From the NCBI RefSeq assembly GCF_012848855.1, contig NZ_CP051630.1, forward strand, positions 124,001 to 188,000: a stretch of DNA of 64,000 bases, read 5' to 3'. Position 1 is the first letter of the stretch. Each line of letters starts with the position of its first letter. This DNA comes from Pyruvatibacter mobilis. GTDB lineage: Bacteria; Pseudomonadota; Alphaproteobacteria; CGMCC-115125. The notes under the pieces are model-generated. The model saw only the letters and a list, made by a program, of their open reading frames with translations, searched no databases and was not told where the DNA came from. This document shows, in pieces, positions 1 through 64,000 of this stretch. The position numbers and the translations under genes are program-made.

Positions 1-1334
1 ACATCAAGCCTTGGATTCACGGCGAACCGGTGCAAGGAGCAGAAAACCTGTCCGATAGTCTGGGTCTTTATTCCGCGGAACCCCTTCCGGCCGATACGCG
101 CAAGGATCTGCAGCAGACCGACAACGCGCTCTATATCTATACGTCCGGCACCACAGGTCTGCCCAAGGCTGCCAAGATCACCCATTACCGGCTGCAGACC
201 ATGGCCGGGGCCTTCTCAGCCGCAACTGCGGCAACGGAGAAGGACCGTATGTATGTGGTGCTTCCGCTCTATCACTCGGCCGGCGGTGTCTGCGCCGTGG
301 GTGCAGTCCTGACGGTCGGCGGCTCGGTTATCGTCAAGCGCAAGTTCTCCGCCCGGGAGTTCTGGGAAGACTGCGCCAAGCATGAAGCGACCCTGTTCCA
401 GTATATCGGCGAGCTGTGCCGGTATCTTCTGAACACGGATCAGAAGCCCGGTGAGAACAGGCACAAGGTACGCCTTGCCGTGGGCAACGGCCTGCGGCCT
501 GAAATCTGGGAGCCGTTCCAGCAGCGCTTCAAGATCCCGCGCATCGTTGAGTTCTATGGGGCGACTGAAGGCAATATCGCGCTGATGAATTATGACGGCA
601 CGGTTGGTGCTGTCGGCCGCGTGCCCGGTTATGCCAAGAAGACCTTCAACGTTGAAATCGTGAAGTTCGACGTGGACGCCGAGGAGCCCATTCGCGGTGC
701 CGACGGGCTGTGTATCAAATGCGCACCAGGCGAGGTCGGTGAGGCGCTCGGCAAGATCGATCCTGAAAGCGCCACCGGCAAGTTCGACGGCTATGCGGAT
801 GCCAAGGCAACCGAGAAGAAAATCCTGCGCGACGTCTTCGAGAAAGGCGACATGTGGTTCCGCTCCGGTGACCTTCTGAAGCAAGACGAGCGCGGCTATT
901 TCTATTTCATGGATCGCATCGGCGACACGTTCCGCTGGAAGGGGGAGAACGTGGCGACGTCTGAAGTGGCGGAAGCGATCTCTATCTATCCGGGCATCAA
1001 GGAAGCCAATGTCTATGGCGTTGCCATCAATGGCATGGATGGCCGCGCCGGCATGGTCTCCATGGTGGTCGCGGAAGAACCGGACTGGACCAGGTTCAAG
1101 GCGCATCTGGACGACAATTTGCCGGCCTATGCGCAGCCTGTCTTCGTGCGCCTTCAGGAAGAGGTGGAAATCACCGGCACCTTCAAGCACCGCAAGGTGG
1201 AACTGGTGAAGGAAGGGTTCGATCCGGAGGCAATCTCTGATCCCATCTTCTTCTTCGACCCGCGTGAAAAGCAGTTCATCCGGCTCACCAAGGATCTCTA
1301 CAACGACATCCAGACCGGCAGTCTGAAGCTGTAA
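1..1334 (+). CDS. Long/very-long-chain acyl-CoA synthetase, FATP type (5' partial)
   Basis: AMP-forming ligase that activates fatty or other hydrophobic acids to acyl-CoA. The reading frame is open from base 3, so the true start lies upstream of the window and roughly the first quarter to third of the protein is missing. The AMP-binding P-loop (YTSGTTGLPKAAK) is encoded near base 150, the acyl-ligase motif FYGATEGN near 552, and the FATP/VLACS signature (RIGDTFRWKGENV) near 920. The last of these separates it from ordinary FadD enzymes. It ends at TAA 1332-1334, followed by a hairpin, and is convergent with the flavin monooxygenase gene. Family assignment is firm; the substrate is unknown, and other members act on very-long-chain fatty acids or bile-acid-like substrates. 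Confidence 0.9.
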   Translation, partial: IKPWIHGEPVQGAENLSDSLGLYSAEPLPADTRKDLQQTDNALYIYTSGTTGLPKAAKITHYRLQTMAGAFSAATAATEKDRMYVVLPLYHSAGGVCAVGAVLTVGGSVIVKRKFSAREFWEDCAKHEATLFQYIGELCRYLLNTDQKPGENRHKVRLAVGNGLRPEIWEPFQQRFKIPRIVEFYGATEGNIALMNYDGTVGAVGRVPGYAKKTFNVEIVKFDVDAEEPIRGADGLCIKCAPGEVGEALGKIDPESATGKFDGYADAKATEKKILRDVFEKGDMWFRSGDLLKQDERGYFYFMDRIGDTFRWKGENVATSEVAEAISIYPGIKEANVYGVAINGMDGRAGMVSMVVAEEPDWTRFKAHLDDNLPAYAQPVFVRLQEEVEITGTFKHRKVELVKEGFDPEAISDPIFFFDPREKQFIRLTKDLYNDIQTGSLKL

Positions 1335-1344
1335 GCGTTACCCG

Positions 1345-1369
1345 GACCCCGCGGCTCAGCCGCGGGGTC
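1345..1369. terminator. Perfect GC hairpin between convergent genes
   Basis: Eleven-base perfect inverted repeat (GACCCCGCGGC / GCCGCGGGGTC) with a three-base loop, lying 10 bases after the acyl-CoA synthetase stop. No T-run follows, so it is a transcript-end stabilising hairpin or a weak bidirectional terminator rather than a classic intrinsic one. Confidence 0.5.
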
Positions 1370-1431
1370 AGGGGCACTGCGGGAACTGCCCGCCGGTGAG
1401 GTGCAGCAGCCCGTGAAAGAGCGTCGGGCAG

Positions 1432-2622
1432 TTACTCCGCTGCAGACTGACCCTTCTTTTTTTCCTCGTCTTCGTAGTGCTGCTGGATGGTCGTCATCGC
1501 GGCGGACATGGCCTGGCCGATGAACTCCTCCGCATTGTCGGTCGCCCAGCCGAAGCTTGCCCGGCGCGCGTCGTTCATCTTGTTGATCTCCGGCATCACG
1601 TGGCGCATCCACAGCTCGTAGGATTTCTTCGTAGTGTCGAAGTCCGCCCAGTTGTGGGCCAGCTGCAGGAAGCAGCCGAAGCCGGGCATCTTCTCCTCAA
1701 GGCGCCTGATCTGCGCGATCGCGTCGTCCGGTGTGCCGACAATGCCCTGGCCGCTTTCGATCATCGCGTCGAGCGGATCCTTGGACTTGTCGGCGTTGGG
1801 CGCGGCCATGGGGTTGATGGAGTTGAAATAGTCCGACCATTTGTAGAAGCCGTATTTCACGTTCTCCATCGCCTGTTCCCTGGTCTCGGCGATGTGGATG
1901 GGGCCGACGAGGCGCAGGCAATCCGGGTCCATTGTGCGGCCATGCTCCTTGGCCACCTGCTGGGCCACCTCCCAGTTGATGGCGAGCGCGTCATAACCGG
2001 ATGCATTGGTGGCGGCGACGCACAGCATGCCCAGCCCATATTTGCCGGCCAGCTTGCCGCCGGACGGTGTCACGGAGCTGGCCACGGCCACTTCCGGGTG
2101 CGGGTTTGAATAGGGTGTCAGCTGCAGGCGCGCATTGGTGAGCTTGTACCACTCGGTTTCCTCGGTCACCGTTTCGCCGTTGAACAGCCGCAGGATCACG
2201 TCCAGCGCCTCCACCATGCGCGGGCGCTGCTTGGCGACCTCGATCCCCAGCATCATGGCGTCCGACGGCAGCAGGCCGGGGCCCGCGCCGAACATGATCC
2301 GGCCCTTGGTCTGGTGGTCGAGCTGGATGATGCGGTTCGCGGTGGTCAGCGGGTGGTGATAGGGCAGGGAGACAACGCCCGTGCCCAGCTTGATGCGGTT
2401 GGTCCGTTCGGCGACGGCGGCCAGGAACACTTCTGGCGAGGCAATGATTTCGTAGCCCGCCGAATGGTGCTCACCGACCCAGGCTTCGTCATATCCGATG
2501 CGGTCCAGATGCTCGATCAGTTCCATGTCTCGCTGGATCGCCAGCGTCGGGTCCTCATCTAGCGGGTGGAAGGGAGCAAGGAAAATGCCGTTGCGCTTCT
2601 TGCGGCTCTGGGTGGCAGCCAT
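1432..2622 (-). CDS. LLM-class flavin-dependent monooxygenase (limonene-monooxygenase-like)
   Basis: Bacterial-luciferase-like TIM-barrel protein of 396 residues, expected to use reduced flavin and O2 on a hydrophobic substrate. The N-terminus has the family pattern LAPFHPLDEDP followed by YDEAWVGEHHSAGYE (about residues 45-60). The region IKLGTGVVSLPYHHPL and the GAGPGLLPSDA segment match the limonene 1,2-monooxygenase-like subgroup. The C-terminus is charged and rich in Lys and Glu. A strong GAGGAGGA ribosome site precedes the ATG. The gene is convergent with the acyl-CoA synthetase and downstream of the TetR gene on the same strand (66-base gap), so the two may be co-transcribed. The substrate is not predictable; terpenoids and long-chain alkyl compounds are family precedents. 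Confidence 0.85.
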   Translation of the reverse strand: MAATQSRKKRNGIFLAPFHPLDEDPTLAIQRDMELIEHLDRIGYDEAWVGEHHSAGYEIIASPEVFLAAVAERTNRIKLGTGVVSLPYHHPLTTANRIIQLDHQTKGRIMFGAGPGLLPSDAMMLGIEVAKQRPRMVEALDVILRLFNGETVTEETEWYKLTNARLQLTPYSNPHPEVAVASSVTPSGGKLAGKYGLGMLCVAATNASGYDALAINWEVAQQVAKEHGRTMDPDCLRLVGPIHIAETREQAMENVKYGFYKWSDYFNSINPMAAPNADKSKDPLDAMIESGQGIVGTPDDAIAQIRRLEEKMPGFGCFLQLAHNWADFDTTKKSYELWMRHVMPEINKMNDARRASFGWATDNAEEFIGQAMSAAMTTIQQHYEDEEKKKGQSAAE

Positions 2623-2688
2623 GGGGTCCTCCTCGGTGCGCGGTCTGGTTTTGGCGCGCGTTTCTTGGTTTGGTGTTTCTGTCGGTAT

Positions 2689-3234
2689 CTAGTGGTCGCG
2701 GGGCGTCAGTCCGCCAAGGATCAGATCCAGCAGGTCGTGGTGGAGCTGTCTGACATCGGCGGGACGGCCCTTTTCATTGAGGCTGTCGGACCAGCGCGCT
2801 GCGAAAGCCCCCCACGTGGAAACGAGTGCGGTTGCAGCGAGGGACGCGTCGGCGGTGTTGATGAACTCGCCGCGCTCCTGCCCGTCTGCGATGATACCCT
2901 CCACAAGTGTCACGATGGTGCGGTTGGCGGCTTCGGCGGCAGGCATCAGGGCGGGCTGGTTCAGGAATTCACGCGACATCTGCCGCACGACTTCCGCATT
3001 CCCTTCCCATTCCTCGACCAGCGCATCCACATAGCGGCGCAGGCGTGCTTCCGCCGGCGCGCTCTCGTCTTCCAGGTCCCGGGCCAGGCGGTCAACGAGC
3101 TGGGAGTTGAATTCCTCGATGAGGGCCGCCTTGCTGGCGAAATGCAGAAAGAACGTCGCCTTGGCGATGCCGGCTGCGTCGCAGATTTCCTCGATGCGCA
3201 CATCGTCATAGCCGCGGGCGGCAAACAGGGCCAT
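2689..3234 (-). CDS. TetR-family transcriptional regulator with uncertain start
   Basis: DNA-binding repressor. The helix-turn-helix is clear (RIEEICDAAGIAKATFFLHF) and is followed by a helical ligand-binding region. The annotated ATG at 3234 gives 181 residues but removes the first helix of the TetR domain. The same frame reads TRRHVYEAAMALFAARGYD, a normal TetR beginning, and stays open back to a stop at 3403-3405. No ATG, GTG or TTG occurs in that upstream stretch, only CTG (3376-3378) and ATT (3337-3339). Translation therefore either begins at a rare codon or yields a shortened protein. It is divergent from the zinc alcohol dehydrogenase and probably regulates that gene, its own, or the flavin monooxygenase downstream. 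Confidence 0.85.
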   Translation of the reverse strand: MALFAARGYDDVRIEEICDAAGIAKATFFLHFASKAALIEEFNSQLVDRLARDLEDESAPAEARLRRYVDALVEEWEGNAEVVRQMSREFLNQPALMPAAEAANRTIVTLVEGIIADGQERGEFINTADASLAATALVSTWGAFAARWSDSLNEKGRPADVRQLHHDLLDLILGGLTPRDH

Positions 3235-3395
3235 CGCCGCCTCATAGACATGTCGGCGGGTCCGGGCCTTGCGCAGGCTGCGCTTGTCCGGTGTCGCCGG
3301 TTTTTCGGTCCGGCGCGTCGTGGTGGCAGCAGTGGAAATGGCGTGGTCCCCAAGGTCACTTCGTTGTCTGGACTCCAGTCTAGTTTTCGCCGGGG

Positions 3396-3408
3396 CTTTG
3401 AGTCAAAG
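3396..3408. promoter_or_regulatory. Candidate operator in tetR/alcohol dehydrogenase divergent region
   Basis: Perfect odd palindrome CTTTGA-G-TCAAAG centred between the divergent TetR and alcohol dehydrogenase genes, about 50 bases before the dehydrogenase ATG. Position and symmetry fit a TetR dimer site. A second short palindrome (GACT-CC-AGTC) lies just upstream at about 3371-3380. Binding is inference. Confidence 0.35.
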
Positions 3409-3457
3409 TTGCAACCGAGCAAACCAAACAACAAAAACACCACTTGGGAGGCCTCTC

Positions 3458-4486
3458 ATGAAGGCTGCAATTTTCGAAGGGGCGGGCAAGCCGCTGACCA
3501 TAGGCGACATTCCGTCGCCGGACCCGGGACCCCACGAGCTCATCCTCAAGGTCAAGGCCTGCGGTATCTGCGGGTCGGATCTTCATTGTACGGAGCATGG
3601 TCCCTTCACCTTGCCGGAAGGGTCGGTGATGGGCCACGAGTTCTCCGGCGAAGTGGTAGGTCTGGGGACCGGGGTTCAGGGCCGCTTTGCTGAAGGAGAG
3701 CGGGTGACAGCATTGCCTGTCATTATCCCGCCCATTCCGCCGGTCGGCCTCGAAGATGCTGAACCCTGGATGCGGCCGGACATGCAGCCTATCGGCCTCG
3801 GACAGATCCCAGGTGCCTATGCGGAATATGTGCGTGTCGGCGTCACGCAAACCAGGCGCCTGCCGGAGAATGTGAGCTTCGAGCAGGGCGCGTTGGTGGA
3901 GCCGCTGACTGTTGGCCTGCATGCGGTCAACCGCGCGGAGATGCGGTCGGGAGACAACGTGCTGGTGCTGGGAGCCGGACCTATCGGTCTGGCGTCGACT
4001 GCCTTCGCGCTGCGCATGGGTGCTGCTAATGTGGTTGTCAGTGAGATGACCGACCAGCGCCGTGCCCTGGCTGAGAGTGTCGGTGCGACCGCCACCATTG
4101 ATGCGCGCGGCAATGTGCTTGAGCAGTTTGCCGAAAAGACCGGTGCGCTGATGCCGGACGTGGTGATCGAGGCCGTGGGCGTTCCCGGCATGGTTCAGCA
4201 GGCCGTTGACTTTGTGAAGCCAAGGGGCCGCGTCGTTGTGGTGGGCGTGTGTCAGCAGCAGGACCAGATGATGCCCATGGTGGCGATCATGAAGGAGGTC
4301 GGGCTGCAATTCGTGCTCGGTTATGAGCCGCGGGACTGGGACACGGTTCTGAGCTTCATCGCATCCGACCGGCTCAGGGTTGATCATCTGGTGACCGACC
4401 GGGTGGGCTTTGACGCCTTCCCGGGTGCGTTCGAGGCCCTGCGTACTCCCAGCACCCAGTGCAAGGTGATGCTGAAGCCGGAATAG
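3458..4486 (+). CDS. Zinc-dependent medium-chain alcohol dehydrogenase lacking the structural-zinc Cys cluster
   Basis: NAD(P)-dependent dehydrogenase of 342 residues in the threonine/sorbitol-dehydrogenase branch. The catalytic-zinc residues are visible as CGICGSDLH (about 37-45) and GHEFSGE (about 63-69). The Rossmann motif VLGAGPIGLAS is near residue 170. The segment that normally carries the four structural-zinc cysteines (after GERVTALP) has none, so this member should bind only the catalytic zinc. The ATG at 3458 was chosen because GGGAGG lies 8 bases upstream and the protein starts as family members do (MKAAIFEG). It is divergent from the TetR gene and followed by an intrinsic terminator. 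The substrate is unknown; a hydroxyl intermediate from the neighbouring monooxygenase is possible. Confidence 0.88.
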   Translation: MKAAIFEGAGKPLTIGDIPSPDPGPHELILKVKACGICGSDLHCTEHGPFTLPEGSVMGHEFSGEVVGLGTGVQGRFAEGERVTALPVIIPPIPPVGLEDAEPWMRPDMQPIGLGQIPGAYAEYVRVGVTQTRRLPENVSFEQGALVEPLTVGLHAVNRAEMRSGDNVLVLGAGPIGLASTAFALRMGAANVVVSEMTDQRRALAESVGATATIDARGNVLEQFAEKTGALMPDVVIEAVGVPGMVQQAVDFVKPRGRVVVVGVCQQQDQMMPMVAIMKEVGLQFVLGYEPRDWDTVLSFIASDRLRVDHLVTDRVGFDAFPGAFEALRTPSTQCKVMLKPE

Positions 4487-4512
4487 GCGCGTTGAAAAGT
4501 TGACTTGCCAGG

Positions 4513-4547
4513 CCGGGCCCATGCCGCAAGCATGGGGCCGGTCTTTT
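4513..4547 (+). terminator. Intrinsic terminator after alcohol dehydrogenase
   Basis: Twelve-pair stem with one G-G mismatch (4513-4524 with 4530-4541), five-base loop CGCAA, then TCTTTTC. It starts 26 bases after the alcohol dehydrogenase stop and ends just before the next gene. Confidence 0.75.
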
Positions 4548-4578
4548 CATGCTGGCTTTATCTCCCGGGGGTGGACCC

Positions 4579-5049
4579 ATGCCACGCTGGCTTATCCTGT
4601 CTGGCTCTCATGCTGCCGCATTGGTGGTGGGCTTCATGCTGGGCATTTATCTTCTGCCGATCCTCACTGCACCCGAAGGTCCGGGTGAGGATGTGCTGGC
4701 GCAGTCGGCTGAAGACGCGCTCTTCAAGGCAACACTGACACGGGACCTCAAGGGCAGTGACTTCCTTCACTGGGGTGACGGGACGATCAGCGTGACATCG
4801 ACCCAGGTGGTGCATGAGGGCGCGCTGGCGCCAGGCCCCGACTACAAGCTCTACCTTGCGCAAGAGTTCGTCGAGGACGAGGAAGGTTTCTTCCGTATCA
4901 AGGCTGATGCGCGCCGGATCGGTGACATCAAGACCTTCGACGGGTTCATCGTCGATGTGCCGGAGGGGGTGGATGTCGAGGACTACACCACCGTCATTGT
5001 CTGGTGCGAAAGCTTCAGCGAATTCATCACCGCTGCCCGCTATCAGTAA
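4579..5049 (+). CDS. Membrane-anchored DM13-domain protein
   Basis: Protein of 156 residues with one N-terminal hydrophobic segment (about residues 3-27, with AAALVVGFMLGIYLLP) followed by an exported DM13 domain. DM13 features are GSDFLHWGDGTISV, the GPDYKLYL strand, and a C-terminal VIVWCESFSEFITAA in which the conserved Cys sits. DM13 is proposed in the literature to act in electron transfer or redox sensing; this is not proven for bacterial proteins. The ATG at 4579 is preferred over an in-frame ATG at 4549 because a GGGGGTGG site precedes it and 4549 lies at the edge of the terminator. It is three bases upstream of the csaA-like gene, so the two are probably co-translated. Confidence 0.75.
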   Translation: MPRWLILSGSHAAALVVGFMLGIYLLPILTAPEGPGEDVLAQSAEDALFKATLTRDLKGSDFLHWGDGTISVTSTQVVHEGALAPGPDYKLYLAQEFVEDEEGFFRIKADARRIGDIKTFDGFIVDVPEGVDVEDYTTVIVWCESFSEFITAARYQ

Positions 5050-5052
5050 CCC

Positions 5053-5391
5053 ATGTCAGACCTCACCTGGGACGAGTTCGAGCGCGTGGATCTGCGCGTT
5101 GCCACGATCACAGCTGCGGAACCCCTCGAAGGGGCACGCAGACCGGCCTACAAGCTGACGCTGGATGTGGGGGCCGAGATAGGCATCCGCCACTCCAGTG
5201 CCCAGTTGACGGCGCTCTATGCGCCTGAAGATCTTGTCGGCAGACAGGTCATGTGCGTCGTCAATTTCCCGCCCAAGCGTATCGCCGGCTTCAAGTCCGA
5301 AGCGCTGGTGACAGGCCTCTACCGGGATGACGGCGCGGTCGTGCTGATTGCGCCTGACAGCCCCGTCCCCAATGGGGCAAAGCTCGGGTGA
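5053..5391 (+). CDS. csaA: CsaA-like tRNA-binding-domain protein
   Basis: Small OB-fold protein of 112 residues. It begins WDEFERVDLRVATI and ends with the family segment SPVPNGAKLG, matching CsaA, the dimeric EMAP/ARC1p-like tRNA-binding protein. VVNFPPKRIAGFKSEALV is the typical core, and length agrees with the family (about 110). CsaA has been linked to export chaperoning in Bacillus and to tRNA binding. It starts three bases after the DM13 gene with no convincing ribosome site of its own, which suggests translational coupling. It is convergent with the GST gene. Confidence 0.88.
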   Translation: MSDLTWDEFERVDLRVATITAAEPLEGARRPAYKLTLDVGAEIGIRHSSAQLTALYAPEDLVGRQVMCVVNFPPKRIAGFKSEALVTGLYRDDGAVVLIAPDSPVPNGAKLG

Positions 5392-5419
5392 CCCCAACCC
5401 CAGCCGTTTGCCCCGCGCT

Positions 5420-6352
5420 CTAGCCGGGCAACACCCAGAAGCCCGCACGCGGGAAATGCACGACGACTTCTCCCACACGGTCATCCTGCCGGCGGATGGC
5501 GATCTCGGTTGGCGATGACATGACAAGCGTGCCTGCAATCGGGTCACGTCCATAGTCATCGGCCATGACCTGCACAGCCATGCCAGGTTTGAGACCATTG
5601 GGTTCGTTGGGGTCAGCCTGTTCAGGGGTCGTGCTGGCAGCGGCCTTTGCGATAGCGATCGCGTCGTCGGTGCTCATCTCCGCGCGGGTGCCGTGGCCCA
5701 GTGCCTTCACGCGGGCTTCCCACGCGGTCAGGTGGGTAAAGCCGTCAAATACACTACCGCCCGCCGGGTTCACCGTGCGCACGAACCAGATGTTGTAATA
5801 GGCAGAGGCATCGGCGAGGCCCGGGCGGTCACCGCCAAGGAAGGCGCGGCCGTCAGCAAGCTGTGCGTCCAGCATGCCCATATGCGCCCGCATCTGCTCG
5901 GTCATCAGGGGCACGGCCTGCTTCATCTGCTCCGTGTCAAACGGGCGGCCCGTCAGTGCTTCCCGGTCTTTCTTGAAGCTTTCGTCCACGTGGTCGCCGA
6001 TGCCGCCGAAGATGATGGCAACGGCTGCCTGGAAGACTTCACGGTCGGTCCAGAAGCCCAGGGGGTAGCCAAGCCCTGTTGCGCCCGGCAGCTCGCCATC
6101 CGGCAAGGCGCTGTCGGGGAAGCGGCGGTCCAGCTCGCGGATGATCATCTGGCTGTCGCAGTAGATGTCGGCACCGATCTGCAGCACGGGAATTTTCCGG
6201 TATCCGCCGGTGAGGCACACAAGGTCCGGCTTCGGCATGATCACGGGCTGCTCGACCGCATGCCAGCGCAGCCCCTTGATACCCATGACAACACGCACCT
6301 TCTCCGAGAAGGGTGATACACCGTAGTGGTGAAAAATGATCTCGTCGGACAT
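5420..6352 (-). CDS. Glutathione S-transferase family protein with C-terminal beta-rich extension
   Basis: 310 residues. The N-terminal thioredoxin-like domain begins IIFHHYGVSPFSEKVR, where SPFS is the likely glutathione-activating site, and continues with the cis-Pro segment KIPVLQIG and the CDSQMIIREL motif that binds the gamma-glutamyl group. An all-helical C-terminal domain follows to about residue 230. The last 75 or so residues (from about NGLKPGMAVQVMADDYG) form a separate beta-rich tail that ordinary GSTs (200-230 residues) lack. GGAG lies upstream of the ATG. It could conjugate or isomerise an electrophilic intermediate from neighbouring oxidation reactions. The reaction is unknown. 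Confidence 0.85.
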   Translation of the reverse strand: MSDEIIFHHYGVSPFSEKVRVVMGIKGLRWHAVEQPVIMPKPDLVCLTGGYRKIPVLQIGADIYCDSQMIIRELDRRFPDSALPDGELPGATGLGYPLGFWTDREVFQAAVAIIFGGIGDHVDESFKKDREALTGRPFDTEQMKQAVPLMTEQMRAHMGMLDAQLADGRAFLGGDRPGLADASAYYNIWFVRTVNPAGGSVFDGFTHLTAWEARVKALGHGTRAEMSTDDAIAIAKAAASTTPEQADPNEPNGLKPGMAVQVMADDYGRDPIAGTLVMSSPTEIAIRRQDDRVGEVVVHFPRAGFWVLPG

Positions 6353-6436
6353 GCAGGTCTCCGAAGGGTGGTTTCTGGGATTGCGATTGGATTTTGTTCT
6401 GCCGTTACTCTGAGGTGTAAGGCAAGAGACGGTCGG

Positions 6437-7006
6437 CTACCGGCCGTGGCGGGTCACGCCTGAGGCGATCTTTTCGAGCCTGCCTTCAGGTACTGGCCCG
6501 TCCTCGATCTCGATGCCCATCGTCTCCAGGAAGGTGCAGACCATCTGGTAGACACCCACAATCACCACAAGCTCCGTGGTCTGATTGTCACCCAAATGGG
6601 TGTGGGCCGCTGCAAAGGTCTGATCCCCTGCGCGCGTGTTGGCAACGATGTCGTCAGTGAGCTCAAGTGCTGCGTTCTCGGCATCAGAGAAAAGGGAACA
6701 GGGCAGCGGTCCCTTCGTTGCGGCAATCCGTTCCTCGCTCATGCCGAGTTCGCGGCTTACCCGCTCATGGTGCCAGATTTCATATGCTGCGCCGGCGGTA
6801 TGGCCGACACGCAGGATCACGAGTTCCCGAAGCTGCGGGTCCAGCGTGCCGTTGTTGAGATAGCTGTTCACCAGCGCCATGAACGGCCCGAAGGCTGCCC
6901 CGGCGCGGGCCATCATGCGGAACACGTTGAGGTCCGGCAGGTCTGCCAGAAGGGCCGCGTTCTCCGGCGTGATGTCGGTCGTCTCGGGATAGGGAATGCG
7001 CGGCAT
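6437..7006 (-). CDS. Carboxymuconolactone-decarboxylase-family protein without CxxC
   Basis: 189 residues, AhpD/CMD all-helical fold. The signature stretch is DPQLRELVILRVGHTAGAAYEIWHH. The paired cysteines that make AhpD a peroxidase partner are absent, so redox activity of that type is not expected. The start at 7006 (MPRIPYPE) follows an AGGA site; a longer in-frame start at 7084 adds a Cys/Pro-rich stretch unlike the family. A paralogue with the same NxFRMLAHAG-type motif lies at 8109-8654, with an MBL-fold gene between them, all on one strand. Related CMD proteins often occur beside acyl-CoA or hydrocarbon catabolic genes; the function is unknown. Confidence 0.85.
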   Translation of the reverse strand: MPRIPYPETTDITPENAALLADLPDLNVFRMMARAGAAFGPFMALVNSYLNNGTLDPQLRELVILRVGHTAGAAYEIWHHERVSRELGMSEERIAATKGPLPCSLFSDAENAALELTDDIVANTRAGDQTFAAAHTHLGDNQTTELVVIVGVYQMVCTFLETMGIEIEDGPVPEGRLEKIASGVTRHGR

Positions 7007-7108
7007 GATGTGTCCTGCAGGCAATGAATTTCGCCCGCAGCATGGCCGCGGGCTGCCGTCCCGGCAACCTGCTATCTCGACCATGTGAATGGCGCCCCTC
7101 TTGAGTGT

Positions 7109-8092
7109 CTATGCGTGTCGACGCTTGTCGAGCTCCGCCATCCAGCCGAACAGGGTCGGCGTATCGGCGCGGGGGTCTCCGGAAAATTCGTGATAGAGCG
7201 TTGCCACGTTGACGGCGATCCGTTCGCCATCGCCCCAAGCGTCATAGTCGCTCATGTCGATGTCCTGCGCCGCCTCGAAACAGGAGAGCCCGGCGTCATA
7301 CCGCTTGCGGGCTTCGTCGCGGATATAGACGAGATAGGTCTGCAGGGCGCGGACACCGTTCTTGTCGGTGATCGGACCATGGCCAGGCACGATGGTTTCC
7401 ACATCCATGTCGCAGATGGCGTCGCAGGCGCGGATCCAGTTTTCAACAGGGCCTTCCCACAGGATCGGGTGCCCTTCGATGAACAAGATGTCGCCCGTAT
7501 AGACCGTGCGGTTGGCGGGCACATGCACAATGATGTCGCCGGGCGTATGGGCCGGGCCGACGCTCAGCATATGCACCTCCTTGTCGCCTACCTTGCGCGT
7601 CAGCGCGCCTTCAAAGGTAGTTGTCGGCAGGGTGGGGGTCACGCCCTTGAAGTCAAAAGCGCCGAAGCACTTGGTGAGATAGGCGCCCATGTCGCCCAGT
7701 TGCGGGGCTGCCTCAAGAAATCCTGCCAGCATGCTCGGCGGTTCATGGGCCATGGCTTCTGCTGCCAGCTTGTGGGCAATGATCTCAGCCCCCTCGCAAC
7801 ACTCGTTCCCGTAGCAATGATCGCCATTGTGGTGGGTGTTGATCAGTGTGCCGATGGTCTCGGCCGCTCTAGGTTCCGCCTTGCGATAGGCGGAGAGCAT
7901 GTCTCGCGTCAGGGGCACATCAAACAGGGTGTCGATGATCAGGGACTGGTCACCGTCCACCACCATGCCGGAATTGGACCAGCCCCACCCCCCATCGGGC
8001 TGCAACCACGCATAGGCGCCGTTGCCCAGTTCGTGCAGGCCTTTGGTGTAGGTGTATTTCGGGTTGCCCAGTCCCGTCATGGCGTTCGACAT
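7109..8092 (-). CDS. MBL-fold metallohydrolase with altered metal motif
   Basis: 327 residues, metallo-beta-lactamase fold. The metal motif reads THHNGDHCYG, so the second His of the usual HxHxDH is Asn. Other ligands are present: GPAHTPGD (His), VYTGDILF (Asp) and VPGHGPIT (His). Such HxNxDH forms occur in a subset of the superfamily, so it may still be an active hydrolase with different metal occupancy. Aromatic residues near the N-terminus (WLQPDGGWGWSNSG) resemble the substrate-facing part of alkyl-sulfatase or SoxH-like members. It lies between two CMD-like genes, 17 bases from the downstream gene 8109-8654 on the map and 103 from 6437-7006, so the three probably form one operon. Confidence 0.85.
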   Translation of the reverse strand: MSNAMTGLGNPKYTYTKGLHELGNGAYAWLQPDGGWGWSNSGMVVDGDQSLIIDTLFDVPLTRDMLSAYRKAEPRAAETIGTLINTHHNGDHCYGNECCEGAEIIAHKLAAEAMAHEPPSMLAGFLEAAPQLGDMGAYLTKCFGAFDFKGVTPTLPTTTFEGALTRKVGDKEVHMLSVGPAHTPGDIIVHVPANRTVYTGDILFIEGHPILWEGPVENWIRACDAICDMDVETIVPGHGPITDKNGVRALQTYLVYIRDEARKRYDAGLSCFEAAQDIDMSDYDAWGDGERIAVNVATLYHEFSGDPRADTPTLFGWMAELDKRRHA

Positions 8093-8108
8093 TGGATTGT
8101 CTCTCCGG

Positions 8109-8654
8109 TCAGCTCGTGCGCGTCATGTTGGCAAGGTCGGGGACTTCGCCGTCCTCGAGGTCAACCTCGAAGGTTTCGAGGAAGCGCGACACAAGCATGT
8201 AGAAACCGATGGTGATGGTCAGTTCCTGTACCTGGCGCGGGCCGAGGCGCCCGATCAGCGGCTGGAAGGTGGCGTCTGATGCTTTCACGTTCTTCACCAC
8301 GTCATCCGTATAGGCCAGCACTTCCGCTTCAACGTCGGACAAACCGCCCGTATCGCCTGTGCGGGCGGCGCTGATCAGCTCTTCGCGCATCTTCATCTGG
8401 CGGGAAATGGTCTCGTGCTGCTGTACTTCGTAGGCGGCCCCGGAAAGATGCCCCACGCGCAGGATCGCCAATTCACGCAGCTGCGGGTCCAGCTCTGTTT
8501 CCGCCAGAATGCCCTGACCGAATTGCATGAAGCGTCCGAAGAGCGGGCCTGCATGGGCGAGCATGCGAAAGATGTTGATGGGCGGGGCGTTCTCGAACGC
8601 CTTGGCGGCCAGGCCGTCCAGCTGTGCCGGGTCGGCGTAGTCGATGCGGGCCAT
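8109..8654 (-). CDS. Carboxymuconolactone-decarboxylase-family protein without CxxC (paralogue)
   Basis: 181 residues, same family as 6437-7006. Shared features are NIFRMLAHAGPLFGRFMQF and DPQLRELAILRVGHLSGAAYEVQQHE. As in the paralogue, the AhpD-type cysteines are missing. AGGGAGA precedes the ATG. It is the first gene of the presumed CMD-MBL-CMD operon and is divergent from the acyl-CoA ligase at 8899. Two non-redundant copies flanking one hydrolase could form a hetero-oligomer; this is inference. Confidence 0.85.
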   Translation of the reverse strand: MARIDYADPAQLDGLAAKAFENAPPINIFRMLAHAGPLFGRFMQFGQGILAETELDPQLRELAILRVGHLSGAAYEVQQHETISRQMKMREELISAARTGDTGGLSDVEAEVLAYTDDVVKNVKASDATFQPLIGRLGPRQVQELTITIGFYMLVSRFLETFEVDLEDGEVPDLANMTRTS

Positions 8655-8898
8655 GATATCTCCCTAGAGTTGCTTTTCTTGATGCCGTCTTGCCTGACTC
8701 TGCTGTCAGTAAGCAGCTTTCTTCAAAGCATAGCCTCGCTTTCGTGCCCGCCGCGAGGGTGATGACGCGAAATTGCCTGCAAAAAAGCAGCACGAATTGC
8801 GTCTTGCCGTTGCCAGCGGGCGGGATGGCGCTAGACTTGGGTCCAACAAGAATAGCGATAAAGGCCCCAAAAGAAGTGGGCTTATCGGGGAGCGAGAC

Positions 8899-10467
8899 AT
8901 GATCGATTTCGACAACATTTCTGTTGTGGCCGATATCACGCGCCATCAGGCGCGGACGCGGCCTGACCACATTGCGCAAATCTTTGAGGGGCGCGAGACG
9001 AGCTATGGTGAGCTCGACCGGCGTGCCTGTCAGGTGGCGCAGGGCCTCATCGCCGAGGGTATCAAGAAGGACGCCCGCATTGCCTTCATGGGCAAGGGCT
9101 CGGACCATTACTTCGAGATGCTCAACGGCGCCTTCAAGGCAGGTGCCGTGGTGGTGGGTGTCAACTGGCGCCTGGCAGGGCCGGAGGTCGAGTACATCCT
9201 CAATGACAGCCACAGTGAAATCGTATTCGTCAGTGCTGATTTCTACGAGACGGTGGCGTCTGTGCTCGACAAGTGCCCGACCGTGCGCAAGGTGATTGCG
9301 CTGGACGGCGGACATGATACCTGGCCGTCATTTGAAAGCTGGCGTGACAGCTTCGAGCCGAATGATCCGCACACGCAGATGGAGCCGCATGACGACATCA
9401 TCCAGCTCTATACGTCAGGCACCACGGGCTATCCCAAGGGTGTGCAACTGACCAATGCCAACTACCTGTCGATCCTTGATCAGGCAGAGCGGGCCGGCTG
9501 GGCGGACTGGGAGCCGGAGGACAAGAACCTCGTCGTCATGCCGCTTTTCCATGTGGCCGGGGTGAATGTCGGTGTCATCGGCCATGCTCATGGCTGCACC
9601 AACATCATCATGAAGGACGTGGACCCTGCGGCGATTCTGACGGCTATTGAAGAGCACAAGCTCTCCATCGCCTTCATGGTGCCGGCGGTCATTCTGTTCC
9701 TCACGATGATGCCCAATGTGAAGGACGTGGACTACTCGTCGCTGAAATACATTCTCTATGGCGCGTCACCGATCCAGGAAGACCTGCTGCTGCAGGCGCA
9801 GGATCTGTTCGGCTGCAACTTCATCCAGGTCTATGGGCTGACGGAGACGGCAGGCGGTGCCACCGTGCTGAAGCCGGAGCATCATGATCCCAAGCTCGGC
9901 AAGCTGCGCTCCTGTGGTCAGCCGAGCCCGGGCGTGGAAATCCGCATCGTTGACGGTGACGGCAACGAAGTGCCCACCGGCGAAGTTGGTGAGATCACGA
10001 TCAAGTCCGATTGCGTGATGAAGGGTTATTGGAACCGCGACGAGGCGACCCAGGAAGCCATCAAGGATGGCTGGTTCTATACGGGCGACGCGGGCTATGC
10101 CGATGATGAAGGCTTCATCTACATCCACGACCGGGTGAAGGACATGATCGTGTCCGGCGGCGAGAACGTCTATCCGGCAGAGGTCGAGAACGCCTTGTTC
10201 AAGCATCCGCAGATTGCCGATGTGGCGGTTGTCGGTGTGCCGGATGACCGGTGGGGCGAGGCCGTGAAGGCGATCGTCGTGGCTGAGAAGGATACCAACC
10301 CGGATCCGCAAGAGATCATCGCCTGGGCCAAGACACAGATCGCCGGCTACAAGGTGCCGAAGAGCGTGGATTTCATCGACGCCTTGCCGCGCAACCCGTC
10401 GGGCAAGATCCTGCGCCGTGAGCTGCGGGCGCCATATTGGGAAGGGCGCGACCGGATGGTCGGCTGA
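8899..10467 (+). CDS. AMP-forming acyl-CoA synthetase (FadD-like)
   Basis: 522 residues. It converts a carboxylic acid, ATP and CoA to acyl-CoA. The A-motif YTSGTTGYPKGV (about 173-184), the YGLTETAGG motif, the YTGDAGYADDEGF hinge motif and the C-terminal catalytic Lys in PRNPSGKILRREL are all present, so the enzyme looks intact. The ATG at 8899 was chosen because GGGGAGCG lies just upstream and homologues start with a short segment before DITRHQARTRPD; an in-frame start at 8773 would add a polar stretch without similarity. It is divergent from the CMD-MBL-CMD genes and is followed by a strong hairpin. Chain length or aromatic preference cannot be read. Confidence 0.92.
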   Translation: MIDFDNISVVADITRHQARTRPDHIAQIFEGRETSYGELDRRACQVAQGLIAEGIKKDARIAFMGKGSDHYFEMLNGAFKAGAVVVGVNWRLAGPEVEYILNDSHSEIVFVSADFYETVASVLDKCPTVRKVIALDGGHDTWPSFESWRDSFEPNDPHTQMEPHDDIIQLYTSGTTGYPKGVQLTNANYLSILDQAERAGWADWEPEDKNLVVMPLFHVAGVNVGVIGHAHGCTNIIMKDVDPAAILTAIEEHKLSIAFMVPAVILFLTMMPNVKDVDYSSLKYILYGASPIQEDLLLQAQDLFGCNFIQVYGLTETAGGATVLKPEHHDPKLGKLRSCGQPSPGVEIRIVDGDGNEVPTGEVGEITIKSDCVMKGYWNRDEATQEAIKDGWFYTGDAGYADDEGFIYIHDRVKDMIVSGGENVYPAEVENALFKHPQIADVAVVGVPDDRWGEAVKAIVVAEKDTNPDPQEIIAWAKTQIAGYKVPKSVDFIDALPRNPSGKILRRELRAPYWEGRDRMVG

Positions 10468-10492
10468 TCCGGATACGGATCATGAAACACCA

Positions 10493-10531
10493 ACAGGGGG
10501 CGCGCTCCGGCAAGCGGAGAGCGCCCCCTGT
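10493..10531 (+). terminator. Strong hairpin after acyl-CoA synthetase
   Basis: Seventeen-pair stem with one mismatch (10493-10509 with 10515-10531) and a five-base loop, starting 26 bases after the stop. Only a weak T-rich tail (CATTT) follows, so termination may be partial and the downstream ligase may be read through. Confidence 0.6.
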
Positions 10532-10570
10532 CATTTGGACACACAAGGTTGACGTAGGGACATCCTCACC

Positions 10571-12451
10571 ATGAGCGAAGCCGCCAAGCAGACCGATACG
10601 CTGCCACCTTTCAAGCCGCTGCCGCAGAAACCGCCGAAAGTAACTGTCGAGCACCTCAACGGCGGCGTGGTGACAATCCGGTCGGACTATCCGTTGGAGA
10701 ACATGCCGCGCAGCGTGGTTCACATGCTCGAGGATGCGGCGGCGGACCATCCCTCACGCAACTTCATCGGCGAGCGTGACATCACCGGCGCCTGGCAGTT
10801 CATCACCTATGGGGAAGCCGCCGCCCGGTCTGACGCGGTCGCGTCCGCCTTCATCGCCCGCGGCATGGGGCCGGACACACCCCTGATGGTGTTGTCGGGC
10901 AATTCCATCGAGCACGCGGTCCTGATGCTTGGGGCCATGAAGGCGCGGGTGCCTGTGGCGCCCATATCAGTGCCGTACTCGCTGATGAGCCCAGGGCATG
11001 AAAAGCTCAAGCATGTGGTCAAGGTGGCGAAGCCTGCCATGATCTTCGTGGACAATGCGGAGCTGTATGCCGGCGCCATCGCTGATATCGACATGACCGG
11101 CATCACGCTTGTGGTGTGTGAGGCCAAGTCAGGCGGGCCGGACAAGGTGGCGGCGGACGCTGTAACTTACGAGACTCTGTGTCTCACGCCGGTCGACCGG
11201 GACGCCGTGATTGCCAATATGGAGCAGATCACGCATGAGACCGTTGGAAAATATCTCTTCACCTCCGGGTCCACCGGCATGCCGAAAGGTGTGTTGCAGA
11301 CGCACGGTATGATGTGTGCCGTGGTGGCGGGGCAGGAAGCGTTGCGGGATGAGGAGGTCGACCCGGACGAGGTGCCGGAGACGCTGGAATGGATGCCGTG
11401 GAACCACATCTCCGCGGGCAATATCAGCTTCAACAACGTGCTCCACAATGCCGGCACGCTCTATCTTGATGCGGGCAAGCCGATCCCCGGCATGTTTGAT
11501 CAAACGATTGCCAATCTGCGCGAGGTATCGCCCCAGGTATTCGGGTCCGCCCCCATCGCCTTTGCCATGCTGGCCGATGCCTTGGAGCGCGACAGCGAGT
11601 TGCGGCGCAGCTTCTTCGCCAAGCTGAAATACATGGCCTATGGCGGCGCCACTCTGTCGAACGATCTGTATGAGCGCATGCAGGCTTTGGCGATTGAAGA
11701 GACAGGCATGCGCATGCCTTTCACCACGATGTATGGCGCAACGGAAACCCAGGGCATCACGGTGGTGCACTGGATCACCGAGCGTGTCGGGCTGATCGGC
11801 CTGCCGCTGCCGGGCCTCACCCTCAAGCTCGTGCCCAACGGCACCAAGATGGAAGTGCGGGTTAAAGGCGCGACGGTGACGCCGGGCTATCTCAATGACC
11901 CGGACAAGACGTCTGAGGCATTCGACGAAGATGGCTTCTACAAGCTGGGAGACGCAGGCAAGTTCGTTGATCCGGAGGACCCGGCTCAGGGCCTCATCTT
12001 TGATGGCCGGGTGACGGAAGACTTCAAACTCTCGAGCGGTACCTGGGTTTCGGTCGGCACGCTGCGGGCGGATGTCGTGGCCTCGGCCTCGCCGCTTCTG
12101 CAGGATGCCGTCGTCTGCGGGCTCGACAAGCCCTATGTGGCGCTTCTGGCGTGGCCCAACATGGCGGCCATTGCCGAGCTGGCAAAGGGTGTCGCCACGC
12201 CTGAAGAGATGGTGGCACATCCTGCCGTCATTGAGGCGGTGCGGGCGAAGATCGCTGCGCATAATGCCGATGCGGGCGGGTCATCCAACCGTATCAAGCG
12301 TGTGCATCTGATGGCCGAACCACCGTCAATCGATGGCCATGAGATCACCGACAAGGGCTATATCAACCAGCGCGCTACACTGGAGCGCCGCGCACATCTG
12401 GTCGACAAGCTGTATGCGGATGATCCGGACGATAGTGTAATCGTCATCTAG
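10571..12451 (+). CDS. Feruloyl-CoA-synthase-like AMP-forming ligase
   Basis: 626 residues. The AMP-binding P-loop is LFTSGSTGMPKGV (about 219-231), with WMPWNHISAGN, MYGATETQG and a C-terminal EITDKGYINQRA. The last motif and the length (about 620, longer than FadD) are typical of the feruloyl-CoA synthase branch, which activates hydroxycinnamic acids before removal of the side chain. No feruloyl-CoA hydratase-lyase or vanillin dehydrogenase gene lies beside it, so a true ferulate role is unproven; an unrelated aryl or terpenoid acid is possible. Its last 8 bases overlap the end of the convergent pncC-like gene. Confidence 0.85.
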   Translation: MSEAAKQTDTLPPFKPLPQKPPKVTVEHLNGGVVTIRSDYPLENMPRSVVHMLEDAAADHPSRNFIGERDITGAWQFITYGEAAARSDAVASAFIARGMGPDTPLMVLSGNSIEHAVLMLGAMKARVPVAPISVPYSLMSPGHEKLKHVVKVAKPAMIFVDNAELYAGAIADIDMTGITLVVCEAKSGGPDKVAADAVTYETLCLTPVDRDAVIANMEQITHETVGKYLFTSGSTGMPKGVLQTHGMMCAVVAGQEALRDEEVDPDEVPETLEWMPWNHISAGNISFNNVLHNAGTLYLDAGKPIPGMFDQTIANLREVSPQVFGSAPIAFAMLADALERDSELRRSFFAKLKYMAYGGATLSNDLYERMQALAIEETGMRMPFTTMYGATETQGITVVHWITERVGLIGLPLPGLTLKLVPNGTKMEVRVKGATVTPGYLNDPDKTSEAFDEDGFYKLGDAGKFVDPEDPAQGLIFDGRVTEDFKLSSGTWVSVGTLRADVVASASPLLQDAVVCGLDKPYVALLAWPNMAAIAELAKGVATPEEMVAHPAVIEAVRAKIAAHNADAGGSSNRIKRVHLMAEPPSIDGHEITDKGYINQRATLERRAHLVDKLYADDPDDSVIVI

Positions 12452-12938
12452 CGTCCGCTGCGTCCAGGCACTCCAGCAGCAGCTCCAGCTGTGCGCGTCC
12501 GAATGCCCGCATATTGGCAATGCGGTCATCGGTTCCGGTTTCTACCATGCGTGCCTTGCAGACAGGCCCGGATATCGCCACCACGGCCGTGCCCGGCTTG
12601 GGACCATAGGGAGAGCCGGCGGGGCCCGCCGCCCCCATTTCGCTGGTTGTCCAGTCGCAACCCATTTGCGTCCGGTAGCCGTCGGCCAGTTCCTGTGCAA
12701 AGGGAGGTGTGAGCGGGTCCAGGCCCTTCAGGCTCAGTGTGGTGCGGTCACGCAGGGCCCGGCCAGCCTGTGGTGTGTAGATCACCGTGCCGCCAATGAA
12801 GAAGGCGGATGCCCCGGGTTGGGCGATCAGTGCCGCGGAAACGAGGCCGCCGCCAGCGCTCTCGCCGATGGCTATCGTTTCGCCGCGGGCCTTCAGGCGC
12901 TCCGCCGCGGCGCGGGCGAGGGGTAACAGGCTGTCCAT
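12444..12938 (-). CDS. pncC: CinA C-terminal-domain (nicotinamide-nucleotide amidase-like) protein
   Basis: 164 residues, the stand-alone CinA/PncC domain that deamidates nicotinamide mononucleotide to nicotinate mononucleotide for NAD recycling. The catalytic-Ser region IAIGESAGGGLVSAALI is present, but it reads ESAGGG where most relatives have EScTGG. GASAFFIGGTVIYT is also typical. The start at 12938 was chosen because an upstream in-frame ATG (13022) would overlap the divergent MOSC gene and add unrelated sequence. It overlaps the convergent ligase by 8 bases. The symbol is by family, with moderate certainty. Confidence 0.82.
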   Translation of the reverse strand: MDSLLPLARAAAERLKARGETIAIGESAGGGLVSAALIAQPGASAFFIGGTVIYTPQAGRALRDRTTLSLKGLDPLTPPFAQELADGYRTQMGCDWTTSEMGAAGPAGSPYGPKPGTAVVAISGPVCKARMVETGTDDRIANMRAFGRAQLELLLECLDAADAR

Positions 12939-13000
12939 TTGTCTTGATGTCCCCGTGTGAGTCAGGTTTGCCTTTGTTCTAGCATCAAGAGAGGCAATCA

Positions 13001-13441
13001 ATGACAGGCCGTGTTGTGGCACTTGCCCGCTGCCAGGTGAAACGTGGGCCGATGGAACTGCTCAATGAGGCGTCCATCAGTGTGGACAAGGGCGTGGCCG
13101 GGGATCCGCGTGGTCACAAGAAGGGCCGCCAGGTCACGCTGCTGGCGCGGGAAGCCTGGGAGGCGGCGTGTACGGATCTCGGCAAGCCTCTCGACTGGAC
13201 GACGCGCCGCGCCAATGTCCTGGTCGAAGGAATCGACCTCGCTTATTCCAAGCATCGTCAATTGCGCATCGGCAGTGTCGACTTCACGGTGGCGATGCAG
13301 ATGCAGCCCTGCTTCCTGATGGATGAGTTTGAAAGCGGTCTGAAAGCGGCCCTCAAGCCTGACTGGCGTGGCGGGGCCTGCTGCTCGGTCCGCAGTGCCG
13401 GCATCATCCGTGTTGGTGACCCGGTGATCTTCGCGGACTAG
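13001..13441 (+). CDS. MOSC-domain protein
   Basis: 146 residues, the beta-strand MOSC (molybdenum cofactor sulfurase C-terminal) domain alone. Visible features are VDKGVAGDPRGHKKGRQVTLL and the conserved Cys in MQPCFLMDEF. Stand-alone MOSC proteins bind or transfer sulfur on molybdenum cofactor; YiiM-type relatives reduce N-hydroxylated compounds. No molybdoenzyme is nearby, so the partner is unknown. It is divergent from the pncC-like gene. Confidence 0.87.
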   Translation: MTGRVVALARCQVKRGPMELLNEASISVDKGVAGDPRGHKKGRQVTLLAREAWEAACTDLGKPLDWTTRRANVLVEGIDLAYSKHRQLRIGSVDFTVAMQMQPCFLMDEFESGLKAALKPDWRGGACCSVRSAGIIRVGDPVIFAD

Positions 13442-13569
13442 GCCATATCCCGACATACGGCTTTGCCGAAAAAGGGGTGTCGTGGCGCCGAGGTATTTTG
13501 CGCTAAACTTCGTTCAACAGCCTTTCCGCCCAAGCGGGACCGCAAAAGAAGACATATGAGGAAACACGC

Positions 13570-14520
13570 ATGAGTCTTGACCCCCAGATCGAGGCGCTGC
13601 TGGCGCAGCTTGCCGAAAATCCGGCCCCTAAGATCCAGGACCTGTCTCCGGCCGATGCCCGGGCTACCTATCTGGCCATGGCGTCAGTGCTCGAGATGCC
13701 TGATGTGCCGATCGGCAAGACCGAAGACATCTCGATCCCGGGTCCCGCAGGTGACATTCCTGCGCGCATCTACCGGCCGGTGGCCGGCGGCGGTGCGGCC
13801 CTGCCGTGCCTTGTCTTCTTCCATGGGGGCGGTTTCGTCATTGGTGATCTCGACACGCACGACGTGTTGTGCCGCACATTGGCCAATGAAGCAGGTGTTT
13901 GTGTGGTCGCGGTGGATTACCGCCTTGCCCCTGAACACCGGTACCCCGCAGCTGCGGAAGACTGTTATGCCGCTACCAAATGGGTGGAGCAGAACCCCGA
14001 TACTCTCAATATCGACCCCAATGCTATTGCCGTGGCCGGTGACAGTGCCGGCGGCAATCTGGCCGCCGTCGTCAGCTTGATGGCACGCGACAACAAGGGG
14101 CCGCAGATTTCCTTCCAGCTTCTCATGTATCCGGTCACGGACATGACGGGTTCGGAGAAATGGGCATCGCGCAATGAATTTGCCGAGGGGTATTTCCTCG
14201 AGAAGGAAACCATGGCGTGGTTCGAGGCCAATTATTTCGGCGAGAATACTGCCGGCCGTTCGGAAGCCACGGGCTCTCCGCTGCTGGCACCGAACCTTGC
14301 CAACCTCCCCCCTGCCTATGTCGTCACGGCCGGTTTCGACCCGCTGCGTGATGAGGGCAAGGCTTTTGCCGATGCATTGAAGGCTGCCGGAAACGATGTC
14401 GAATACATCGATTATCCAGGCATGATCCATGGCTTCTTCAACATGCAGGGCGTGCTCGACGTTTCCCGTGAGGCCGTGAAGACCGCGGCCCGCAAGCTTC
14501 GGGATGCGCTGGCGGGCTGA
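13570..14520 (+). CDS. HSL-family esterase/lipase (alpha/beta hydrolase)
   Basis: 316 residues, hormone-sensitive-lipase family IV. All hallmarks are intact: oxyanion motif FFHGGGFVIGD (about 89-99), nucleophile GDSAGGNLAA, acid DPLRDEG and catalytic His in MIHGFF. It should hydrolyse short or medium acyl esters in the cytoplasm, as no signal peptide is visible. AGGAAA lies 8 bases before the ATG. A strong bidirectional terminator follows. It is a useful intact reference for the degraded relative fused to a HTH at 32613-34208. Confidence 0.92.
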   Translation: MSLDPQIEALLAQLAENPAPKIQDLSPADARATYLAMASVLEMPDVPIGKTEDISIPGPAGDIPARIYRPVAGGGAALPCLVFFHGGGFVIGDLDTHDVLCRTLANEAGVCVVAVDYRLAPEHRYPAAAEDCYAATKWVEQNPDTLNIDPNAIAVAGDSAGGNLAAVVSLMARDNKGPQISFQLLMYPVTDMTGSEKWASRNEFAEGYFLEKETMAWFEANYFGENTAGRSEATGSPLLAPNLANLPPAYVVTAGFDPLRDEGKAFADALKAAGNDVEYIDYPGMIHGFFNMQGVLDVSREAVKTAARKLRDALAG

Positions 14521-14546
14521 GACCCGGATCTGCCAGTCTCAATAAG

Positions 14547-14586
14547 AAAAGGGGCCGGGTGCCATTGCAGCACCCGGCCCCTTTTT
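14547..14586. terminator. Bidirectional intrinsic terminator
   Basis: Perfect 12-pair GC stem (14551-14562 with 14570-14581), seven-base loop, flanked by AAAA and TTTTT. It serves both the esterase gene (plus) and the glycerolipid operon (minus). Confidence 0.9.
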
Positions 14587-14608
14587 CAAGAGCTTTGGAT
14601 CGTGACCC

Positions 14609-16312
14609 TCAGTTTCCGATCCCGTCGCCCAATACCTTGCCCGGGTTCATCACGCCCTTCGGGTCAAGGGACTGCTTGACGGCACCGAGCATCTGCATGC
14701 CGACGGGGCCTTTTTCCTGCCCCAGCCACGGGGCATGGTCCGTGCCGACGCCGTGATGATGGGAGATGGTGCCGTTGTGGGCTGCGATGGCGTCAGAGGC
14801 CGCCCGCTTGATGGTAAGCCACTGGGCTACCTCGCCTTCGAGGCCCCTATCCAGACGGCGCGGGAACACGAAAGTGAAATAGAGGCTGGCACCGTCCGGA
14901 TAGGCATGGCTTATGTGCGCCATGACGATGCCGCGAGCTGACGGGTCGTCCAGCGTCTCACGGATCGATGTGTCGATTGCCTCGCGGACAGCGCTGTGCA
15001 GGGTCTGGATGTTGGACCAGAACGTCGATGTTTCCAGCGTGTCCACGCCGAGCCCGTGGTCCATCATCGGGTCACGCACCATGGGGCCGTGGAAGCGACC
15101 GGCCTTCCAACTCGTCCCGGGAGAGCGGCCTACGTGCAGTCCGCCGCACGCGGACATGATCCGTGCGACCCGGTCGCGGGCATGCGATACATTGGCGGCA
15201 CTGCCTTCCAATCCCACGATCAGGGCACAGGGCCGGTCCGCATAGCCGCGGAGCCTCAGATAGGCTTCTGCCAGGTTGTCCTTGAGGCCGTGTTCCTTGC
15301 CGATGCCGCCAAGTGTGCGGAAGAAAAAAGTCTCGTCTGCGTCTGACAGACGTAGCATCGCCGTTGGGATTTCGGACTGCACGATACGGCGGATCGCGTC
15401 CGCGCCCTCGGCGAAGCTGCGGAACAGATAGCCTCTGTAATCCTCCGCATCCGGAAGACTATGAACCTTGAAGGTCGCTTCAGTGATGATCCCCAGCGTT
15501 CCTTCGGAGCCCGCTACCATCTGGTTAAGATTCGGGGCGGCCGCTGAACCGGGCGTCGCTTCAGTGCGCCACAGGCCGGATGGTGTGGCGACATGGGCCG
15601 AGACGAGCCATTTGTCGGCACGACCGTAGCGGATCGAGTTCTGGCCAGCACCGCGGGCAGCGACCCACCCGCCAAGCGTCGAGTATTCGAAGCTCTGCGG
15701 ATAGTGCCCGAGCCGGACGCCCTGGCTCGCCAGTGCCTTGTCCAGCGCGGGCCCGTAGATGCCGGCCTGAGCAGTTGCCGTCATGGCCGTCTCGTCGATG
15801 GACAAGAGGGATGTCATCAACGTGGTGTCCACGGTGATGCACAGGCGTTTTTCGCCCTGCTCCCGGCCGGTGACGCCACCGACCACGCTGGAGCCGCCGC
15901 CGAACGGTACCAGCACAATGTCGCGGGCGGCTGCAAATTCCACAAGCCGTTGCGTCTCATCCTCGCTACGGGGGTAGACCACAGCGTCCGGCGCATTTGA
16001 AAGGTTGCCCGCGCGGACATGGAGCAGGTCGTGATAGCTCTTGCCGCGCGCGTGGAAGGCGCGCTCATAGTCGCCTGTATGCACCTGGTTGGCGCCGACA
16101 ATGCGCTCAAGCTCCAGCCGCGTTTCACCGTCGAGGCCAGACGCGGGCAAGGTGCATTTCTCAAGCGGGGTCGCCGGTGTTTCGGGCAAGGGAGTGTTGA
16201 TGCCGAGCGCATCGGCTATCCACTGCCAGGCCGGCGACTCCTTGGGAAGGGCGTCTGGCTGCGCGGCCGGTCCCCAGCCATTCCAGCGAAGGCTCGTGCG
16301 GTCGATGGTCAT
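14609..16312 (-). CDS. FAD-linked oxidase, alkyldihydroxyacetonephosphate-synthase-like
   Basis: 567 residues, VAO/PCMH flavoprotein. The FAD-binding segment contains VPFGGGSSVVGGV, and the ADPS-type signature HYPQSFEYSTLGGWVAARGAGQNS surrounds residue 215. The C-terminal HHHGVG tri-His, needed in ADPS, is present. In eukaryotes the enzyme replaces the acyl group of acyl-DHAP with a fatty alcohol and so makes the ether bond; bacterial relatives are mostly uncharacterised. It is the last gene of a minus-strand operon with glpD and a lipid kinase, 53 bases after the kinase, which supports a glycerolipid role. AGAGG precedes the ATG. Confidence 0.87.
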   Translation of the reverse strand: MTIDRTSLRWNGWGPAAQPDALPKESPAWQWIADALGINTPLPETPATPLEKCTLPASGLDGETRLELERIVGANQVHTGDYERAFHARGKSYHDLLHVRAGNLSNAPDAVVYPRSEDETQRLVEFAAARDIVLVPFGGGSSVVGGVTGREQGEKRLCITVDTTLMTSLLSIDETAMTATAQAGIYGPALDKALASQGVRLGHYPQSFEYSTLGGWVAARGAGQNSIRYGRADKWLVSAHVATPSGLWRTEATPGSAAAPNLNQMVAGSEGTLGIITEATFKVHSLPDAEDYRGYLFRSFAEGADAIRRIVQSEIPTAMLRLSDADETFFFRTLGGIGKEHGLKDNLAEAYLRLRGYADRPCALIVGLEGSAANVSHARDRVARIMSACGGLHVGRSPGTSWKAGRFHGPMVRDPMMDHGLGVDTLETSTFWSNIQTLHSAVREAIDTSIRETLDDPSARGIVMAHISHAYPDGASLYFTFVFPRRLDRGLEGEVAQWLTIKRAASDAIAAHNGTISHHHGVGTDHAPWLGQEKGPVGMQMLGAVKQSLDPKGVMNPGKVLGDGIGN

Positions 16313-16365
16313 GTATGGTGCCTCTTTTGCGGGCTCTTGTCGTCAGGCGGTCGTGCTGTTGCGGG

Positions 16366-17382
16366 TCATGTCCGCAGTCTGATCGCCTTCGGGATGATTT
16401 CAAAGCTTGCAGGCAGGCGTCCGGGAGATTCGCCGTCGATGTCGAGCAGTATCTCTGCTTTTTCATCCACCGGCAGGGCCAGCAGGCTTCGGGTGCGCGT
16501 GGCGATTACCTTCGGGCTTTGAATATGCGTGCCCTTGTAGATGTCGCCGTCGCCACCCACCAGATCCTTCAAGGTGGTGTCAGTCATGATGATGACGTCG
16601 AATACCCCGTCATCAGGTTCGGACATGGGCGCCATATGCATGCCGCCGCCAAAATACTGGCCAATGGCAACAGCGCCCGTGCCGACGTTGAAGACTTCGT
16701 CGTAGCGCTCATCCATCTTGATGCGTATGGGCGGTGGCGCGTAACGCAGTGCGGCCCAGAACGTGCACCAGGCGAAAGTGAATTTGCCGCCGAGAAGTTT
16801 CGGCCAGCTGGCACGATTGACGGCCCGGTCCACCACGCCGGAAAGACCGAAGCTGGCAATGTTGTTGAAGTAGCGCGTTTCCTTGCTGCCATCGTCGGCT
16901 ACATAGGAAATGCGCCCGAGATCCACGCTGCGCGCGTCACCGCGGGCACATATGTCTGCGGCCTGCTCAATGTCGGTCGGCAGGCCGAAGGTGCGGCGAT
17001 AGTCCCCGCCGGTGCCTGCAGGCAAGATCGCCAGCACGGCGTCCTCGTTGATGAGGCGGCCGTTTTCGAAGAAGCCGTTGATGCATTCATGGATGGTGCC
17101 GTCACCCCCCACTGCGATGACCTGATCGGCACCGTCCTTCAGGGCCTGAGCTGTCAGGCGCGCGGCGTCCCATGGAGCTGATGTCAATGAAACGTCTACC
17201 GGGCTGCCGGTTACCGGTGTGATGGCGCGATTGAGCGCGGCAAGAAGCTCATCCCAGCGGCGACTTGTTGCGCCGCCCGCTGAGCGCGGGTTGGCGACCA
17301 CATGTACCTTCGAGCCCTCTGCCAGTGCATGGGGCTTTGGCGTTGCGGCGGCTGTCACGGGAGGCGTGTCCATGCTCCTCAT
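16366..17382 (-). CDS. Diacylglycerol/lipid kinase-like protein (DagK_cat)
   Basis: 338 residues, cytoplasmic ATP-dependent lipid kinase family. Features are VVANPRSAGG near residue 32, the nucleotide loop GGDGTIHECI, and LPAGTGGDYRRTFG, where most relatives have GTGND. FNNIASFGLSG and FGGGMHMAP are also typical. Expected to phosphorylate diacylglycerol or another lipid hydroxyl. GGGAG lies 7 bases before the ATG at 17382. It sits between glpD and the ADPS-like gene, and a similar trio (glpD1, flavoprotein, DAG kinase) is known from Mycobacterium, recalled as the Rv2249c-Rv2252 area. Confidence 0.88.
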   Translation of the reverse strand: MRSMDTPPVTAAATPKPHALAEGSKVHVVANPRSAGGATSRRWDELLAALNRAITPVTGSPVDVSLTSAPWDAARLTAQALKDGADQVIAVGGDGTIHECINGFFENGRLINEDAVLAILPAGTGGDYRRTFGLPTDIEQAADICARGDARSVDLGRISYVADDGSKETRYFNNIASFGLSGVVDRAVNRASWPKLLGGKFTFAWCTFWAALRYAPPPIRIKMDERYDEVFNVGTGAVAIGQYFGGGMHMAPMSEPDDGVFDVIIMTDTTLKDLVGGDGDIYKGTHIQSPKVIATRTRSLLALPVDEKAEILLDIDGESPGRLPASFEIIPKAIRLRT

Positions 17383-17436
17383 GCAATCTCCCGGTAGCCT
17401 GTTGCCAAGGGCTGCATCCAGGTGCGGGACGTGGGA

Positions 17437-19104
17437 TCAGGCCGCATCGTCAATGGTAACGAAGCGTTTTTCAGCCTGCGTGATCTGACGCGTAGTCTCA
17501 TCGTCATCCCATCCCAGTTCCTGGCGGCAAATTTCCGCGATTCGCCTGATTGTATCGTGGCCGGGATGGCCAAGCGTGCCAAGACCCGTGCGGCGTTGGA
17601 GGATGTCGTCAAGGCTGCGCGCCATCTCGGTTCGGATGGCATAGACCACCTGCGCACCGACGGTATGGGTTTCGTTGGACAGAGGGGTCAGCAACTCCGG
17701 TTGTCCCAGGCTTTCAGCGAGCGCAACCACGTCGTCCATACGGCTGCCGTGATTGCGGGCGAGGTTTCGAACGATCTCCGGGGCAAGCTGCGGCAGGCGT
17801 TTGAGGGCGGCCGCTTCGAACTCGGCATAGCGGGTGATCTCGCCCCCCTGGACGGGGGTTGTTGCTGTCACGCATTTGCTGCCGGTGTGGTCCAGCTTCT
17901 CGAGGGCCATATCCACCACTTGTTCGGCGAGGTGGCGGGACGTTGTCCATTTGCCGCCAAGGGCCGATAGGAGGCCTTCCACACCCTCGGAGGCGTGATC
18001 GAAGACCTCAGCGGCGCGTGACGCCCCGTAGCTGTCCTTCTCGTCATCGTTGGGGTTGGTGTCCACCAGCGGGCGCAGGCCGGCATAAAAATGCTCCACA
18101 TCATCGCGCGCCAGATTCAACCCTGGCAGACCTTGATTGATCACCTGAAGAAAAGCGGTGATGTCCGTTTCGGTCACCCCCAGCTCATCCGGCTTGCCTT
18201 TGAACACGGTATCCGTGGTGCCGATGATGGTGTGGCCGCGCCAGGGAATGACGAAGAAATGCCCGCCGCCGGATGGCATGACGGCCAGGGCCATGTCGTC
18301 GGTCAGCTTGCGGGTGATGAGATGTATGCCCTTTGAGCGGATCAGGCCGCGCGCCGGGGCACCGTCCTGCTCGGCCAGTGCCATCACCATGTCGCCCCAA
18401 GGCCCTGTGGCATTGATCGTCAGGTCTGCTCTGATTTCGTGTGACGAGCCGTCCAACAAATCGGTCACCCGCGCGCCGGTCACCTTGCGGGCATTGCCAT
18501 CACCGGCGGTCAGTATCTCGTCGACCTGGGCGTAATTCGCAACATGTGCGCCGTTGTCCGCTGCATCGCCAATGCATTCGACGCCGATACGTTCAGGCGA
18601 ATACATCTGGCAATCGTAATAGACCATCGCGCCCTTGAGACCGTTGGGGTCGAGGAAGGGGGCACATGCCAGCGCCTCCTCCGGTGTCAGGCGGCGGTGG
18701 GCCGGCATGTGCTTGTCCGGATCTTCCAGCCGGTTCCGGTCGTAGGACAGGAGGTCGTAGAGCGTGAGGCCGATCTTCAGTTTCAGCGCAGATGCCGACC
18801 CATAAAGCGGGATGAGGAAGGGGACGGGCGTCACCATATGGGGGGCGATGCGTTCCCAGATGCGGCGTTCGCGCAGGCTTTCGCGCACCAGGCCCAGTTC
18901 GAAATTGGCAAGATAGCGCAAGCCCCCATGCACCAGCTTGGAGGAGCCGGAGCTTGTGGCGGAGGAGAAGTCCTTCTTCTCAACCAGTGCCACGGACAAT
19001 CCGCGCAGGGCCGCGTCCCGGGCGATGCAGGCACCGGTGATGCCGCCGCCGATGATCAGCACGTCATGCCGGGTGGCGGCCATGCGCTCCAGATTGCGCT
19101 CCAT
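17437..19104 (-). CDS. glpD: FAD-dependent glycerol-3-phosphate dehydrogenase
   Basis: 555 residues. It oxidises sn-glycerol 3-phosphate to DHAP, passing electrons to quinone at the membrane. The FAD motif VLIIGGGITGACIARDAALRG is at about residues 14-34, SGSSKLVHGGLRYL and the C-terminal DAO_C domain (RTGLGTLGHPGHD) are present, and the length fits. AAAGGAG precedes the ATG. It is 54 bases upstream of the lipid kinase and 57 downstream of the HCCA-isomerase-like gene. In this setting it could work reversibly or supply DHAP to the ADPS-like enzyme rather than serve glycerol catabolism; no glpK or glpF is near. Confidence 0.93.
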   Translation of the reverse strand: MERNLERMAATRHDVLIIGGGITGACIARDAALRGLSVALVEKKDFSSATSSGSSKLVHGGLRYLANFELGLVRESLRERRIWERIAPHMVTPVPFLIPLYGSASALKLKIGLTLYDLLSYDRNRLEDPDKHMPAHRRLTPEEALACAPFLDPNGLKGAMVYYDCQMYSPERIGVECIGDAADNGAHVANYAQVDEILTAGDGNARKVTGARVTDLLDGSSHEIRADLTINATGPWGDMVMALAEQDGAPARGLIRSKGIHLITRKLTDDMALAVMPSGGGHFFVIPWRGHTIIGTTDTVFKGKPDELGVTETDITAFLQVINQGLPGLNLARDDVEHFYAGLRPLVDTNPNDDEKDSYGASRAAEVFDHASEGVEGLLSALGGKWTTSRHLAEQVVDMALEKLDHTGSKCVTATTPVQGGEITRYAEFEAAALKRLPQLAPEIVRNLARNHGSRMDDVVALAESLGQPELLTPLSNETHTVGAQVVYAIRTEMARSLDDILQRRTGLGTLGHPGHDTIRRIAEICRQELGWDDDETTRQITQAEKRFVTIDDAA

Positions 19105-19161
19105 GCAGTCAGCTCCTTTGCGATCCGGAGGTGGTGCACGGCAGGTCAGGTGCAGTCCGGA

Positions 19162-19818
19162 CTATTTCCTGGCGGCCAGGCCTTTCTGCTTCATCCGCCA
19201 TACCAGAAGATCGATCCGGTCCTGGCCGAAGAAGGGCTCCCCTTCAAATACCATAAGTGGCACGCCCCAGTGACCCGCTGCTCTCTGTGCGGCCTCATTT
19301 TCTTCGATGATCTTTTCATAGGCATCCGGGTCCGCTTCGATCTTGGCATCAAGCTCGGCCAGGTCGAGGCCTGCGCGGGCTGTGGCGTCGGCCAGGTGGC
19401 TGCCTTCGTTCCACTGCGGAGTGTCGCCGCCGAATATGATCCGGCTAACCTCGCTGAGGAATTCAATGCCCTTGCCGGCCTGTGTAGCTGCCACGCCCAG
19501 CCGCGTGAGGCGGTGGATGTAGGGCTGGTCCTTCGGCACTTCGCCGGAAGCCAGGTCCATGACAATCGGGTCCGGATTGGGCCAACCGTAAGGGATGTTT
19601 TCGAACTCGGCGATCCGGGCGGTGTCGGTCAGCAGATAGGGCGGCCACATGGGGTTCACGGTCTTGAAGAAGCCGGGAATGCGCACCGCAATCGGATAGA
19701 CCTGCCGCACATTGATGGTGACATCATACTCCTCGCCGATCTTCCTCAGCCGCGGCGTTGCGAGATAGGAATAGGGTGAGCGGAAGGACCAGAAGAGGTC
19801 GAAGGAGAGGTCAGACAT
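19162..19818 (-). CDS. DsbA-family 2-hydroxychromene-2-carboxylate isomerase-like protein
   Basis: 218 residues, thioredoxin/GST-kappa fold. The active-site region reads FWSFRSPYSYLATPRL, with SPYS in place of the DsbA CxxC, as in HCCA isomerases that use glutathione. The C-terminal cis-Pro region GVPLMVFEGEPFFGQDR is typical. HCCA isomerase acts in naphthalene and other polycyclic aromatic degradation, but many relatives have unknown substrates. The start at 19818 was chosen for AGGAG 9 bases upstream. It is the first gene before glpD on the minus strand, which is an odd partner for a glycerolipid operon. Confidence 0.83.
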   Translation of the reverse strand: MSDLSFDLFWSFRSPYSYLATPRLRKIGEEYDVTINVRQVYPIAVRIPGFFKTVNPMWPPYLLTDTARIAEFENIPYGWPNPDPIVMDLASGEVPKDQPYIHRLTRLGVAATQAGKGIEFLSEVSRIIFGGDTPQWNEGSHLADATARAGLDLAELDAKIEADPDAYEKIIEENEAAQRAAGHWGVPLMVFEGEPFFGQDRIDLLVWRMKQKGLAARK

Positions 19819-19940
19819 CAGGCGGCTCCTCGAAACAGTCATTAACTTTGGCCACGCTAGCGCGTTCCGGCAGCTTTCCCAAGCATTTGATCGGGCAATC
19901 GGGGGGGCAGCGCTGCGCATTGCTTCCCACCCTCGGGCCG

Positions 19941-19959
19941 AGTTGCTAGGCTTGCAACT
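19941..19959. promoter_or_regulatory. Inverted repeat in divergent promoter region
   Basis: AGTTGC-N7-GCAACT, in the 232-base region between the divergent HCCA-isomerase-like gene and the first tandem hydrolase. Possible operator; no other support. Confidence 0.25.
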
Positions 19960-20050
19960 GACAAAAGATCACATCTGCTGAACCGGCGGATCAACGAACC
20001 ACAGCGCACCGCCCACACGCGGCAGGTGCCTACCTAACGGGAGACGCGTC

Positions 20051-20959
20051 ATGCCACAGGCCGAGGCCAATGGGCTGTCCATCGAATATGAAACCTTTGG
20101 CGACCGGGCCAATCCGGCGCTGCTGCTTATCATGGGGGTGGGCTGCCAACTCATCATGTGGCCCGAGGATCTCTGCCAGGGTCTGGCGGACAGGGGTTTC
20201 TTCGTGATCCGCTATGACAACCGGGACATCGGCCTGACCACCAAGATGGATGATGCGGGCGCGCCGGACATCATGGCGGCGCTGACGGCGCAGCTGTCGG
20301 GCGAACCGGTCAAGGCGCCTTATTCGCTGGATGACATGGCCGATGATGCCGCCGCGCTGCTCAAGACGCTCGGCATCGACCGGGCGCATATCGTCGGCGC
20401 GTCCATGGGCGGGATGATCGCCCAGCTTGTGGCGATCCGGCATCCGGAAATCACCAAGAGCCTCACCTCGATCATGTCCACCACCGGCAATCCGGATCTC
20501 CCGGCGGCCAAGGACGAAGCGATGGGCGCGCTCTTGACCCCGCCGGCGGATACAAGCCGCGAGAGCCTGATCGCCCAGGGCGTGACTATGTGGAAGGTGA
20601 TTGGCAGCCCGAAATATCCGGCCACGGAAGAAGAACTGACGACGCTGGCTGCGCGCAATGTGGACCGCTCAATCTGCCCGGAAGGCTTCGGCCGCCAGGT
20701 GCTGGCCATTCTCTCAGCGCCTGCGCGCAACGAGGCGCTGGCCAAGCTGTCGGTGCCCGCCATGGTGCTGCACGGTGCGGATGATCCGCTGGTGCCGGTG
20801 GAGGGTGGCAAGGACACCGCCGATGCGATACCCGGCGCCCGCCTCGAGATCATCGACGGCATGGCGCATGATTTCACCCAGGCGCTGGTGCCTGTCTATC
20901 TCGACAAGATCGGCGGGTTTGTGAGCCAAGTCGAAAGCGGCCGCGCGGCTGCTGAATAA
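20051..20959 (+). CDS. Alpha/beta hydrolase, first of a tandem pair
   Basis: 302 residues. Nucleophile elbow GASMGGMIAQ (about 118-127), acid in HGADDPLVP and His in GMAHDFTQ form a complete triad. The N-terminal segment ANGLSIEYETFGDRANP and RYDNRDIGLT place it with the aclacinomycin-methylesterase/RdmC-like hydrolases. GGGAG precedes the ATG. The next gene is a close paralogue starting 29 bases later. Substrate unknown; ester or lactone hydrolysis is likely. Confidence 0.9.
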   Translation: MPQAEANGLSIEYETFGDRANPALLLIMGVGCQLIMWPEDLCQGLADRGFFVIRYDNRDIGLTTKMDDAGAPDIMAALTAQLSGEPVKAPYSLDDMADDAAALLKTLGIDRAHIVGASMGGMIAQLVAIRHPEITKSLTSIMSTTGNPDLPAAKDEAMGALLTPPADTSRESLIAQGVTMWKVIGSPKYPATEEELTTLAARNVDRSICPEGFGRQVLAILSAPARNEALAKLSVPAMVLHGADDPLVPVEGGKDTADAIPGARLEIIDGMAHDFTQALVPVYLDKIGGFVSQVESGRAAAE

Positions 20960-20988
20960 ACCGGACAAAAATCGCTGGGAGGCGAAAC

Positions 20989-21894
20989 ATGCAGGTCAAG
21001 GCAAACGGGATTGATATCGAGGTGGAAACCTTCGGTGACAAGGCCAATCCGACGATCATTTTCGTGATGGGGTTCGGCGCGCAGCTCACGGGCTGGCCGG
21101 TGGAAATGATGGAAGGCCTGGTTGATCGGGGCTTTCATGTGGTGCGGTTTGACAATCGCGACGTGGGGCTGTCGCAGAAATTTCCGGAGCTTGGCCAGCC
21201 CAATGCGGGGGATGTGATGGCCAAGATGGTGGCGGGTGAAACGCCTGACGTGCCCTACACCCTCACGGATATGGCCGCGGACGCTGTCGGCGTGCTGGAT
21301 GCGCTGGGTATCGACAAGGCGCATATCGTCGGCGGGTCGATGGGCGGCATGATTGTGCAACTGGCTGCGGCCGGCTGGCCTGAGCGGTTCCATTCCATGA
21401 CCTCGGTCTTCTCGACCACCGGTAACCAGGAACTTCCTCCGTCGACGGATGAAGCGCTGGCGGCGCTTCTTTCCCGGCCCGAGAATGAGGAGCGGGACAC
21501 GGTGGTGGCTCACCAGATGAAGGTGCGCAAGGTCATCGGCTCACCTGGCTATCCGACGCCGGAAGACGAAGCACGCCGCCGGGCAGAGGAAACCTTTGAC
21601 CGGTCGTACTACCCGGAGGGTACCACGCGCCAATACGCTGCCATCATTGCCGATGGCGATCGCCGCGAGCGCATCAAGTCGATTTCCTGCCCGGTGCTGG
21701 TTCTTCATGGCGTCGGCGATCCGCTGGTCCGTGTCGAGGGTGGCCGTGACACGGCAGCCAACATTCCGGGTGCGCGTCTGGTCGAGATCGAGGGGTGGGG
21801 GCATGACCTTCCGGTTCAACTGGTGCCGCAGTTGGTCGACGAGATTGCGGCCCATTGCTCGGCGGCAGGCAGCAAGGCTGCAGCTGCCGAATAG
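20989..21894 (+). CDS. Alpha/beta hydrolase, second of a tandem pair
   Basis: 301 residues, colinear with the preceding gene: GGSMGGMIVQ elbow, HGVGDPLVRVEGG acid region, GWGHDLPVQLVP His region. By eye roughly half of the residues are shared, so the pair arose by an old tandem duplication. GGGAGGCG lies before the ATG and the pair is closed by an intrinsic terminator, making a two-gene operon. The helical cap differs most, which suggests different substrates. Confidence 0.9.
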   Translation: MQVKANGIDIEVETFGDKANPTIIFVMGFGAQLTGWPVEMMEGLVDRGFHVVRFDNRDVGLSQKFPELGQPNAGDVMAKMVAGETPDVPYTLTDMAADAVGVLDALGIDKAHIVGGSMGGMIVQLAAAGWPERFHSMTSVFSTTGNQELPPSTDEALAALLSRPENEERDTVVAHQMKVRKVIGSPGYPTPEDEARRRAEETFDRSYYPEGTTRQYAAIIADGDRRERIKSISCPVLVLHGVGDPLVRVEGGRDTAANIPGARLVEIEGWGHDLPVQLVPQLVDEIAAHCSAAGSKAAAAE

Positions 21895-21913
21895 GCAGGA
21901 GCCGGGTCCAATG

Positions 21914-21953
21914 AAAAGCCCCCGGGCGCTTATGCACCCGGGGGCTTTTTTTG
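21914..21953. terminator. Intrinsic terminator after hydrolase pair
   Basis: Thirteen-pair stem, AAAAGCCCCCGGG with CCCGGGGGCTTTT, ten-base loop, followed by a T-run. Its A-run also makes it usable for the convergent SDR gene. Confidence 0.9.
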
Positions 21954-21978
21954 TTCTGAAGCTGACTGACTACGGTTG

Positions 21979-22746
21979 TCAGACCTGGCTTGCGCCGCCG
22001 TCACACGGCACGCAGGCGCCTGTCGTGTAGGCTGAGGCGCGGGATGCCAGGAAGATGGCAACGCCTGCAATGTCTTCCGGCTCGCCGATGCGCTTGCGCG
22101 GATTGTCGGCTTTGATGGCGTCGCCCATGGTGGCAAGCGTTGCGGCCATCATGTTGGAGGGGAAAGGCCCCGGCGCGATGGCATTGACCAGGATGTTGTC
22201 CGCTGCCAGGCGGCCGGCCAGATGGCGGGTCAGCATGATCATGCCGGCCTTCGAGGAGGAGTACGCGTAGGTCTCGAGGATCGGCGGCTCAATGCCGTTG
22301 ATGGAGGCTGTGTTGATGATGCGGGCCGGTTCTTCATAGGTAGCGGCCTTGCGCAGCAGCGGCAGCAGCTTCTGGGTCAGGAAGAACGGGCCCTTCAGGT
22401 TGATGTTGAAGACCTTGTCCCAGCCGTCCTCAGAGTAGTCATCAATCGGCTCGCCCCAGGCAGCGCCTGCATTGTTGACCAGGATGTCGAGCTTCTCTTC
22501 GCGCTCGGCGATTTCCTTCGCGAAGCCTTCCACCCCTTCGACGGTGGACAGGTCGTAGGGCAGGGAAATGCAGGTGCCGAGTTCCGACAGGCGGTCGGCG
22601 GTGGCGTTGCACGCTTCGGCCTTACGGGCGGTGATGTAGACCTTGGCGCCGTTTTCCACGAAGCCCTGGGCGATCATCTCGCCAATGCCGCGGCTGCCGC
22701 CGGTGATGACGGCAACCTTGCCGGAGATATCGAAGAGGTTCTTCAT
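21979..22746 (-). CDS. Short-chain dehydrogenase/reductase
   Basis: 255 residues, classical SDR. NAD(P) motif TGGSRGIGE (about 16-24), NNAG, and catalytic Ser-Tyr-Lys in NTASINGIEPPILETYAYSSSK are all present. The C-terminal PCDGGASQV is typical. AGGA lies upstream of the ATG at 22746; an in-frame TTG at 22818 was rejected. It follows the acyl-CoA dehydrogenase gene on the same strand (125-base gap with a hairpin) and may oxidise a 3-hydroxyacyl or other alcohol intermediate. Confidence 0.9.
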   Translation of the reverse strand: MKNLFDISGKVAVITGGSRGIGEMIAQGFVENGAKVYITARKAEACNATADRLSELGTCISLPYDLSTVEGVEGFAKEIAEREEKLDILVNNAGAAWGEPIDDYSEDGWDKVFNINLKGPFFLTQKLLPLLRKAATYEEPARIINTASINGIEPPILETYAYSSSKAGMIMLTRHLAGRLAADNILVNAIAPGPFPSNMMAATLATMGDAIKADNPRKRIGEPEDIAGVAIFLASRASAYTTGACVPCDGGASQV

Positions 22747-22809
22747 TGCGTTGATGTCCTCGCGATGTGAGATCGAATTGATCGGTTCATCCAAGGCCAT
22801 AACGCAAAG

Positions 22810-22840
22810 CGGCGGCAAAGAGGAGTCCCCTTTGCCGCCG
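22810..22840. terminator. Hairpin between acyl-CoA dehydrogenase and SDR genes
   Basis: Eleven-pair perfect stem (CGGCGGCAAAG with CTTTGCCGCCG), nine-base loop, 31 bases past the acyl-CoA dehydrogenase stop on the minus strand. No clear T-run, so likely a partial terminator or mRNA end stabiliser. Confidence 0.5.
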
Positions 22841-22871
22841 CCGACGCTACGTATTTGAAAAGCGCGATGCC

Positions 22872-24722
22872 TTAGAAGTTGGCAGCATCCAGCTCCATCA
22901 GGGTGGAGGCCCCGGCCGAGGCGCGGACCTTGAGCGATGCCGTCATGGGCAGCTCGCGCTCGGCCCAGTAACGGGCCAGCACCAGCTTGCGCTTGAGGAA
23001 CTCCGGATCACCTTCGCCGGCATCCAGCTTGGCCTGCGCCGTCTTGGCCATCTGCGCCCACATGAAGCCCAGTGCCACGATGCCGAACATGGTCATCACG
23101 TCATAAGAGGCCGCACCGGCGTTCTCGAAGTCCTTCGGGGCGTTCTCGGCCAGCCAGATGGCGGCATCCTGCAGGTCCTTGAGACCGGCCTGAAGCGCAT
23201 CAAGCTGCGGCTTGAGGTTGGCGTCGTCCTTGTTGGCATCGATGAAGGCCTGCACATGGGCGAAGAACGCCATCGGTGCGCGCCCGCCCTTGGCGGTCAT
23301 CTTGCGGCCGACAAGGTCGAGAGCCTGCACGCCATTGGCGCCTTCATAGACCTGGTTGATGCGGGCATCACGGACGAACTGCTCCATGCCGTGGTCCTTC
23401 ACGTAGCCGTGGCCACCGAACACCTGCATGGACTGGTTGGCTGCCTCAAAGCCCTTGTCGGTGAAGTAGCCCTTGATGATTGGCGTCATCAGCTGGCCCA
23501 TGTCGGCTGCGAATTCGCGCTGCTTCTCGTCCTTGGCGGCGCGCGCCTCGGTGAACATCACCGACACCCACATGGCCAGCGCGCGGGCGCCTTCCACGAA
23601 GGAGCGGGAGGCCAGCAGCATGCGGCGCACATCCGGGTGCACGATGATGGGATCAGCACTGTCTTCCGGGTTCTTGGCACCGGAGAGCGCGCGGCCGGCG
23701 GTGCGCTCATTGGCGTAGATGGCACCATTCTGGTAGGCCACATCGCCGATGGCGATACCCTGGATGCCAACGCCCATGCGGGCGGCGTTCATCATGCCGA
23801 ACATGCCGGCCATGCCCTGGGACTTGGACTTCGGCTTGTCGCCGGCATCGGCTGACTTCGGCTGCGGCTTCGGGCCGAGGCGGTAGGCAGTGGCCTCATC
23901 GAAGTTGAGCACGCAGGTGGCCTGCGCCTTGATCCCCATCTTCTTCTCGATGGAGCCGACGGAGACGCCGTTGCGGGCGCCGAGTTCGCCGGTTTCCTTG
24001 TCGACCATCACCTTCGGAACCATGAAGAAGTTCACGGTCGAGAGGTCGTTGGCGAGCTTGCCATCCTCGTCGGGGATCTTGGCAATGACCATGTGGACGA
24101 TGTTGTCCGTCATGTCGTGGTCGCCGCCGGAAATGAAGATCTTGGTGCCGCTCAGCTTGTAGGTGCCGTCTTCCTGTTCGACGGCCTTGGTTTTCATCAG
24201 CTTCAGATCCGTGCCGCAATGGGGCTCGGTCAGGCACATGGTGCCGCACCATTCGCCGGATACCATCTTCGGCACGACATGCTCTTTCATCCAGTCGTCG
24301 CCGGTTGCCGCCAGGGCGCTGTAGGCAGCGCTGGTGAGGCCCGGATACATGGCAAAGGCCTGGTTGGCGGCGTTGCCCATTTCAGCGAAGGCGAAGTTGA
24401 CAACCGCCGGCATGTTGGCGCCGCCGAGTTCTTCCGGGGCACCCAGCCGGTTCCAGCCGTTCTCGCAATAGGCGTCGTATGCTTCCTTGAAGCCCTTCGG
24501 CACGCGCACGACGCCGTTTTCGAACACGGCACCCTCTTCGTCGCCAGACTGGTTGAGGGGCTGAAGCACCTCTTCGCAGAACTTGGCGCCGCCTTCGAGG
24601 ATGGCGCGGGTCATGTCTTCGGTGAGATCGGTGAAGCCCGGCAGGTCATCACGGTCCTGGATCTTCAGAAGATCGTGGAACAGGAACATGAAGTCTTCGA
24701 CAGGCGCTTTGTAGGTCGGCAT
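22872..24722 (-). CDS. Large acyl-CoA dehydrogenase (DmdC/FadE type with C-terminal domain)
   Basis: 616 residues, longer than classic acyl-CoA dehydrogenases (about 380-400) because it has the extra N-terminal helix (FLFHDLLKIQDR) and the Acyl-CoA_dh_C domain. FAD-binding MCLTEPHCGTDLKLMKT and the catalytic-Glu loop INQVYEGANGVQAL are visible. Relatives include 3-methylmercaptopropionyl-CoA dehydrogenase DmdC and many fatty acyl-CoA dehydrogenases, so the substrate is open. The start at 24722 (MPTYKAPVED) matches family N-termini. A perfect 15-base palindrome lies about 80 bases upstream. Confidence 0.9.
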   Translation of the reverse strand: MPTYKAPVEDFMFLFHDLLKIQDRDDLPGFTDLTEDMTRAILEGGAKFCEEVLQPLNQSGDEEGAVFENGVVRVPKGFKEAYDAYCENGWNRLGAPEELGGANMPAVVNFAFAEMGNAANQAFAMYPGLTSAAYSALAATGDDWMKEHVVPKMVSGEWCGTMCLTEPHCGTDLKLMKTKAVEQEDGTYKLSGTKIFISGGDHDMTDNIVHMVIAKIPDEDGKLANDLSTVNFFMVPKVMVDKETGELGARNGVSVGSIEKKMGIKAQATCVLNFDEATAYRLGPKPQPKSADAGDKPKSKSQGMAGMFGMMNAARMGVGIQGIAIGDVAYQNGAIYANERTAGRALSGAKNPEDSADPIIVHPDVRRMLLASRSFVEGARALAMWVSVMFTEARAAKDEKQREFAADMGQLMTPIIKGYFTDKGFEAANQSMQVFGGHGYVKDHGMEQFVRDARINQVYEGANGVQALDLVGRKMTAKGGRAPMAFFAHVQAFIDANKDDANLKPQLDALQAGLKDLQDAAIWLAENAPKDFENAGAASYDVMTMFGIVALGFMWAQMAKTAQAKLDAGEGDPEFLKRKLVLARYWAERELPMTASLKVRASAGASTLMELDAANF

Positions 24723-24800
24723 TGAAACCATCCCTTGCTTACTGACAAAACTGTAGAATTTGGCGCGCAGTGTACCGGGCGGCACGCCAATGTCGAGCCG

Positions 24801-24815
24801 TTTTGCATTGCAAAA
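24801..24815. promoter_or_regulatory. Perfect 7-1-7 palindrome upstream of acyl-CoA dehydrogenase
   Basis: TTTTGCA-T-TGCAAAA, 79-93 bases before the acyl-CoA dehydrogenase ATG, in the gap after the enoyl-CoA hydratase gene. It contains TGC-N3-GCA, the core also seen in PhaR sites and some lipid regulators. Likely operator; the regulator is unknown. Confidence 0.45.
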
Positions 24816-24868
24816 ATGCGGAAGCGTTTTACGCGTTTTGCGCTGAATTCCGCAGCGGGTTCAGGCAG

Positions 24869-25681
24869 TTAACGATCCTGATACTGGGGTGCCCGTTTCT
24901 CAACGAAGGCCTTCACGCCCTCGGCAAAGTCATCTGTCTGGGCGCAGAGAATCTGGTTGCGATCTTCCATGGCGATGGCGGCTTCAAGACTGCCGGCATC
25001 TACAGCCATGTTGAGGCATTCCTTGGTCAGCCTCAGGCCCAGGGGTGCTGTCGTCAGCATCTCGTCCAGGTAGGGGCGGACGGCCTCTTCCAGCTTGTCG
25101 TCCGGCACAACTTCGGAGACGAGGCCGGTTGCCAACGCCCGGTCAGCCTTGATGAAACGGCCTGTGAGCATCAGCTCACTTGCCACCGACACGCCAACAA
25201 GCCGCGGCAGGAAGTAGGATACACCGATGTCGCAGGCTGACAGGCCAATGCGGATGAACGCCGCGTTCATGCGTGCGCTTTCGCCTGCGATGCGGATGTC
25301 GGAGGCCAGAGCAAGGGCGAAGCCGCCGCCGCAGGCTGGCCCGTGCACCAAGGAAATGATCGGCTGCTGGCATTTCCGCATGCGCATCACGATTTCGGAA
25401 ATGCGCCGCTGGGAAATGAGGCCTGCTGCCGGTCCTGTCTGGATGGCCGAGGTATCGGACCGGTTGGACGTATCCTTCAAATCCAGCCCGGCACAGAAAG
25501 CGCGGCCCGCGCCTTTCAGCACTACCACGCGCACTTCGTTGTTCATGTAGAGCGACGCGAAGTAATCCAGCAGCTCGTCGATCATCACCGGGTCAAGTGA
25601 GTTGAGGGCTTCCGGCCGGTTCAGTGTGACCCAATCCACTCCGCCTTCCTTGCGGATGTCGAGCGTCGTGTATGCCGTCAT
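24869..25681 (-). CDS. Enoyl-CoA hydratase/isomerase family protein
   Basis: 270 residues, crotonase fold. Oxyanion-hole regions are GRAFCAGLDLKD (about 61-72) and HGPACGGGFALALASDIRIA. The second catalytic region reads IGLSACDIGVSYFLPR, where classic hydratases have a Glu (PEV..G). An acidic Asp nearby may serve, as in dienoyl-CoA isomerases, so isomerase or another activity is possible. It is upstream of the large acyl-CoA dehydrogenase on the same strand (146-base gap), consistent with a beta-oxidation pair. Confidence 0.87.
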   Translation of the reverse strand: MTAYTTLDIRKEGGVDWVTLNRPEALNSLDPVMIDELLDYFASLYMNNEVRVVVLKGAGRAFCAGLDLKDTSNRSDTSAIQTGPAAGLISQRRISEIVMRMRKCQQPIISLVHGPACGGGFALALASDIRIAGESARMNAAFIRIGLSACDIGVSYFLPRLVGVSVASELMLTGRFIKADRALATGLVSEVVPDDKLEEAVRPYLDEMLTTAPLGLRLTKECLNMAVDAGSLEAAIAMEDRNQILCAQTDDFAEGVKAFVEKRAPQYQDR

Positions 25682-25725
25682 GGCGTGTCCTCCAATTGTC
25701 TTGTTGCTTGGTTCTTGAAATCGGG

Positions 25726-26064
25726 TCAGCGCCTGGCGGCGATCATGCGGTCGAGCACGTCGGGTGGCAGTTCGAGCCAGCGCAGGCTTATTTCGTCAGG
25801 AGACTGACGAGGGTCGTAGTAGGGCGGCATCACCCGCACGATATCGGCGATGAGTGGGCCCGACGCGTCATCCACCGTGATTGTACCGGTGACAAAATCG
25901 CCGATGCCCAGGGTGAGCGCCGTGCCCTTGATGCGTGCGCCACCCAGTGACCAATCAAGAATCTCCACAGGACCGAAACCGAGGTCGATGTGCGGCAGCA
26001 CGTCACCAATGGCGCGGTGGTGCAGGCGGCGTTCACCGGTTGGGTCATGGAAGGTTGAAGGCAT
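25726..26064 (-). CDS. PilZ-domain protein
   Basis: 112 residues, single PilZ-like domain, a possible cyclic di-GMP receptor. The two binding motifs can be traced: an Arg-rich ERRLHHR near residue 11 and DWSLGGARIKG near residue 35 (DxSxxG form). The start at 26064 has GGGAG upstream; a longer frame to 26169 lacks similarity. It is 44 bases from the enoyl-CoA hydratase start and 148 from the TTC38-like gene on the same strand. Targets cannot be inferred. Confidence 0.7.
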   Translation of the reverse strand: MPSTFHDPTGERRLHHRAIGDVLPHIDLGFGPVEILDWSLGGARIKGTALTLGIGDFVTGTITVDDASGPLIADIVRVMPPYYDPRQSPDEISLRWLELPPDVLDRMIAARR

Positions 26065-26212
26065 CTGGCGGGTGCTCCCAATCGCGCAGGGGCTGATTGC
26101 CGGGAGTTTGCGCCCTTGCGTGGCCGTCCTCAAGGGCAGGTCACAGCTCATTCCGAGCGGACTTCCCATGTCCTTGTTGACGTTGCGTCAGGACGCCTGT
26201 GAGTGGTCGGGG

Positions 26213-27439
26213 TCAGGCCGCCTGGGTGCGGGCGTGCTCGCGCGCATGGGTCAACATGTCAGCGAACAGGGCGCGCTGGGCATGGCTGCCGCCGGCAAGA
26301 TGCAGGCCGGGGAGGGCGGTTTCCAGGTTGATGGCCGCGGTCTGCATGTCACCGTGGCGATGGGCCAGGATGCCTCTTGCGGCCGGCAGGATTACATATT
26401 GCCAGGTGAGGTCGCCCTCATTGAGGCGGCGGGCAGCATGGTCTTCGAGGCTTGCCAGCATGGAAAGCGCCCGCGCGTCCTGGCCGGCGCCTGCGAGTGC
26501 CATCAGGAAATGCAGATCGAGATATCCATTCACATGGTCATGGATGTGTGTCCGGGCCTTGCGCGCGACAGGCTCCCATCGCGTACCGACATCCACGCCT
26601 TGCAGTTCGAGCCGTGCAAGCAGGCTCGCGGCATTTACCTGCGGCTGGATCTGGTTGATGTCGCGCGTCCAGACATGGGCGTCGTAGAGCTCCAGCGCGT
26701 CCTCCGCGCAGCCTGTTCCGAGCGCCGCGAGTGCTGTGTGCCACCAATTGTGGGTGTACATGAAGCTTGAGCAATCATCCCAGTGATGGCTTTCGCGATG
26801 TAGGAAAGCGAGTGCCTGGAGGTGTTGCTGGCGGGTGAAGAGGACATGGGCGAGCGCGTGGTGCGCCCACGGGTTGCGTGGCAAGCGCTCACATGCCGCG
26901 CGCGCGGCACGCTCTGCTCCATCAAGATCACCTGTCTGTTCGAGACCAAATGCGTACATGCCCTCAAGATAGGCGCAGTCCGGATCATGCCTGTGGCCTG
27001 TTTCGCCAAACCAGCGGATGCCGGTTGCATCGCCTCGATTGAAGCAGTGATGCTGGGCAATCTTGATGTTGAGGATATCCGCAGGCCACTGCTCAAGGAT
27101 CGCTGCATGGTAGCGCAGGGCCAGGGGAATATCGCCGGACACCCAGGCACCGACGGCGCGGGCGAACATGTCCTCGCGGGGCGTGGCCTTGCCGATATGG
27201 GTGAAGGCTTCGTCGATGAAGGGGCGTGCCTCGCTGGCTGAATGGCGGGTTTCTCCGAACATCATGAGGGCCGCTGCGGCGGCGTTGGCTTCGACACATT
27301 CAGGATCAGCTTCCGGTGCATCCAGAACTACAAGCGCTGTATCCGTATGGGCGATAAGGGCATGGGTGAAGCCATCGATTGCAGCCACCGCCTGCGGAAC
27401 ATCCGTTGCGATCTGCAATCCGCGCGAACACTCGAGCAT
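26213..27439 (-). CDS. Tetratricopeptide repeat protein, TTC38-like
   Basis: 408 residues, helical repeat protein. Features matching the TTC38 family are the N-terminal GLQIATDVPQAVAAIDGF, the HHCFNRGDATG region, the run NPWAHHALAHVLFTR and the Trp/His-rich MYTHNWWHTALAAL (about 240-253). TTC38 proteins occur in animals and many bacteria and have no established bacterial function. Length is slightly below the usual 430-480. No signal peptide, so cytoplasmic. It is the first gene of the minus-strand run that continues to the SDR gene. Confidence 0.8.
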   Translation of the reverse strand: MLECSRGLQIATDVPQAVAAIDGFTHALIAHTDTALVVLDAPEADPECVEANAAAAALMMFGETRHSASEARPFIDEAFTHIGKATPREDMFARAVGAWVSGDIPLALRYHAAILEQWPADILNIKIAQHHCFNRGDATGIRWFGETGHRHDPDCAYLEGMYAFGLEQTGDLDGAERAARAACERLPRNPWAHHALAHVLFTRQQHLQALAFLHRESHHWDDCSSFMYTHNWWHTALAALGTGCAEDALELYDAHVWTRDINQIQPQVNAASLLARLELQGVDVGTRWEPVARKARTHIHDHVNGYLDLHFLMALAGAGQDARALSMLASLEDHAARRLNEGDLTWQYVILPAARGILAHRHGDMQTAAINLETALPGLHLAGGSHAQRALFADMLTHAREHARTQAA

Positions 27440-27880
27440 GTGCCTTCGAACTCACTTCTATTGCCGGCCGCACCGGTGCCAGGGCGCCGTGACACCGCCA
27501 TACTCTCGGCGGGTGGACGGACATGCACGGGGGCGAAGCAGTCAGGGCTGTGCTGACAGACTTGTGGATGGGCAATGTCGCAGGCAAGTGACAAGCCCGT
27601 GACTCTGTTGTGTTGAAGAGTGACCGGCGACAGGGGCTGACCGGGCCCGCACCGTCCCCATTTACCTGCCATTCACTGGCGAGGGGCGAATGTTGGTCGA
27701 GGGCTTCCCTGACCGGGCGGTGGCCGATAATGTCCGGCCTCCGGTTGTCCTGCCCTCATTGCGCCATCCGCGCGAGGCAGAAGAAGTGGCGAGGCGTCCT
27801 GTCTGGCCCCGTCTCCGGTCTCCAGATCCCCCAAGGGCCCTCCCTGTCCGGATCCAATTTGAAAGGCAGCGGTTCATCCC
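27440..27880. other. Intergenic region of 441 bases
   Basis: Lies between the divergent TTC38-like and symporter genes and presumably holds both promoters. I see no convincing -35/-10 pair or RNA gene. A possible small coding frame at 27690-27884 is listed separately. Confidence 0.5.
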
Positions 27881-27884
27881 GTGA
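27690..27884 (+). CDS. Possible small ORF coupled to the symporter gene
   Basis: Codes for 64 residues rich in Pro and Arg. A good GAGGGG site lies 6 bases before its ATG, and its TGA overlaps the GTG start of the symporter gene (GTGA), a classic coupling arrangement. The composition does not resemble a folded protein and no family is recognised, so it may be a leader peptide or chance. Confidence 0.25.
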   Translation: MLVEGFPDRAVADNVRPPVVLPSLRHPREAEEVARRPVWPRLRSPDPPRALPVRIQFERQRFIP

Positions 27885-28801
27885 CCGGTTCGTTCGACAT
27901 TGTGCAGGAGCTTGTGCTGCCTGCGGCCCTGTTCGCGGTCATGGTGACGGTCGGCATGGAGCTGACGCGGAAGGATTTTCGCGACCTGGCAGCGGCGCCG
28001 AAGGGCTTTGTTGCCGGTAGCGTCATCCAGCTGATTACCTTTCCGGCGATTGCGATCCTCGTGTTGTGGCTTGTGCCGCTGCCTGCGGCAACGGCCGTGG
28101 GGCTCGCCATCGTTGCGGCCTGCCCGAGCGGGGGGTTTTCCAATGTGCTGACATTGCTGGGGCGTGGCGACCTTGCGCTGTCCATCTCGCTGACCACCAT
28201 GTCCAGCCTGGCCGCTGTTGCAACGCTACCGCTGCTCCTGTCCTTTGCTCTGTCGGTCGCTGATGTCGCCGCTGATATGGGGGGGCCGGTTTCCGTGCCG
28301 CTTGGGCCGACCCTGGGGCAGCTGTTCCTGGTGGTATTGCTGCCTGTGGCGATCGGGATGTGGGCGCGTGCCACGCATCCAGCCTGGGTCCAGCGCAATA
28401 TTGACCGGGTGCAGCAGGCTGCGCAGATTTTGCTCTATGGCATTGTTGTCCTGCTCGCCGTTCAGGATTGGGAGCCGTTCAGCACCGGCATTGAAGCATC
28501 ACTGCCGCTTGCCGCGGCGATGTTCCTGTTGAGTGCCGGGGCGGGTTATTTCTTTTCCAGCCTCGTGCTGCCGCAGGCCCAGGCCTTCACCGTCGCCATC
28601 GAGACCGGCACCCGCAATGTGGGGCTGTCCACGCTGGTGGCGCTCACGGTGCTCGACAGGGCGGATTGGGCTGCGTTCGGGGCCGTGTATATTGCGCCGG
28701 CCAGTGCGTTGGGATTTGCCGCCGCACTGGCGCATCGCCGGGCGCGCCGCCTGGCCCGGCAACGCCAGTTGAAAAAAGAGCGCGGACCCACCGCGACATA
28801 G
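27881..28801 (+). CDS. Bile acid:sodium symporter (BASS) family transporter
   Basis: 306 residues, inner-membrane protein with about 9-10 hydrophobic segments. GMELTRKDFRDL near the N-terminus, AACPSGGFSNVLTLLGRGDLALSIS (sodium-site crossover helix region) and the late ETGTRNVGLS motif identify the family. It probably imports an organic anion with Na+; relatives carry bile acids, pantoate or keto acids. The GTG start at 27881 fits family N-termini. It is followed 4 bases later by an MFS gene, so the two are co-transcribed. Confidence 0.88.
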   Translation: MTGSFDIVQELVLPAALFAVMVTVGMELTRKDFRDLAAAPKGFVAGSVIQLITFPAIAILVLWLVPLPAATAVGLAIVAACPSGGFSNVLTLLGRGDLALSISLTTMSSLAAVATLPLLLSFALSVADVAADMGGPVSVPLGPTLGQLFLVVLLPVAIGMWARATHPAWVQRNIDRVQQAAQILLYGIVVLLAVQDWEPFSTGIEASLPLAAAMFLLSAGAGYFFSSLVLPQAQAFTVAIETGTRNVGLSTLVALTVLDRADWAAFGAVYIAPASALGFAAALAHRRARRLARQRQLKKERGPTAT

Positions 28802-28805
28802 TTCC

Positions 28806-30065
28806 ATGACCCAGACCCAGCCCGTCCTTGCCCGTCTCGCAACGCAGCTGCGCGAGACCTATTACGGCTGGTGGGTGGTGGCGGCCATTTTCGTCACCAT
28901 GACGACGACGTCCGGTGTCGGGTTCTACAACCTGTCGGTTCTGCTTGGCGCATTCACCGAAACGCGGTTTGACGTGGCGGAAGTCTCCGGCGCCACGTCG
29001 CTCTATTTCCTCGCGTCGGGTTTCGGCGGCATGGTGTTCGGGCGGCTGATCGAGCGCTTCAACATCCGCTATGTCATGGCGCTGAGCGGGCTTCTTGGGG
29101 CACTTGTCTTCCTGTTCGTCGGTGCGATCACCGAGGTCTGGCAGCTCTATCTCTTTTATGCAGTGTTCGGGGTGCTCTATTCAGGTTGCGCGCTCGTGCC
29201 GGGCACCACGCTGGTTGCCCGCTGGTTTGCCCGCCGCCGCGCTGTGGCGCTCTCCATAGCCTCAACCGGCTTGTCGATCGGCGGTATTGTCGTCTCGCCT
29301 CTGTCGGCCTGGATCATTCAGACGCAGGGTCTTGCGACTGCCGGGTACTGGCTGGCGCTCATTCTCTTCATTGGCGTGGTGCCTGCAGCTCTGCTGGTGC
29401 TGCGGCCTAGCCCGCAGTCCATGGGCTTGCGCATTGATGGCGACCCCCCGCTTGCGGACGGCGAAGAAGAGGGACCGCCTGATGGTGTGCCCTATGCGGA
29501 GGCTGTGCGGTCACGTTTCTTCATCGGCGTTACCGTCGCCTATGTCTTTGCGATGATGGCGCAAGTCGGTGCGCTGTCGCATCAGTTCCGGCTTGTCAGT
29601 GAGCGGGAAGACGCCGCGATGGCTGCCCTGGCGGTCTCCGTGCTTGCCGCATCAAGCATCGTGGGGCGTCTTATCGGCGGCTTTGCGCTCTCCCGGTTGC
29701 CCATCCGCACTTTCACCCTGTCCTTCATGGGGTTGCAGGCCTTGGGGCTTGCCGCATTCTCTCAGGCGGAAGGACCGGTTGCGCTGCTGGGTGCATCCGT
29801 TCTGTTCGGCATCACGGTCGGCAACATCCTGATGCTGCAACCGCTGCTGCTGGGGGAGGCATTCGGCCTGCGTGATTATGGCCGCATCTTCGCCCTGAGC
29901 CAGCTATGCGGCACATTCGGTGTTGCGGCGGGCCCTTCTCTAGTGGGGCTTGTCTACGATTTTGCCGGAGGCTATGGCGCAGCCTATCTGGCGATCGCCT
30001 GCGGCTCCCTGGTGGCGCTCAGTATTTTTTCTGTGGCGGGGCCGGTCAGACACGGTGACCGGTAG
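28806..30065 (+). CDS. Major facilitator superfamily transporter
   Basis: 419 residues with 12 predicted membrane helices. The first begins YYGWWVVAAIFVTM and the A-loop region is FGRLIERFNIRYVMALSG. GFYNLSVLLGAF and a long central cytoplasmic loop (DGDPPLADGEEEG) suggest the OFA/monocarboxylate-type subgroup. Likely moves an organic anion across the inner membrane. It is 4 bases downstream of the BASS transporter and convergent with the lactonase-like gene, only 14 bases away. Confidence 0.88.
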   Translation: MTQTQPVLARLATQLRETYYGWWVVAAIFVTMTTTSGVGFYNLSVLLGAFTETRFDVAEVSGATSLYFLASGFGGMVFGRLIERFNIRYVMALSGLLGALVFLFVGAITEVWQLYLFYAVFGVLYSGCALVPGTTLVARWFARRRAVALSIASTGLSIGGIVVSPLSAWIIQTQGLATAGYWLALILFIGVVPAALLVLRPSPQSMGLRIDGDPPLADGEEEGPPDGVPYAEAVRSRFFIGVTVAYVFAMMAQVGALSHQFRLVSEREDAAMAALAVSVLAASSIVGRLIGGFALSRLPIRTFTLSFMGLQALGLAAFSQAEGPVALLGASVLFGITVGNILMLQPLLLGEAFGLRDYGRIFALSQLCGTFGVAAGPSLVGLVYDFAGGYGAAYLAIACGSLVALSIFSVAGPVRHGDR

Positions 30066-30079
30066 CGGAAGCGGTGCGG

Positions 30080-30835
30080 TCAACCCAGCCGGGCCGGAGC
30101 CTGGGGGATATCCTGCCAGAACTCGGGATCATGGCCGTACATGATCCGGGCACCGCGCGTCTGCAATTCCCGCAAGGCCATCAGCGAGGCAATCATCGCA
30201 TCCTCATCGGCGCGGAATCGAGGCAGGTGCAGCTTGTCCAGCGTCCGGCGCAGATAACAGGCGTCTCCCGCCAGAACGAATGTCCCATTGCCGGTCTTTA
30301 CCTTCAGGGACTGATGGCCGGGCGTGTGACCGAATGTTGGTATGCAGACGACCGAGCCGTCACCGAACAAGTCATGCTCTCCATCAACGGTGGTGAAACT
30401 CTGGCCGGTCTCGAAGTCTTCCGCCACGTATCCAAATGGCAAGCCCGCCCGCCGGGCGTGGTCCAGCTCACGTGATTGCACAATCACCGGCACATCCGGG
30501 GCCAGGCTGTTGCCGCCGGCATGGTCGTAATGGAGATGCGAGTTCACCAGATGCGTCACCCGCGACAAATCAAACCCCGCCTGCATGAAACGGGCGTCCA
30601 GCAACTCATCAGGTGTCACGTGCAGCTGGTTGGACTTGTGTATCTGGTCCGTGTAACGGCCATGGTCGTGGGCGGCAGCAGGGTTCATCCCCGTGTCAAA
30701 CAAGACCGATCCTTTCTCGTGGACAATGAGATAGGCGGGCACCGGCACAGTGAGGGTGCCCTCCTCTCCGGCGAGGAAGGATTTCGTGGGCATTGTCAGG
30801 TGCCCGCAGGTGAATGCGTAGAGCGCAACCCCCAT
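30080..30835 (-). CDS. N-acyl-homoserine-lactonase-like MBL-fold hydrolase
   Basis: 251 residues. The complete metal motif SHLHYDHAGGN (about 102-112) is present, together with FGHTPGHQS, LAGDACYL and a C-terminal YGHDPEFW. This set and length match the AiiA/AttM lactonase branch, which opens the homoserine-lactone ring of quorum-sensing signals. Quorum quenching or use of other lactones is possible; no luxI-type gene is in the window. It lies 17 bases downstream of an exported protein gene on the same strand. Confidence 0.82.
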   Translation of the reverse strand: MGVALYAFTCGHLTMPTKSFLAGEEGTLTVPVPAYLIVHEKGSVLFDTGMNPAAAHDHGRYTDQIHKSNQLHVTPDELLDARFMQAGFDLSRVTHLVNSHLHYDHAGGNSLAPDVPVIVQSRELDHARRAGLPFGYVAEDFETGQSFTTVDGEHDLFGDGSVVCIPTFGHTPGHQSLKVKTGNGTFVLAGDACYLRRTLDKLHLPRFRADEDAMIASLMALRELQTRGARIMYGHDPEFWQDIPQAPARLG

Positions 30836-30852
30836 CAGCCCGGCCCGTATGC

Positions 30853-31461
30853 CTAGCGGCCGGAAAGGTTATGCACCTCACGCAGGTCACTGCGCAGGGC
30901 ATTCACCAGCCGCTCCACCATGCGGTCCTTTTCGACCACGGGAGACTTGGTACTCGTCACGTTGGTTGCAAAGCCGCGCCACACCACCCGTGCGCCTGGG
31001 TCCAGTATCTCGAAGGTCACCGAATAGGTGGATAGCGGGCCGCACCCATCCGGCGTGCGGTCGAAGCGATAACGGCCGATTGCCTCGGGTTCCTTGCCGC
31101 CTTGAACCTGCGACTGGATGGTAAAGCGAGGGTCATCATCCGGTCGCGACGAATCCGTCTCGTAGGTCAGTTGCCAGAAGGCATTGTCATCGACCTCGTA
31201 ACCGAGGACGGCGAGCCGCTCGGTGATGTTGGCTTCCATGTCGATGTCGCGGTCCAGCTCATGGCGCGTGCCCAGAGAGATAGGTCCGCCGAGAGGAATA
31301 TCCCCGCTGACCCGGCTGGTGACCGACAGCCCGGTCTCGGGGCAATCCTTGACGGCCGGAGGTTGCTCAGACGGGCTATTGATCTGCGCAAGGGCGGTGC
31401 CGGTCACGGCCATGACAGCGCCTGCGGCCATGCCGGCCAGGATCTTCGAAAATGGGATCAC
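30853..31461 (-). CDS. Exported protein of unknown function
   Basis: 202 residues. A signal peptide is clear (hydrophobic stretch to about residue 25, with cleavage after ALA). The mature part has two Cys in DCPETG and DGCGPLS and mixed alpha/beta composition. DIDMEANITERLAVLGYEV and VTFEILDPGARVVWRGFA vaguely recall DUF4136-type envelope proteins, but I cannot assign it. The start is GTG with a GAGAGG site. It is divergent from the DUF3298 gene and upstream of the lactonase. Confidence 0.7.
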   Translation of the reverse strand: MIPFSKILAGMAAGAVMAVTGTALAQINSPSEQPPAVKDCPETGLSVTSRVSGDIPLGGPISLGTRHELDRDIDMEANITERLAVLGYEVDDNAFWQLTYETDSSRPDDDPRFTIQSQVQGGKEPEAIGRYRFDRTPDGCGPLSTYSVTFEILDPGARVVWRGFATNVTSTKSPVVEKDRMVERLVNALRSDLREVHNLSGR

Positions 31462-31549
31462 GGGTCTTGCCTCTCATGGCATAGGATGGGGGAAGCGCAG
31501 GCCAGCCGCGCCGCGGGACCGGGCCTGTCAAGCTACCGCAGAGTAGGTA

Positions 31550-32431
31550 ATGGCGAAAGGCGCAGAAATCATGGGCAGAGTTTCCTTCCTTCCGATTGCC
31601 GGTAAGGCAATGGCCGGAGTATTCGTAGTGTTGGCTGTGTCGGCAGGTGCGCATCTTCACGTGGCGCACGCTGAAACGCCGTCTGCTGAGAAAACACCTC
31701 CGGCGGCGGATCAGTTCCTGAGGGAAACCAGCTCCGAGACCGCCGAGACATCTGTCTCGATCGATACGCGACTGCTTGAAGAACCCGTGCTGGGTGCACG
31801 TCTTGTGTCCGGCAGCGTCGAGGGCGCCAAGGCATTGGAAGCGAGTGCGGTGCAGGATGCCGCGGATGCACCGGAGTTTTTCCGAACCTATATGAGCAAT
31901 GAGGACTGGCGCGTCACCCATGAGACCAAGACCTATCTGAGTGCGCTGGGGACCCGCTGGCTCTTCACCGGCGGCGCTCATGGCAATAGCGGTTTCTCCA
32001 GTGTCATCTGGGAGAAACCGCAGGCAGGCAGGATGGGCCGTGAAGTGGACGTGGCGTCTTTCTTCCGGAATGGTGCCTCTGCTGACGCGGAGATCTGGCC
32101 GCTCCTGTCCACCTTTCTCTATGACGCCTGGGAGCGTGAATGGGAGGCCCGGACCGGCGAGTCCGTGACGGTCAGCGGACAAGGCTGGCACGTGGACGCG
32201 CAAAAAACACTCGCTCAACCTGCGCCCTCCGACATGGCATCGGTGGTCACGCTCGTCCCCTCCACCGAGTCCGGCAAGGCCGGTGGCCTCGCTTTTCACT
32301 TCGCGCCGTATGAGCTGGGCCCCTACGCCATGGGCACATTCTCCTTCACCGTGCCGCAGCAGGTGTTCCGGGCGCACCTAACGGTAGAGGCAACGGAGCT
32401 CTTTGGCGGTGACGCCTTGACCAATGACTAG
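31550..32431 (+). CDS. Exported DUF3298/DUF4163-domain protein
   Basis: 293 residues with a signal peptide (hydrophobic core about residues 16-38, cleavage near AHAE). The C-terminal half carries the DUF3298 hallmark, LAFHFAPYELGPYAMGTFSFTVP, found in RsiV-like and other envelope proteins. An in-frame ATG at 31571 is an equally possible start. It ends 7 bases from the 3' end of the convergent tRNA gene. Role unknown; in RsiV the domain binds lysozyme, but this protein lacks the anti-sigma part. Confidence 0.8.
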   Translation: MAKGAEIMGRVSFLPIAGKAMAGVFVVLAVSAGAHLHVAHAETPSAEKTPPAADQFLRETSSETAETSVSIDTRLLEEPVLGARLVSGSVEGAKALEASAVQDAADAPEFFRTYMSNEDWRVTHETKTYLSALGTRWLFTGGAHGNSGFSSVIWEKPQAGRMGREVDVASFFRNGASADAEIWPLLSTFLYDAWEREWEARTGESVTVSGQGWHVDAQKTLAQPAPSDMASVVTLVPSTESGKAGGLAFHFAPYELGPYAMGTFSFTVPQQVFRAHLTVEATELFGGDALTND

Positions 32432-32438
32432 ACGGGAA

Positions 32439-32515
<77 letters not shown>

Positions 32516-32612
32516 ATGGGCGGTCTTTTAGCAGGCATTGTTTTTCAAATCATCCTTGCGGGCTGCCCTAAATGAGAGCACCTGGAAAGGGGGCCTTGCT
32601 GCCGCCGTGCCG

Positions 32613-34208
32613 TCAGGGAAAGGCTGCCTGGGCTGCCGCCTGAAGGACCATGCGCACCACAGCCGCCTGGTCGCCCGCGCCGAGCTTGGCCTTGATGGCT
32701 GCAAACTGGGTGCGCACGGTGGTGATGGCGATGCCATTCGCTTCGGCATAGTCGGCGAGTGCTGTGCCTCCGGCAAAGGCTGCGGCAAGGGCTGCTTCCT
32801 TTACGGTCAGTCCGTGCCACGTGATGAGGGCATTCTCGTCAATCGAGATGTCTTCGGCGGAAGGCAGTATCCGTAGCAGCACGACAGGTGGCACACCGCG
32901 CCCTTCGCTCTCCCGGTTGAGGCGCTCACCGCGCATGAGGCGCGGCGTGTCGCTGCCGGGCATGGCGAGGCGGATGGCGCGATGATTGTTCGTAGGCTTC
33001 GGGCTGAACAGGTCGTCCAGCGCACCGGATAGCGCGGTTTCATTCTCCTCGCCGTTGGCGGCCAGACGGCCGTTCCGGAACAGGATTGGCGAAGTGGCTT
33101 CGGCCATGGCGCGGGCGCGGCGGTTTGCCATCAGAATGTGCCGGCTCGAACTTATCAGCAGCATGGCGTCGGAGGCTTCCGTGAAGAGCATGGTCAGCCA
33201 GTCGCGCTCCACCTGATCCTGCGTCACCAGGGCCCCGTGCTTCAGTCGGCGCTGGATGAATGGCCAGACCCATTCCGGGCCGTGGGCGCGTGACCATTCG
33301 AAGATCTCGTCCACCCGCTCCCGGGTGTGAGGCTGGACGAATTCCTTGATCAGTCCCTGGTAGTCCGTAATCAGCTTGTCCGCGGTTGCCCGTTCGACCT
33401 GGGCTTGTTTTCCGGTCTGGCGGCGGATGAACTGGCCGATGCGTGCGAGGCATGCCGTGCTTTGTTGCGACAGGGGGGCGAGGCGCTGCCAAGTATCCGC
33501 CAGCCCATCCCACTCATACAGATTTACCTTACTGCCGGCCCCGCGCAGTTTTTCGGCCAGCATCATCGCGTCGTCATAGAGAACGTCGTTGACGTCGGCA
33601 TGGATTTCCATTTCCGGCATGCCGGACAGGTCAGCAAGGACGGGTGACGCCAGCGGATGACGCGGATCAGCCCCCTGCAGGTAGTCGAACGCCAGCGTCA
33701 TGATCAGTTCCACATCCGATGTGGAGCCGTTTGAGCGAATGTTGCTGACATAGGACCCGCCGGAAAACGTAAGGTCGACCAGCGGTGTGAGCGCAACGAA
33801 GCCTGCAGGCATGGGCCGCCCCTGGTCCCGCAGGGAGAGAAGGGCTGCAAGGGCAATGCCGGCGCCTGAGGTGTCGCCCATGAAAACGATCTTTGCCGGA
33901 TCGTGACCCTGTTCCAGGAGTGCCACATAGGTAGCGGCGACGTCTTCCACCGCGAGGGGAAACGGCTGCTCAGGTGCCAGCGCGTAGTCGAACAGCAGCA
34001 CGCGGGCACGGGCGTGGGTGGCGATCCGACCGGAGATGATCTCCTGCATGGGGCCGCGATTGAGCGCGAAGGTGCCGCCATAGATGTAGAGGACAATGCG
34101 CGCATCGGAGCGCGTGTCGGGCTGTGCGATCCAGATACCGGTCACCGGCAGCCCTTCAGCCGGTGACGTGACCGCTCCCAGATTGTCCAGGCCCCCCGCC
34201 TGCGTCAT
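32613..34208 (-). CDS. HSL-like pseudo-hydrolase fused to LuxR-type helix-turn-helix
   Basis: 531 residues in three parts. Residues about 20-265 align with hormone-sensitive-lipase esterases (FDYALAPEQPFPLAVED, ASPVLADLSGMPEM), but the active site is changed. The oxyanion motif HGGG is YGGT (43-46), the nucleophile motif GDSAGG is GDTSGAG with Thr at 113, and the catalytic-His position is Asp 238 (GLADTW). Only the Asp region NDVLYDD (207-213) looks normal. Residues about 335-450 resemble a PAS-like sensory linker. Residues 467-525 are a LuxR-type HTH (LTVKEAALAAAFAGG, then ITTVRTQFAAIKAKLG). A very strong AGGAGGAAGG site precedes the ATG. I infer a one-component regulator that binds an ester-like ligand without hydrolysing it. 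Confidence 0.85.
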   Translation of the reverse strand: MTQAGGLDNLGAVTSPAEGLPVTGIWIAQPDTRSDARIVLYIYGGTFALNRGPMQEIISGRIATHARARVLLFDYALAPEQPFPLAVEDVAATYVALLEQGHDPAKIVFMGDTSGAGIALAALLSLRDQGRPMPAGFVALTPLVDLTFSGGSYVSNIRSNGSTSDVELIMTLAFDYLQGADPRHPLASPVLADLSGMPEMEIHADVNDVLYDDAMMLAEKLRGAGSKVNLYEWDGLADTWQRLAPLSQQSTACLARIGQFIRRQTGKQAQVERATADKLITDYQGLIKEFVQPHTRERVDEIFEWSRAHGPEWVWPFIQRRLKHGALVTQDQVERDWLTMLFTEASDAMLLISSSRHILMANRRARAMAEATSPILFRNGRLAANGEENETALSGALDDLFSPKPTNNHRAIRLAMPGSDTPRLMRGERLNRESEGRGVPPVVLLRILPSAEDISIDENALITWHGLTVKEAALAAAFAGGTALADYAEANGIAITTVRTQFAAIKAKLGAGDQAAVVRMVLQAAAQAAFP

Positions 34209-34326
34209 CAGACCTTCCTCCTAGGAATTTCCGAAAGTCCGCAGCGGAGTTTAGGGCAGAAATCATCCGTGTGCTCATCAATTGTGATGACCAGTGATAG
34301 CCCTCTGATCAGATCGCAGGCAAAGA

Positions 34327-34367
34327 AAAACCCGCGGGGCGTGCGCTGGGCACATCCCGCGGGTTTT
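34327..34367. terminator. Intrinsic terminator between PagL-like and fusion-regulator genes
   Basis: Twelve-pair stem, AAAACCCGCGGG with CCCGCGGGTTTT, 17-base loop. The A-run becomes a T-run on the minus strand, so it terminates the PagL-like transcript. Confidence 0.85.
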
Positions 34368-34410
34368 GTTTGGCGTTTCTGGCCCGGTGGGGTTGGGCCG
34401 TAATGGCGTC

Positions 34411-34935
34411 TTAGAAGGCCATCGAATAGTGGAGGCCGGCGGCGTTCACGCCCGGATTGTCTTCCGAAATGCCGGCATTGGACAGGTGCCAGAAATAGGC
34501 GGAGATCATGCTGCCGTCGTCGAACTGCCAGCCGAACTCGATCTGCTCGCGGAATTCGAAGACCTGGCCCAGATCCTTGGAATTGCCCTCGCCATAGGCA
34601 CCGAAGCCCACCTGCAGGCGGGTCAGGAAATTGTCGGTGAGGAAGATGGAGCGCGAAAAGCCGACATGACCGTAGACCGCGCCGTCCGTGTTGACGAAGG
34701 CGCCGACCAGCGGACGGATTTCCCAGATGATGTTGTAGTCAGGGATGTAGCCGATATCGAAAACAGCGGAGGCTTCCTCAGAGCTGTCACCGACATCGAA
34801 GAAGCCCGCGCCGACATAAAGATGAGCCGGCTGCGAGGCGGCCAGTTCTTCGGCCTGCGCGGAAGTGGTGGCGCCAGCCACGAACGAGAATGCTGCGGCA
34901 GCCGCGACGGCCAGCCCGGTAAGAAGATGTTTCAC
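34411..34935 (-). CDS. PagL-like lipid A 3-O-deacylase (acyloxyacyl hydrolase)
   Basis: 174 residues: signal peptide (about 1-28, cleavage after AQA) then an eight-strand outer-membrane barrel. The C-terminal HLSNAGISEDNPGVN holds the His-Ser pair used for catalysis in PagL, and the protein ends in an aromatic residue (SMAF), the outer-membrane targeting signal. PagL removes the 3-O-linked acyl chain of lipid A. The start is GTG with an AGGGGAA site. It is monocistronic, closed by a terminator, and divergent from the nuclease gene. Confidence 0.88.
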   Translation of the reverse strand: MKHLLTGLAVAAAAAFSFVAGATTSAQAEELAASQPAHLYVGAGFFDVGDSSEEASAVFDIGYIPDYNIIWEIRPLVGAFVNTDGAVYGHVGFSRSIFLTDNFLTRLQVGFGAYGEGNSKDLGQVFEFREQIEFGWQFDDGSMISAYFWHLSNAGISEDNPGVNAAGLHYSMAF

Positions 34936-35070
34936 TTGATATTCCCCTGGTGCCGCCGCTCAATTGGGCGGAATCCATGTCAAACCCGGCGCAATAGTAG
35001 TGGCAAGCGTGGTCTGAGCGCAAATAACGAGCTTGTCAGGGCCTGTGCCTGGTTGGGGAAAGGAACAAAA

Positions 35071-35916
35071 ATGTTGCCCATGTGCCACAAGCGTAGTGGC
35101 AGCCTCGGCTTTGCAGTGCTTCTGGCGGGTGTGCTGGTTGTGCTTGCCGGGTGTGAGCAGGCCCATTCCACAAGCTGTGCTGTTCCCCCTCCTGATGCCG
35201 GCCGCATCTTCGAGGTGATTGAGGTCGTCGATGGAGACACGGTGGTGCTCGATGATCGCAGCGAAGTGCGGATGGTCGGGCTTCAGGCTCCCAAGCTACC
35301 GCTTGGCCGCCGCGGCTTCGAGAAATGGCCTTTGGCAGATGAGGCACGGGATGCGGCGGTGCAGCTGCTTGATGGTCAACGCGTGGTCCTCTGGTCGGGC
35401 GGCGCGGATATGGACCGGCATGGAAGGCGGCTGGCCCAGACCTATGTGCTGCAGCCCGATGGCGGACATCTTTGGTTCCAGCAGGAAATGCTCCGGCTGG
35501 GGCTGGCCCGTGTCTACAGTTTTCCAGACAACAGGGCCTGTCTTGATGAACTCCTGGCGGCGGAAGCCGAAGCGCGTGACTCGGGACAGGGCATGTGGGC
35601 GCTTGCCGCCTACCGCATCCTAGCCGCTGAAGATGAAGGGCAACTGGGGAACCGGGAGGGGTCCTATGAGCTTGTTCAGGGGCGGGTACGGGAGGCAACG
35701 CTGGTGCGTGGGCGGGCCTACCTCAATTTCGGCACGAATTACCGGGATGATTTCACCGCAACCATCGCCCCCCGTGACATGAAACGGTTTCGCGAGGCGG
35801 GTATTGACCCTGTGGCCTATGGAGGCCGCATTGTGCGGGTGCGCGGCTGGCTGCGGAATTTCAACGGTCCCAGCATTGATGTCACGCATCCCGAGCAGAT
35901 CGAGGTGCTTGAATGA
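35071..35916 (+). CDS. Thermonuclease-family (SNase-like) lipoprotein
   Basis: 281 residues. A lipobox (VVLAGCEQ) ends the signal peptide near residue 28, so it should be a lipid-anchored envelope protein. The SNase OB-fold follows: VVDGDTVVLDD, VRMVGLQAP (first catalytic Arg), LADEARDA (Glu) and DRHGRRLAQTYV (second Arg), all consistent with an active nuclease. A second OB-like segment (VQGRVREATLVRGRAYLNF) follows to the C-terminus. AAAGGA lies 8 bases before the ATG at 35071. It overlaps the M48 protease gene by four bases (ATGA). Confidence 0.88.
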   Translation: MLPMCHKRSGSLGFAVLLAGVLVVLAGCEQAHSTSCAVPPPDAGRIFEVIEVVDGDTVVLDDRSEVRMVGLQAPKLPLGRRGFEKWPLADEARDAAVQLLDGQRVVLWSGGADMDRHGRRLAQTYVLQPDGGHLWFQQEMLRLGLARVYSFPDNRACLDELLAAEAEARDSGQGMWALAAYRILAAEDEGQLGNREGSYELVQGRVREATLVRGRAYLNFGTNYRDDFTATIAPRDMKRFREAGIDPVAYGGRIVRVRGWLRNFNGPSIDVTHPEQIEVLE

Positions 35917-37373
35917 TTGCCGCTGTCTTCTCCCTGCCACTAGCCAAACGGTTCGCGCCGATGGTGGCAGGGCTGATTGCCCTCCTGGTCTTGGGACTCA
36001 TGCCGCCGGCGGCCCAGGCGCAGCTGTCGCAGCGCGAGAAGCAACAGGGTGCCAACGCGCATGAGCAGATCGTTGCGCAGTATGGCGGCGTCTATGATCA
36101 CCCGCAGGTCGGCCCTTACGTGGCGCGGATCACAGCGCGGATGGCGGCTGCATCCAACATGCCTAACGAGGAATTCCGGGTCACGGTGCTCAATAGTCCG
36201 GTGGTCAATGCGTTCGCGCTGCCCGGCGGTTATGTCTATGTCACCCGGGGCCTCGTTTCGCTGGCAAATTCCGAAGCTGAACTTGCGAGCGTCATCGGCC
36301 ACGAAATTGCGCATGTCACGGAGCGGCATGGACGCGGGCGGCAGAACCAGGCAATTGGCGCCACAATCCTTGGTGCCGTGCTCGGTCTTGCAGTAGGCAG
36401 CGATCTGGTGAACCAGATCTTCAATATCGGTGCATCCGGCTACCTGGCGGATTATTCCCGTGACCAGGAGAACGAGGCCGACAAGGTGGGGCTCGATATG
36501 CTCGTGCGTGCGGGCTATGACCCCTACTCGGCGCCGTCATTTCTTCAGTCGCTGGGCGATCAGAGCGCGCTTCACGCCAGATTGCAGGGCGCGCGGTATG
36601 ACCCCAACCGGGTGGACTGGCTTGCTTCGCATCCGGCGACCGGTCAGCGAGTGCGGGATACGCGGGCTCAGGCACAGGGAACAGGCATTCCGCCCGCCTC
36701 GCGGCGTACAGGCGAAGAGGCGCATTTTGCTGCCATCGACGGCATGCTCTATGGCGACGACCCAAAGGAAGGTTACGTACGCGGCCGTCGGTTCATCCAC
36801 CCGGAATTGCGCTTTGCCTTTGAGGTGCCGGAGGGCTTTCAGATGACGAACTCATCGAAGGCTGTGTCCGCGCGGCATTCGTCTGGTGCGCAACTTAAGT
36901 TCGATGGCGGTGCACGGCGTGGGGCGGCCACCATGGCTGTTTACCTGACCCGCGTGTGGGCACGGGACGCGCAATTGAAGGGCGTGGAATCCCTCACCAT
37001 CAACGGCATCCCTGCGGCCACCGGGGTGACGCGTGTGAAGGGAAAGGATGTGCGGCTGGTTGCCTATGACGCCGGGGATGGGGAGGGCGTCTATCGCTTT
37101 CTCATCGCCACGCCGCCGCGCGAAACCGCACGCATGGAAGCCGCGATCCGGGAGATGGTGTTGAGCTTCAGCCGGTTGTCAGCAAGTGAGGCGGCCTCCG
37201 CCAAACCATTCCTCGTCGAAACACGTAAAGTCCGCAGGGGCGATACGGTTGGAAGCCTGGCTTCGCTAATGGCCTTCGATACCGCCGCGGAGGAACGGTT
37301 CCGCGTGCTCAACGGTCTCAGCGGCACTGAAGGCGTTTTGCCGGGCCAGACAGTGAAGCTGGTGGTGGAGTAG
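35913..37373 (+). CDS. M48-family metalloprotease with C-terminal LysM-like segment
   Basis: 486 residues. Signal peptide to about residue 36 (cleavage after AQA). The zinc motif is GHEIAHV (129-135), with the third ligand Glu in QENEADKVG, so the protease looks active. The overall layout resembles the BepA/YfgC-type periplasmic proteases that control outer-membrane protein quality. The last 55 residues (VRRGDTVGSLASLM to LPGQTVKLVVE) look like a LysM peptidoglycan-binding unit. ATGA overlap with the nuclease lipoprotein implies translational coupling. It is convergent with rpoH, 20 bases away. Confidence 0.9.
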   Translation: MIAAVFSLPLAKRFAPMVAGLIALLVLGLMPPAAQAQLSQREKQQGANAHEQIVAQYGGVYDHPQVGPYVARITARMAAASNMPNEEFRVTVLNSPVVNAFALPGGYVYVTRGLVSLANSEAELASVIGHEIAHVTERHGRGRQNQAIGATILGAVLGLAVGSDLVNQIFNIGASGYLADYSRDQENEADKVGLDMLVRAGYDPYSAPSFLQSLGDQSALHARLQGARYDPNRVDWLASHPATGQRVRDTRAQAQGTGIPPASRRTGEEAHFAAIDGMLYGDDPKEGYVRGRRFIHPELRFAFEVPEGFQMTNSSKAVSARHSSGAQLKFDGGARRGAATMAVYLTRVWARDAQLKGVESLTINGIPAATGVTRVKGKDVRLVAYDAGDGEGVYRFLIATPPRETARMEAAIREMVLSFSRLSASEAASAKPFLVETRKVRRGDTVGSLASLMAFDTAAEERFRVLNGLSGTEGVLPGQTVKLVVE

Positions 37374-37393
37374 AACTACGTTCCCAAGCGGGA

Positions 37394-38290
37394 CTAATCG
37401 TCTTCCAGCATGCTTTCCATGTCGTCTGTTTCTTTCAGCAGGGCTGCGCGCAGCTTGTTGAGTGCCTGGTGCTCGACCTGGCGCACGCGCTCCTTCGATA
37501 TGCCCAGCTGCTCACCCAGGGCCTCCAGGGTTTGACCGTCCTCACTCAGGCGACGGCGCTTGATGATGAAGAGCTCACGCTCATTCAATGTCTCAAGCGC
37601 GCGCGCCAGCCAGCGGCGGCGCACTTCGGCGTCATGGGCTTCGCGAGTCTGATCCTCCGGGTCCGGACGGTCATCCGCGAGCATATCCTGCCATTCCATG
37701 GAGGCGCCTTCGCCGCCCTCCGCACCCGGCACCGTTGCGTTGAGCGAACGGTCCGACGCTGACAGGCGGGATTCCATGGCTTCCACGTCCCGTAGCGGAA
37801 CGCGTAGCTTGTCCGCGATGAAGTCGCGGCCCTCGGGGGTCATGCTGGCGCGACCGCCGTCGTTGATAAGGGCGCGCAGGCGGCGGAGGTTGAAGAAAAG
37901 GGACTTCTGGGCAGCGGTCGTGCCGGTGCGCACGATCGACCAGTTGCGCAGGATGTAGTCCTGAATCGAGGAGCGGATCCACCAGGAGGCATAGGTGGAG
38001 AACCGCACGCCTCGTTCCGGGTCGAAGCGCTGTGCGGCCTGCATCAGGCCGACATTGCCTTCCTGCACGAGGTCACCCATGGGCAGGCCGTAGACGCGGA
38101 ATTTTGCGGCCATGGCGATGACAAGGCGCATGTAGGCGGATGTCAGCTCATGCAGGGCGTCTTCGTCCTGGTGCTCGTGCCAGGCCCGCGCGAGATTTAA
38201 CTCGTGGTCAGCCTCCAGCAGCGGCGCTTTCATAGCCGTGCGGATGAACCTGCGGTCGGACCCCTGTGACGAAACGGCGGATGTGGCCAT
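37394..38290 (-). CDS. rpoH: RNA polymerase sigma-32 (heat shock) factor
   Basis: 298 residues. Region 2 is strongly conserved: GDLVQEGNVGLMQAAQRFDPERGVRF and STYASWWIRSSIQDYILRN. The RpoH box AAQKSLFFNLRRLR, which is diagnostic against RpoD, is present. Region 4 HTH is QTLEALGEQLGISKERVRQVE. The start at 38290 (MATSAVSS) has AGGGG upstream. It directs heat-shock and stress transcription. It lies downstream of carD on the same strand, separated by 318 bases holding the carD terminator. Confidence 0.95.
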   Translation of the reverse strand: MATSAVSSQGSDRRFIRTAMKAPLLEADHELNLARAWHEHQDEDALHELTSAYMRLVIAMAAKFRVYGLPMGDLVQEGNVGLMQAAQRFDPERGVRFSTYASWWIRSSIQDYILRNWSIVRTGTTAAQKSLFFNLRRLRALINDGGRASMTPEGRDFIADKLRVPLRDVEAMESRLSASDRSLNATVPGAEGGEGASMEWQDMLADDRPDPEDQTREAHDAEVRRRWLARALETLNERELFIIKRRRLSEDGQTLEALGEQLGISKERVRQVEHQALNKLRAALLKETDDMESMLEDD

Positions 38291-38608
38291 TGGTCTATGC
38301 CCCTGTGCACTCGTTGACTGTTTGGGCCATGGCGAGGTGGGGTGCCCTTTCGGGACGGCATCCGGCACCGGCCATAGCACTGTCTCTGCGGCATATACGG
38401 AGATGGGGCGTGTTGCGGATCAATCTTGCTTTGGCGCAAATCAGCCAAATGAGTTGCGGATTTGCATAGGAACTCAGACGAAAAATGCAGGTGCGAGCGG
38501 ATTGCAGGATCAGGCCCGGGTGTCTTGGTGAGCCTTGTCGTTCGGGCAAGAAAAACCCCGGCGCTCCAGAGGAGGCCGGGGTCTTTCCTTGGGACGGGGA
38601 GGGCGCTG
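38291..38608. other. Leader/promoter region of rpoH and carD terminator
   Basis: 318 bases without a gene between rpoH and carD, both on the minus strand. It holds the carD terminator at its right end; the rest is presumably the rpoH promoter and 5' leader. I cannot point to a confident -35/-10 pair. Confidence 0.5.
38551..38583 (-). terminator. Intrinsic terminator of carD
   Basis: Eight-pair stem (ACCCCGGC with GCCGGGGT) followed on the minus strand by a T-run (plus-strand AAAAA at 38551-38555), 26 bases after the carD stop. Confidence 0.75.
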
Positions 38609-39172
38609 TTACGCAGCCTTCTCCTCGTCTTCCTTCTCCGCCTTGTTGCGGCTCGGTGCCTTGGCAAGGACGCCTTCGATCTTGGTGATCGCTTCGTCGT
38701 CGGTGGATTTTTCGACGGCGGCGACTTCACGGGCCATGCGTTCCAGTGCCTGTTCATAGAGCTGACGCTCCGAATAGGACTGTTCCGGCTGCTTGTCGGA
38801 GCGATACAGGTCGCGCACCACTTCAGCAATGGCAATCAGGTCGCCGGAATTGATCTTGGCTTCGTATTCCTGCGCACGGCGGCTCCACATGGTGCGCTTC
38901 ACGCGCGCGCGTCCCTTGAGGGTCTTGAGCGCCTGCGCCACCACATCGTCGGCGGCAAGGCGGCGCATGCCGACAGATTCCACCTTGGTGATGGGCACGC
39001 GAAGGGTCATCTTTTCCTTCTCGAAGCTGATCACGAACAGCTCCAGCGCGTGACCGGCCACTTCCTGCTTCTCAATGCCGGTGATCTTGCCAACGCCATG
39101 GGCGGGGTAGACGATGAAATCATTCGCCTTGAATTCCGATTTCTTGGATGCAGTCTTCTTCTTAGCGGCCAT
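38609..39172 (-). CDS. carD: CarD-family transcription regulator
   Basis: 187 residues. The N-terminal RNA-polymerase-interacting Tudor-like domain is clear (DFIVYPAHGVGKITGIEKQ), followed by the helical C-terminal domain (VKRTMWSRRAQEYEAKINSGD) with the Trp that stabilises the open promoter complex. The ends are Lys/Ala-rich. It binds RNA polymerase beta and affects initiation at rRNA and other housekeeping promoters. The start at 39172 (MAAKKK) is preferred to an in-frame GTG at 39184. It is downstream of fdxA with an unusually long 520-base gap containing two hairpins. Confidence 0.93.
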   Translation of the reverse strand: MAAKKKTASKKSEFKANDFIVYPAHGVGKITGIEKQEVAGHALELFVISFEKEKMTLRVPITKVESVGMRRLAADDVVAQALKTLKGRARVKRTMWSRRAQEYEAKINSGDLIAIAEVVRDLYRSDKQPEQSYSERQLYEQALERMAREVAAVEKSTDDEAITKIEGVLAKAPSRNKAEKEDEEKAA

Positions 39173-39692
39173 GCTTCGTTCCACACTGCGCGGCGGCGCC
39201 GTACCGGCATTGTAATGCCGGCGGGCCCCGTCGCGGGGTCAATACAAATGGCTCAGGCGACGTCCGGAGCACGTCAGGTTGCCGCAACAAGGTCCCCTGC
39301 CGGGCCAGACGAGGTCTGGACCCAGCGGGCCAGGGTCAGGTGCGAACAGGACGGGCACCGGCTTCACATACGCGGGGTCTGGCAGGTCGACGATTTCCCG
39401 GCGGAGCAGGTTTGGCCCGGAGAAACGCCTGCTAAACGGCAATTCCGCGTCGAAGACAGTGATACGCCTTAAGCCGTGAGCCGGCAGCCTGAGGGCATAT
39501 CCGGCGCACGCGCAGGGTTATTTTCCCCACGGCAGTCCCACACCCTACCTTAAAAACGGGGAAAAATAAAGTCAGTGCGGGGACCTTCCGCCTGCGGAAG
39601 CCGCTTAAATCGCTGTCAGGACGCCGTTTTGGGGCCTCTGGCCATCACAAAGATGGTTAACAGAAGCCCGCTCCGAGGGAATCCGGGGCAGC
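39173..39692. other. 520-base gene-free region between carD and fdxA
   Basis: No convincing coding frame is seen. It holds two hairpins close to the carD start and an A-rich stretch at 39552-39570. Minus-strand promoter and leader of carD are expected here, and a small RNA is possible but unsupported. Confidence 0.45.
39204..39238 (-). promoter_or_regulatory. Paired hairpins in the carD 5' region
   Basis: CCGGCATT-GT-AATGCCGG (39204-39221) and CCCCG-TCG-CGGGG (39226-39238), 32 to 66 bases before the carD ATG. If inside the leader RNA they would form two adjacent stem-loops that could affect translation or mark upstream termination. Confidence 0.4.
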
Positions 39693-40031
39693 TCAATCAC
39701 CGTCGCCGGGGGCTTCGGAGAAATACTTCTCGAACTTGCCTTCTTCGGTCGCCAGGGCGTCGGCATTGGGCATCGCGTCCTTCTTGACCGTGATGTTCGG
39801 CCAGACCTCCGCATATTTGGCATTCACCTCGAGCCACTTCTCGAGCCCGCTTTCGGTATCGGGCTTGATGGCTTCTGCCGGGCATTCCGGCTCGCAAACG
39901 CCACAATCGATGCATTCATCCGGGTGGATGACCAGCATGTTCTCGCCCTCATAGAAGCAGTCGACCGGGCACACCTCCACGCAATCGGTGTATTTGCACT
40001 TAATGCAGAGGTCGTTGACGATATAGGTCAT
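39693..40031 (-). CDS. fdxA: Seven-iron ferredoxin
   Basis: 112 residues, cytoplasmic electron carrier with one 3Fe-4S and one 4Fe-4S cluster. The cluster Cys are in [17 protein letters not shown] and [15 protein letters not shown]. The remaining C-terminal half ([15 protein letters not shown]) is the usual FdxA tail. Length is typical. It lies in the conserved helicase-S4-fdxA-carD order on the minus strand. Confidence 0.95.
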
Positions 40032-40243
40032 TCGGCGGAGCTCCAGTTGGCCGACGCGGACGAGGGCGGATCCCCCTCAAACCGCCCGCGACAGCCCGGG
40101 TCGAGAATTGCGTGCGCTTATACGAACAGGTTGGCCCGCCTCGCAACCCCTTGTGGAGAAGGCAGGTTTTCACAGTTCCCGTATGGGTTTTGGGCAATGT
40201 GCTGCCTGCCTCACCCTGCGGTCCTTGGCGCGGATATCAGACG

Positions 40244-40666
40244 TCAGCCTTGTGATTTCAAGCGCCGGAGTCGGGCACGGTCGCGGCTATCGGGTGCGGC
40301 ATCAGGGCGCGGATTGTGGGCCGCGGACGCCTTACCTTCTTTAGGTGACGGTGGCGGGCTGTGATCCGCATAGAGGGTCGCCGCGATGGTCGCCGACCCG
40401 CGTTTCTCCACGAAGCCGGTTACTTCCACAACGCGAATACGGTCCCCCAGAGGGAAGGTGATCATGTCCCCCGCTTTCACCAGAAAGGCCGCTTTTGCCA
40501 CGCGGGTGCCGTTCACCCGTGCCTTGCCTGTTGCAACGAATTTCGCGGCCAGGGACCGGGTCTTGAAGAAGCGCGCACACCACATCCAGCGGTCAATGCG
40601 TTGCTTCTCGCCACCGGCCTCAGGCACGGCTTCGGGAAGGGGCAGAGAGCGCTTTTGCGCGGCCAA
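40244..40666 (-). CDS. S4-domain RNA-binding protein (Hsp15-like)
   Basis: 140 residues. The S4 domain spans RIDRWMWCARFFKTRSLAAKF to ARVNGTRVAKA (about 23-58), resembling heat-shock protein 15, which binds 50S subunits carrying stalled nascent chains. The C-terminal 40 residues are polar and disordered-looking. The start is TTG, six bases after the helicase stop, which strongly suggests translational coupling to the helicase. A role in ribosome rescue or rRNA binding is inferred from the family. Confidence 0.85.
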   Translation of the reverse strand: MAAQKRSLPLPEAVPEAGGEKQRIDRWMWCARFFKTRSLAAKFVATGKARVNGTRVAKAAFLVKAGDMITFPLGDRIRVVEVTGFVEKRGSATIAATLYADHSPPPSPKEGKASAAHNPRPDAAPDSRDRARLRRLKSQG

Positions 40667-40672
40667 GGGTGG

Positions 40673-43762
<3,090 letters not shown>

Positions 43763-44123
43763 GACGGCGCGCACCTTGGGTCTCGCCCACCTGATTGGCA
43801 AGGTGAATTCTGCGTTGTTTTCCAAGGGAGATCGGGCAGTCGATTTACGAAACGGACCAACCCGTGAACGAAGGGCGTCCGAATCACTGACATGCGCCTA
43901 TTCCCGGTTCGTTCACCGCTAGATGTTGCGGCTCCCGGGTGCGTGGGACGCCAGGGCCTGCACCTTGTGCGCATGCACCGGTGACCCTGCGTTAACGGGT
44001 TTTCGCGGGCCGTGAAGGCATTTGGGCGGGTGACCTTTCGCAAGACCCGAGTCTAGACTTGCTGTGAAACCGACAACAGCAAACGCCGAAGGCACAGACC
44101 CTTCGGCATCAGGGAGACGCATA
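43763..44123. other. Divergent intergenic region, helicase / acyl-CoA dehydrogenase
   Basis: 361 bases with no gene. It contains a 9-base inverted repeat, GTGAACGAA (43864-43872) and TTCGTTCAC (43908-43916), separated by 35 bases, which may be paired binding sites. Promoters for both genes must lie here; no certain hexamers seen. Confidence 0.45.
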
Positions 44124-45392
44124 ATGGATTTCACCATCCCCAGGGAGATCACCGACTATCTGGCCGTGCTTGACGACTTCATCGACAAGGAAATCAAGCC
44201 GCTGCAGGCGCAGGACGACAATGAGCGGTTCTTCGATCATCGCCGCGAGCATGCGCGGACAGATTGGGACAATCAGGGCCTGCCGCGCGAGGAGTGGGAA
44301 GAGCTTCTGGGGGAAATGCGCCGGCGCGCTGACGCGGCGGGTCACCTGCGCTATGCGCTGCCGAAGGAATATGGCGGTCAGGATGGCACCAATCTCGGCA
44401 TGGCGGTGATCCGCGAGCACCTGGCAGCCAAGGGCCTGGGTCTGCACAACGACCTTCAGAATGAAAGCTCCATCGTCGGCAATTTCCCGACGGCGCTGAT
44501 GTTCCGGGACTTCGGCACTGAAGCGCAGAAGGAAAAATACCTCGGCGGCACGCTGGATGGATCCGTCCGGGTGGCATTCGGCCTCACCGAGCCGGACCAT
44601 GGGTCGGATGCAACCTGGATGGAGACACGTGCGACGCCGGAGACCCGTGACGGCGTGGACGGCTATCTCATCAATGGCATGAAGATGTGGAACACGGGCG
44701 TTCATGTGGCGACCCATGACTTCGTGTTCGCCCGCACCTCTGGCGATGACGGGTCGGCGGTGGGCATTACGTGCTTCATCGTCCCGATGGACGCGCCGGG
44801 CGTCGAGATCGAGGAATATCTGTGGACCTTCAACATGCCGACGGACCATCCGCGGATTGCGTTCAAAGACGTGTGGGTGCCGGCGGATGAAAATTTGGGC
44901 GGCATCGACCACGGGCTTCAACTGGCACAGCATTTCGTGCATGAGAACCGCATCCGGCAGGCAGCCTCCAGCGTGGGCGCGGCGCAGTATTGCGTGAACG
45001 AAAGCGTTCGGTATGCCAAGGAGCGCAAACCCTTCGGCAAGCCGCTTGCAGCCAATCAGGCCATCCAGTTCCCGCTGGTGGAGCTGCATACGGATTGCGA
45101 AATGATCCGGACCCTGATCTTCAAGACCGCCTGGCAGATGGACCAGATGGCCAAGCCGGATGTCGCCAAGCTTCTGTCGGACAAGGTATCCATGTGCAAC
45201 TACCGGGCAAACCGGCTGGTGTGCCAGGCTGCTGATACAGCGATGCAGGTGCATGGGGGTATCGGCTATTCACGACACAAGCCGTTCGAGCACATCTATC
45301 GCCACCATCGCCGGTACCGGATCACCGAGGGCTCGGAAGAGATCCAGATGCGCAAGGTTGGCGGTCACCTGTTCGGATTTATCGGCAAGTAA
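44124..45392 (+). CDS. Acyl-CoA dehydrogenase
   Basis: 422 residues, classic three-domain FAD enzyme. Flavin-binding FGLTEPDHGSDATWMETRA (about 151-169), RQAASSVGAAQYC and the C-terminal catalytic-Glu loop YRITEGSEEIQMRKV are present. The N-terminal segment DFIDKEIKPLQAQDDNERF resembles the ACAD10/11-type subgroup. AGGGAGA lies before the ATG at 44124. It stands alone between a divergent helicase and a convergent histidine kinase (10-base gap). Substrate chain length is unknown. Confidence 0.92.
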   Translation: MDFTIPREITDYLAVLDDFIDKEIKPLQAQDDNERFFDHRREHARTDWDNQGLPREEWEELLGEMRRRADAAGHLRYALPKEYGGQDGTNLGMAVIREHLAAKGLGLHNDLQNESSIVGNFPTALMFRDFGTEAQKEKYLGGTLDGSVRVAFGLTEPDHGSDATWMETRATPETRDGVDGYLINGMKMWNTGVHVATHDFVFARTSGDDGSAVGITCFIVPMDAPGVEIEEYLWTFNMPTDHPRIAFKDVWVPADENLGGIDHGLQLAQHFVHENRIRQAASSVGAAQYCVNESVRYAKERKPFGKPLAANQAIQFPLVELHTDCEMIRTLIFKTAWQMDQMAKPDVAKLLSDKVSMCNYRANRLVCQAADTAMQVHGGIGYSRHKPFEHIYRHHRRYRITEGSEEIQMRKVGGHLFGFIGK

Positions 45393-45402
45393 CCCGCCGC
45401 AC

Positions 45403-47793
45403 TCAGGCAGTGCGTGCCTCGAGGCCCTGCGGATCATCATCCGCGGGGCTGTCGGGGCTGGTGGCGCGCAGGCGCCATTCCGGCAGGGTGATGGTCACGC
45501 AGGTACCCTCTCCGGGCGTGCTGTCCAGCGCCAGCGTGCCGCCGTGTAGTTCGGTCAGCGACTTGGTGATGGGCAGGCCAAGGCCCGTGCCGCCGAAGCT
45601 GCGGGCCATGGGGCCTTCCGCCTGTCCGAAGGGCTCCATAACCTTGCTGATGAGATGGGGTTCGATCCCGATGCCGGTGTCGCACACAGCAATCCGCAGA
45701 TCGCCCGATGCCGGGTCCGGGTGCATGGAGAGCGTCACCGTTCCGCCTGCGGGCGTGAACTTTGTGGCATTGGACAGGAGGTTCAGCAGGATCTGCTTGA
45801 TTGCCCGCTCATCCACGAAGGCCCGTTCAAGGGCATCGTCGATTTCAACCGTCAGGGTCACGTGGTTTTCGTGAGCGCGGTGGCGCACCAGATCGGTTGA
45901 CCAGGCGGCCGAGGTCGCCAGGTCGATCCACGTCTCATCCAGCTCGAACTGGCCGGCCTCGATCTTGGAGATGTCCAGAATGTCGTTGATGAGCGCGAGC
46001 AGGTGGCGGCCGGATGAATGGATGTCACCGATGTATTTGCTGTATTCCGGCGCGCCGACAGGGCCGAACATTTCCTCACGGATCATTTCCGAGAAGCCGA
46101 TGATTGCGTTGAGCGGCGTGCGCAGCTCATGGCTCATATTGGCCAGGAACTGGCTCTTTGAATGGTTGGCGATCTCGGCAGCACGCAGGGCTTCGGACAG
46201 ACGCTGGTCGGCGCGGCGGCGCTCGATGGTCAGCGCGGCGAGCTTGGCGGCACCTTCAAGGAAATTGACGTCGTCGCTGCTGGGGCTGCCGGGACGGCGG
46301 TAGATCATGGTGACCCCGCCCAACACACGCCCGTCGCGGGCATGAATGGGGTGCGACCATGCCGCGCCAACGTCCAAAGCCTCGGCTATGGCTTCGCGCC
46401 CCTTGAAAGCCCAATGGGTGGATGCGTTGGCCATGATCAATTGCTGATCTCTCACGACTGCCTGGCCGCACGGACCGGCGTCGCTGTCGGCCACCATGCC
46501 CTCATAGGTCTCGCGGTAGAGCGGCGCCATTGAGGGTGCTGCTGCCACATGAAAGCGGTTGTCGTCGTCGAGAAGAAGAACAGTGGCTCGCATGCCCGGC
46601 TTGAGCGCTTCCATCGCTTCGGCCAGACCGGTCAACACGTCTTCCATGCTGGCATTCGTGGCAAGCTTCTCCAGCACGCTCAGATGCATCTGGAGTTCGC
46701 TGTCGGTGTTCATGCGTTCGGTAGCGTCGCGCACGTTCATCACGACGCCGCCGATACTGGGATCATCCACCATGTTATTGGCGGACGTCTCGATCCAGAT
46801 CTTCCGGCCCGAGAAAGTGCGGGCCCAGACCGCGAGTTCCGACCTGTTGCCCGGGGCTTCCAGCAATTCGTAGAAGGTCTTTTCCATCACCGGCAGATAT
46901 TCATCGGTCGCGAGCTTGGCCGCCGGGTAGTCCACCAGTTGGCTCGGTGTTGCATCGAACATGCGGGCCACGGCATCGGTGGTGAACTTTATGTTGCCGG
47001 ATGGATCAATGATGGCGATGCCGTCAAAAGCATTATCGACCAGTGCGCGGAAGCGGCGTTCACTGGACTTGAGGCGCTCATTGGCCTGTTCCGCTTCCCG
47101 CAGGGCGCTGTCGGATCCGGCCTTGGCCTTGGCCAGATCCCGGATGAGGTCATCATGCTCCAGGCGCAGGGCAATGGCGGACTCCGCCTGGGCGATCATC
47201 TGCTTCGCTACGGTGAGCATGAACAGATAGACGAGCACGATGAGGGCCGCGACGCCGTAATAGATGCCGTCGCCGGACAATATGCAGGCTGCCGCGATCG
47301 CAGATGTGATGGGCAGGGTGCAGGCAAAATAGATGCGCCACTCATAGGCAGTGGTGGCCGTGGCAACGGACAGGTGGGAGATAAAAAGCAGCAGCAGGAA
47401 GAAGTCCTGCCCCTGGCTGCTTGGCGACCAGTACATCACCAGCATCGCCGACCAGACAGCGTTGGCGTTGAGGTAGCGCAGGGCCAGTGACGTGCTCAGC
47501 TTGCGCGGGTCCGATGACAGGCGGCCTGCGAAATAGCGCATCGAGAACAGCGCGATTTCAGCCCAGATCGCCACCACGGCGACAGCCCACATCAGCACCA
47601 CGGGCCGCGACACCGTCGTGGTCAGCGTGGCAATGACCAACACACCGATAAGCGGGAACAGGAGCGGCAGCGCCCTGTGATTGCTCATGATGCGGTTGAA
47701 CATCGCCCGCTGGATCGCGTCGCCATGCATGGTCGGCGTGGCCGCACGGGAGTGCAGGCGATCTAGCTGCAGGGGCTTGGGGCCGTTGGCCAC
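45403..47793 (-). CDS. Membrane PAS-GAF sensor histidine kinase (orphan)
   Basis: 796 residues. About six N-terminal membrane helices (about 40-200), a short coiled coil (LAKAKAGSDSALREAEQANERL), a PAS domain (from FRALVDNAFDGIAIIDPSG), a GAF-like domain (about 370-525, with GPCGQAVVRDQQLIMA), the phospho-acceptor H-box MSHELRTPLNAIIGFSE near residue 555, and the HATPase domain (LLNLLSNATKFTPAGG, DTGIGIEP, FGGTGLGLPI). No receiver domain and no response regulator beside it. The GTG start at 47793 has GGAG upstream; ATG codons at 47730, 47703 and 47688 are alternatives. Signal and partner unknown. Confidence 0.9.
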   Translation of the reverse strand: MANGPKPLQLDRLHSRAATPTMHGDAIQRAMFNRIMSNHRALPLLFPLIGVLVIATLTTTVSRPVVLMWAVAVVAIWAEIALFSMRYFAGRLSSDPRKLSTSLALRYLNANAVWSAMLVMYWSPSSQGQDFFLLLLFISHLSVATATTAYEWRIYFACTLPITSAIAAACILSGDGIYYGVAALIVLVYLFMLTVAKQMIAQAESAIALRLEHDDLIRDLAKAKAGSDSALREAEQANERLKSSERRFRALVDNAFDGIAIIDPSGNIKFTTDAVARMFDATPSQLVDYPAAKLATDEYLPVMEKTFYELLEAPGNRSELAVWARTFSGRKIWIETSANNMVDDPSIGGVVMNVRDATERMNTDSELQMHLSVLEKLATNASMEDVLTGLAEAMEALKPGMRATVLLLDDDNRFHVAAAPSMAPLYRETYEGMVADSDAGPCGQAVVRDQQLIMANASTHWAFKGREAIAEALDVGAAWSHPIHARDGRVLGGVTMIYRRPGSPSSDDVNFLEGAAKLAALTIERRRADQRLSEALRAAEIANHSKSQFLANMSHELRTPLNAIIGFSEMIREEMFGPVGAPEYSKYIGDIHSSGRHLLALINDILDISKIEAGQFELDETWIDLATSAAWSTDLVRHRAHENHVTLTVEIDDALERAFVDERAIKQILLNLLSNATKFTPAGGTVTLSMHPDPASGDLRIAVCDTGIGIEPHLISKVMEPFGQAEGPMARSFGGTGLGLPITKSLTELHGGTLALDSTPGEGTCVTITLPEWRLRATSPDSPADDDPQGLEARTA

Positions 47794-47963
47794 GTGGAAC
47801 TCCGCTCGAAGGCAAACCTTGTTGAACGCAGCCCTGCGGCACAGCCTGTTCAGGCATAAGACAGGCAGGTTGCGTCCAGCTGATTGTCCATCGAACTTGT
47901 AAATCTGCGCCTAACGCTAAAAATATTTGTTTCCAGCCATTTAGCGGGCGTAGCGCGGAGTGC

Positions 47964-48899
47964 TTAGCGGTTGTGGGACATGCTGGCCTGCATCATCGGC
48001 TCACCACTGATATCTGCCTTTGTGAGGTGCACTAGGGCTGACCCGAACGGGGTGCGCAGCTGCAGCCGCACCGGAAGGAGAATGTCCTGTTTGCCGCCTG
48101 CGCCCTTGAACGGTGCCATCCACAGCTTAATCGGCGGGGAGGGATCGCGGGCTTCCTGCAGCTTCCATTCGCGGCTCTGGCCCGCTAGGGGCACATATTT
48201 GAGATCACAGGTAATGGTGTCGCCTTCATAAACAGCCTGATTGCTCGCGGAGAGTGCTTCAGCGCCTGTCCGCTTGAAATCGAGTGCGAATACGCGGCGG
48301 CCATCGAAGACCTTGACCCGCTCGGAGCAGGCCCGGTCAGCGGGGCGCAACGACGAATAAAGGCTTGCGGTCAGAGGGTCGACCGTGCCGATGGCAAGGC
48401 CCGAGCGCAGCGCAGCGGCCTGCTGAGGTTCGAGGGCCGGCTCGGCGCTGACGTCGAAAGTCCCTTCGCCATTGCGGACCATTTCGAGGGCGCGTGCGCC
48501 GAACCGGGAGTCTGACGCGGTTCGGAACCGCTCCGGCGCCGGGCCGTCCTCGGTCAACCGGCCGACCGCATTGGATTCCAATTCGGCGTCCGCAATGCTG
48601 TCCGCCAACCCGGCGGTCGCAGCGCGGGTGGTGATGTTGTAATCCGTGTCAGAGATGACAGCGGTGGTCTCCAGCGTCCCGAGTAACAGACCTGCGCCAT
48701 AGAACTCGTAGGTCAGGCGGATGGTCGGGCCGTCAGGTTGCGGCCTTTCCGCTTCATTCGTACCCCGCGTCTCCGTGACCGGCGCAGGCATGGCTGCGGC
48801 CGACTGCGGGAGCGCCGCGAAGCCGACAAATGCCGTTAGGGCAAGTGCACAGGCTTTTCTTGCAGAAATGTTGGACGAACAGGCTGGCACGGCACGCAT
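47964..48899 (-). CDS. Exported DUF3108 protein, copy 1
   Basis: 311 residues. Signal peptide (hydrophobic core FVGFAALPQSAAA). The DUF3108 fold is shown by LTYEFYGAGLLLGTLETTAVI, the central VDPLTASLYSS and CSERVKVFDGRRVFALDF, and the late KLWMAPFKGAGG and LLPVRLQLRTPFGSALV. DUF3108 proteins are periplasmic beta-rich proteins of unknown role. GAGGAG precedes the ATG at 48899. First of three paralogues in a row (to 50804), all minus strand, with the order conserved near rpmB and cobT in related bacteria. Confidence 0.85.
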   Translation of the reverse strand: MRAVPACSSNISARKACALALTAFVGFAALPQSAAAMPAPVTETRGTNEAERPQPDGPTIRLTYEFYGAGLLLGTLETTAVISDTDYNITTRAATAGLADSIADAELESNAVGRLTEDGPAPERFRTASDSRFGARALEMVRNGEGTFDVSAEPALEPQQAAALRSGLAIGTVDPLTASLYSSLRPADRACSERVKVFDGRRVFALDFKRTGAEALSASNQAVYEGDTITCDLKYVPLAGQSREWKLQEARDPSPPIKLWMAPFKGAGGKQDILLPVRLQLRTPFGSALVHLTKADISGEPMMQASMSHNR

Positions 48900-48953
48900 G
48901 GTCAAAGCCTCCTCAACGGACAAGGGGCTTTGCCTTGGGCCAAATCCCCTGCG

Positions 48954-49742
48954 TCAGTATTCGCGGATCTCGGTGCTGCGGATCACCGCGCCGCCATAGG
49001 GCGTAGGCGCGATAATGCGCACCGGCACGAGGAACCCGGCGGCATTGAGCGGTGCTAGCCATACTTCCACCCGCTGCGGGTCTTCTTTCAGCCGGGTCAT
49101 CGCATCCGCACTGTAACCTGCAACCGGGGTCAGGCGCCCTTCACATTTATGGGCGGGGCCGGAATAGCCTTCGTCGGCCTCGAGATTGGTTTCCCCTTCA
49201 TAAGCGACGGTGATGTCGAAGCGACGCCATCCGTCAAAAACCGGGACCGGTGCGCCGCACGGGGCACCCTTGGATGCTGCTGAGAGCTCCGGTGACAGTG
49301 CCAGCAGCGCGCTTACAGGGTCCAAGGCGCCTTTCTTGTGGAAGTCCGACAGGAGATCCGGCTTGCGCTTGGGCGGGGGCAGGGCAAGCACGCTGGCGGG
49401 GCCTGTTTTGTTGAAGGTGATCTGCAACTGGCTCGACAGGCCGGAAGCGGTCACATAATCGGATGTGAAAATCTGCGGTTTCACTGCGTTTTCTTCCTGC
49501 GCGCCTGCAGCGAACAGGGTCAGGGTCGCGTCCTCCGTGGTGCCGGCTACTTCTTCGGTCTTGATGCGGGTTTCGAGCTGGTAGCGCTGACGCTCAAGTG
49601 TGGCTGAAAGAGTAAGCGTGCCGATCTTTGCGCCGCCTACATACATTACATAGTCCACCGCGACCGCGGCTTGTGCCGCAGGGGCTGCCAGCAGGGCTGC
49701 CAGAAAAGCGGAGACGTGTAACGGGGCATTCAGGATGCGCAT
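48954..49742 (-). CDS. Exported DUF3108 protein, copy 2
   Basis: 262 residues with a signal peptide (FLAALLAAPAAQA). It shares with its neighbours the opening VDYVMYVGGAKIGTLTLSATL, the central LDPVSALLAL, CGAPVPVFDGWRRFDI and the end VEVWLAPLNAAGFLVPVRI. AAGGTAG precedes the ATG at 49742. It lies 54 bases upstream of copy 1 and 156 downstream of copy 3. Unknown function; envelope location likely. Confidence 0.85.
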   Translation of the reverse strand: MRILNAPLHVSAFLAALLAAPAAQAAVAVDYVMYVGGAKIGTLTLSATLERQRYQLETRIKTEEVAGTTEDATLTLFAAGAQEENAVKPQIFTSDYVTASGLSSQLQITFNKTGPASVLALPPPKRKPDLLSDFHKKGALDPVSALLALSPELSAASKGAPCGAPVPVFDGWRRFDITVAYEGETNLEADEGYSGPAHKCEGRLTPVAGYSADAMTRLKEDPQRVEVWLAPLNAAGFLVPVRIIAPTPYGGAVIRSTEIREY

Positions 49743-49898
49743 TGATCTACCTTGTTCAGTGCCCCGCGAGGCTTGGACCCGTGAGGAGCACACAGTCTCC
49801 CCGCTCCCGCCATGCTCCATAGCGCGGATTAATGTCCGTTTTACAGCCAAAGCGGCCCGGGCGCAGTCCCTGAGCCTTGGTGAGGTGCCGTGCGAGGT

Positions 49899-50804
49899 TT
49901 ATTTGGCCGAGGCGCGGGCGGGCAGACCGGTGGCAACTTCAAAGCGGGTGGAGCGGGCGACCAGCGTGCCGAGGGGTGTTGAAACCTCAATGCGTGCAGG
50001 CACGAGTGCATTGGCGCCGGTCACAGGTGCCAGCCACACGCTGATGGGCATGGGGTCGCGGCGCATATCGCGGATGGTTTCACGCTTGTAGCCTGCAATC
50101 GGCACCAGCACGGCATTGCAACGAACAACAGGGCCTTCATAGCCCTTGGCGTCCTCCAGGGTGCTCATCCGTTCGAACGACATCACGAAATCATAGCGGC
50201 GGCGGCCGTCATAGACCGGGATCTTGCGGTCGCAGGCGTCAGGGGTCGGGGCGGCCATGGGGATGATCATGGCCGACAGGGGATCCACCGTGTTGCGCAA
50301 CTGGCTTGTATGGGTCGCTACGCGGTCGGAATTGTCATAGGGCGGATCTGCGGCCACCAGCGGAGCGCCGTCCGGGCCATACGCCACATCGATGAGCTGG
50401 ATATTGTCCTGGTCGATGTTGCGGGCCTTGTAGCGGGCGGTCTGCATCAGGTCATCGGTGCGGCCACCGCTGGCGGTGAGATCAAAGACCTGCCGGAAAA
50501 CATGGTCAGTGATGCCTTCCGTCCGCACCACGCTCTTTGCTTCGTAACCCTCTCCCTCGAAGGCCGCGGTCATGGAGATCGAGCCGAATTTGAGGCCGCC
50601 AAGGCGTGCGTCCATGACGATATCCAGATGGGTGCGGGGGCCTGTGCCGGTTACTGCTCCGGTGGCATTCGGCGGGGTGGGGGCTGCCAGGGTGATGCCG
50701 GCTATGCCAAGTGTTGCGAATGCCGTGAGAATGGCGGCCAGATGAAAAGGAAACCGCCGCATTTCAACCGGTTTTCTTGCGATGAATCGCCAATTACGCT
50801 GCAT
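49899..50804 (-). CDS. Exported DUF3108 protein, copy 3
   Basis: 301 residues with a signal peptide (ILTAFATLGIAGITLAA). Shared motifs are LDIVMDARLGGLKFGSISMT, VDPLSAMIIP, CDRKIPVYDGRRRYDF and ISVWLAPVTGANALVPARI. It carries a longer N-terminal extension; an alternative ATG at 50762 would remove 14 residues. First gene of the DUF3108 row on the minus strand and divergent from rpmB. Confidence 0.85.
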   Translation of the reverse strand: MQRNWRFIARKPVEMRRFPFHLAAILTAFATLGIAGITLAAPTPPNATGAVTGTGPRTHLDIVMDARLGGLKFGSISMTAAFEGEGYEAKSVVRTEGITDHVFRQVFDLTASGGRTDDLMQTARYKARNIDQDNIQLIDVAYGPDGAPLVAADPPYDNSDRVATHTSQLRNTVDPLSAMIIPMAAPTPDACDRKIPVYDGRRRYDFVMSFERMSTLEDAKGYEGPVVRCNAVLVPIAGYKRETIRDMRRDPMPISVWLAPVTGANALVPARIEVSTPLGTLVARSTRFEVATGLPARASAK

Positions 50805-50964
50805 GCCGCCCTCCTGAGGCCCTATCGGCGCACGGACGGTGTCCGGCGCGGGCCTGTTGTTCTGGTGTTAGCGGCCATTAACGGTTCGTGCGCCTGAACA
50901 CTGCCTGAACGGGAGGCGTTGCGTGTATGAGGGCAAAATTACCGGTGTTTTCGGCGCCACGGGC

Positions 50965-50994
50965 TTGACGCACCGGGGCCTTCCCCCCTATACC
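50965..50994 (+). promoter_or_regulatory. Sigma70-type promoter of rpmB
   Basis: -35 TTGACG (50965-50970), 18-base spacer, -10 TATACC (50989-50994), 44 bases before the rpmB ATG. Best promoter match seen in the window. Confidence 0.75.
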
Positions 50995-51038
50995 CGCGCC
51001 TTCTCAATCCGCTTAGTTTGATTATTCAGGAGATGGGC

Positions 51039-51329
51039 ATGGCCCGCCGCTGCGAACTTACGGGCAAGGGTGTCCAGACCGGCAACAATGTGAGCCACGC
51101 GGTCAACAAGACCCGCCGCCGCTTTCTGCCGAATCTGTGCAATGTGACGCTGTCCAGCGAAAAGCTCGGCCGGAACGTGAAGGTGCGCGCAAGCGCTGCT
51201 GCCCTTCGCTCCGTCGAACACAAGGGTGGCCTGGACGCGTTCCTGGCTTCCGCACGCGAAGAGAGCCTGTCTCTCAACATGCGCCGCATGAAGCGTGAGC
51301 TGGCCAAGGCACAGGCCGCTTCTGCCTAA
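51039..51329 (+). CDS. rpmB: 50S ribosomal protein L28
   Basis: 96 residues, Lys/Arg-rich. [20 protein letters not shown] and [16 protein letters not shown] are diagnostic for L28 of the longer alphaproteobacterial form. The start at 51039 has AGGAGA 7 bases upstream; an in-frame ATT/ATG extension to 51018 was rejected. It is monocistronic between a clear promoter and an intrinsic terminator. Confidence 0.97.
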
Positions 51330-51363
51330 GACAGCCTCACACGGCTGTTACGTTAACCAATTA

Positions 51364-51398
51364 GGGTCCGTCCTCTTTCGCGGGGGCGGGCCCTTTTT
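51364..51398 (+). terminator. Intrinsic terminator of rpmB
   Basis: Ten-pair stem with two G-U pairs (51364-51373 with 51384-51393), ten-base loop, then TTTTT; 35 bases after the rpmB stop. Confidence 0.85.
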
Positions 51399-51585
51399 GC
51401 TGCCTTGGGGGGTGCCGGGTTCGGGGTGGCCTAGCTGCGGGCTTCAGACCGTCTGCCAATTACCAATGTGCGTGCGGGATCCGGCTATTGCCGGCCTCGC
51501 GATGTGCCCGGCTGGCATGTAGGCTGCAAGGTCTCTCCCGAAATTGAGGTCTCGACTGGGGCATCAGGGGACAGGAGAGAGTGGA

Positions 51586-52284
51586 ATGGTTATGGCAGAC
51601 AGCCGGTTTCATCAGTCTATGGATCATAAGCCCAGCATTCTTGCGGCGGTTTTCCGGTTTCTGGGTCAGCTTGTGCTGCCCGGCCTGGCCTTTCTCGCGG
51701 TCGCTGTTCTGGCGTTCCTTGATCGTGACGTGCCGGTGTCCCTTATCGGTGCAGCCCGCGTTACGGGGGTCGACCTGACACCCGGTGGCTGGTTCACCAT
51801 GGCACATGTGTGGATCCTGGCTCTGTTCCTCGTCGCCAATCTGACGGGCCGCCGCTACGGCCTGCCCGTGACCCTCGGCAGCCTTGCCCTGGCAACGGGG
51901 CTGATTGCCGGTTTCTGGGCATATGCCACCTATGGGGACGCTCATGTCATTCTGCCGGCACCCGTCCTGGCGGCTGTCAGCGACACGAGTCTTTGCATTG
52001 CCGTGGTGCTGTCGGTGCTGACCGGGCTGCTGATCAATGTGGTGGTGTTCGACCTGGTGCGGGGTCGCCCCTGGTGGAAGGCGCCGCTTCTGGCGCCGCT
52101 GTTCGGCGGTATTGCCTTTGCCGCCCTGTTCCATGGCCTTGCCAACGATGCGCTTGGCGGTGATTTCGGGGAGCGGTTCGTGGCCCATCTCGGCATTGTT
52201 GCCTTCGCCACCCTGGTGATGCTGGTGATCTACCATGCGCTGCGTGGCATGATCCCGCCTGCCGCCGGGTATGGCGGTGCCTGA
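51586..52284 (+). CDS. Six-helix inner-membrane protein of unknown function
   Basis: 232 residues with about six hydrophobic segments (FLGQLVLPGLAFLAVAVLAFL; FTMAHVWILALFLVANL; LGSLALATGLIAGFWAYA; LCIAVVLSVLTGLLINVVVF; APLFGGIAFAALFHGLAN; LGIVAFATLVMLVIYHAL). Size and helix number recall VUT/YhhQ-type queuosine-precursor transporters, and VANLTGRRYGLPVTLG is slightly similar, but I cannot confirm this. AGGAG lies 8 bases before the ATG at 51586. It is convergent with the phytase-like gene. Confidence 0.7.
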   Translation: MVMADSRFHQSMDHKPSILAAVFRFLGQLVLPGLAFLAVAVLAFLDRDVPVSLIGAARVTGVDLTPGGWFTMAHVWILALFLVANLTGRRYGLPVTLGSLALATGLIAGFWAYATYGDAHVILPAPVLAAVSDTSLCIAVVLSVLTGLLINVVVFDLVRGRPWWKAPLLAPLFGGIAFAALFHGLANDALGGDFGERFVAHLGIVAFATLVMLVIYHALRGMIPPAAGYGGA

Positions 52285-52355
52285 TCGCTTTGCCTGATGC
52301 CTTGCCTGATGCCCTCGTCTGGTCCCTGGGCCTGATGGCGGCGTAAGGGCGGCGG

Positions 52356-53390
52356 TCAATCGTTGCTTGTCAGTTCGAACATGAAGAGCAGGGTGCGCTG
52401 GAGCGGGTTGAAGTTGTCGTCCGACACCAGGTAGGCGAAGACGCGCCCGTCAGCATCCTGCCTCACGGCTAGGCCTTCCATGTTATCCACGCTCTGACCG
52501 GCGCTCGAGCGATACAGCACGGGGCCGTCCAGCGGCGTCTGCCGCAATGCGTCCGTGGTGAGGGCAGGAGCGGGCAGACGGCGGATCTGCGCTCCGACCC
52601 CGCCGAGGGGGCTGTATCGCCGCTCAAGGGTCAGGACATCCCCATCCGGCAGCAGCGCCATGTCCGTGAGGTCGAAGGGCGGCAGGCGGACAAGGCTGAT
52701 CTCTGTTGAGCCGCCTGGGGCCACGTGCCAGCCAAGAATCTCATTGCCCGCACGCATTGTCGCTTCCGTGATGACGATCAGCCTGTTGCCGGGCAGAGAG
52801 GCCAGCGCTTCAAGACCCTTGTTGTTCTCTGCCTGTGCCAGGGCCGGTGATACGTCCACTGGCCGGGCTGTGGCGGCAAAGCCCTGGGCCTCGACATCAT
52901 AAGCCCAGACCCTGTGTCTGCGTTCGAAGGAAACAGCGAGGCGCCCGTCGTCAAGGCGCGTAAGCCCTTCGGCGTCGCCCCGCCTCTTGCTGTCGGCCAC
53001 GCTTTCTCCCTGCTCATCAAGGATCGGGGCCATCCGCATGTCCGAGACGCCTGAAAGCGCCCCATCGTCGTAGGAGAGGCGCGCGGTGAGCCAGTAGCCT
53101 GTGTCGGTCACCGCTGTGAGACCCGTACCGTCCGCATCTATCAGCAAGCCGGAGATACCCCCGAAACGCTCATCGGCAGAGCGCAGTTCAAGTCCGCCGC
53201 GCCAGGCAAAGTGGCTGCTGCCGTCAGGCGCGGTAAGTGTGCTGTCGGGATCGGCCGTATCCAGCGGGACTGTGCCGTAGGTGATGGCGACAGGCGTGCC
53301 TGCGCTGTCGGCAGCCAAGGGGCCCGCACCGAGGCACAGGGACAGTGTCAACGCGAGCGGACAGGCTGCGAGGCGGGCAGAAACACGCAT
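52356..53390 (-). CDS. Exported phytase-like (esterase-like activity of phytase) domain protein
   Basis: 344 residues with a signal peptide (LALTLSLCLGAGPLA, cleavage near AAD). The Phytase-like beta-propeller domain is shown by RFGGISGLLIDADGTGLTAVTDTG, RRGDAEGLTRLDDGRLAVSFE, the NKGLEALA segment and DNMEGLAVRQDADGRVFAYLVSDDN. Periplasmic. The family has weak similarity to phytases; no activity is established for this branch. It is 24 bases downstream of cobT on the same strand, an arrangement also seen in related genomes. Confidence 0.87.
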   Translation of the reverse strand: MRVSARLAACPLALTLSLCLGAGPLAADSAGTPVAITYGTVPLDTADPDSTLTAPDGSSHFAWRGGLELRSADERFGGISGLLIDADGTGLTAVTDTGYWLTARLSYDDGALSGVSDMRMAPILDEQGESVADSKRRGDAEGLTRLDDGRLAVSFERRHRVWAYDVEAQGFAATARPVDVSPALAQAENNKGLEALASLPGNRLIVITEATMRAGNEILGWHVAPGGSTEISLVRLPPFDLTDMALLPDGDVLTLERRYSPLGGVGAQIRRLPAPALTTDALRQTPLDGPVLYRSSAGQSVDNMEGLAVRQDADGRVFAYLVSDDNFNPLQRTLLFMFELTSND

Positions 53391-53414
53391 GGGGTGTCCT
53401 CGTGCGTCGGATAT

Positions 53415-55331
53415 CTACTTGGCGGCAGGCACGGATTGCGGCGGCACCTGGGGCATGCCTTCCCGTTTGCGCGGGGCGGCGGCCTGCTTGATGGCCTTCG
53501 GGTCGTCGTCGAAGAGTTCCGCCAGCTTTTCGGTCATCGCTCCGCCCAGCTGTTCGGCATCGACGATGGTGACCGCGCGCTTGTAATAACGGGTGACGTC
53601 ATGGCCAATACCGATGGCGATCAATTCGACCGGCGACTTGGTCTCGATCTGCTCGATGACCTCGCGCAAATGCCGTTCGAGGTAATTGCCCGAATTGACC
53701 GACAGGGTGCTGTCGTCCACCGGCGCACCGTCGGAAATCACCATCAGGATGCGGCGCTGCTCAGGCCGGCCCAGGAGCCGGTTGTGACCCCAGATCAGCG
53801 CCTCACCGTCGATGTTTTCCTTTAGCAGCCCTTCGCGCATCATCAGGCCGAGATTGCGCCGAGCGCGCCGCCACGGGGCGTCCGCGGCCTTGTAGATGAT
53901 GTGGCGCAGGTCGTTGAGGCGGCCCGGTGCCGGCGGCTTGCCTGCAGTGAGCCACTGCTCGCGGGCCTGTCCGCCCTTCCAGGCGCGGGTCGTGAAGCCG
54001 AGGATCTCGGTCTTCACCGAGCACCGCTCAAGGGTGCGCGCCAGAATGTCGGCACACATGGCCGCGACGGTGATCGGGCGGCCCCGCATGGAGCCCGAAT
54101 TGTCGAGCAGCAGCGTCACCACCGTGTCGCGGAAATCCATGTCCTTTTCGATCTTGTAGGACAGCGGATGCATGGGATCGATGACGATGCGGCTCAGCCG
54201 CGCGGCATCAAGCATTCCCTCTTCGAGGTCGAACTCCCAGGTGCGGTTCTGTTTGGCCTGCAGGCGGCGCTGCAGGCGGTTGGCGAGCCTGGCGACCACG
54301 CCCTGCATCTGCTGCAGCTGCTGGTCGAGATATTGGCGCAACCGGCCCAGCTCCTCGGCGTCGCACAGGTCTTCGGCGGCAATCACTTCGTCGAAGGCTG
54401 CCGTGTAGACCTTGTAGCCTGAGCCCTTGTTGTTGTCGGCAGTGCCGTCAGGACGCCAGGGCTGCTGACCCTCGGCATTGTCTTCGGGGTCACCCTCAAC
54501 CTGCTGGTCTTCGGCCTCCACCTCAACGGTCTGTTCTTCGCCGTCCTGGGGGTCGCCGTCGGCCATCTCGAGCTCTTCAGCGGACATGCCTTCGGCCTGC
54601 TCGGCTTCGCCGCCTTCGATGTTCTCCTCGCCGGGAGCATCACCCTCGTCCTGATCGTCGGATTCCTGATCGTCCGCCTGGTCCGGGGTATCGCCCAGTT
54701 CATCGCCCATTTCGAGGTCGGCGATGATGTCGCGGGTAGCGTGCGCGAAGGCCTCCTGATCATGGATCAGGTCGTTCAGGCGCTCGAAATCCGGCCCGGC
54801 CTTTTCCTCGATCCAGGGCCGCCACAAATCCACCATGGCGCGGGCACTGGAGGGCGGCTCGGCGCCGGTGAGCTTCTCGCGCACCAGCATGCTCACAACC
54901 TCTTCGATGGGCGCATCGATGCGATCGGTGATGGTGGAGAAGCCGCGCTTGTCGCATTTGTCTTCGAGAGCCGCAGTCAGGTTGTTGGCTACGCCCTTCA
55001 TGGCATTGGCGCCGAGCGCCTCGACACGGGCTGTCTCTGCTGCTTCGAAGACGGCCTTGGCCGTACCCCCTTCGGGCATCAACTGGGTATGGGTGCCCAA
55101 GTCGTGATGGGCGATACGCAGGGCGATGGAATCAGCCGAGCCGCGGCACTGTGCAACCTCTTCTGCCTGCAACTCTCGCGAGGGCAGAGGGAGGCGCACG
55201 GTGGTGCCGCGCAGGCTTGCCGGTTCGGTGCCGAAATTGACAGTCAGGTCATCGCGCCCCGCGATGGAACGCAATGCCTGTGTCACGGCCCGCTTGAACG
55301 GTTCGACCGGATTTTCCTTGTTGTTTGACAC
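53415..55331 (-). CDS. cobT: Cobaltochelatase subunit CobT
   Basis: 638 residues. Together with CobN and CobS it inserts cobalt into hydrogenobyrinate a,c-diamide in aerobic cobalamin synthesis. It has an N-terminal CobT domain ([22 protein letters not shown]), a long acidic Asp/Glu/Gln linker (about 205-300), and a C-terminal VWA domain with the MIDAS motif [11 protein letters not shown] near residue 410. The start is GTG. It is 27 bases downstream of cobS. CobN is not in this window, and in several alphaproteobacteria cobST sits apart from the other cob genes. Confidence 0.95.
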
Positions 55332-55358
55332 GGATTACCTGCCTTCAGGCCTGTCGCT

Positions 55359-56351
55359 TCAGGCCAGTTCCAGGTTTGCCGCGGACTGGGGAAGTTCCTC
55401 GCCGAAGCAGCGCTGGTAGAACTCGGCCACGGTGGCACGTTCCAGCTCATCGCACTTGTTGAGGAAGGTCACCTGGAAGCCGAAGCCAACATCCGAGAAG
55501 ATTTCCGCGTTTTCCGCCCAGGTAAGCACCGTGCGCGGGCTCATCACCGTGGAGATGTCGCCATTGATGAAGGCATTGCGGGTGAGGTCGGCGACCCGGA
55601 CCATGGCGGACACGGTCTTCTTGCCTTCCTCGTTCTGGAAATGCTTGGCCTTGGCCAGCACGATGTCCACTTCGCGGTCATGCGGCAGGTAGTTCAGCGT
55701 GGTGACGATCGACCAGCGGTCCATCTGGCCCTGGTTGATCTGCTGGGTGCCGTGATAAAGGCCGCTGGTGTCGCCCAGGCCGATGGTGTTGGTGGTCGAG
55801 AACAGCCGGAAGGACGTGTGCGGGCGAATGACCTTGTTCTGGTCGAGCAGGGTGAGCTTGCCGGCCACTTCGAGAATGCGCTGGATCACGAACATCACGT
55901 CGGGACGGCCGGCGTCATATTCGTCAAAGACCAGGGCAACCGGGTGCTGCAGCGCCCACGGCAGAATACCTTCGCGGAACTCGGTCACCTGCTTGCCGTC
56001 CTTGAGGACGATGGCGTCCTTGCCGATCAGGTCGATACGGCTGACATGGCTGTCGAGATTGATGCGGATGCACGGCCAGTTGAGGCGCGCGGCCACCTGT
56101 TCAATGTGGGTGGACTTGCCGGTGCCGTGGTAGCCCTGAACCATCACGCGGCGGTTGTGAGCAAAGCCTGCGAGGATGGCGAGGGTGGTTTCCTTGTTGA
56201 AGAGGTAGTCCGGGTCGAAGTCCGGGACGTAGTCGCTCTTCTCCTTGAAGGCCGGCACGGTGAGATTGCTATCAAACCCGAAGACTTCCTTCACCGACAC
56301 GGTCGTGTCGGGGGCGTGGGTCGGTATCATTCCGGTATTGGTCTCGGTCAT
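55359..56351 (-). CDS. cobS: Cobaltochelatase AAA+ subunit CobS
   Basis: 330 residues, AAA+ ATPase (MoxR-like). Walker A is [17 protein letters not shown] (about 69-85), Walker B is [18 protein letters not shown], and sensor 1 is [14 protein letters not shown]. The segment [21 protein letters not shown] is the CobS signature. The ATG at 56351 (MTETNTG) gives the usual CobS length; an in-frame ATG at 56378 adds nine residues. No strong ribosome site. It forms a ring with CobT that powers cobalt insertion by CobN. Confidence 0.95.
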
Positions 56352-56703
56352 TGGGCTGACAACGCTCTTCTTCAACATAAACACCGGCCATTGAGCCGGT
56401 CCGGTCCCGGTGCCGGTCGGGCAGCACCTTAGGGCCGTGAAACCAGAGTGGCCATGCCCGCTCAGGGCGCGGTCCACGCATGTTTGCCGGCACCGGACAA
56501 TTGCCGGTGCTGACGGTGAAATCTCTGTCCGGGCTTCGTCCCGGGCTGCCGGTAATGCCGGGCGCGGGACAAGGACGTGCCGGATGGCACCATATTGGCA
56601 GGCCCGGGCCGAGGACACATGCAAAAAACCGGAAAGGAACCCGGAAATCCGCAATATGTGCCAGCTGCACCCGACGGCGCCGCACTCTAGCAAAAACCGC
56701 AGG

Positions 56704-57348
56704 TCAGCAGTAACCCGTGGATTTCAGATAGTTGTAGGCCTCAATGACGCTGCGTAACCGGTCTTCGGAGGAACGGTCGCCGCCATTGGCGTCGGGATGA
56801 TGCAGCTTTACCAGCCGTTTGTAGTTGGTCTTGATGTCGTCCGCAGTGGCGTCCCCGTCAAGGCCGAGGGTCTCAAGCGATTTCGCTTCCTTCGGTCGCA
56901 GGCGGCGGCGGGCGCCGTCCGGTGCGGTCGTGGTGCCGCCGTCGGTGGCAAATCCGAAGGGGTCGTAGACTGTGGGGTCTGCCTCGGAGCCCACGAATCC
57001 GAACCGGCTGGCTGCCGCGGCGCCGCGGTTTGACCCGACGCCCCATGTCGGCCGGTGGCCGGTTGCGGCCTCTTTCTGAAACCGCGCCACGTCATCATCG
57101 GACATGCCGTCGAAGTAATTCCACGACTTGTTGAACTCGCGCACATGGGCTTCACACAGCCAGCGATACCGGCGAGCATCGCCCACCGTCTGCTTGTTGG
57201 CGGGGGCCTTGTGGGTGCCTTCGGCCTTGCAGCCCGGCCAGGAGCAATCATGCTTGCGCGCACGGCGCCGGGCCGCCGCCTCCTCGGCAGCATTGCGCGA
57301 GCGGGGCGGCACTTTTACGAACTCGCGGTATTTGGCCCAGGAACTCAT
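56704..57348 (-). CDS. J-domain (DnaJ-like) protein
   Basis: 214 residues. The N-terminal part contains a Cys/His cluster ([17 protein letters not shown], then [16 protein letters not shown]) that could bind zinc. The J-domain is C-terminal: [31 protein letters not shown] with the HPD motif near residue 185. It should stimulate a DnaK-type chaperone. It is upstream of cobS on the minus strand and divergent from bolA (83 bases), an order common in alphaproteobacteria. Confidence 0.9.
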
Positions 57349-57431
57349 GCTGTGATTATGTAAACCGAGAGGTTACGAAACAACCCAAGCGGCCCCTATC
57401 TCATGGCCCCCCTGCGTCCTGCGCAGGGCAA

Positions 57432-57722
57432 ATGACGGATTTTTTCATGAGTGTTGCAGAAACCATCAAGGCCAAGCTCACCTCGGCGCTTGATCCGACC
57501 CGGCTGGACATCACGGACGACTCTGCACGGCATGTGGGCCATGCAGGTGCATCGGGCGGTGGCGAAAGCCATTTCAAGGTGGTTGTGGTGTCTGAAGTGT
57601 TTGACGGCAAGTCGCGGATCGAACGTCACATGTTGGTGAACGAAGCCCTCGCAGAAGAATTGCGCGGGCCCATCCACATGCTCCAGATCAAGGCGATGAC
57701 GCCGGCGGAAGAATGGCAATAG
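57432..57722 (+). CDS. bolA: BolA-family protein
   Basis: 96 residues, class II KH-like fold. GGGESHFKVVVVSEVFDGKSRIERH and the C-terminal LRGPIHMLQIKAMTPAEEW are family hallmarks, with the conserved His in ESHF and RHM available for iron-sulfur ligation. BolA proteins pair with monothiol glutaredoxins in iron handling. The start is either 57432 (MTDFF) or 57447 (MSVAET); the second is closer to the usual N-terminus. Convergent with corC, 3 bases apart. Confidence 0.9.
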   Translation: MTDFFMSVAETIKAKLTSALDPTRLDITDDSARHVGHAGASGGGESHFKVVVVSEVFDGKSRIERHMLVNEALAEELRGPIHMLQIKAMTPAEEWQ

Positions 57723-57725
57723 CGC

Positions 57726-59012
57726 CTATTCGGCTGCCTGGCTCTTGCGCGGCGGAATGATCTTCAAGGCCGTGATCTGATTGCGGTGGCGGCGCAACAC
57801 CTGAAACTTGAACCCGTAGAACGAGAATGTCTGCCCCACTTCGGGGATCGTCTGCGCTTCGTGGATCACGAGACCGGCGATGGTGATTGCTTCTTCTTCG
57901 GGCAGGTCCCAGTCCAGCGCGCGATTGAGGTCCCGCACCGCCAGAGTGCCGTCGACGTTGAAGCTGCCATCGGGTTGCGGGCGCAGGCCCTTCACTTCGA
58001 CGTCGTGCTCGTCGGTGATGTCGCCGACGATTTCCTCGATGATGTCCTCGAGGGTCACAAGGCCCATCAGGCTGCCATACTCATCGACCACCAGCGCGAA
58101 GTGCGACTTGCGCTGGCGGAAGGCGTTGAGCTGTTCGACCAGCGGTGTCGTCTCCGGCACGAACCAGGCCTCGCTGGCCAGGTCCTTGATGTCGAGGCCC
58201 GAGGCGTCGCCGGTGCGGGCCGCAAGGGCGCGCAGAAGGTCCTTGGCATGCAGGACGCCAATGATGTTGTCCGGATCATCCTGCCAGAGGGGAATGCGGG
58301 TGTAGGGGCTGGCCAGTACCTGATCGACGATCTTCTGGGGGCCGTCATCCAGACACAGGGTCTGCATGTTCTTGCGGTGGATCATCACCTCGGCGACCTC
58401 AAGGTCGCGCAGGTCGAGAATGCCGCCCAGCATGAGGCGGTCATCGGTGTCCACGCCGCCTTCCTTGTGATGCAGATCGATGGCGCCACGCAGCTCTTCA
58501 TGGGCCGACAACACTTCGGCGCTGTCATCCACATTGGCCCCCACAAGCCTCAGCGTGCGCCGTACGATGAACTGCACCGTCGCGGTGACCGGGGCGAAAG
58601 CATAGACCACGACCCGGATCACCGGGGCCACGAAGAGCGCCATGCGATCCGGATTGGTAATGGCGTAGGTCTTGGGGAGCACCTCGGCGAAGACGAGCAC
58701 GAGTGCCGTCATCACGAGCGTGGCATAGACGACACCGGCCTCGCCGAACAGCTCGAGGAAAACGCTGGTGGCGATGGCGGACGCCAGGATGTTGACCAGG
58801 TTGTTGCCCAGCAGGATTGCGCCGATCAGGCGTTCGCGGGTTTCGATCAGGGTGTTGACGATGCCGGCGCGCTTGGAGCCGTCGCGCTCGAGCGTGTGCA
58901 TGCGTGCGCGGCTGGTGGCGGTCAGCGCGGTTTCGGATCCGGAGAAGAAGCCGGAGAGGATCAGCAGGATAAAGATCGTGCCGATGGATATGAGCAGGGC
59001 GGTTTCGATCAC
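57726..59012 (-). CDS. corC: CNNM/CorC-family membrane protein (hemolysin-like)
   Basis: 428 residues. The N-terminal DUF21/CNNM domain has about four membrane segments (ALLISIGTIFILLILSGFF; GSETALTATSRARM; LVMTALVLVFAEVLPKTYA). A CBS pair follows (LEVAEVMIHRKN to LVTLEDIIEEIVGDI), and then the CorC_HlyC FAD-like domain (DGSFNVDGTLAVRDLNRAL). The family is implicated in magnesium or cobalt efflux. The GTG start overlaps the aroB stop (GTGA), so it is translationally coupled to aroB. The symbol is by family only. Confidence 0.88.
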   Translation of the reverse strand: MIETALLISIGTIFILLILSGFFSGSETALTATSRARMHTLERDGSKRAGIVNTLIETRERLIGAILLGNNLVNILASAIATSVFLELFGEAGVVYATLVMTALVLVFAEVLPKTYAITNPDRMALFVAPVIRVVVYAFAPVTATVQFIVRRTLRLVGANVDDSAEVLSAHEELRGAIDLHHKEGGVDTDDRLMLGGILDLRDLEVAEVMIHRKNMQTLCLDDGPQKIVDQVLASPYTRIPLWQDDPDNIIGVLHAKDLLRALAARTGDASGLDIKDLASEAWFVPETTPLVEQLNAFRQRKSHFALVVDEYGSLMGLVTLEDIIEEIVGDITDEHDVEVKGLRPQPDGSFNVDGTLAVRDLNRALDWDLPEEEAITIAGLVIHEAQTIPEVGQTFSFYGFKFQVLRRHRNQITALKIIPPRKSQAAE

Positions 59013-60154
59013 GCAGCCTGCCTTTCAGAAAGCACATCGGCGATGGCCGCAATGTCGGCGTCCTTGCAGATGAAGGATTTGCCGATGCCGCGCGCCAGAA
59101 TGAAGGTGATGCGGCCCTGGGACACCTTCTTGTCCTGACCCATAAGGCGAACGATCTCGTCCGTGTCCGGAATGGTCAGGCTGTTGCGCTGTTCAAGATC
59201 CGCAAGCCCTGCGGGCAGAGAGCAGGCGCGCAGATGTGCCTTGGCGCGGGTGGCGTCTTCCGCCGGGCACAGCCCCATCCGCACGGATACGTCGAAGGCA
59301 ATACCCATTCCCGCCGCGACGGCTTCGCCGTGCAGGAGGTCGCCCGAGTATCCTGCGGCAGTCTCCAGCGCGTGGCCAAAGGTGTGCCCAAGATTGAGCA
59401 GCGCACGCTGGCCGCCCTCGCGTTCGTCGGCGGCCACGACGCGGGCCTTGGCGGCCACGCTGTGCATCACGGCTTCCGCGCGCAGGGCTTCATCACCGGC
59501 CAGCAGGGCGGGGCCGTTGGTTTCAAGCCAGGCGAAGAAGTCAGCGTCGTCAATCAGGCCGTATTTGGCGACTTCGGCATAGCCGGCCCGCAATTCCCGG
59601 TCGGACAGTGTTTTCAGCGCGCCCGTGTCCGCGAGCACCAGCCGCGGCTGGTGGAAGGCGCCGACAAGGTTCTTGCCCTGGGGCACGTCGATTGCGGTCT
59701 TGCCACCGACGGAACTGTCCACCTGCGCCAGAAGTGTTGTGGGTATCTGGATGAAGTCGACACCGCGGCGCAGGATTGCTGCGGCGAAGCCTGCAAGGTC
59801 GCCGATCACGCCGCCGCCCAGGGCGATGATCATGTCCGTCCGCTCGACACCGGCGTCCATCAGTGCACCGAGGAGCTGTTCCAGGTGATGGAAGCTCTTG
59901 GTTGCCTCGCCGGCGGGCAGCACGATCGGCACGGTGCGGATGCCCTCCGCTTCAAGGGCGCGCGTCAGTGTTTCCAGATGGAGCCCTGCCACCGTTTCAT
60001 CGGTCACGATGGGTGCGAAAGGGCGTGTCAGGAGCGGGGCAATTGTCTCGCCGGCCCGCGCAAGCAGGCCGCTGCCGATAACGACATCATAGGAGCGGTC
60101 GCCGAGGCTTACGGGAACTGCGTGGTGCACAGGGGCAGAAGGGTTCTGGGTCAT
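59009..60154 (-). CDS. aroB: 3-Dehydroquinate synthase
   Basis: 381 residues, NAD-dependent enzyme of the shikimate pathway that converts DAHP to 3-dehydroquinate. ALGGGVIGDLAGFAAA (NAD site), IQIPTTLLAQVDSSVGGKTA and the zinc ligands in LLNLGHTFGHALE and LLHGEAVAAGM are present. It is 79 bases downstream of aroK on the same strand and overlaps corC. This aroK-aroB pair is standard in the class. Confidence 0.96.
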   Translation of the reverse strand: MTQNPSAPVHHAVPVSLGDRSYDVVIGSGLLARAGETIAPLLTRPFAPIVTDETVAGLHLETLTRALEAEGIRTVPIVLPAGEATKSFHHLEQLLGALMDAGVERTDMIIALGGGVIGDLAGFAAAILRRGVDFIQIPTTLLAQVDSSVGGKTAIDVPQGKNLVGAFHQPRLVLADTGALKTLSDRELRAGYAEVAKYGLIDDADFFAWLETNGPALLAGDEALRAEAVMHSVAAKARVVAADEREGGQRALLNLGHTFGHALETAAGYSGDLLHGEAVAAGMGIAFDVSVRMGLCPAEDATRAKAHLRACSLPAGLADLEQRNSLTIPDTDEIVRLMGQDKKVSQGRITFILARGIGKSFICKDADIAAIADVLSERQAA

Positions 60155-60233
60155 GGTCGCAGGGATATGGCCCCATTTCCGGGCATCGTCCAGTCCGCTG
60201 GTCGGGCAGGGCAGAGGAAACAGATGCGCATGG

Positions 60234-60803
60234 TTACTTATAAGGCTCCAGAAGGGTCACGAGGCGGTCAACCACTTCCTCGTGGGGGCCTTCGCCGGTC
60301 TCCAGGGCAATGTCCGCTTCCGCATAGACAGGATTTCGTTCGGCCATCAGCTTTTCCATGATGGCGCGCGGGTTGTCGGCTTTTAGAAGAGGCCGCGTCG
60401 GGCGCTTGCCGACGCGCTTCATCAGAACATCGAGACCCGCTTTCAGCCAGACGGAAATGCCTTCCTCGGCCACGCGGGCACGGGTTTCCGGGTCCATGAA
60501 GGCCCCGCCGCCCGTTGCGAGCACCTGCGGGCCGTTGGAGAGGAGCCGGGCGATGACTTTCCGCTCCCCATCGCGGAAGGCCGGCTCGCCATGACGCTCG
60601 AAGATTTCCAGGATGGTCAGGCCTGCGGCGGCTTCTACCTCGGCATCCGCATCCACGAAGGGAAGGTCCAGGCGCTGGGCCAGGCGCCGGCCCACGGTGG
60701 TCTTGCCTGCCCCCATCAGCCCCACCAGCACGATGGCCTTGCCCCCATAGGGCGCCGGAGCAGTGGGTGTGGCGGTGGCGGAGTGCGGCGAGTGGGACGA
60801 CAT
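60234..60803 (-). CDS. aroK: Shikimate kinase
   Basis: 189 residues. Walker A is LVGLMGAGKTTVGRRLA (about 27-43), the shikimate-binding Asp is in DADAEVEAAAG, and GGGAFMDPETR and the lid Arg region KRPTRPLL are present. ATP-dependent phosphorylation of shikimate. The ATG at 60803 is preferred to an in-frame TTG at 60833. It is the first gene of the aroK-aroB-corC transcript and divergent from the small membrane protein gene. Confidence 0.95.
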   Translation of the reverse strand: MSSHSPHSATATPTAPAPYGGKAIVLVGLMGAGKTTVGRRLAQRLDLPFVDADAEVEAAAGLTILEIFERHGEPAFRDGERKVIARLLSNGPQVLATGGGAFMDPETRARVAEEGISVWLKAGLDVLMKRVGKRPTRPLLKADNPRAIMEKLMAERNPVYAEADIALETGEGPHEEVVDRLVTLLEPYK

Positions 60804-61034
60804 GAAACCGGGTGATCTTCCAGAGGCTGACAAAACGAAGGCACCAATCTAGGGCCTGTGGGCGGCAAGTGCCAGATATGCCGCAATTCCGTCAAATGGG
60901 GCACGTTAAGTGGCGCCTTGCATTGGGAGGTGGCGGCTCATGGGGTATATGGTGGCGTTTCCTTCCGCCAGTGCGTGGGGCGCCTCCGCCCCGCCTCACC
61001 GATTCGATACGACCAACAAGGATGCCAACGTCCA

Positions 61035-61175
61035 ATGACTGCTCTGCGTCTCCTGTTTGTGGTGCTTGTTCTTCTGGGGGCAGGATTTATTGCGCTCGTG
61101 GTGATGGGTGCAAACCTGACGCCGGAAGTCGAGACGGTGGAAGTGACCCTCTCCAATGACATTCTCGCTGAATAA
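61035..61175 (+). CDS. Small single-pass membrane protein
   Basis: 46 residues with one hydrophobic helix (LRLLFVVLVLLGAGFIALVV) and a short acidic tail (TPEVETVEVTLSNDILAE). Its last 20 bases overlap the start of the next gene in another frame, which suggests coupling to that large exported protein. No family recognised. Upstream in-frame sequence to 60858 is not credible as protein. Confidence 0.6.
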   Translation: MTALRLLFVVLVLLGAGFIALVVMGANLTPEVETVEVTLSNDILAE

Positions 61176-63102
61176 CAGGCAGCTTGCGCGGCTATCGGGC
61201 TCGGCCTGCCTTCTGGCGCTCCTGGTGGCAGCTCGGGTGCCTCTTGCGGCCGCGCAGGATGCGGCAACCCCTGCAGCCCCGCCGCGACTGACCGAACAGC
61301 TCCTCGATCCGAATGAAACGCCCCTGGCCCGATCTGCGGGGCCGAAATCACTGCTGCCGCCTGTGCGTGGACAGCAGCGATCGGTGACACCGCCGCCCTT
61401 CGAGGATGCCGACCAGCCTGAGGTCTTTTTTCCATCCGGCCAGGCCGCTCCCCTGCCGCCACTCGAACCGGCGCAGGATTTGGCAGCGCGGCCTGGTGAG
61501 GAAGGCACCGGCATTGAGGTTGCACGGCTTTCCACCGTGGCAGACGAAGGGCTGGGTCTGATCGGGCCTGTCGAAGGCGGCCTTTCGCCCATGCTGTGGA
61601 GCGGCAGCCGCCGGCTGACCATTGAAGACGGGCTGGCCTCGCTTGCCCCGCCGCCCCCGTCTCCTGCGCTTGGCTATCTCTATCGCCGCCTGCTCATTTC
61701 CCGCGGAGAAATGCCTCAGGGAGCAAGCGGCGGACGGTCAATACTTGGCCTGAAGCTTGAGGCCCTGCATGCGGCTGGGTTCGCGCGGGAAACAACCCGG
61801 CTTGCATCGCTCCTGCCCAATGGGGATTTGACCGTCGAGACTGCGGCCCCTGCCGCGCGCGCTGCACTTGCGCGCCGCGAGGTGGAGGACGCCTGCAGCT
61901 ATCTCACCCACCTGCCTGCCGAAGGCGGGCCGGGTGATACCTATGCGCAGTTCGCCCTTGAGCTTGGCACGCTGTGCCAGGCGCGGGCCGGACTTGAAAT
62001 GGCAGCCCTTCTGTCGGTTGATCTCGTGCGTGAATTCGCGCCCGGTGACACCGCTTTTGTTGCTCTGGCGACGCGTGCTGCCGGCGGCCCGTCGCTTGAT
62101 GTGCCTAATGATGAAGTGTTCACGGGGCTTCATCTTGCCTTGTCGGAAGAAGCATCGGTTCCGCTGCCGGCGGATATCGCGGACCGCGCCGAACCGGCGC
62201 TACTGGCACCGCTGGCATCTGACGCGTCTCTGGACTGGGATTCACGCCTGCGCATTGCCGAAATGGCGGCGGCGCGCGCGCTGATCGGCCCGCTCGATCT
62301 TGCGGATATCTATCGGCAAGCGTCTGTAGCGGGCGCCACTGATAACAATCCTCGTGCCAGCGCTTTCGCCGTGGCGCTGGATGCACCGGACCAGGTGACG
62401 CGGCTTGGGGCCATCGCTGCGGCCTATGCGGAGACGCCGGTCGGTGACTGGCCGGCGACATTGCCGGCGTTCACCGGGTCGCTTCAGGCCATTGCCCCCA
62501 ATATGGCGCATGCGGACAATGCAGTGTTCATGACCGAGGCGCTGGCGCTTCTGGGGGATGCAGCACGGGCTGATGGCTGGATCGGCATCGTTGCGGCATC
62601 GGCACCGGCGCAGACCGCGCGGCTCGAGACGCTGGTGCGCATCGCCGCGCGCGGCCAATCCGCCTTCGTTGCGCCCTGGAATCCCGACATCGCCCTCAAG
62701 TCCATCGACGTTCGCCTGCAGGGCGGTGACACGAATGCCAAGTGGCTGACCGCCTTCGAGATCCAGACCCTTGCTGCCCTCGGCTATCCGGTGCCGCAAG
62801 TCGTGTGGGCCCAGTTCGATGACCGTGAGATGCCCGGTATCCGGCTTGAAGACAGTGCCTTGCGGGCGTTGCGCGTGGCAGCGGAGGGCCGCCGGGCCGG
62901 TGAAGCCGCCCTGGCTGCGCTCAACAGCGTGTCCGTGCTTGAGCAGGGCGGTGACATCGGCATGGCCGGTCCCTGGGCGCTGACACCCGGCTCGCTCGCC
63001 GCCATCATGACGGCGCTGTCACGCTCGGGTCTTGAAGATGATGCGCGGCGCATCGCGGTTGAGGCTCTCATCGCCCGTGCCCATGGGGCGGGAGCACCTT
63101 GA
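61156..63102 (+). CDS. Large exported protein of unknown function
   Basis: 648 residues. Signal peptide (LSGSACLLALLVAARVPLAAAQ, cleavage near residue 33), then a Pro-rich linker (about 35-110), then a long Ala/Leu-rich helical region that looks like TPR/solenoid repeats (DACSYLTHLP, AQFALELGTLCQARAGLE, WDSRLRIAEMAAARAL). No catalytic motif seen. It is a likely periplasmic scaffold. It overlaps the small membrane protein gene and is followed 19 bases later by xerD. Confidence 0.75.
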   Translation: MTFSLNNRQLARLSGSACLLALLVAARVPLAAAQDAATPAAPPRLTEQLLDPNETPLARSAGPKSLLPPVRGQQRSVTPPPFEDADQPEVFFPSGQAAPLPPLEPAQDLAARPGEEGTGIEVARLSTVADEGLGLIGPVEGGLSPMLWSGSRRLTIEDGLASLAPPPPSPALGYLYRRLLISRGEMPQGASGGRSILGLKLEALHAAGFARETTRLASLLPNGDLTVETAAPAARAALARREVEDACSYLTHLPAEGGPGDTYAQFALELGTLCQARAGLEMAALLSVDLVREFAPGDTAFVALATRAAGGPSLDVPNDEVFTGLHLALSEEASVPLPADIADRAEPALLAPLASDASLDWDSRLRIAEMAAARALIGPLDLADIYRQASVAGATDNNPRASAFAVALDAPDQVTRLGAIAAAYAETPVGDWPATLPAFTGSLQAIAPNMAHADNAVFMTEALALLGDAARADGWIGIVAASAPAQTARLETLVRIAARGQSAFVAPWNPDIALKSIDVRLQGGDTNAKWLTAFEIQTLAALGYPVPQVVWAQFDDREMPGIRLEDSALRALRVAAEGRRAGEAALAALNSVSVLEQGGDIGMAGPWALTPGSLAAIMTALSRSGLEDDARRIAVEALIARAHGAGAP

Positions 63103-63121
63103 TGGCGGAGACCAGGCGCTG

Positions 63122-64000
63122 ATGGCCGGAACAGGCAGCAGGCGTGGCAGGTTACGCGGCGCGGGCAGCCATCTGGCCGACGCCTTCCTCGAGATGCTGG
63201 TCGCTGAACGGGGAGCGGCCGCCAATACGCTGACCGCCTATGCCCACGATCTCAATGAGTTCTCAGAGTTCATTGCACCGACCGGATTGGATGAGGCGGA
63301 CGCAGGCCAGATAAGGGCCTATCTCGCCTCCCTCGCGGCGCGGGACTTGTCGCCACGCACGCAGGCGCGGCGGCTTTCGGCACTCAAGCAGTTTCACCGT
63401 TTTCTTCTGGGGGAGGGGCATCGGGCGGATGACCCGACGCAGGCGGTGGACGCCCCCCGGCTTGGCCGTCCTTTGCCACGTGACCTGAGCATGGAAGACG
63501 TGTCGCGTCTGCTGGAGACGGCGCGACAGGCAACGGCGATTGAGGATGGTCCGCGGCGCGGCAAGGCCCTGCGCCTGCTGGCGCTCGTGGAGGTACTCTA
63601 TGCGTCAGGCATGCGTGTCAGCGAATTGGTTAGCTTGCCTCTCTCCGTAGCGCGGGCGAATGACAGGGTTTTGCTGGTACGCGGCAAGGGCAGCAAGGAA
63701 CGGCTTGTGCCGCTTACCCCTGCGGCTTTCGATGCAATCCAAGACTGGCTGCCGGCGCGGGCATTGGCTCTATCCGCCCGCCGCCAGGAGAGCCGCTGGC
63801 TGTTTCCGGGGACAGACCCTGAGCACCACATGACCCGTCAGCGGCTTGGCCAGATGCTGAAGGACCTCGCCGTTGAAGCGGGCGTGGATGTGACCATCGT
63901 CAAGCCGCATGCCTTGCGGCATGCCTTCGCAACTCATCTTCTGGCGAATGGCGCGGATTTGAGGTCGGTCCAGCAGATGCTGGGACATTCGGACATCTCA
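63122..64000 (+). CDS. xerD: Tyrosine recombinase XerD (3' partial)
   Basis: At least 293 residues, cut by the window end. With XerC it resolves chromosome dimers at dif. The N-terminal SAM-like DNA-binding domain (FLEMLVAERGAAANTLTAYAHDLNEF) and the catalytic domain with Arg in YASGMRVSELVSLP, Lys in RGKGSKERLVPL, His-x-x-Arg in KPHALRHAFATHL and the LGHSDIS box are present; the nucleophile Tyr lies just past base 64000. The start at 63122 was chosen because the nearby ATG at 63102 meets a stop after six codons. XerD rather than XerC is favoured by context and sequence. Confidence 0.93.
   Translation, partial: MAGTGSRRGRLRGAGSHLADAFLEMLVAERGAAANTLTAYAHDLNEFSEFIAPTGLDEADAGQIRAYLASLAARDLSPRTQARRLSALKQFHRFLLGEGHRADDPTQAVDAPRLGRPLPRDLSMEDVSRLLETARQATAIEDGPRRGKALRLLALVEVLYASGMRVSELVSLPLSVARANDRVLLVRGKGSKERLVPLTPAAFDAIQDWLPARALALSARRQESRWLFPGTDPEHHMTRQRLGQMLKDLAVEAGVDVTIVKPHALRHAFATHLLANGADLRSVQQMLGHSDIS

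Follow-up and report, generated by a model that had tools for sequence, protein, structure and literature searches.

The step from enzyme to receptor is usually argued from the plant proteins GID1, D14 and KAI2. GID1 is an HSL-derived, non-catalytic protein that has lost the catalytic His, with the Ser and Asp kept and a lid present (PMC3531792). A bacterial connection between the HSL family and transcription is provided by Aes of E. coli, an acetyl esterase of this family that binds MalT, a STAND activator of the LuxR type with a GerE HTH (PMC10427625); here the esterase is a separate, active enzyme that acts in trans on a large STAND ATPase. Two further groups are relevant, namely the bacterial HSL family IV esterases, such as EstD11, E40 and EstE5, and the LuxR-type one-component regulators (autoinducer receptors and LuxR solos), which carry a GerE HTH at the C-terminus and a dyad close to the promoter. 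The literature that we searched yielded no fusion of an HSL domain to a LuxR-type HTH, the nearest precedents being Aes-MalT and GID1. LuxR402 of Novosphingobium, an envelope regulator, was also considered as a precedent and set aside as an ordinary LuxR of 291 aa.

The window studied here, i.e. the whole 64,000-nucleotide stretch that was analysed, comes from Pyruvatibacter mobilis, whose genome is a single contig of 3.33 Mb and which has a close relative named Candidatus Phaeomarinobacter. It encodes a protein with the following layout:

32613..34208, minus strand: regulator gene, 531 aa, comprising a degenerate HSL hydrolase, a helical linker, a PAS-like region and a LuxR-type HTH (open reading frame, Pfam, family alignment)
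33417..34103, minus strand: HSL alpha/beta-hydrolase domain, residues 36-264, the best-conserved domain of the family (Pfam Abhydrolase_3, model with pTM 0.75, Z about 22, dN/dS)
33189..33401, minus strand: helical linker, residues 270-340 (family alignment, comparison with split operons)
32844..33188, minus strand: fast-evolving PAS-like region, residues 341-455, missing from the small HTH proteins described below (dN/dS, profile comparison)
32634..32831, minus strand: LuxR/GerE-type HTH, residues 460-525, with recognition helix ITTVRTQFAAIKAKLG (GerE matches in the family, PDB profile matches)

The reading frame (32613-34208, minus strand) is intact and begins with an ATG that has AGGAGGAAGGTCTG ahead of it; since the open frame spans only 535 aa, no longer N-terminus is possible. 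Residues 39-236 match Abhydrolase_3 (PF07859) with E 5e-40, and NCBIfam assigns the N-terminal part to HSL subfamilies and 456-524 to a LuxR-type response regulator (E 7e-4). The GerE match in the window protein alone has E 0.14, below the Pfam cut-off; across the family GerE is matched in 23 of the 24 members (best E 2.7e-8), and a C-terminal family profile run against the PDB matches the HTHs of VraR (3e-6), FixJ and GerE. These matches bear out the initial annotation in describing an HSL-type hydrolase fused to a LuxR-type HTH. The "PAS-like linker" that it placed between the two is really two regions: the stretch 341-455 does give a marginal match to PAS_8 (E 0.04-0.2, sub-threshold in the window protein) and resembles the middle part of other alphaproteobacterial LuxR proteins, but the conserved helical linker at 270-340 is separate from it. 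No autoinducer-binding domain was among the Pfam families listed for the 24 members; in contrast to the LuxR-type autoinducer receptors, the candidate sensor here is an alpha/beta-hydrolase. Directly downstream of the regulator lies a tRNA-Arg(CCT) gene (32439-32515, minus strand), and beyond it a predicted secreted protein (31550-32431), which has a relative close to the regulator in sister genomes as well (L001, L069).

We consider it fairly probable that this protein acts as a one-component regulator both of its own gene and of cell-surface genes, uses a sensor derived from an esterase, and arose by operon fusion. The earlier proposal of a one-component transcription factor with a dead esterase sensor stands in outline, in view of the fixed catalytic loss, the purifying selection, the HTH and the predicted operator, while its targets have to be revised. 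Like Aes-MalT, the window protein ties an HSL-fold esterase to a LuxR-type HTH, but its hydrolase is covalently joined, has no catalytic residues and works with no ATPase. What is new is the family, its origin, its neighborhood and its predicted operator. If this reading is correct, bacteria would offer an example of a transcription factor that took over a hydrolase pocket as its sensor, one with unfused enzymatic relatives still alive and for which an operator and a small regulon are predicted. Simple bacterial genetics could then put the transition from enzyme to receptor to the test, and a candidate regulator of autotransporter-type and VWA surface proteins would be named.

The family comprises, beyond the window protein, 23 fetched relatives from three genera in two GTDB families of Alphaproteobacteria. 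Three species of the window genus carry the regulator at 77-78% identity; in the second GTDB family one genus has up to three neighboring paralogs per genome (64, 53 and 47% identity) and the other a single copy (53-54%). No further full-length members turned up among 385 Alphaproteobacteria genomes (three best candidates scored per genome), a scan of viral contigs gave no more family sequences, and a plasmid search returned no record covering 80% of the regulator protein. Three elements of the HSL active site are replaced in the window protein:

34071..34082, minus strand: YGGT in place of the oxyanion motif HGGG, residues 43-46 (family alignment)
33858..33878, minus strand: GDTSGAG in place of GDSAGG, residues 111-117, the nucleophile Ser being Thr113 (family and EstD11 alignments)
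33495..33497, minus strand: Asp238 at the position of the catalytic His (family and EstD11 alignments)

All 24 members have Thr in place of the nucleophile Ser, and D, E, S or T where the catalytic His would stand; 23 of them share YGGT as the oxyanion motif, and the remaining member has YVGT. Asp112, Thr113 and Gly115 are invariant. The family profile finds EstD11 (represented in the PDB by the inactive S144A mutant) at E 2e-66, gap-free across the nucleophile and His loops, and the same columns, again aligned without gaps, read GDSAGG and MxxH in intact esterases. A model of the hydrolase domain (pTM 0.75), built from 3 sequences and poor at 143-189 and 237-244, matches EstE5, E40 and EstD11 at Z about 22, with 31-36% identity in the structural alignments; a full-length model, also from 3 sequences, was unusable (pLDDT 48). 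The EstD11 columns agree with the replacements that had been read from the window alone. The match begins at residue 49 of EstD11, equivalent to residue 18 of the window protein, and this alignment together with the length of the open frame indicates that an N-terminal lid over the pocket is missing. The family shares fold and sequence with the family IV esterases, but differs in having HGGG, Ser and His replaced and an HTH fused.

Residual catalysis, in which Thr113 or Ser114 would serve as the nucleophile and Asp238 or some other residue as the base, would find some encouragement in the pairing of Thr with a neighboring Ser in the window genus, in the triad acid Asp208, which is kept in the window protein (Glu in one paralog group), and in the crystallization of an HSL esterase with a comparable His-to-Asp change (8yfy, EST1 H274D), for which we found no activity in the literature searched. 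However, Ala replaces Ser114 in the other two genera, the His position is variable as given above, the oxyanion His has become Tyr, and the loop offers no substitute His, all of which makes this explanation very improbable. The parallel with GID1 drawn in the initial annotation is apt as to an HSL fold that has lost its catalytic His, but it is a loose one: GID1 keeps the Ser, the Asp and its lid, whereas the window family has also lost the Ser and the oxyanion His, is without the N-terminal cap stretch, and has a fused HTH as its output. By analogy, Aes-MalT appears to be the closer precedent in mechanism. Likewise, the intact HSL esterase at 13570-14520, which had been suggested as a direct comparison, is real but makes a weak one, because it is only 27% identical and belongs to a distant HSL branch. 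The proper comparison for the dead hydrolase is a set of esterases encoded in split operons.

These esterases are the nearest unfused relatives of the hydrolase domain (35-43% identity) and keep HGGS/HSGS, (G/A)DSAGG and PH(G/V)W. Each is directly followed by a small HTH gene, overlapping or within about 15 bases, whose product comprises the HTH (458-521) without the PAS-like part; in one of two groups of these genes it also includes the linker (about 270-322), so that the linker stretch to about residue 322 is common to the fused protein and some of the split operons. A tree of 75 hydrolase domains places the 24 fused versions in one clade (100/100) and the 14 split versions in another; these two clades are sisters with joint support of 100/99. 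Given that the sister clade consists of an intact esterase with an adjoining HTH gene, the fused protein looks like, and in the best view is, a fused operon in which the esterase half has ceased to be catalytic. The split state would be the older: an active HSL esterase and the small HTH gene next to it in the operon probably fused, the PAS-like region being gained and the active site lost. A cap stretch at the N-terminus is present in the split esterases and missing from the fused protein. The split operons, with esterase and HTH as separate genes, are similar to Aes-MalT in arrangement. Near the split operon of one genome (G098) there is also a separate LuxR-type protein with an HTH and a weak PAS-like match (L122:12226-13347).

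The dead hydrolase is under strong purifying selection and is not decaying. Between the two closest species its dN is 0.012 and its dS 0.57; this pair gives a dN/dS of about 0.02, and comparisons with the window gene, in which dS approaches saturation, give about 0.06. All domains of the window gene have a low dN/dS. Compared with the sister species, the window protein is 88-90% identical over hydrolase plus linker (88-89% over the hydrolase), 53-57% over the PAS-like part and 71-73% over the HTH. The non-catalytic N-terminal HSL domain would act as the sensor: the presentation of the HTH would be altered either by a partner protein bound to the surface of the domain or by a small molecule in the former substrate pocket, for which the initial annotation had proposed a hydrophobic ester, lactone or acid. 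As Aes controls MalT by contact, the chief alternative to a small ligand is a protein partner. The hydrolase might then be a platform for protein interaction or dimerization and not a small-molecule receptor, with the signal coming from the partner or from the PAS-like region. Direct inhibition of MalT by Aes (PMC10427625), the location of much of the family conservation outside the catalytic motifs and the very presence of a PAS-like region would all fit such a platform. Nevertheless, we regard it as rather unlikely: conservation is lowest in the PAS-like part, and the former active-site residues are nearly invariant (YGGTF, DT), which suggests that the pocket has been kept rather than a surface only. 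The PAS-like region could also be the sensor instead of the hydrolase.

Returning to the reading as a regulator of cell-surface genes, all regulator and split-operon loci examined with their upstream flank are back to back with a gene for an envelope protein, the window species being the exception. The partner from which the full-length regulator diverges is an autotransporter-type gene both in the g10 genomes and in the three sister species, and the autotransporter domain PF03797 was confirmed in the Phaeomarinobacter and g10 partners scanned. In the third genus the divergent gene codes for an OmpA-like protein (PF00691) or for an unclassified secreted, beta-barrel-looking protein. The split operons are divergent from genes for outer-membrane-like proteins ending in ..RF or ..SF, with no Pfam match in those scanned; these partners (L108, L112-L119, L121, L122) comprise at least two sequence types. 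The gene order in the sister species is PagL-like, autotransporter, regulator; in the window a gap of 202 bp separates the PagL-like gene from the regulator. The features of this part of the window are:

34411..34935, minus strand: PagL-like gene (PF09411, E 1e-16)
34321..34372, minus strand: terminator-like hairpin with a T run, 3' of the PagL-like gene, between that gene and the operator (-30.2 kcal/mol, z -4.2)
34275..34290, no strand assigned: predicted operator TCATCA-N4-TGATGA, 16 bp, 82 bp upstream of the regulator ATG (recurrence of the dyad upstream of family genes)
34209..34410, no strand assigned: intergenic region, where the three sister species have the autotransporter-type gene, facing away from the regulator, and the window species does not (locus comparison)

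No autotransporter like that of the sisters is left at the window locus, and a profile search of the genome finds only more distant ones, the best of which (G000:C1 about 290,000) has no dyad upstream. Comparison of the loci thus indicates that the divergent autotransporter-type gene has been deleted in the window species. The PagL-like gene, which the initial annotation had named among possible targets, is unlikely to be one: it runs in the same direction as the regulator and ends upstream of it, and the hairpin separates it from the predicted operator, which sits between the hairpin and the regulator.

The operator prediction derives from a 16-bp dyad, TCA(N3)-N4-(N3)TGA. Of 36 genes for regulators or split esterases, 35 have this dyad upstream. 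Its distance from the assigned start is mostly 58 to 98 bp, and 9-12 bp in three split operons, in which the start was probably called too early. Counted strictly, a perfect TCA...TGA dyad occurs in 30 of 36, as against 0.05 in shuffles, a count that is inflated because the regions are related and not independent, the sharing of the dyad being partly due to common descent. The variants of the dyad follow the protein group, with TCACCA in the second paralog and TCATAC or mixed TCATCA/TCACCA in the split operons, and TCACCA half-sites are seen only where an Asn precedes TVR in the recognition helix. In one genome (G101) an extra autotransporter copy, apart from any regulator, carries its own dyad, which ties the dyad to the surface gene and not to autoregulation alone. 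A tandem duplicate of the autotransporter gene in one genome (L070:13688-17518) has a dyad upstream of each copy. From these patterns we infer DNA binding and, with it, regulation of one sign or the other. The LuxR-type HTH, probably as a dimer, would bind TCATCA-N4-TGATGA in its own promoter region, and in the relatives the same dyad, lying between the regulator and the divergent autotransporter-type or other envelope gene, would place both under control.

The genome of the window species has three exact dyad sites: at the regulator promoter, upstream of a gene for a secreted VWA protein, and inside a predicted coding frame (G000, 3019266), the last of which was treated as a chance occurrence. 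Unrelated genomes have 0-2 chance sites each, so that single sites prove nothing and recurrence is what counts. The VWA dyad is seen in three Phaeomarinobacter species: it recurs in two sister species, where it is 101 bp upstream of a conserved Met, the distance being 150-153 bp in the window species. It lies further upstream (101-153 bp) than the dyads of most divergons. The best-supported predicted targets are the promoter of the regulator itself, the gene for the secreted VWA protein and the divergent autotransporter-type gene, which the window species has lost. In the window species, the operator at its own promoter and the VWA target would be what remains after loss of the divergent surface gene, and this may be why the regulator is kept. 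The same loss might be taken to mean that the regulator is now a decaying relic in this species, the more so as its PAS-like and HTH parts differ from those of the sisters more than the sisters differ among themselves. With the frame intact, dN/dS low in every domain and the dyad kept both at the regulator promoter and upstream of the VWA gene, we find this extremely improbable.

For the family as a whole, the autoregulated surface-gene regulator could be part of a broader scheme, which we offer as possible but doubtful. The operons of active esterase and HTH (the enzyme perhaps acting on the signal that is reported) and the fused, dead version that only binds the signal would all control surface proteins via one operator code that changes with the recognition helix, the signal being an ester or lipid, possibly from algal hosts. 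The window genus has been reported as associated with brown algae (PMC4110880). As for the VWA gene (L126:3585-5021, i.e. G000:C1 about 773,084-774,520), it is conserved in two sister species, and 3' of it a large predicted secreted protein without a Pfam match is encoded.
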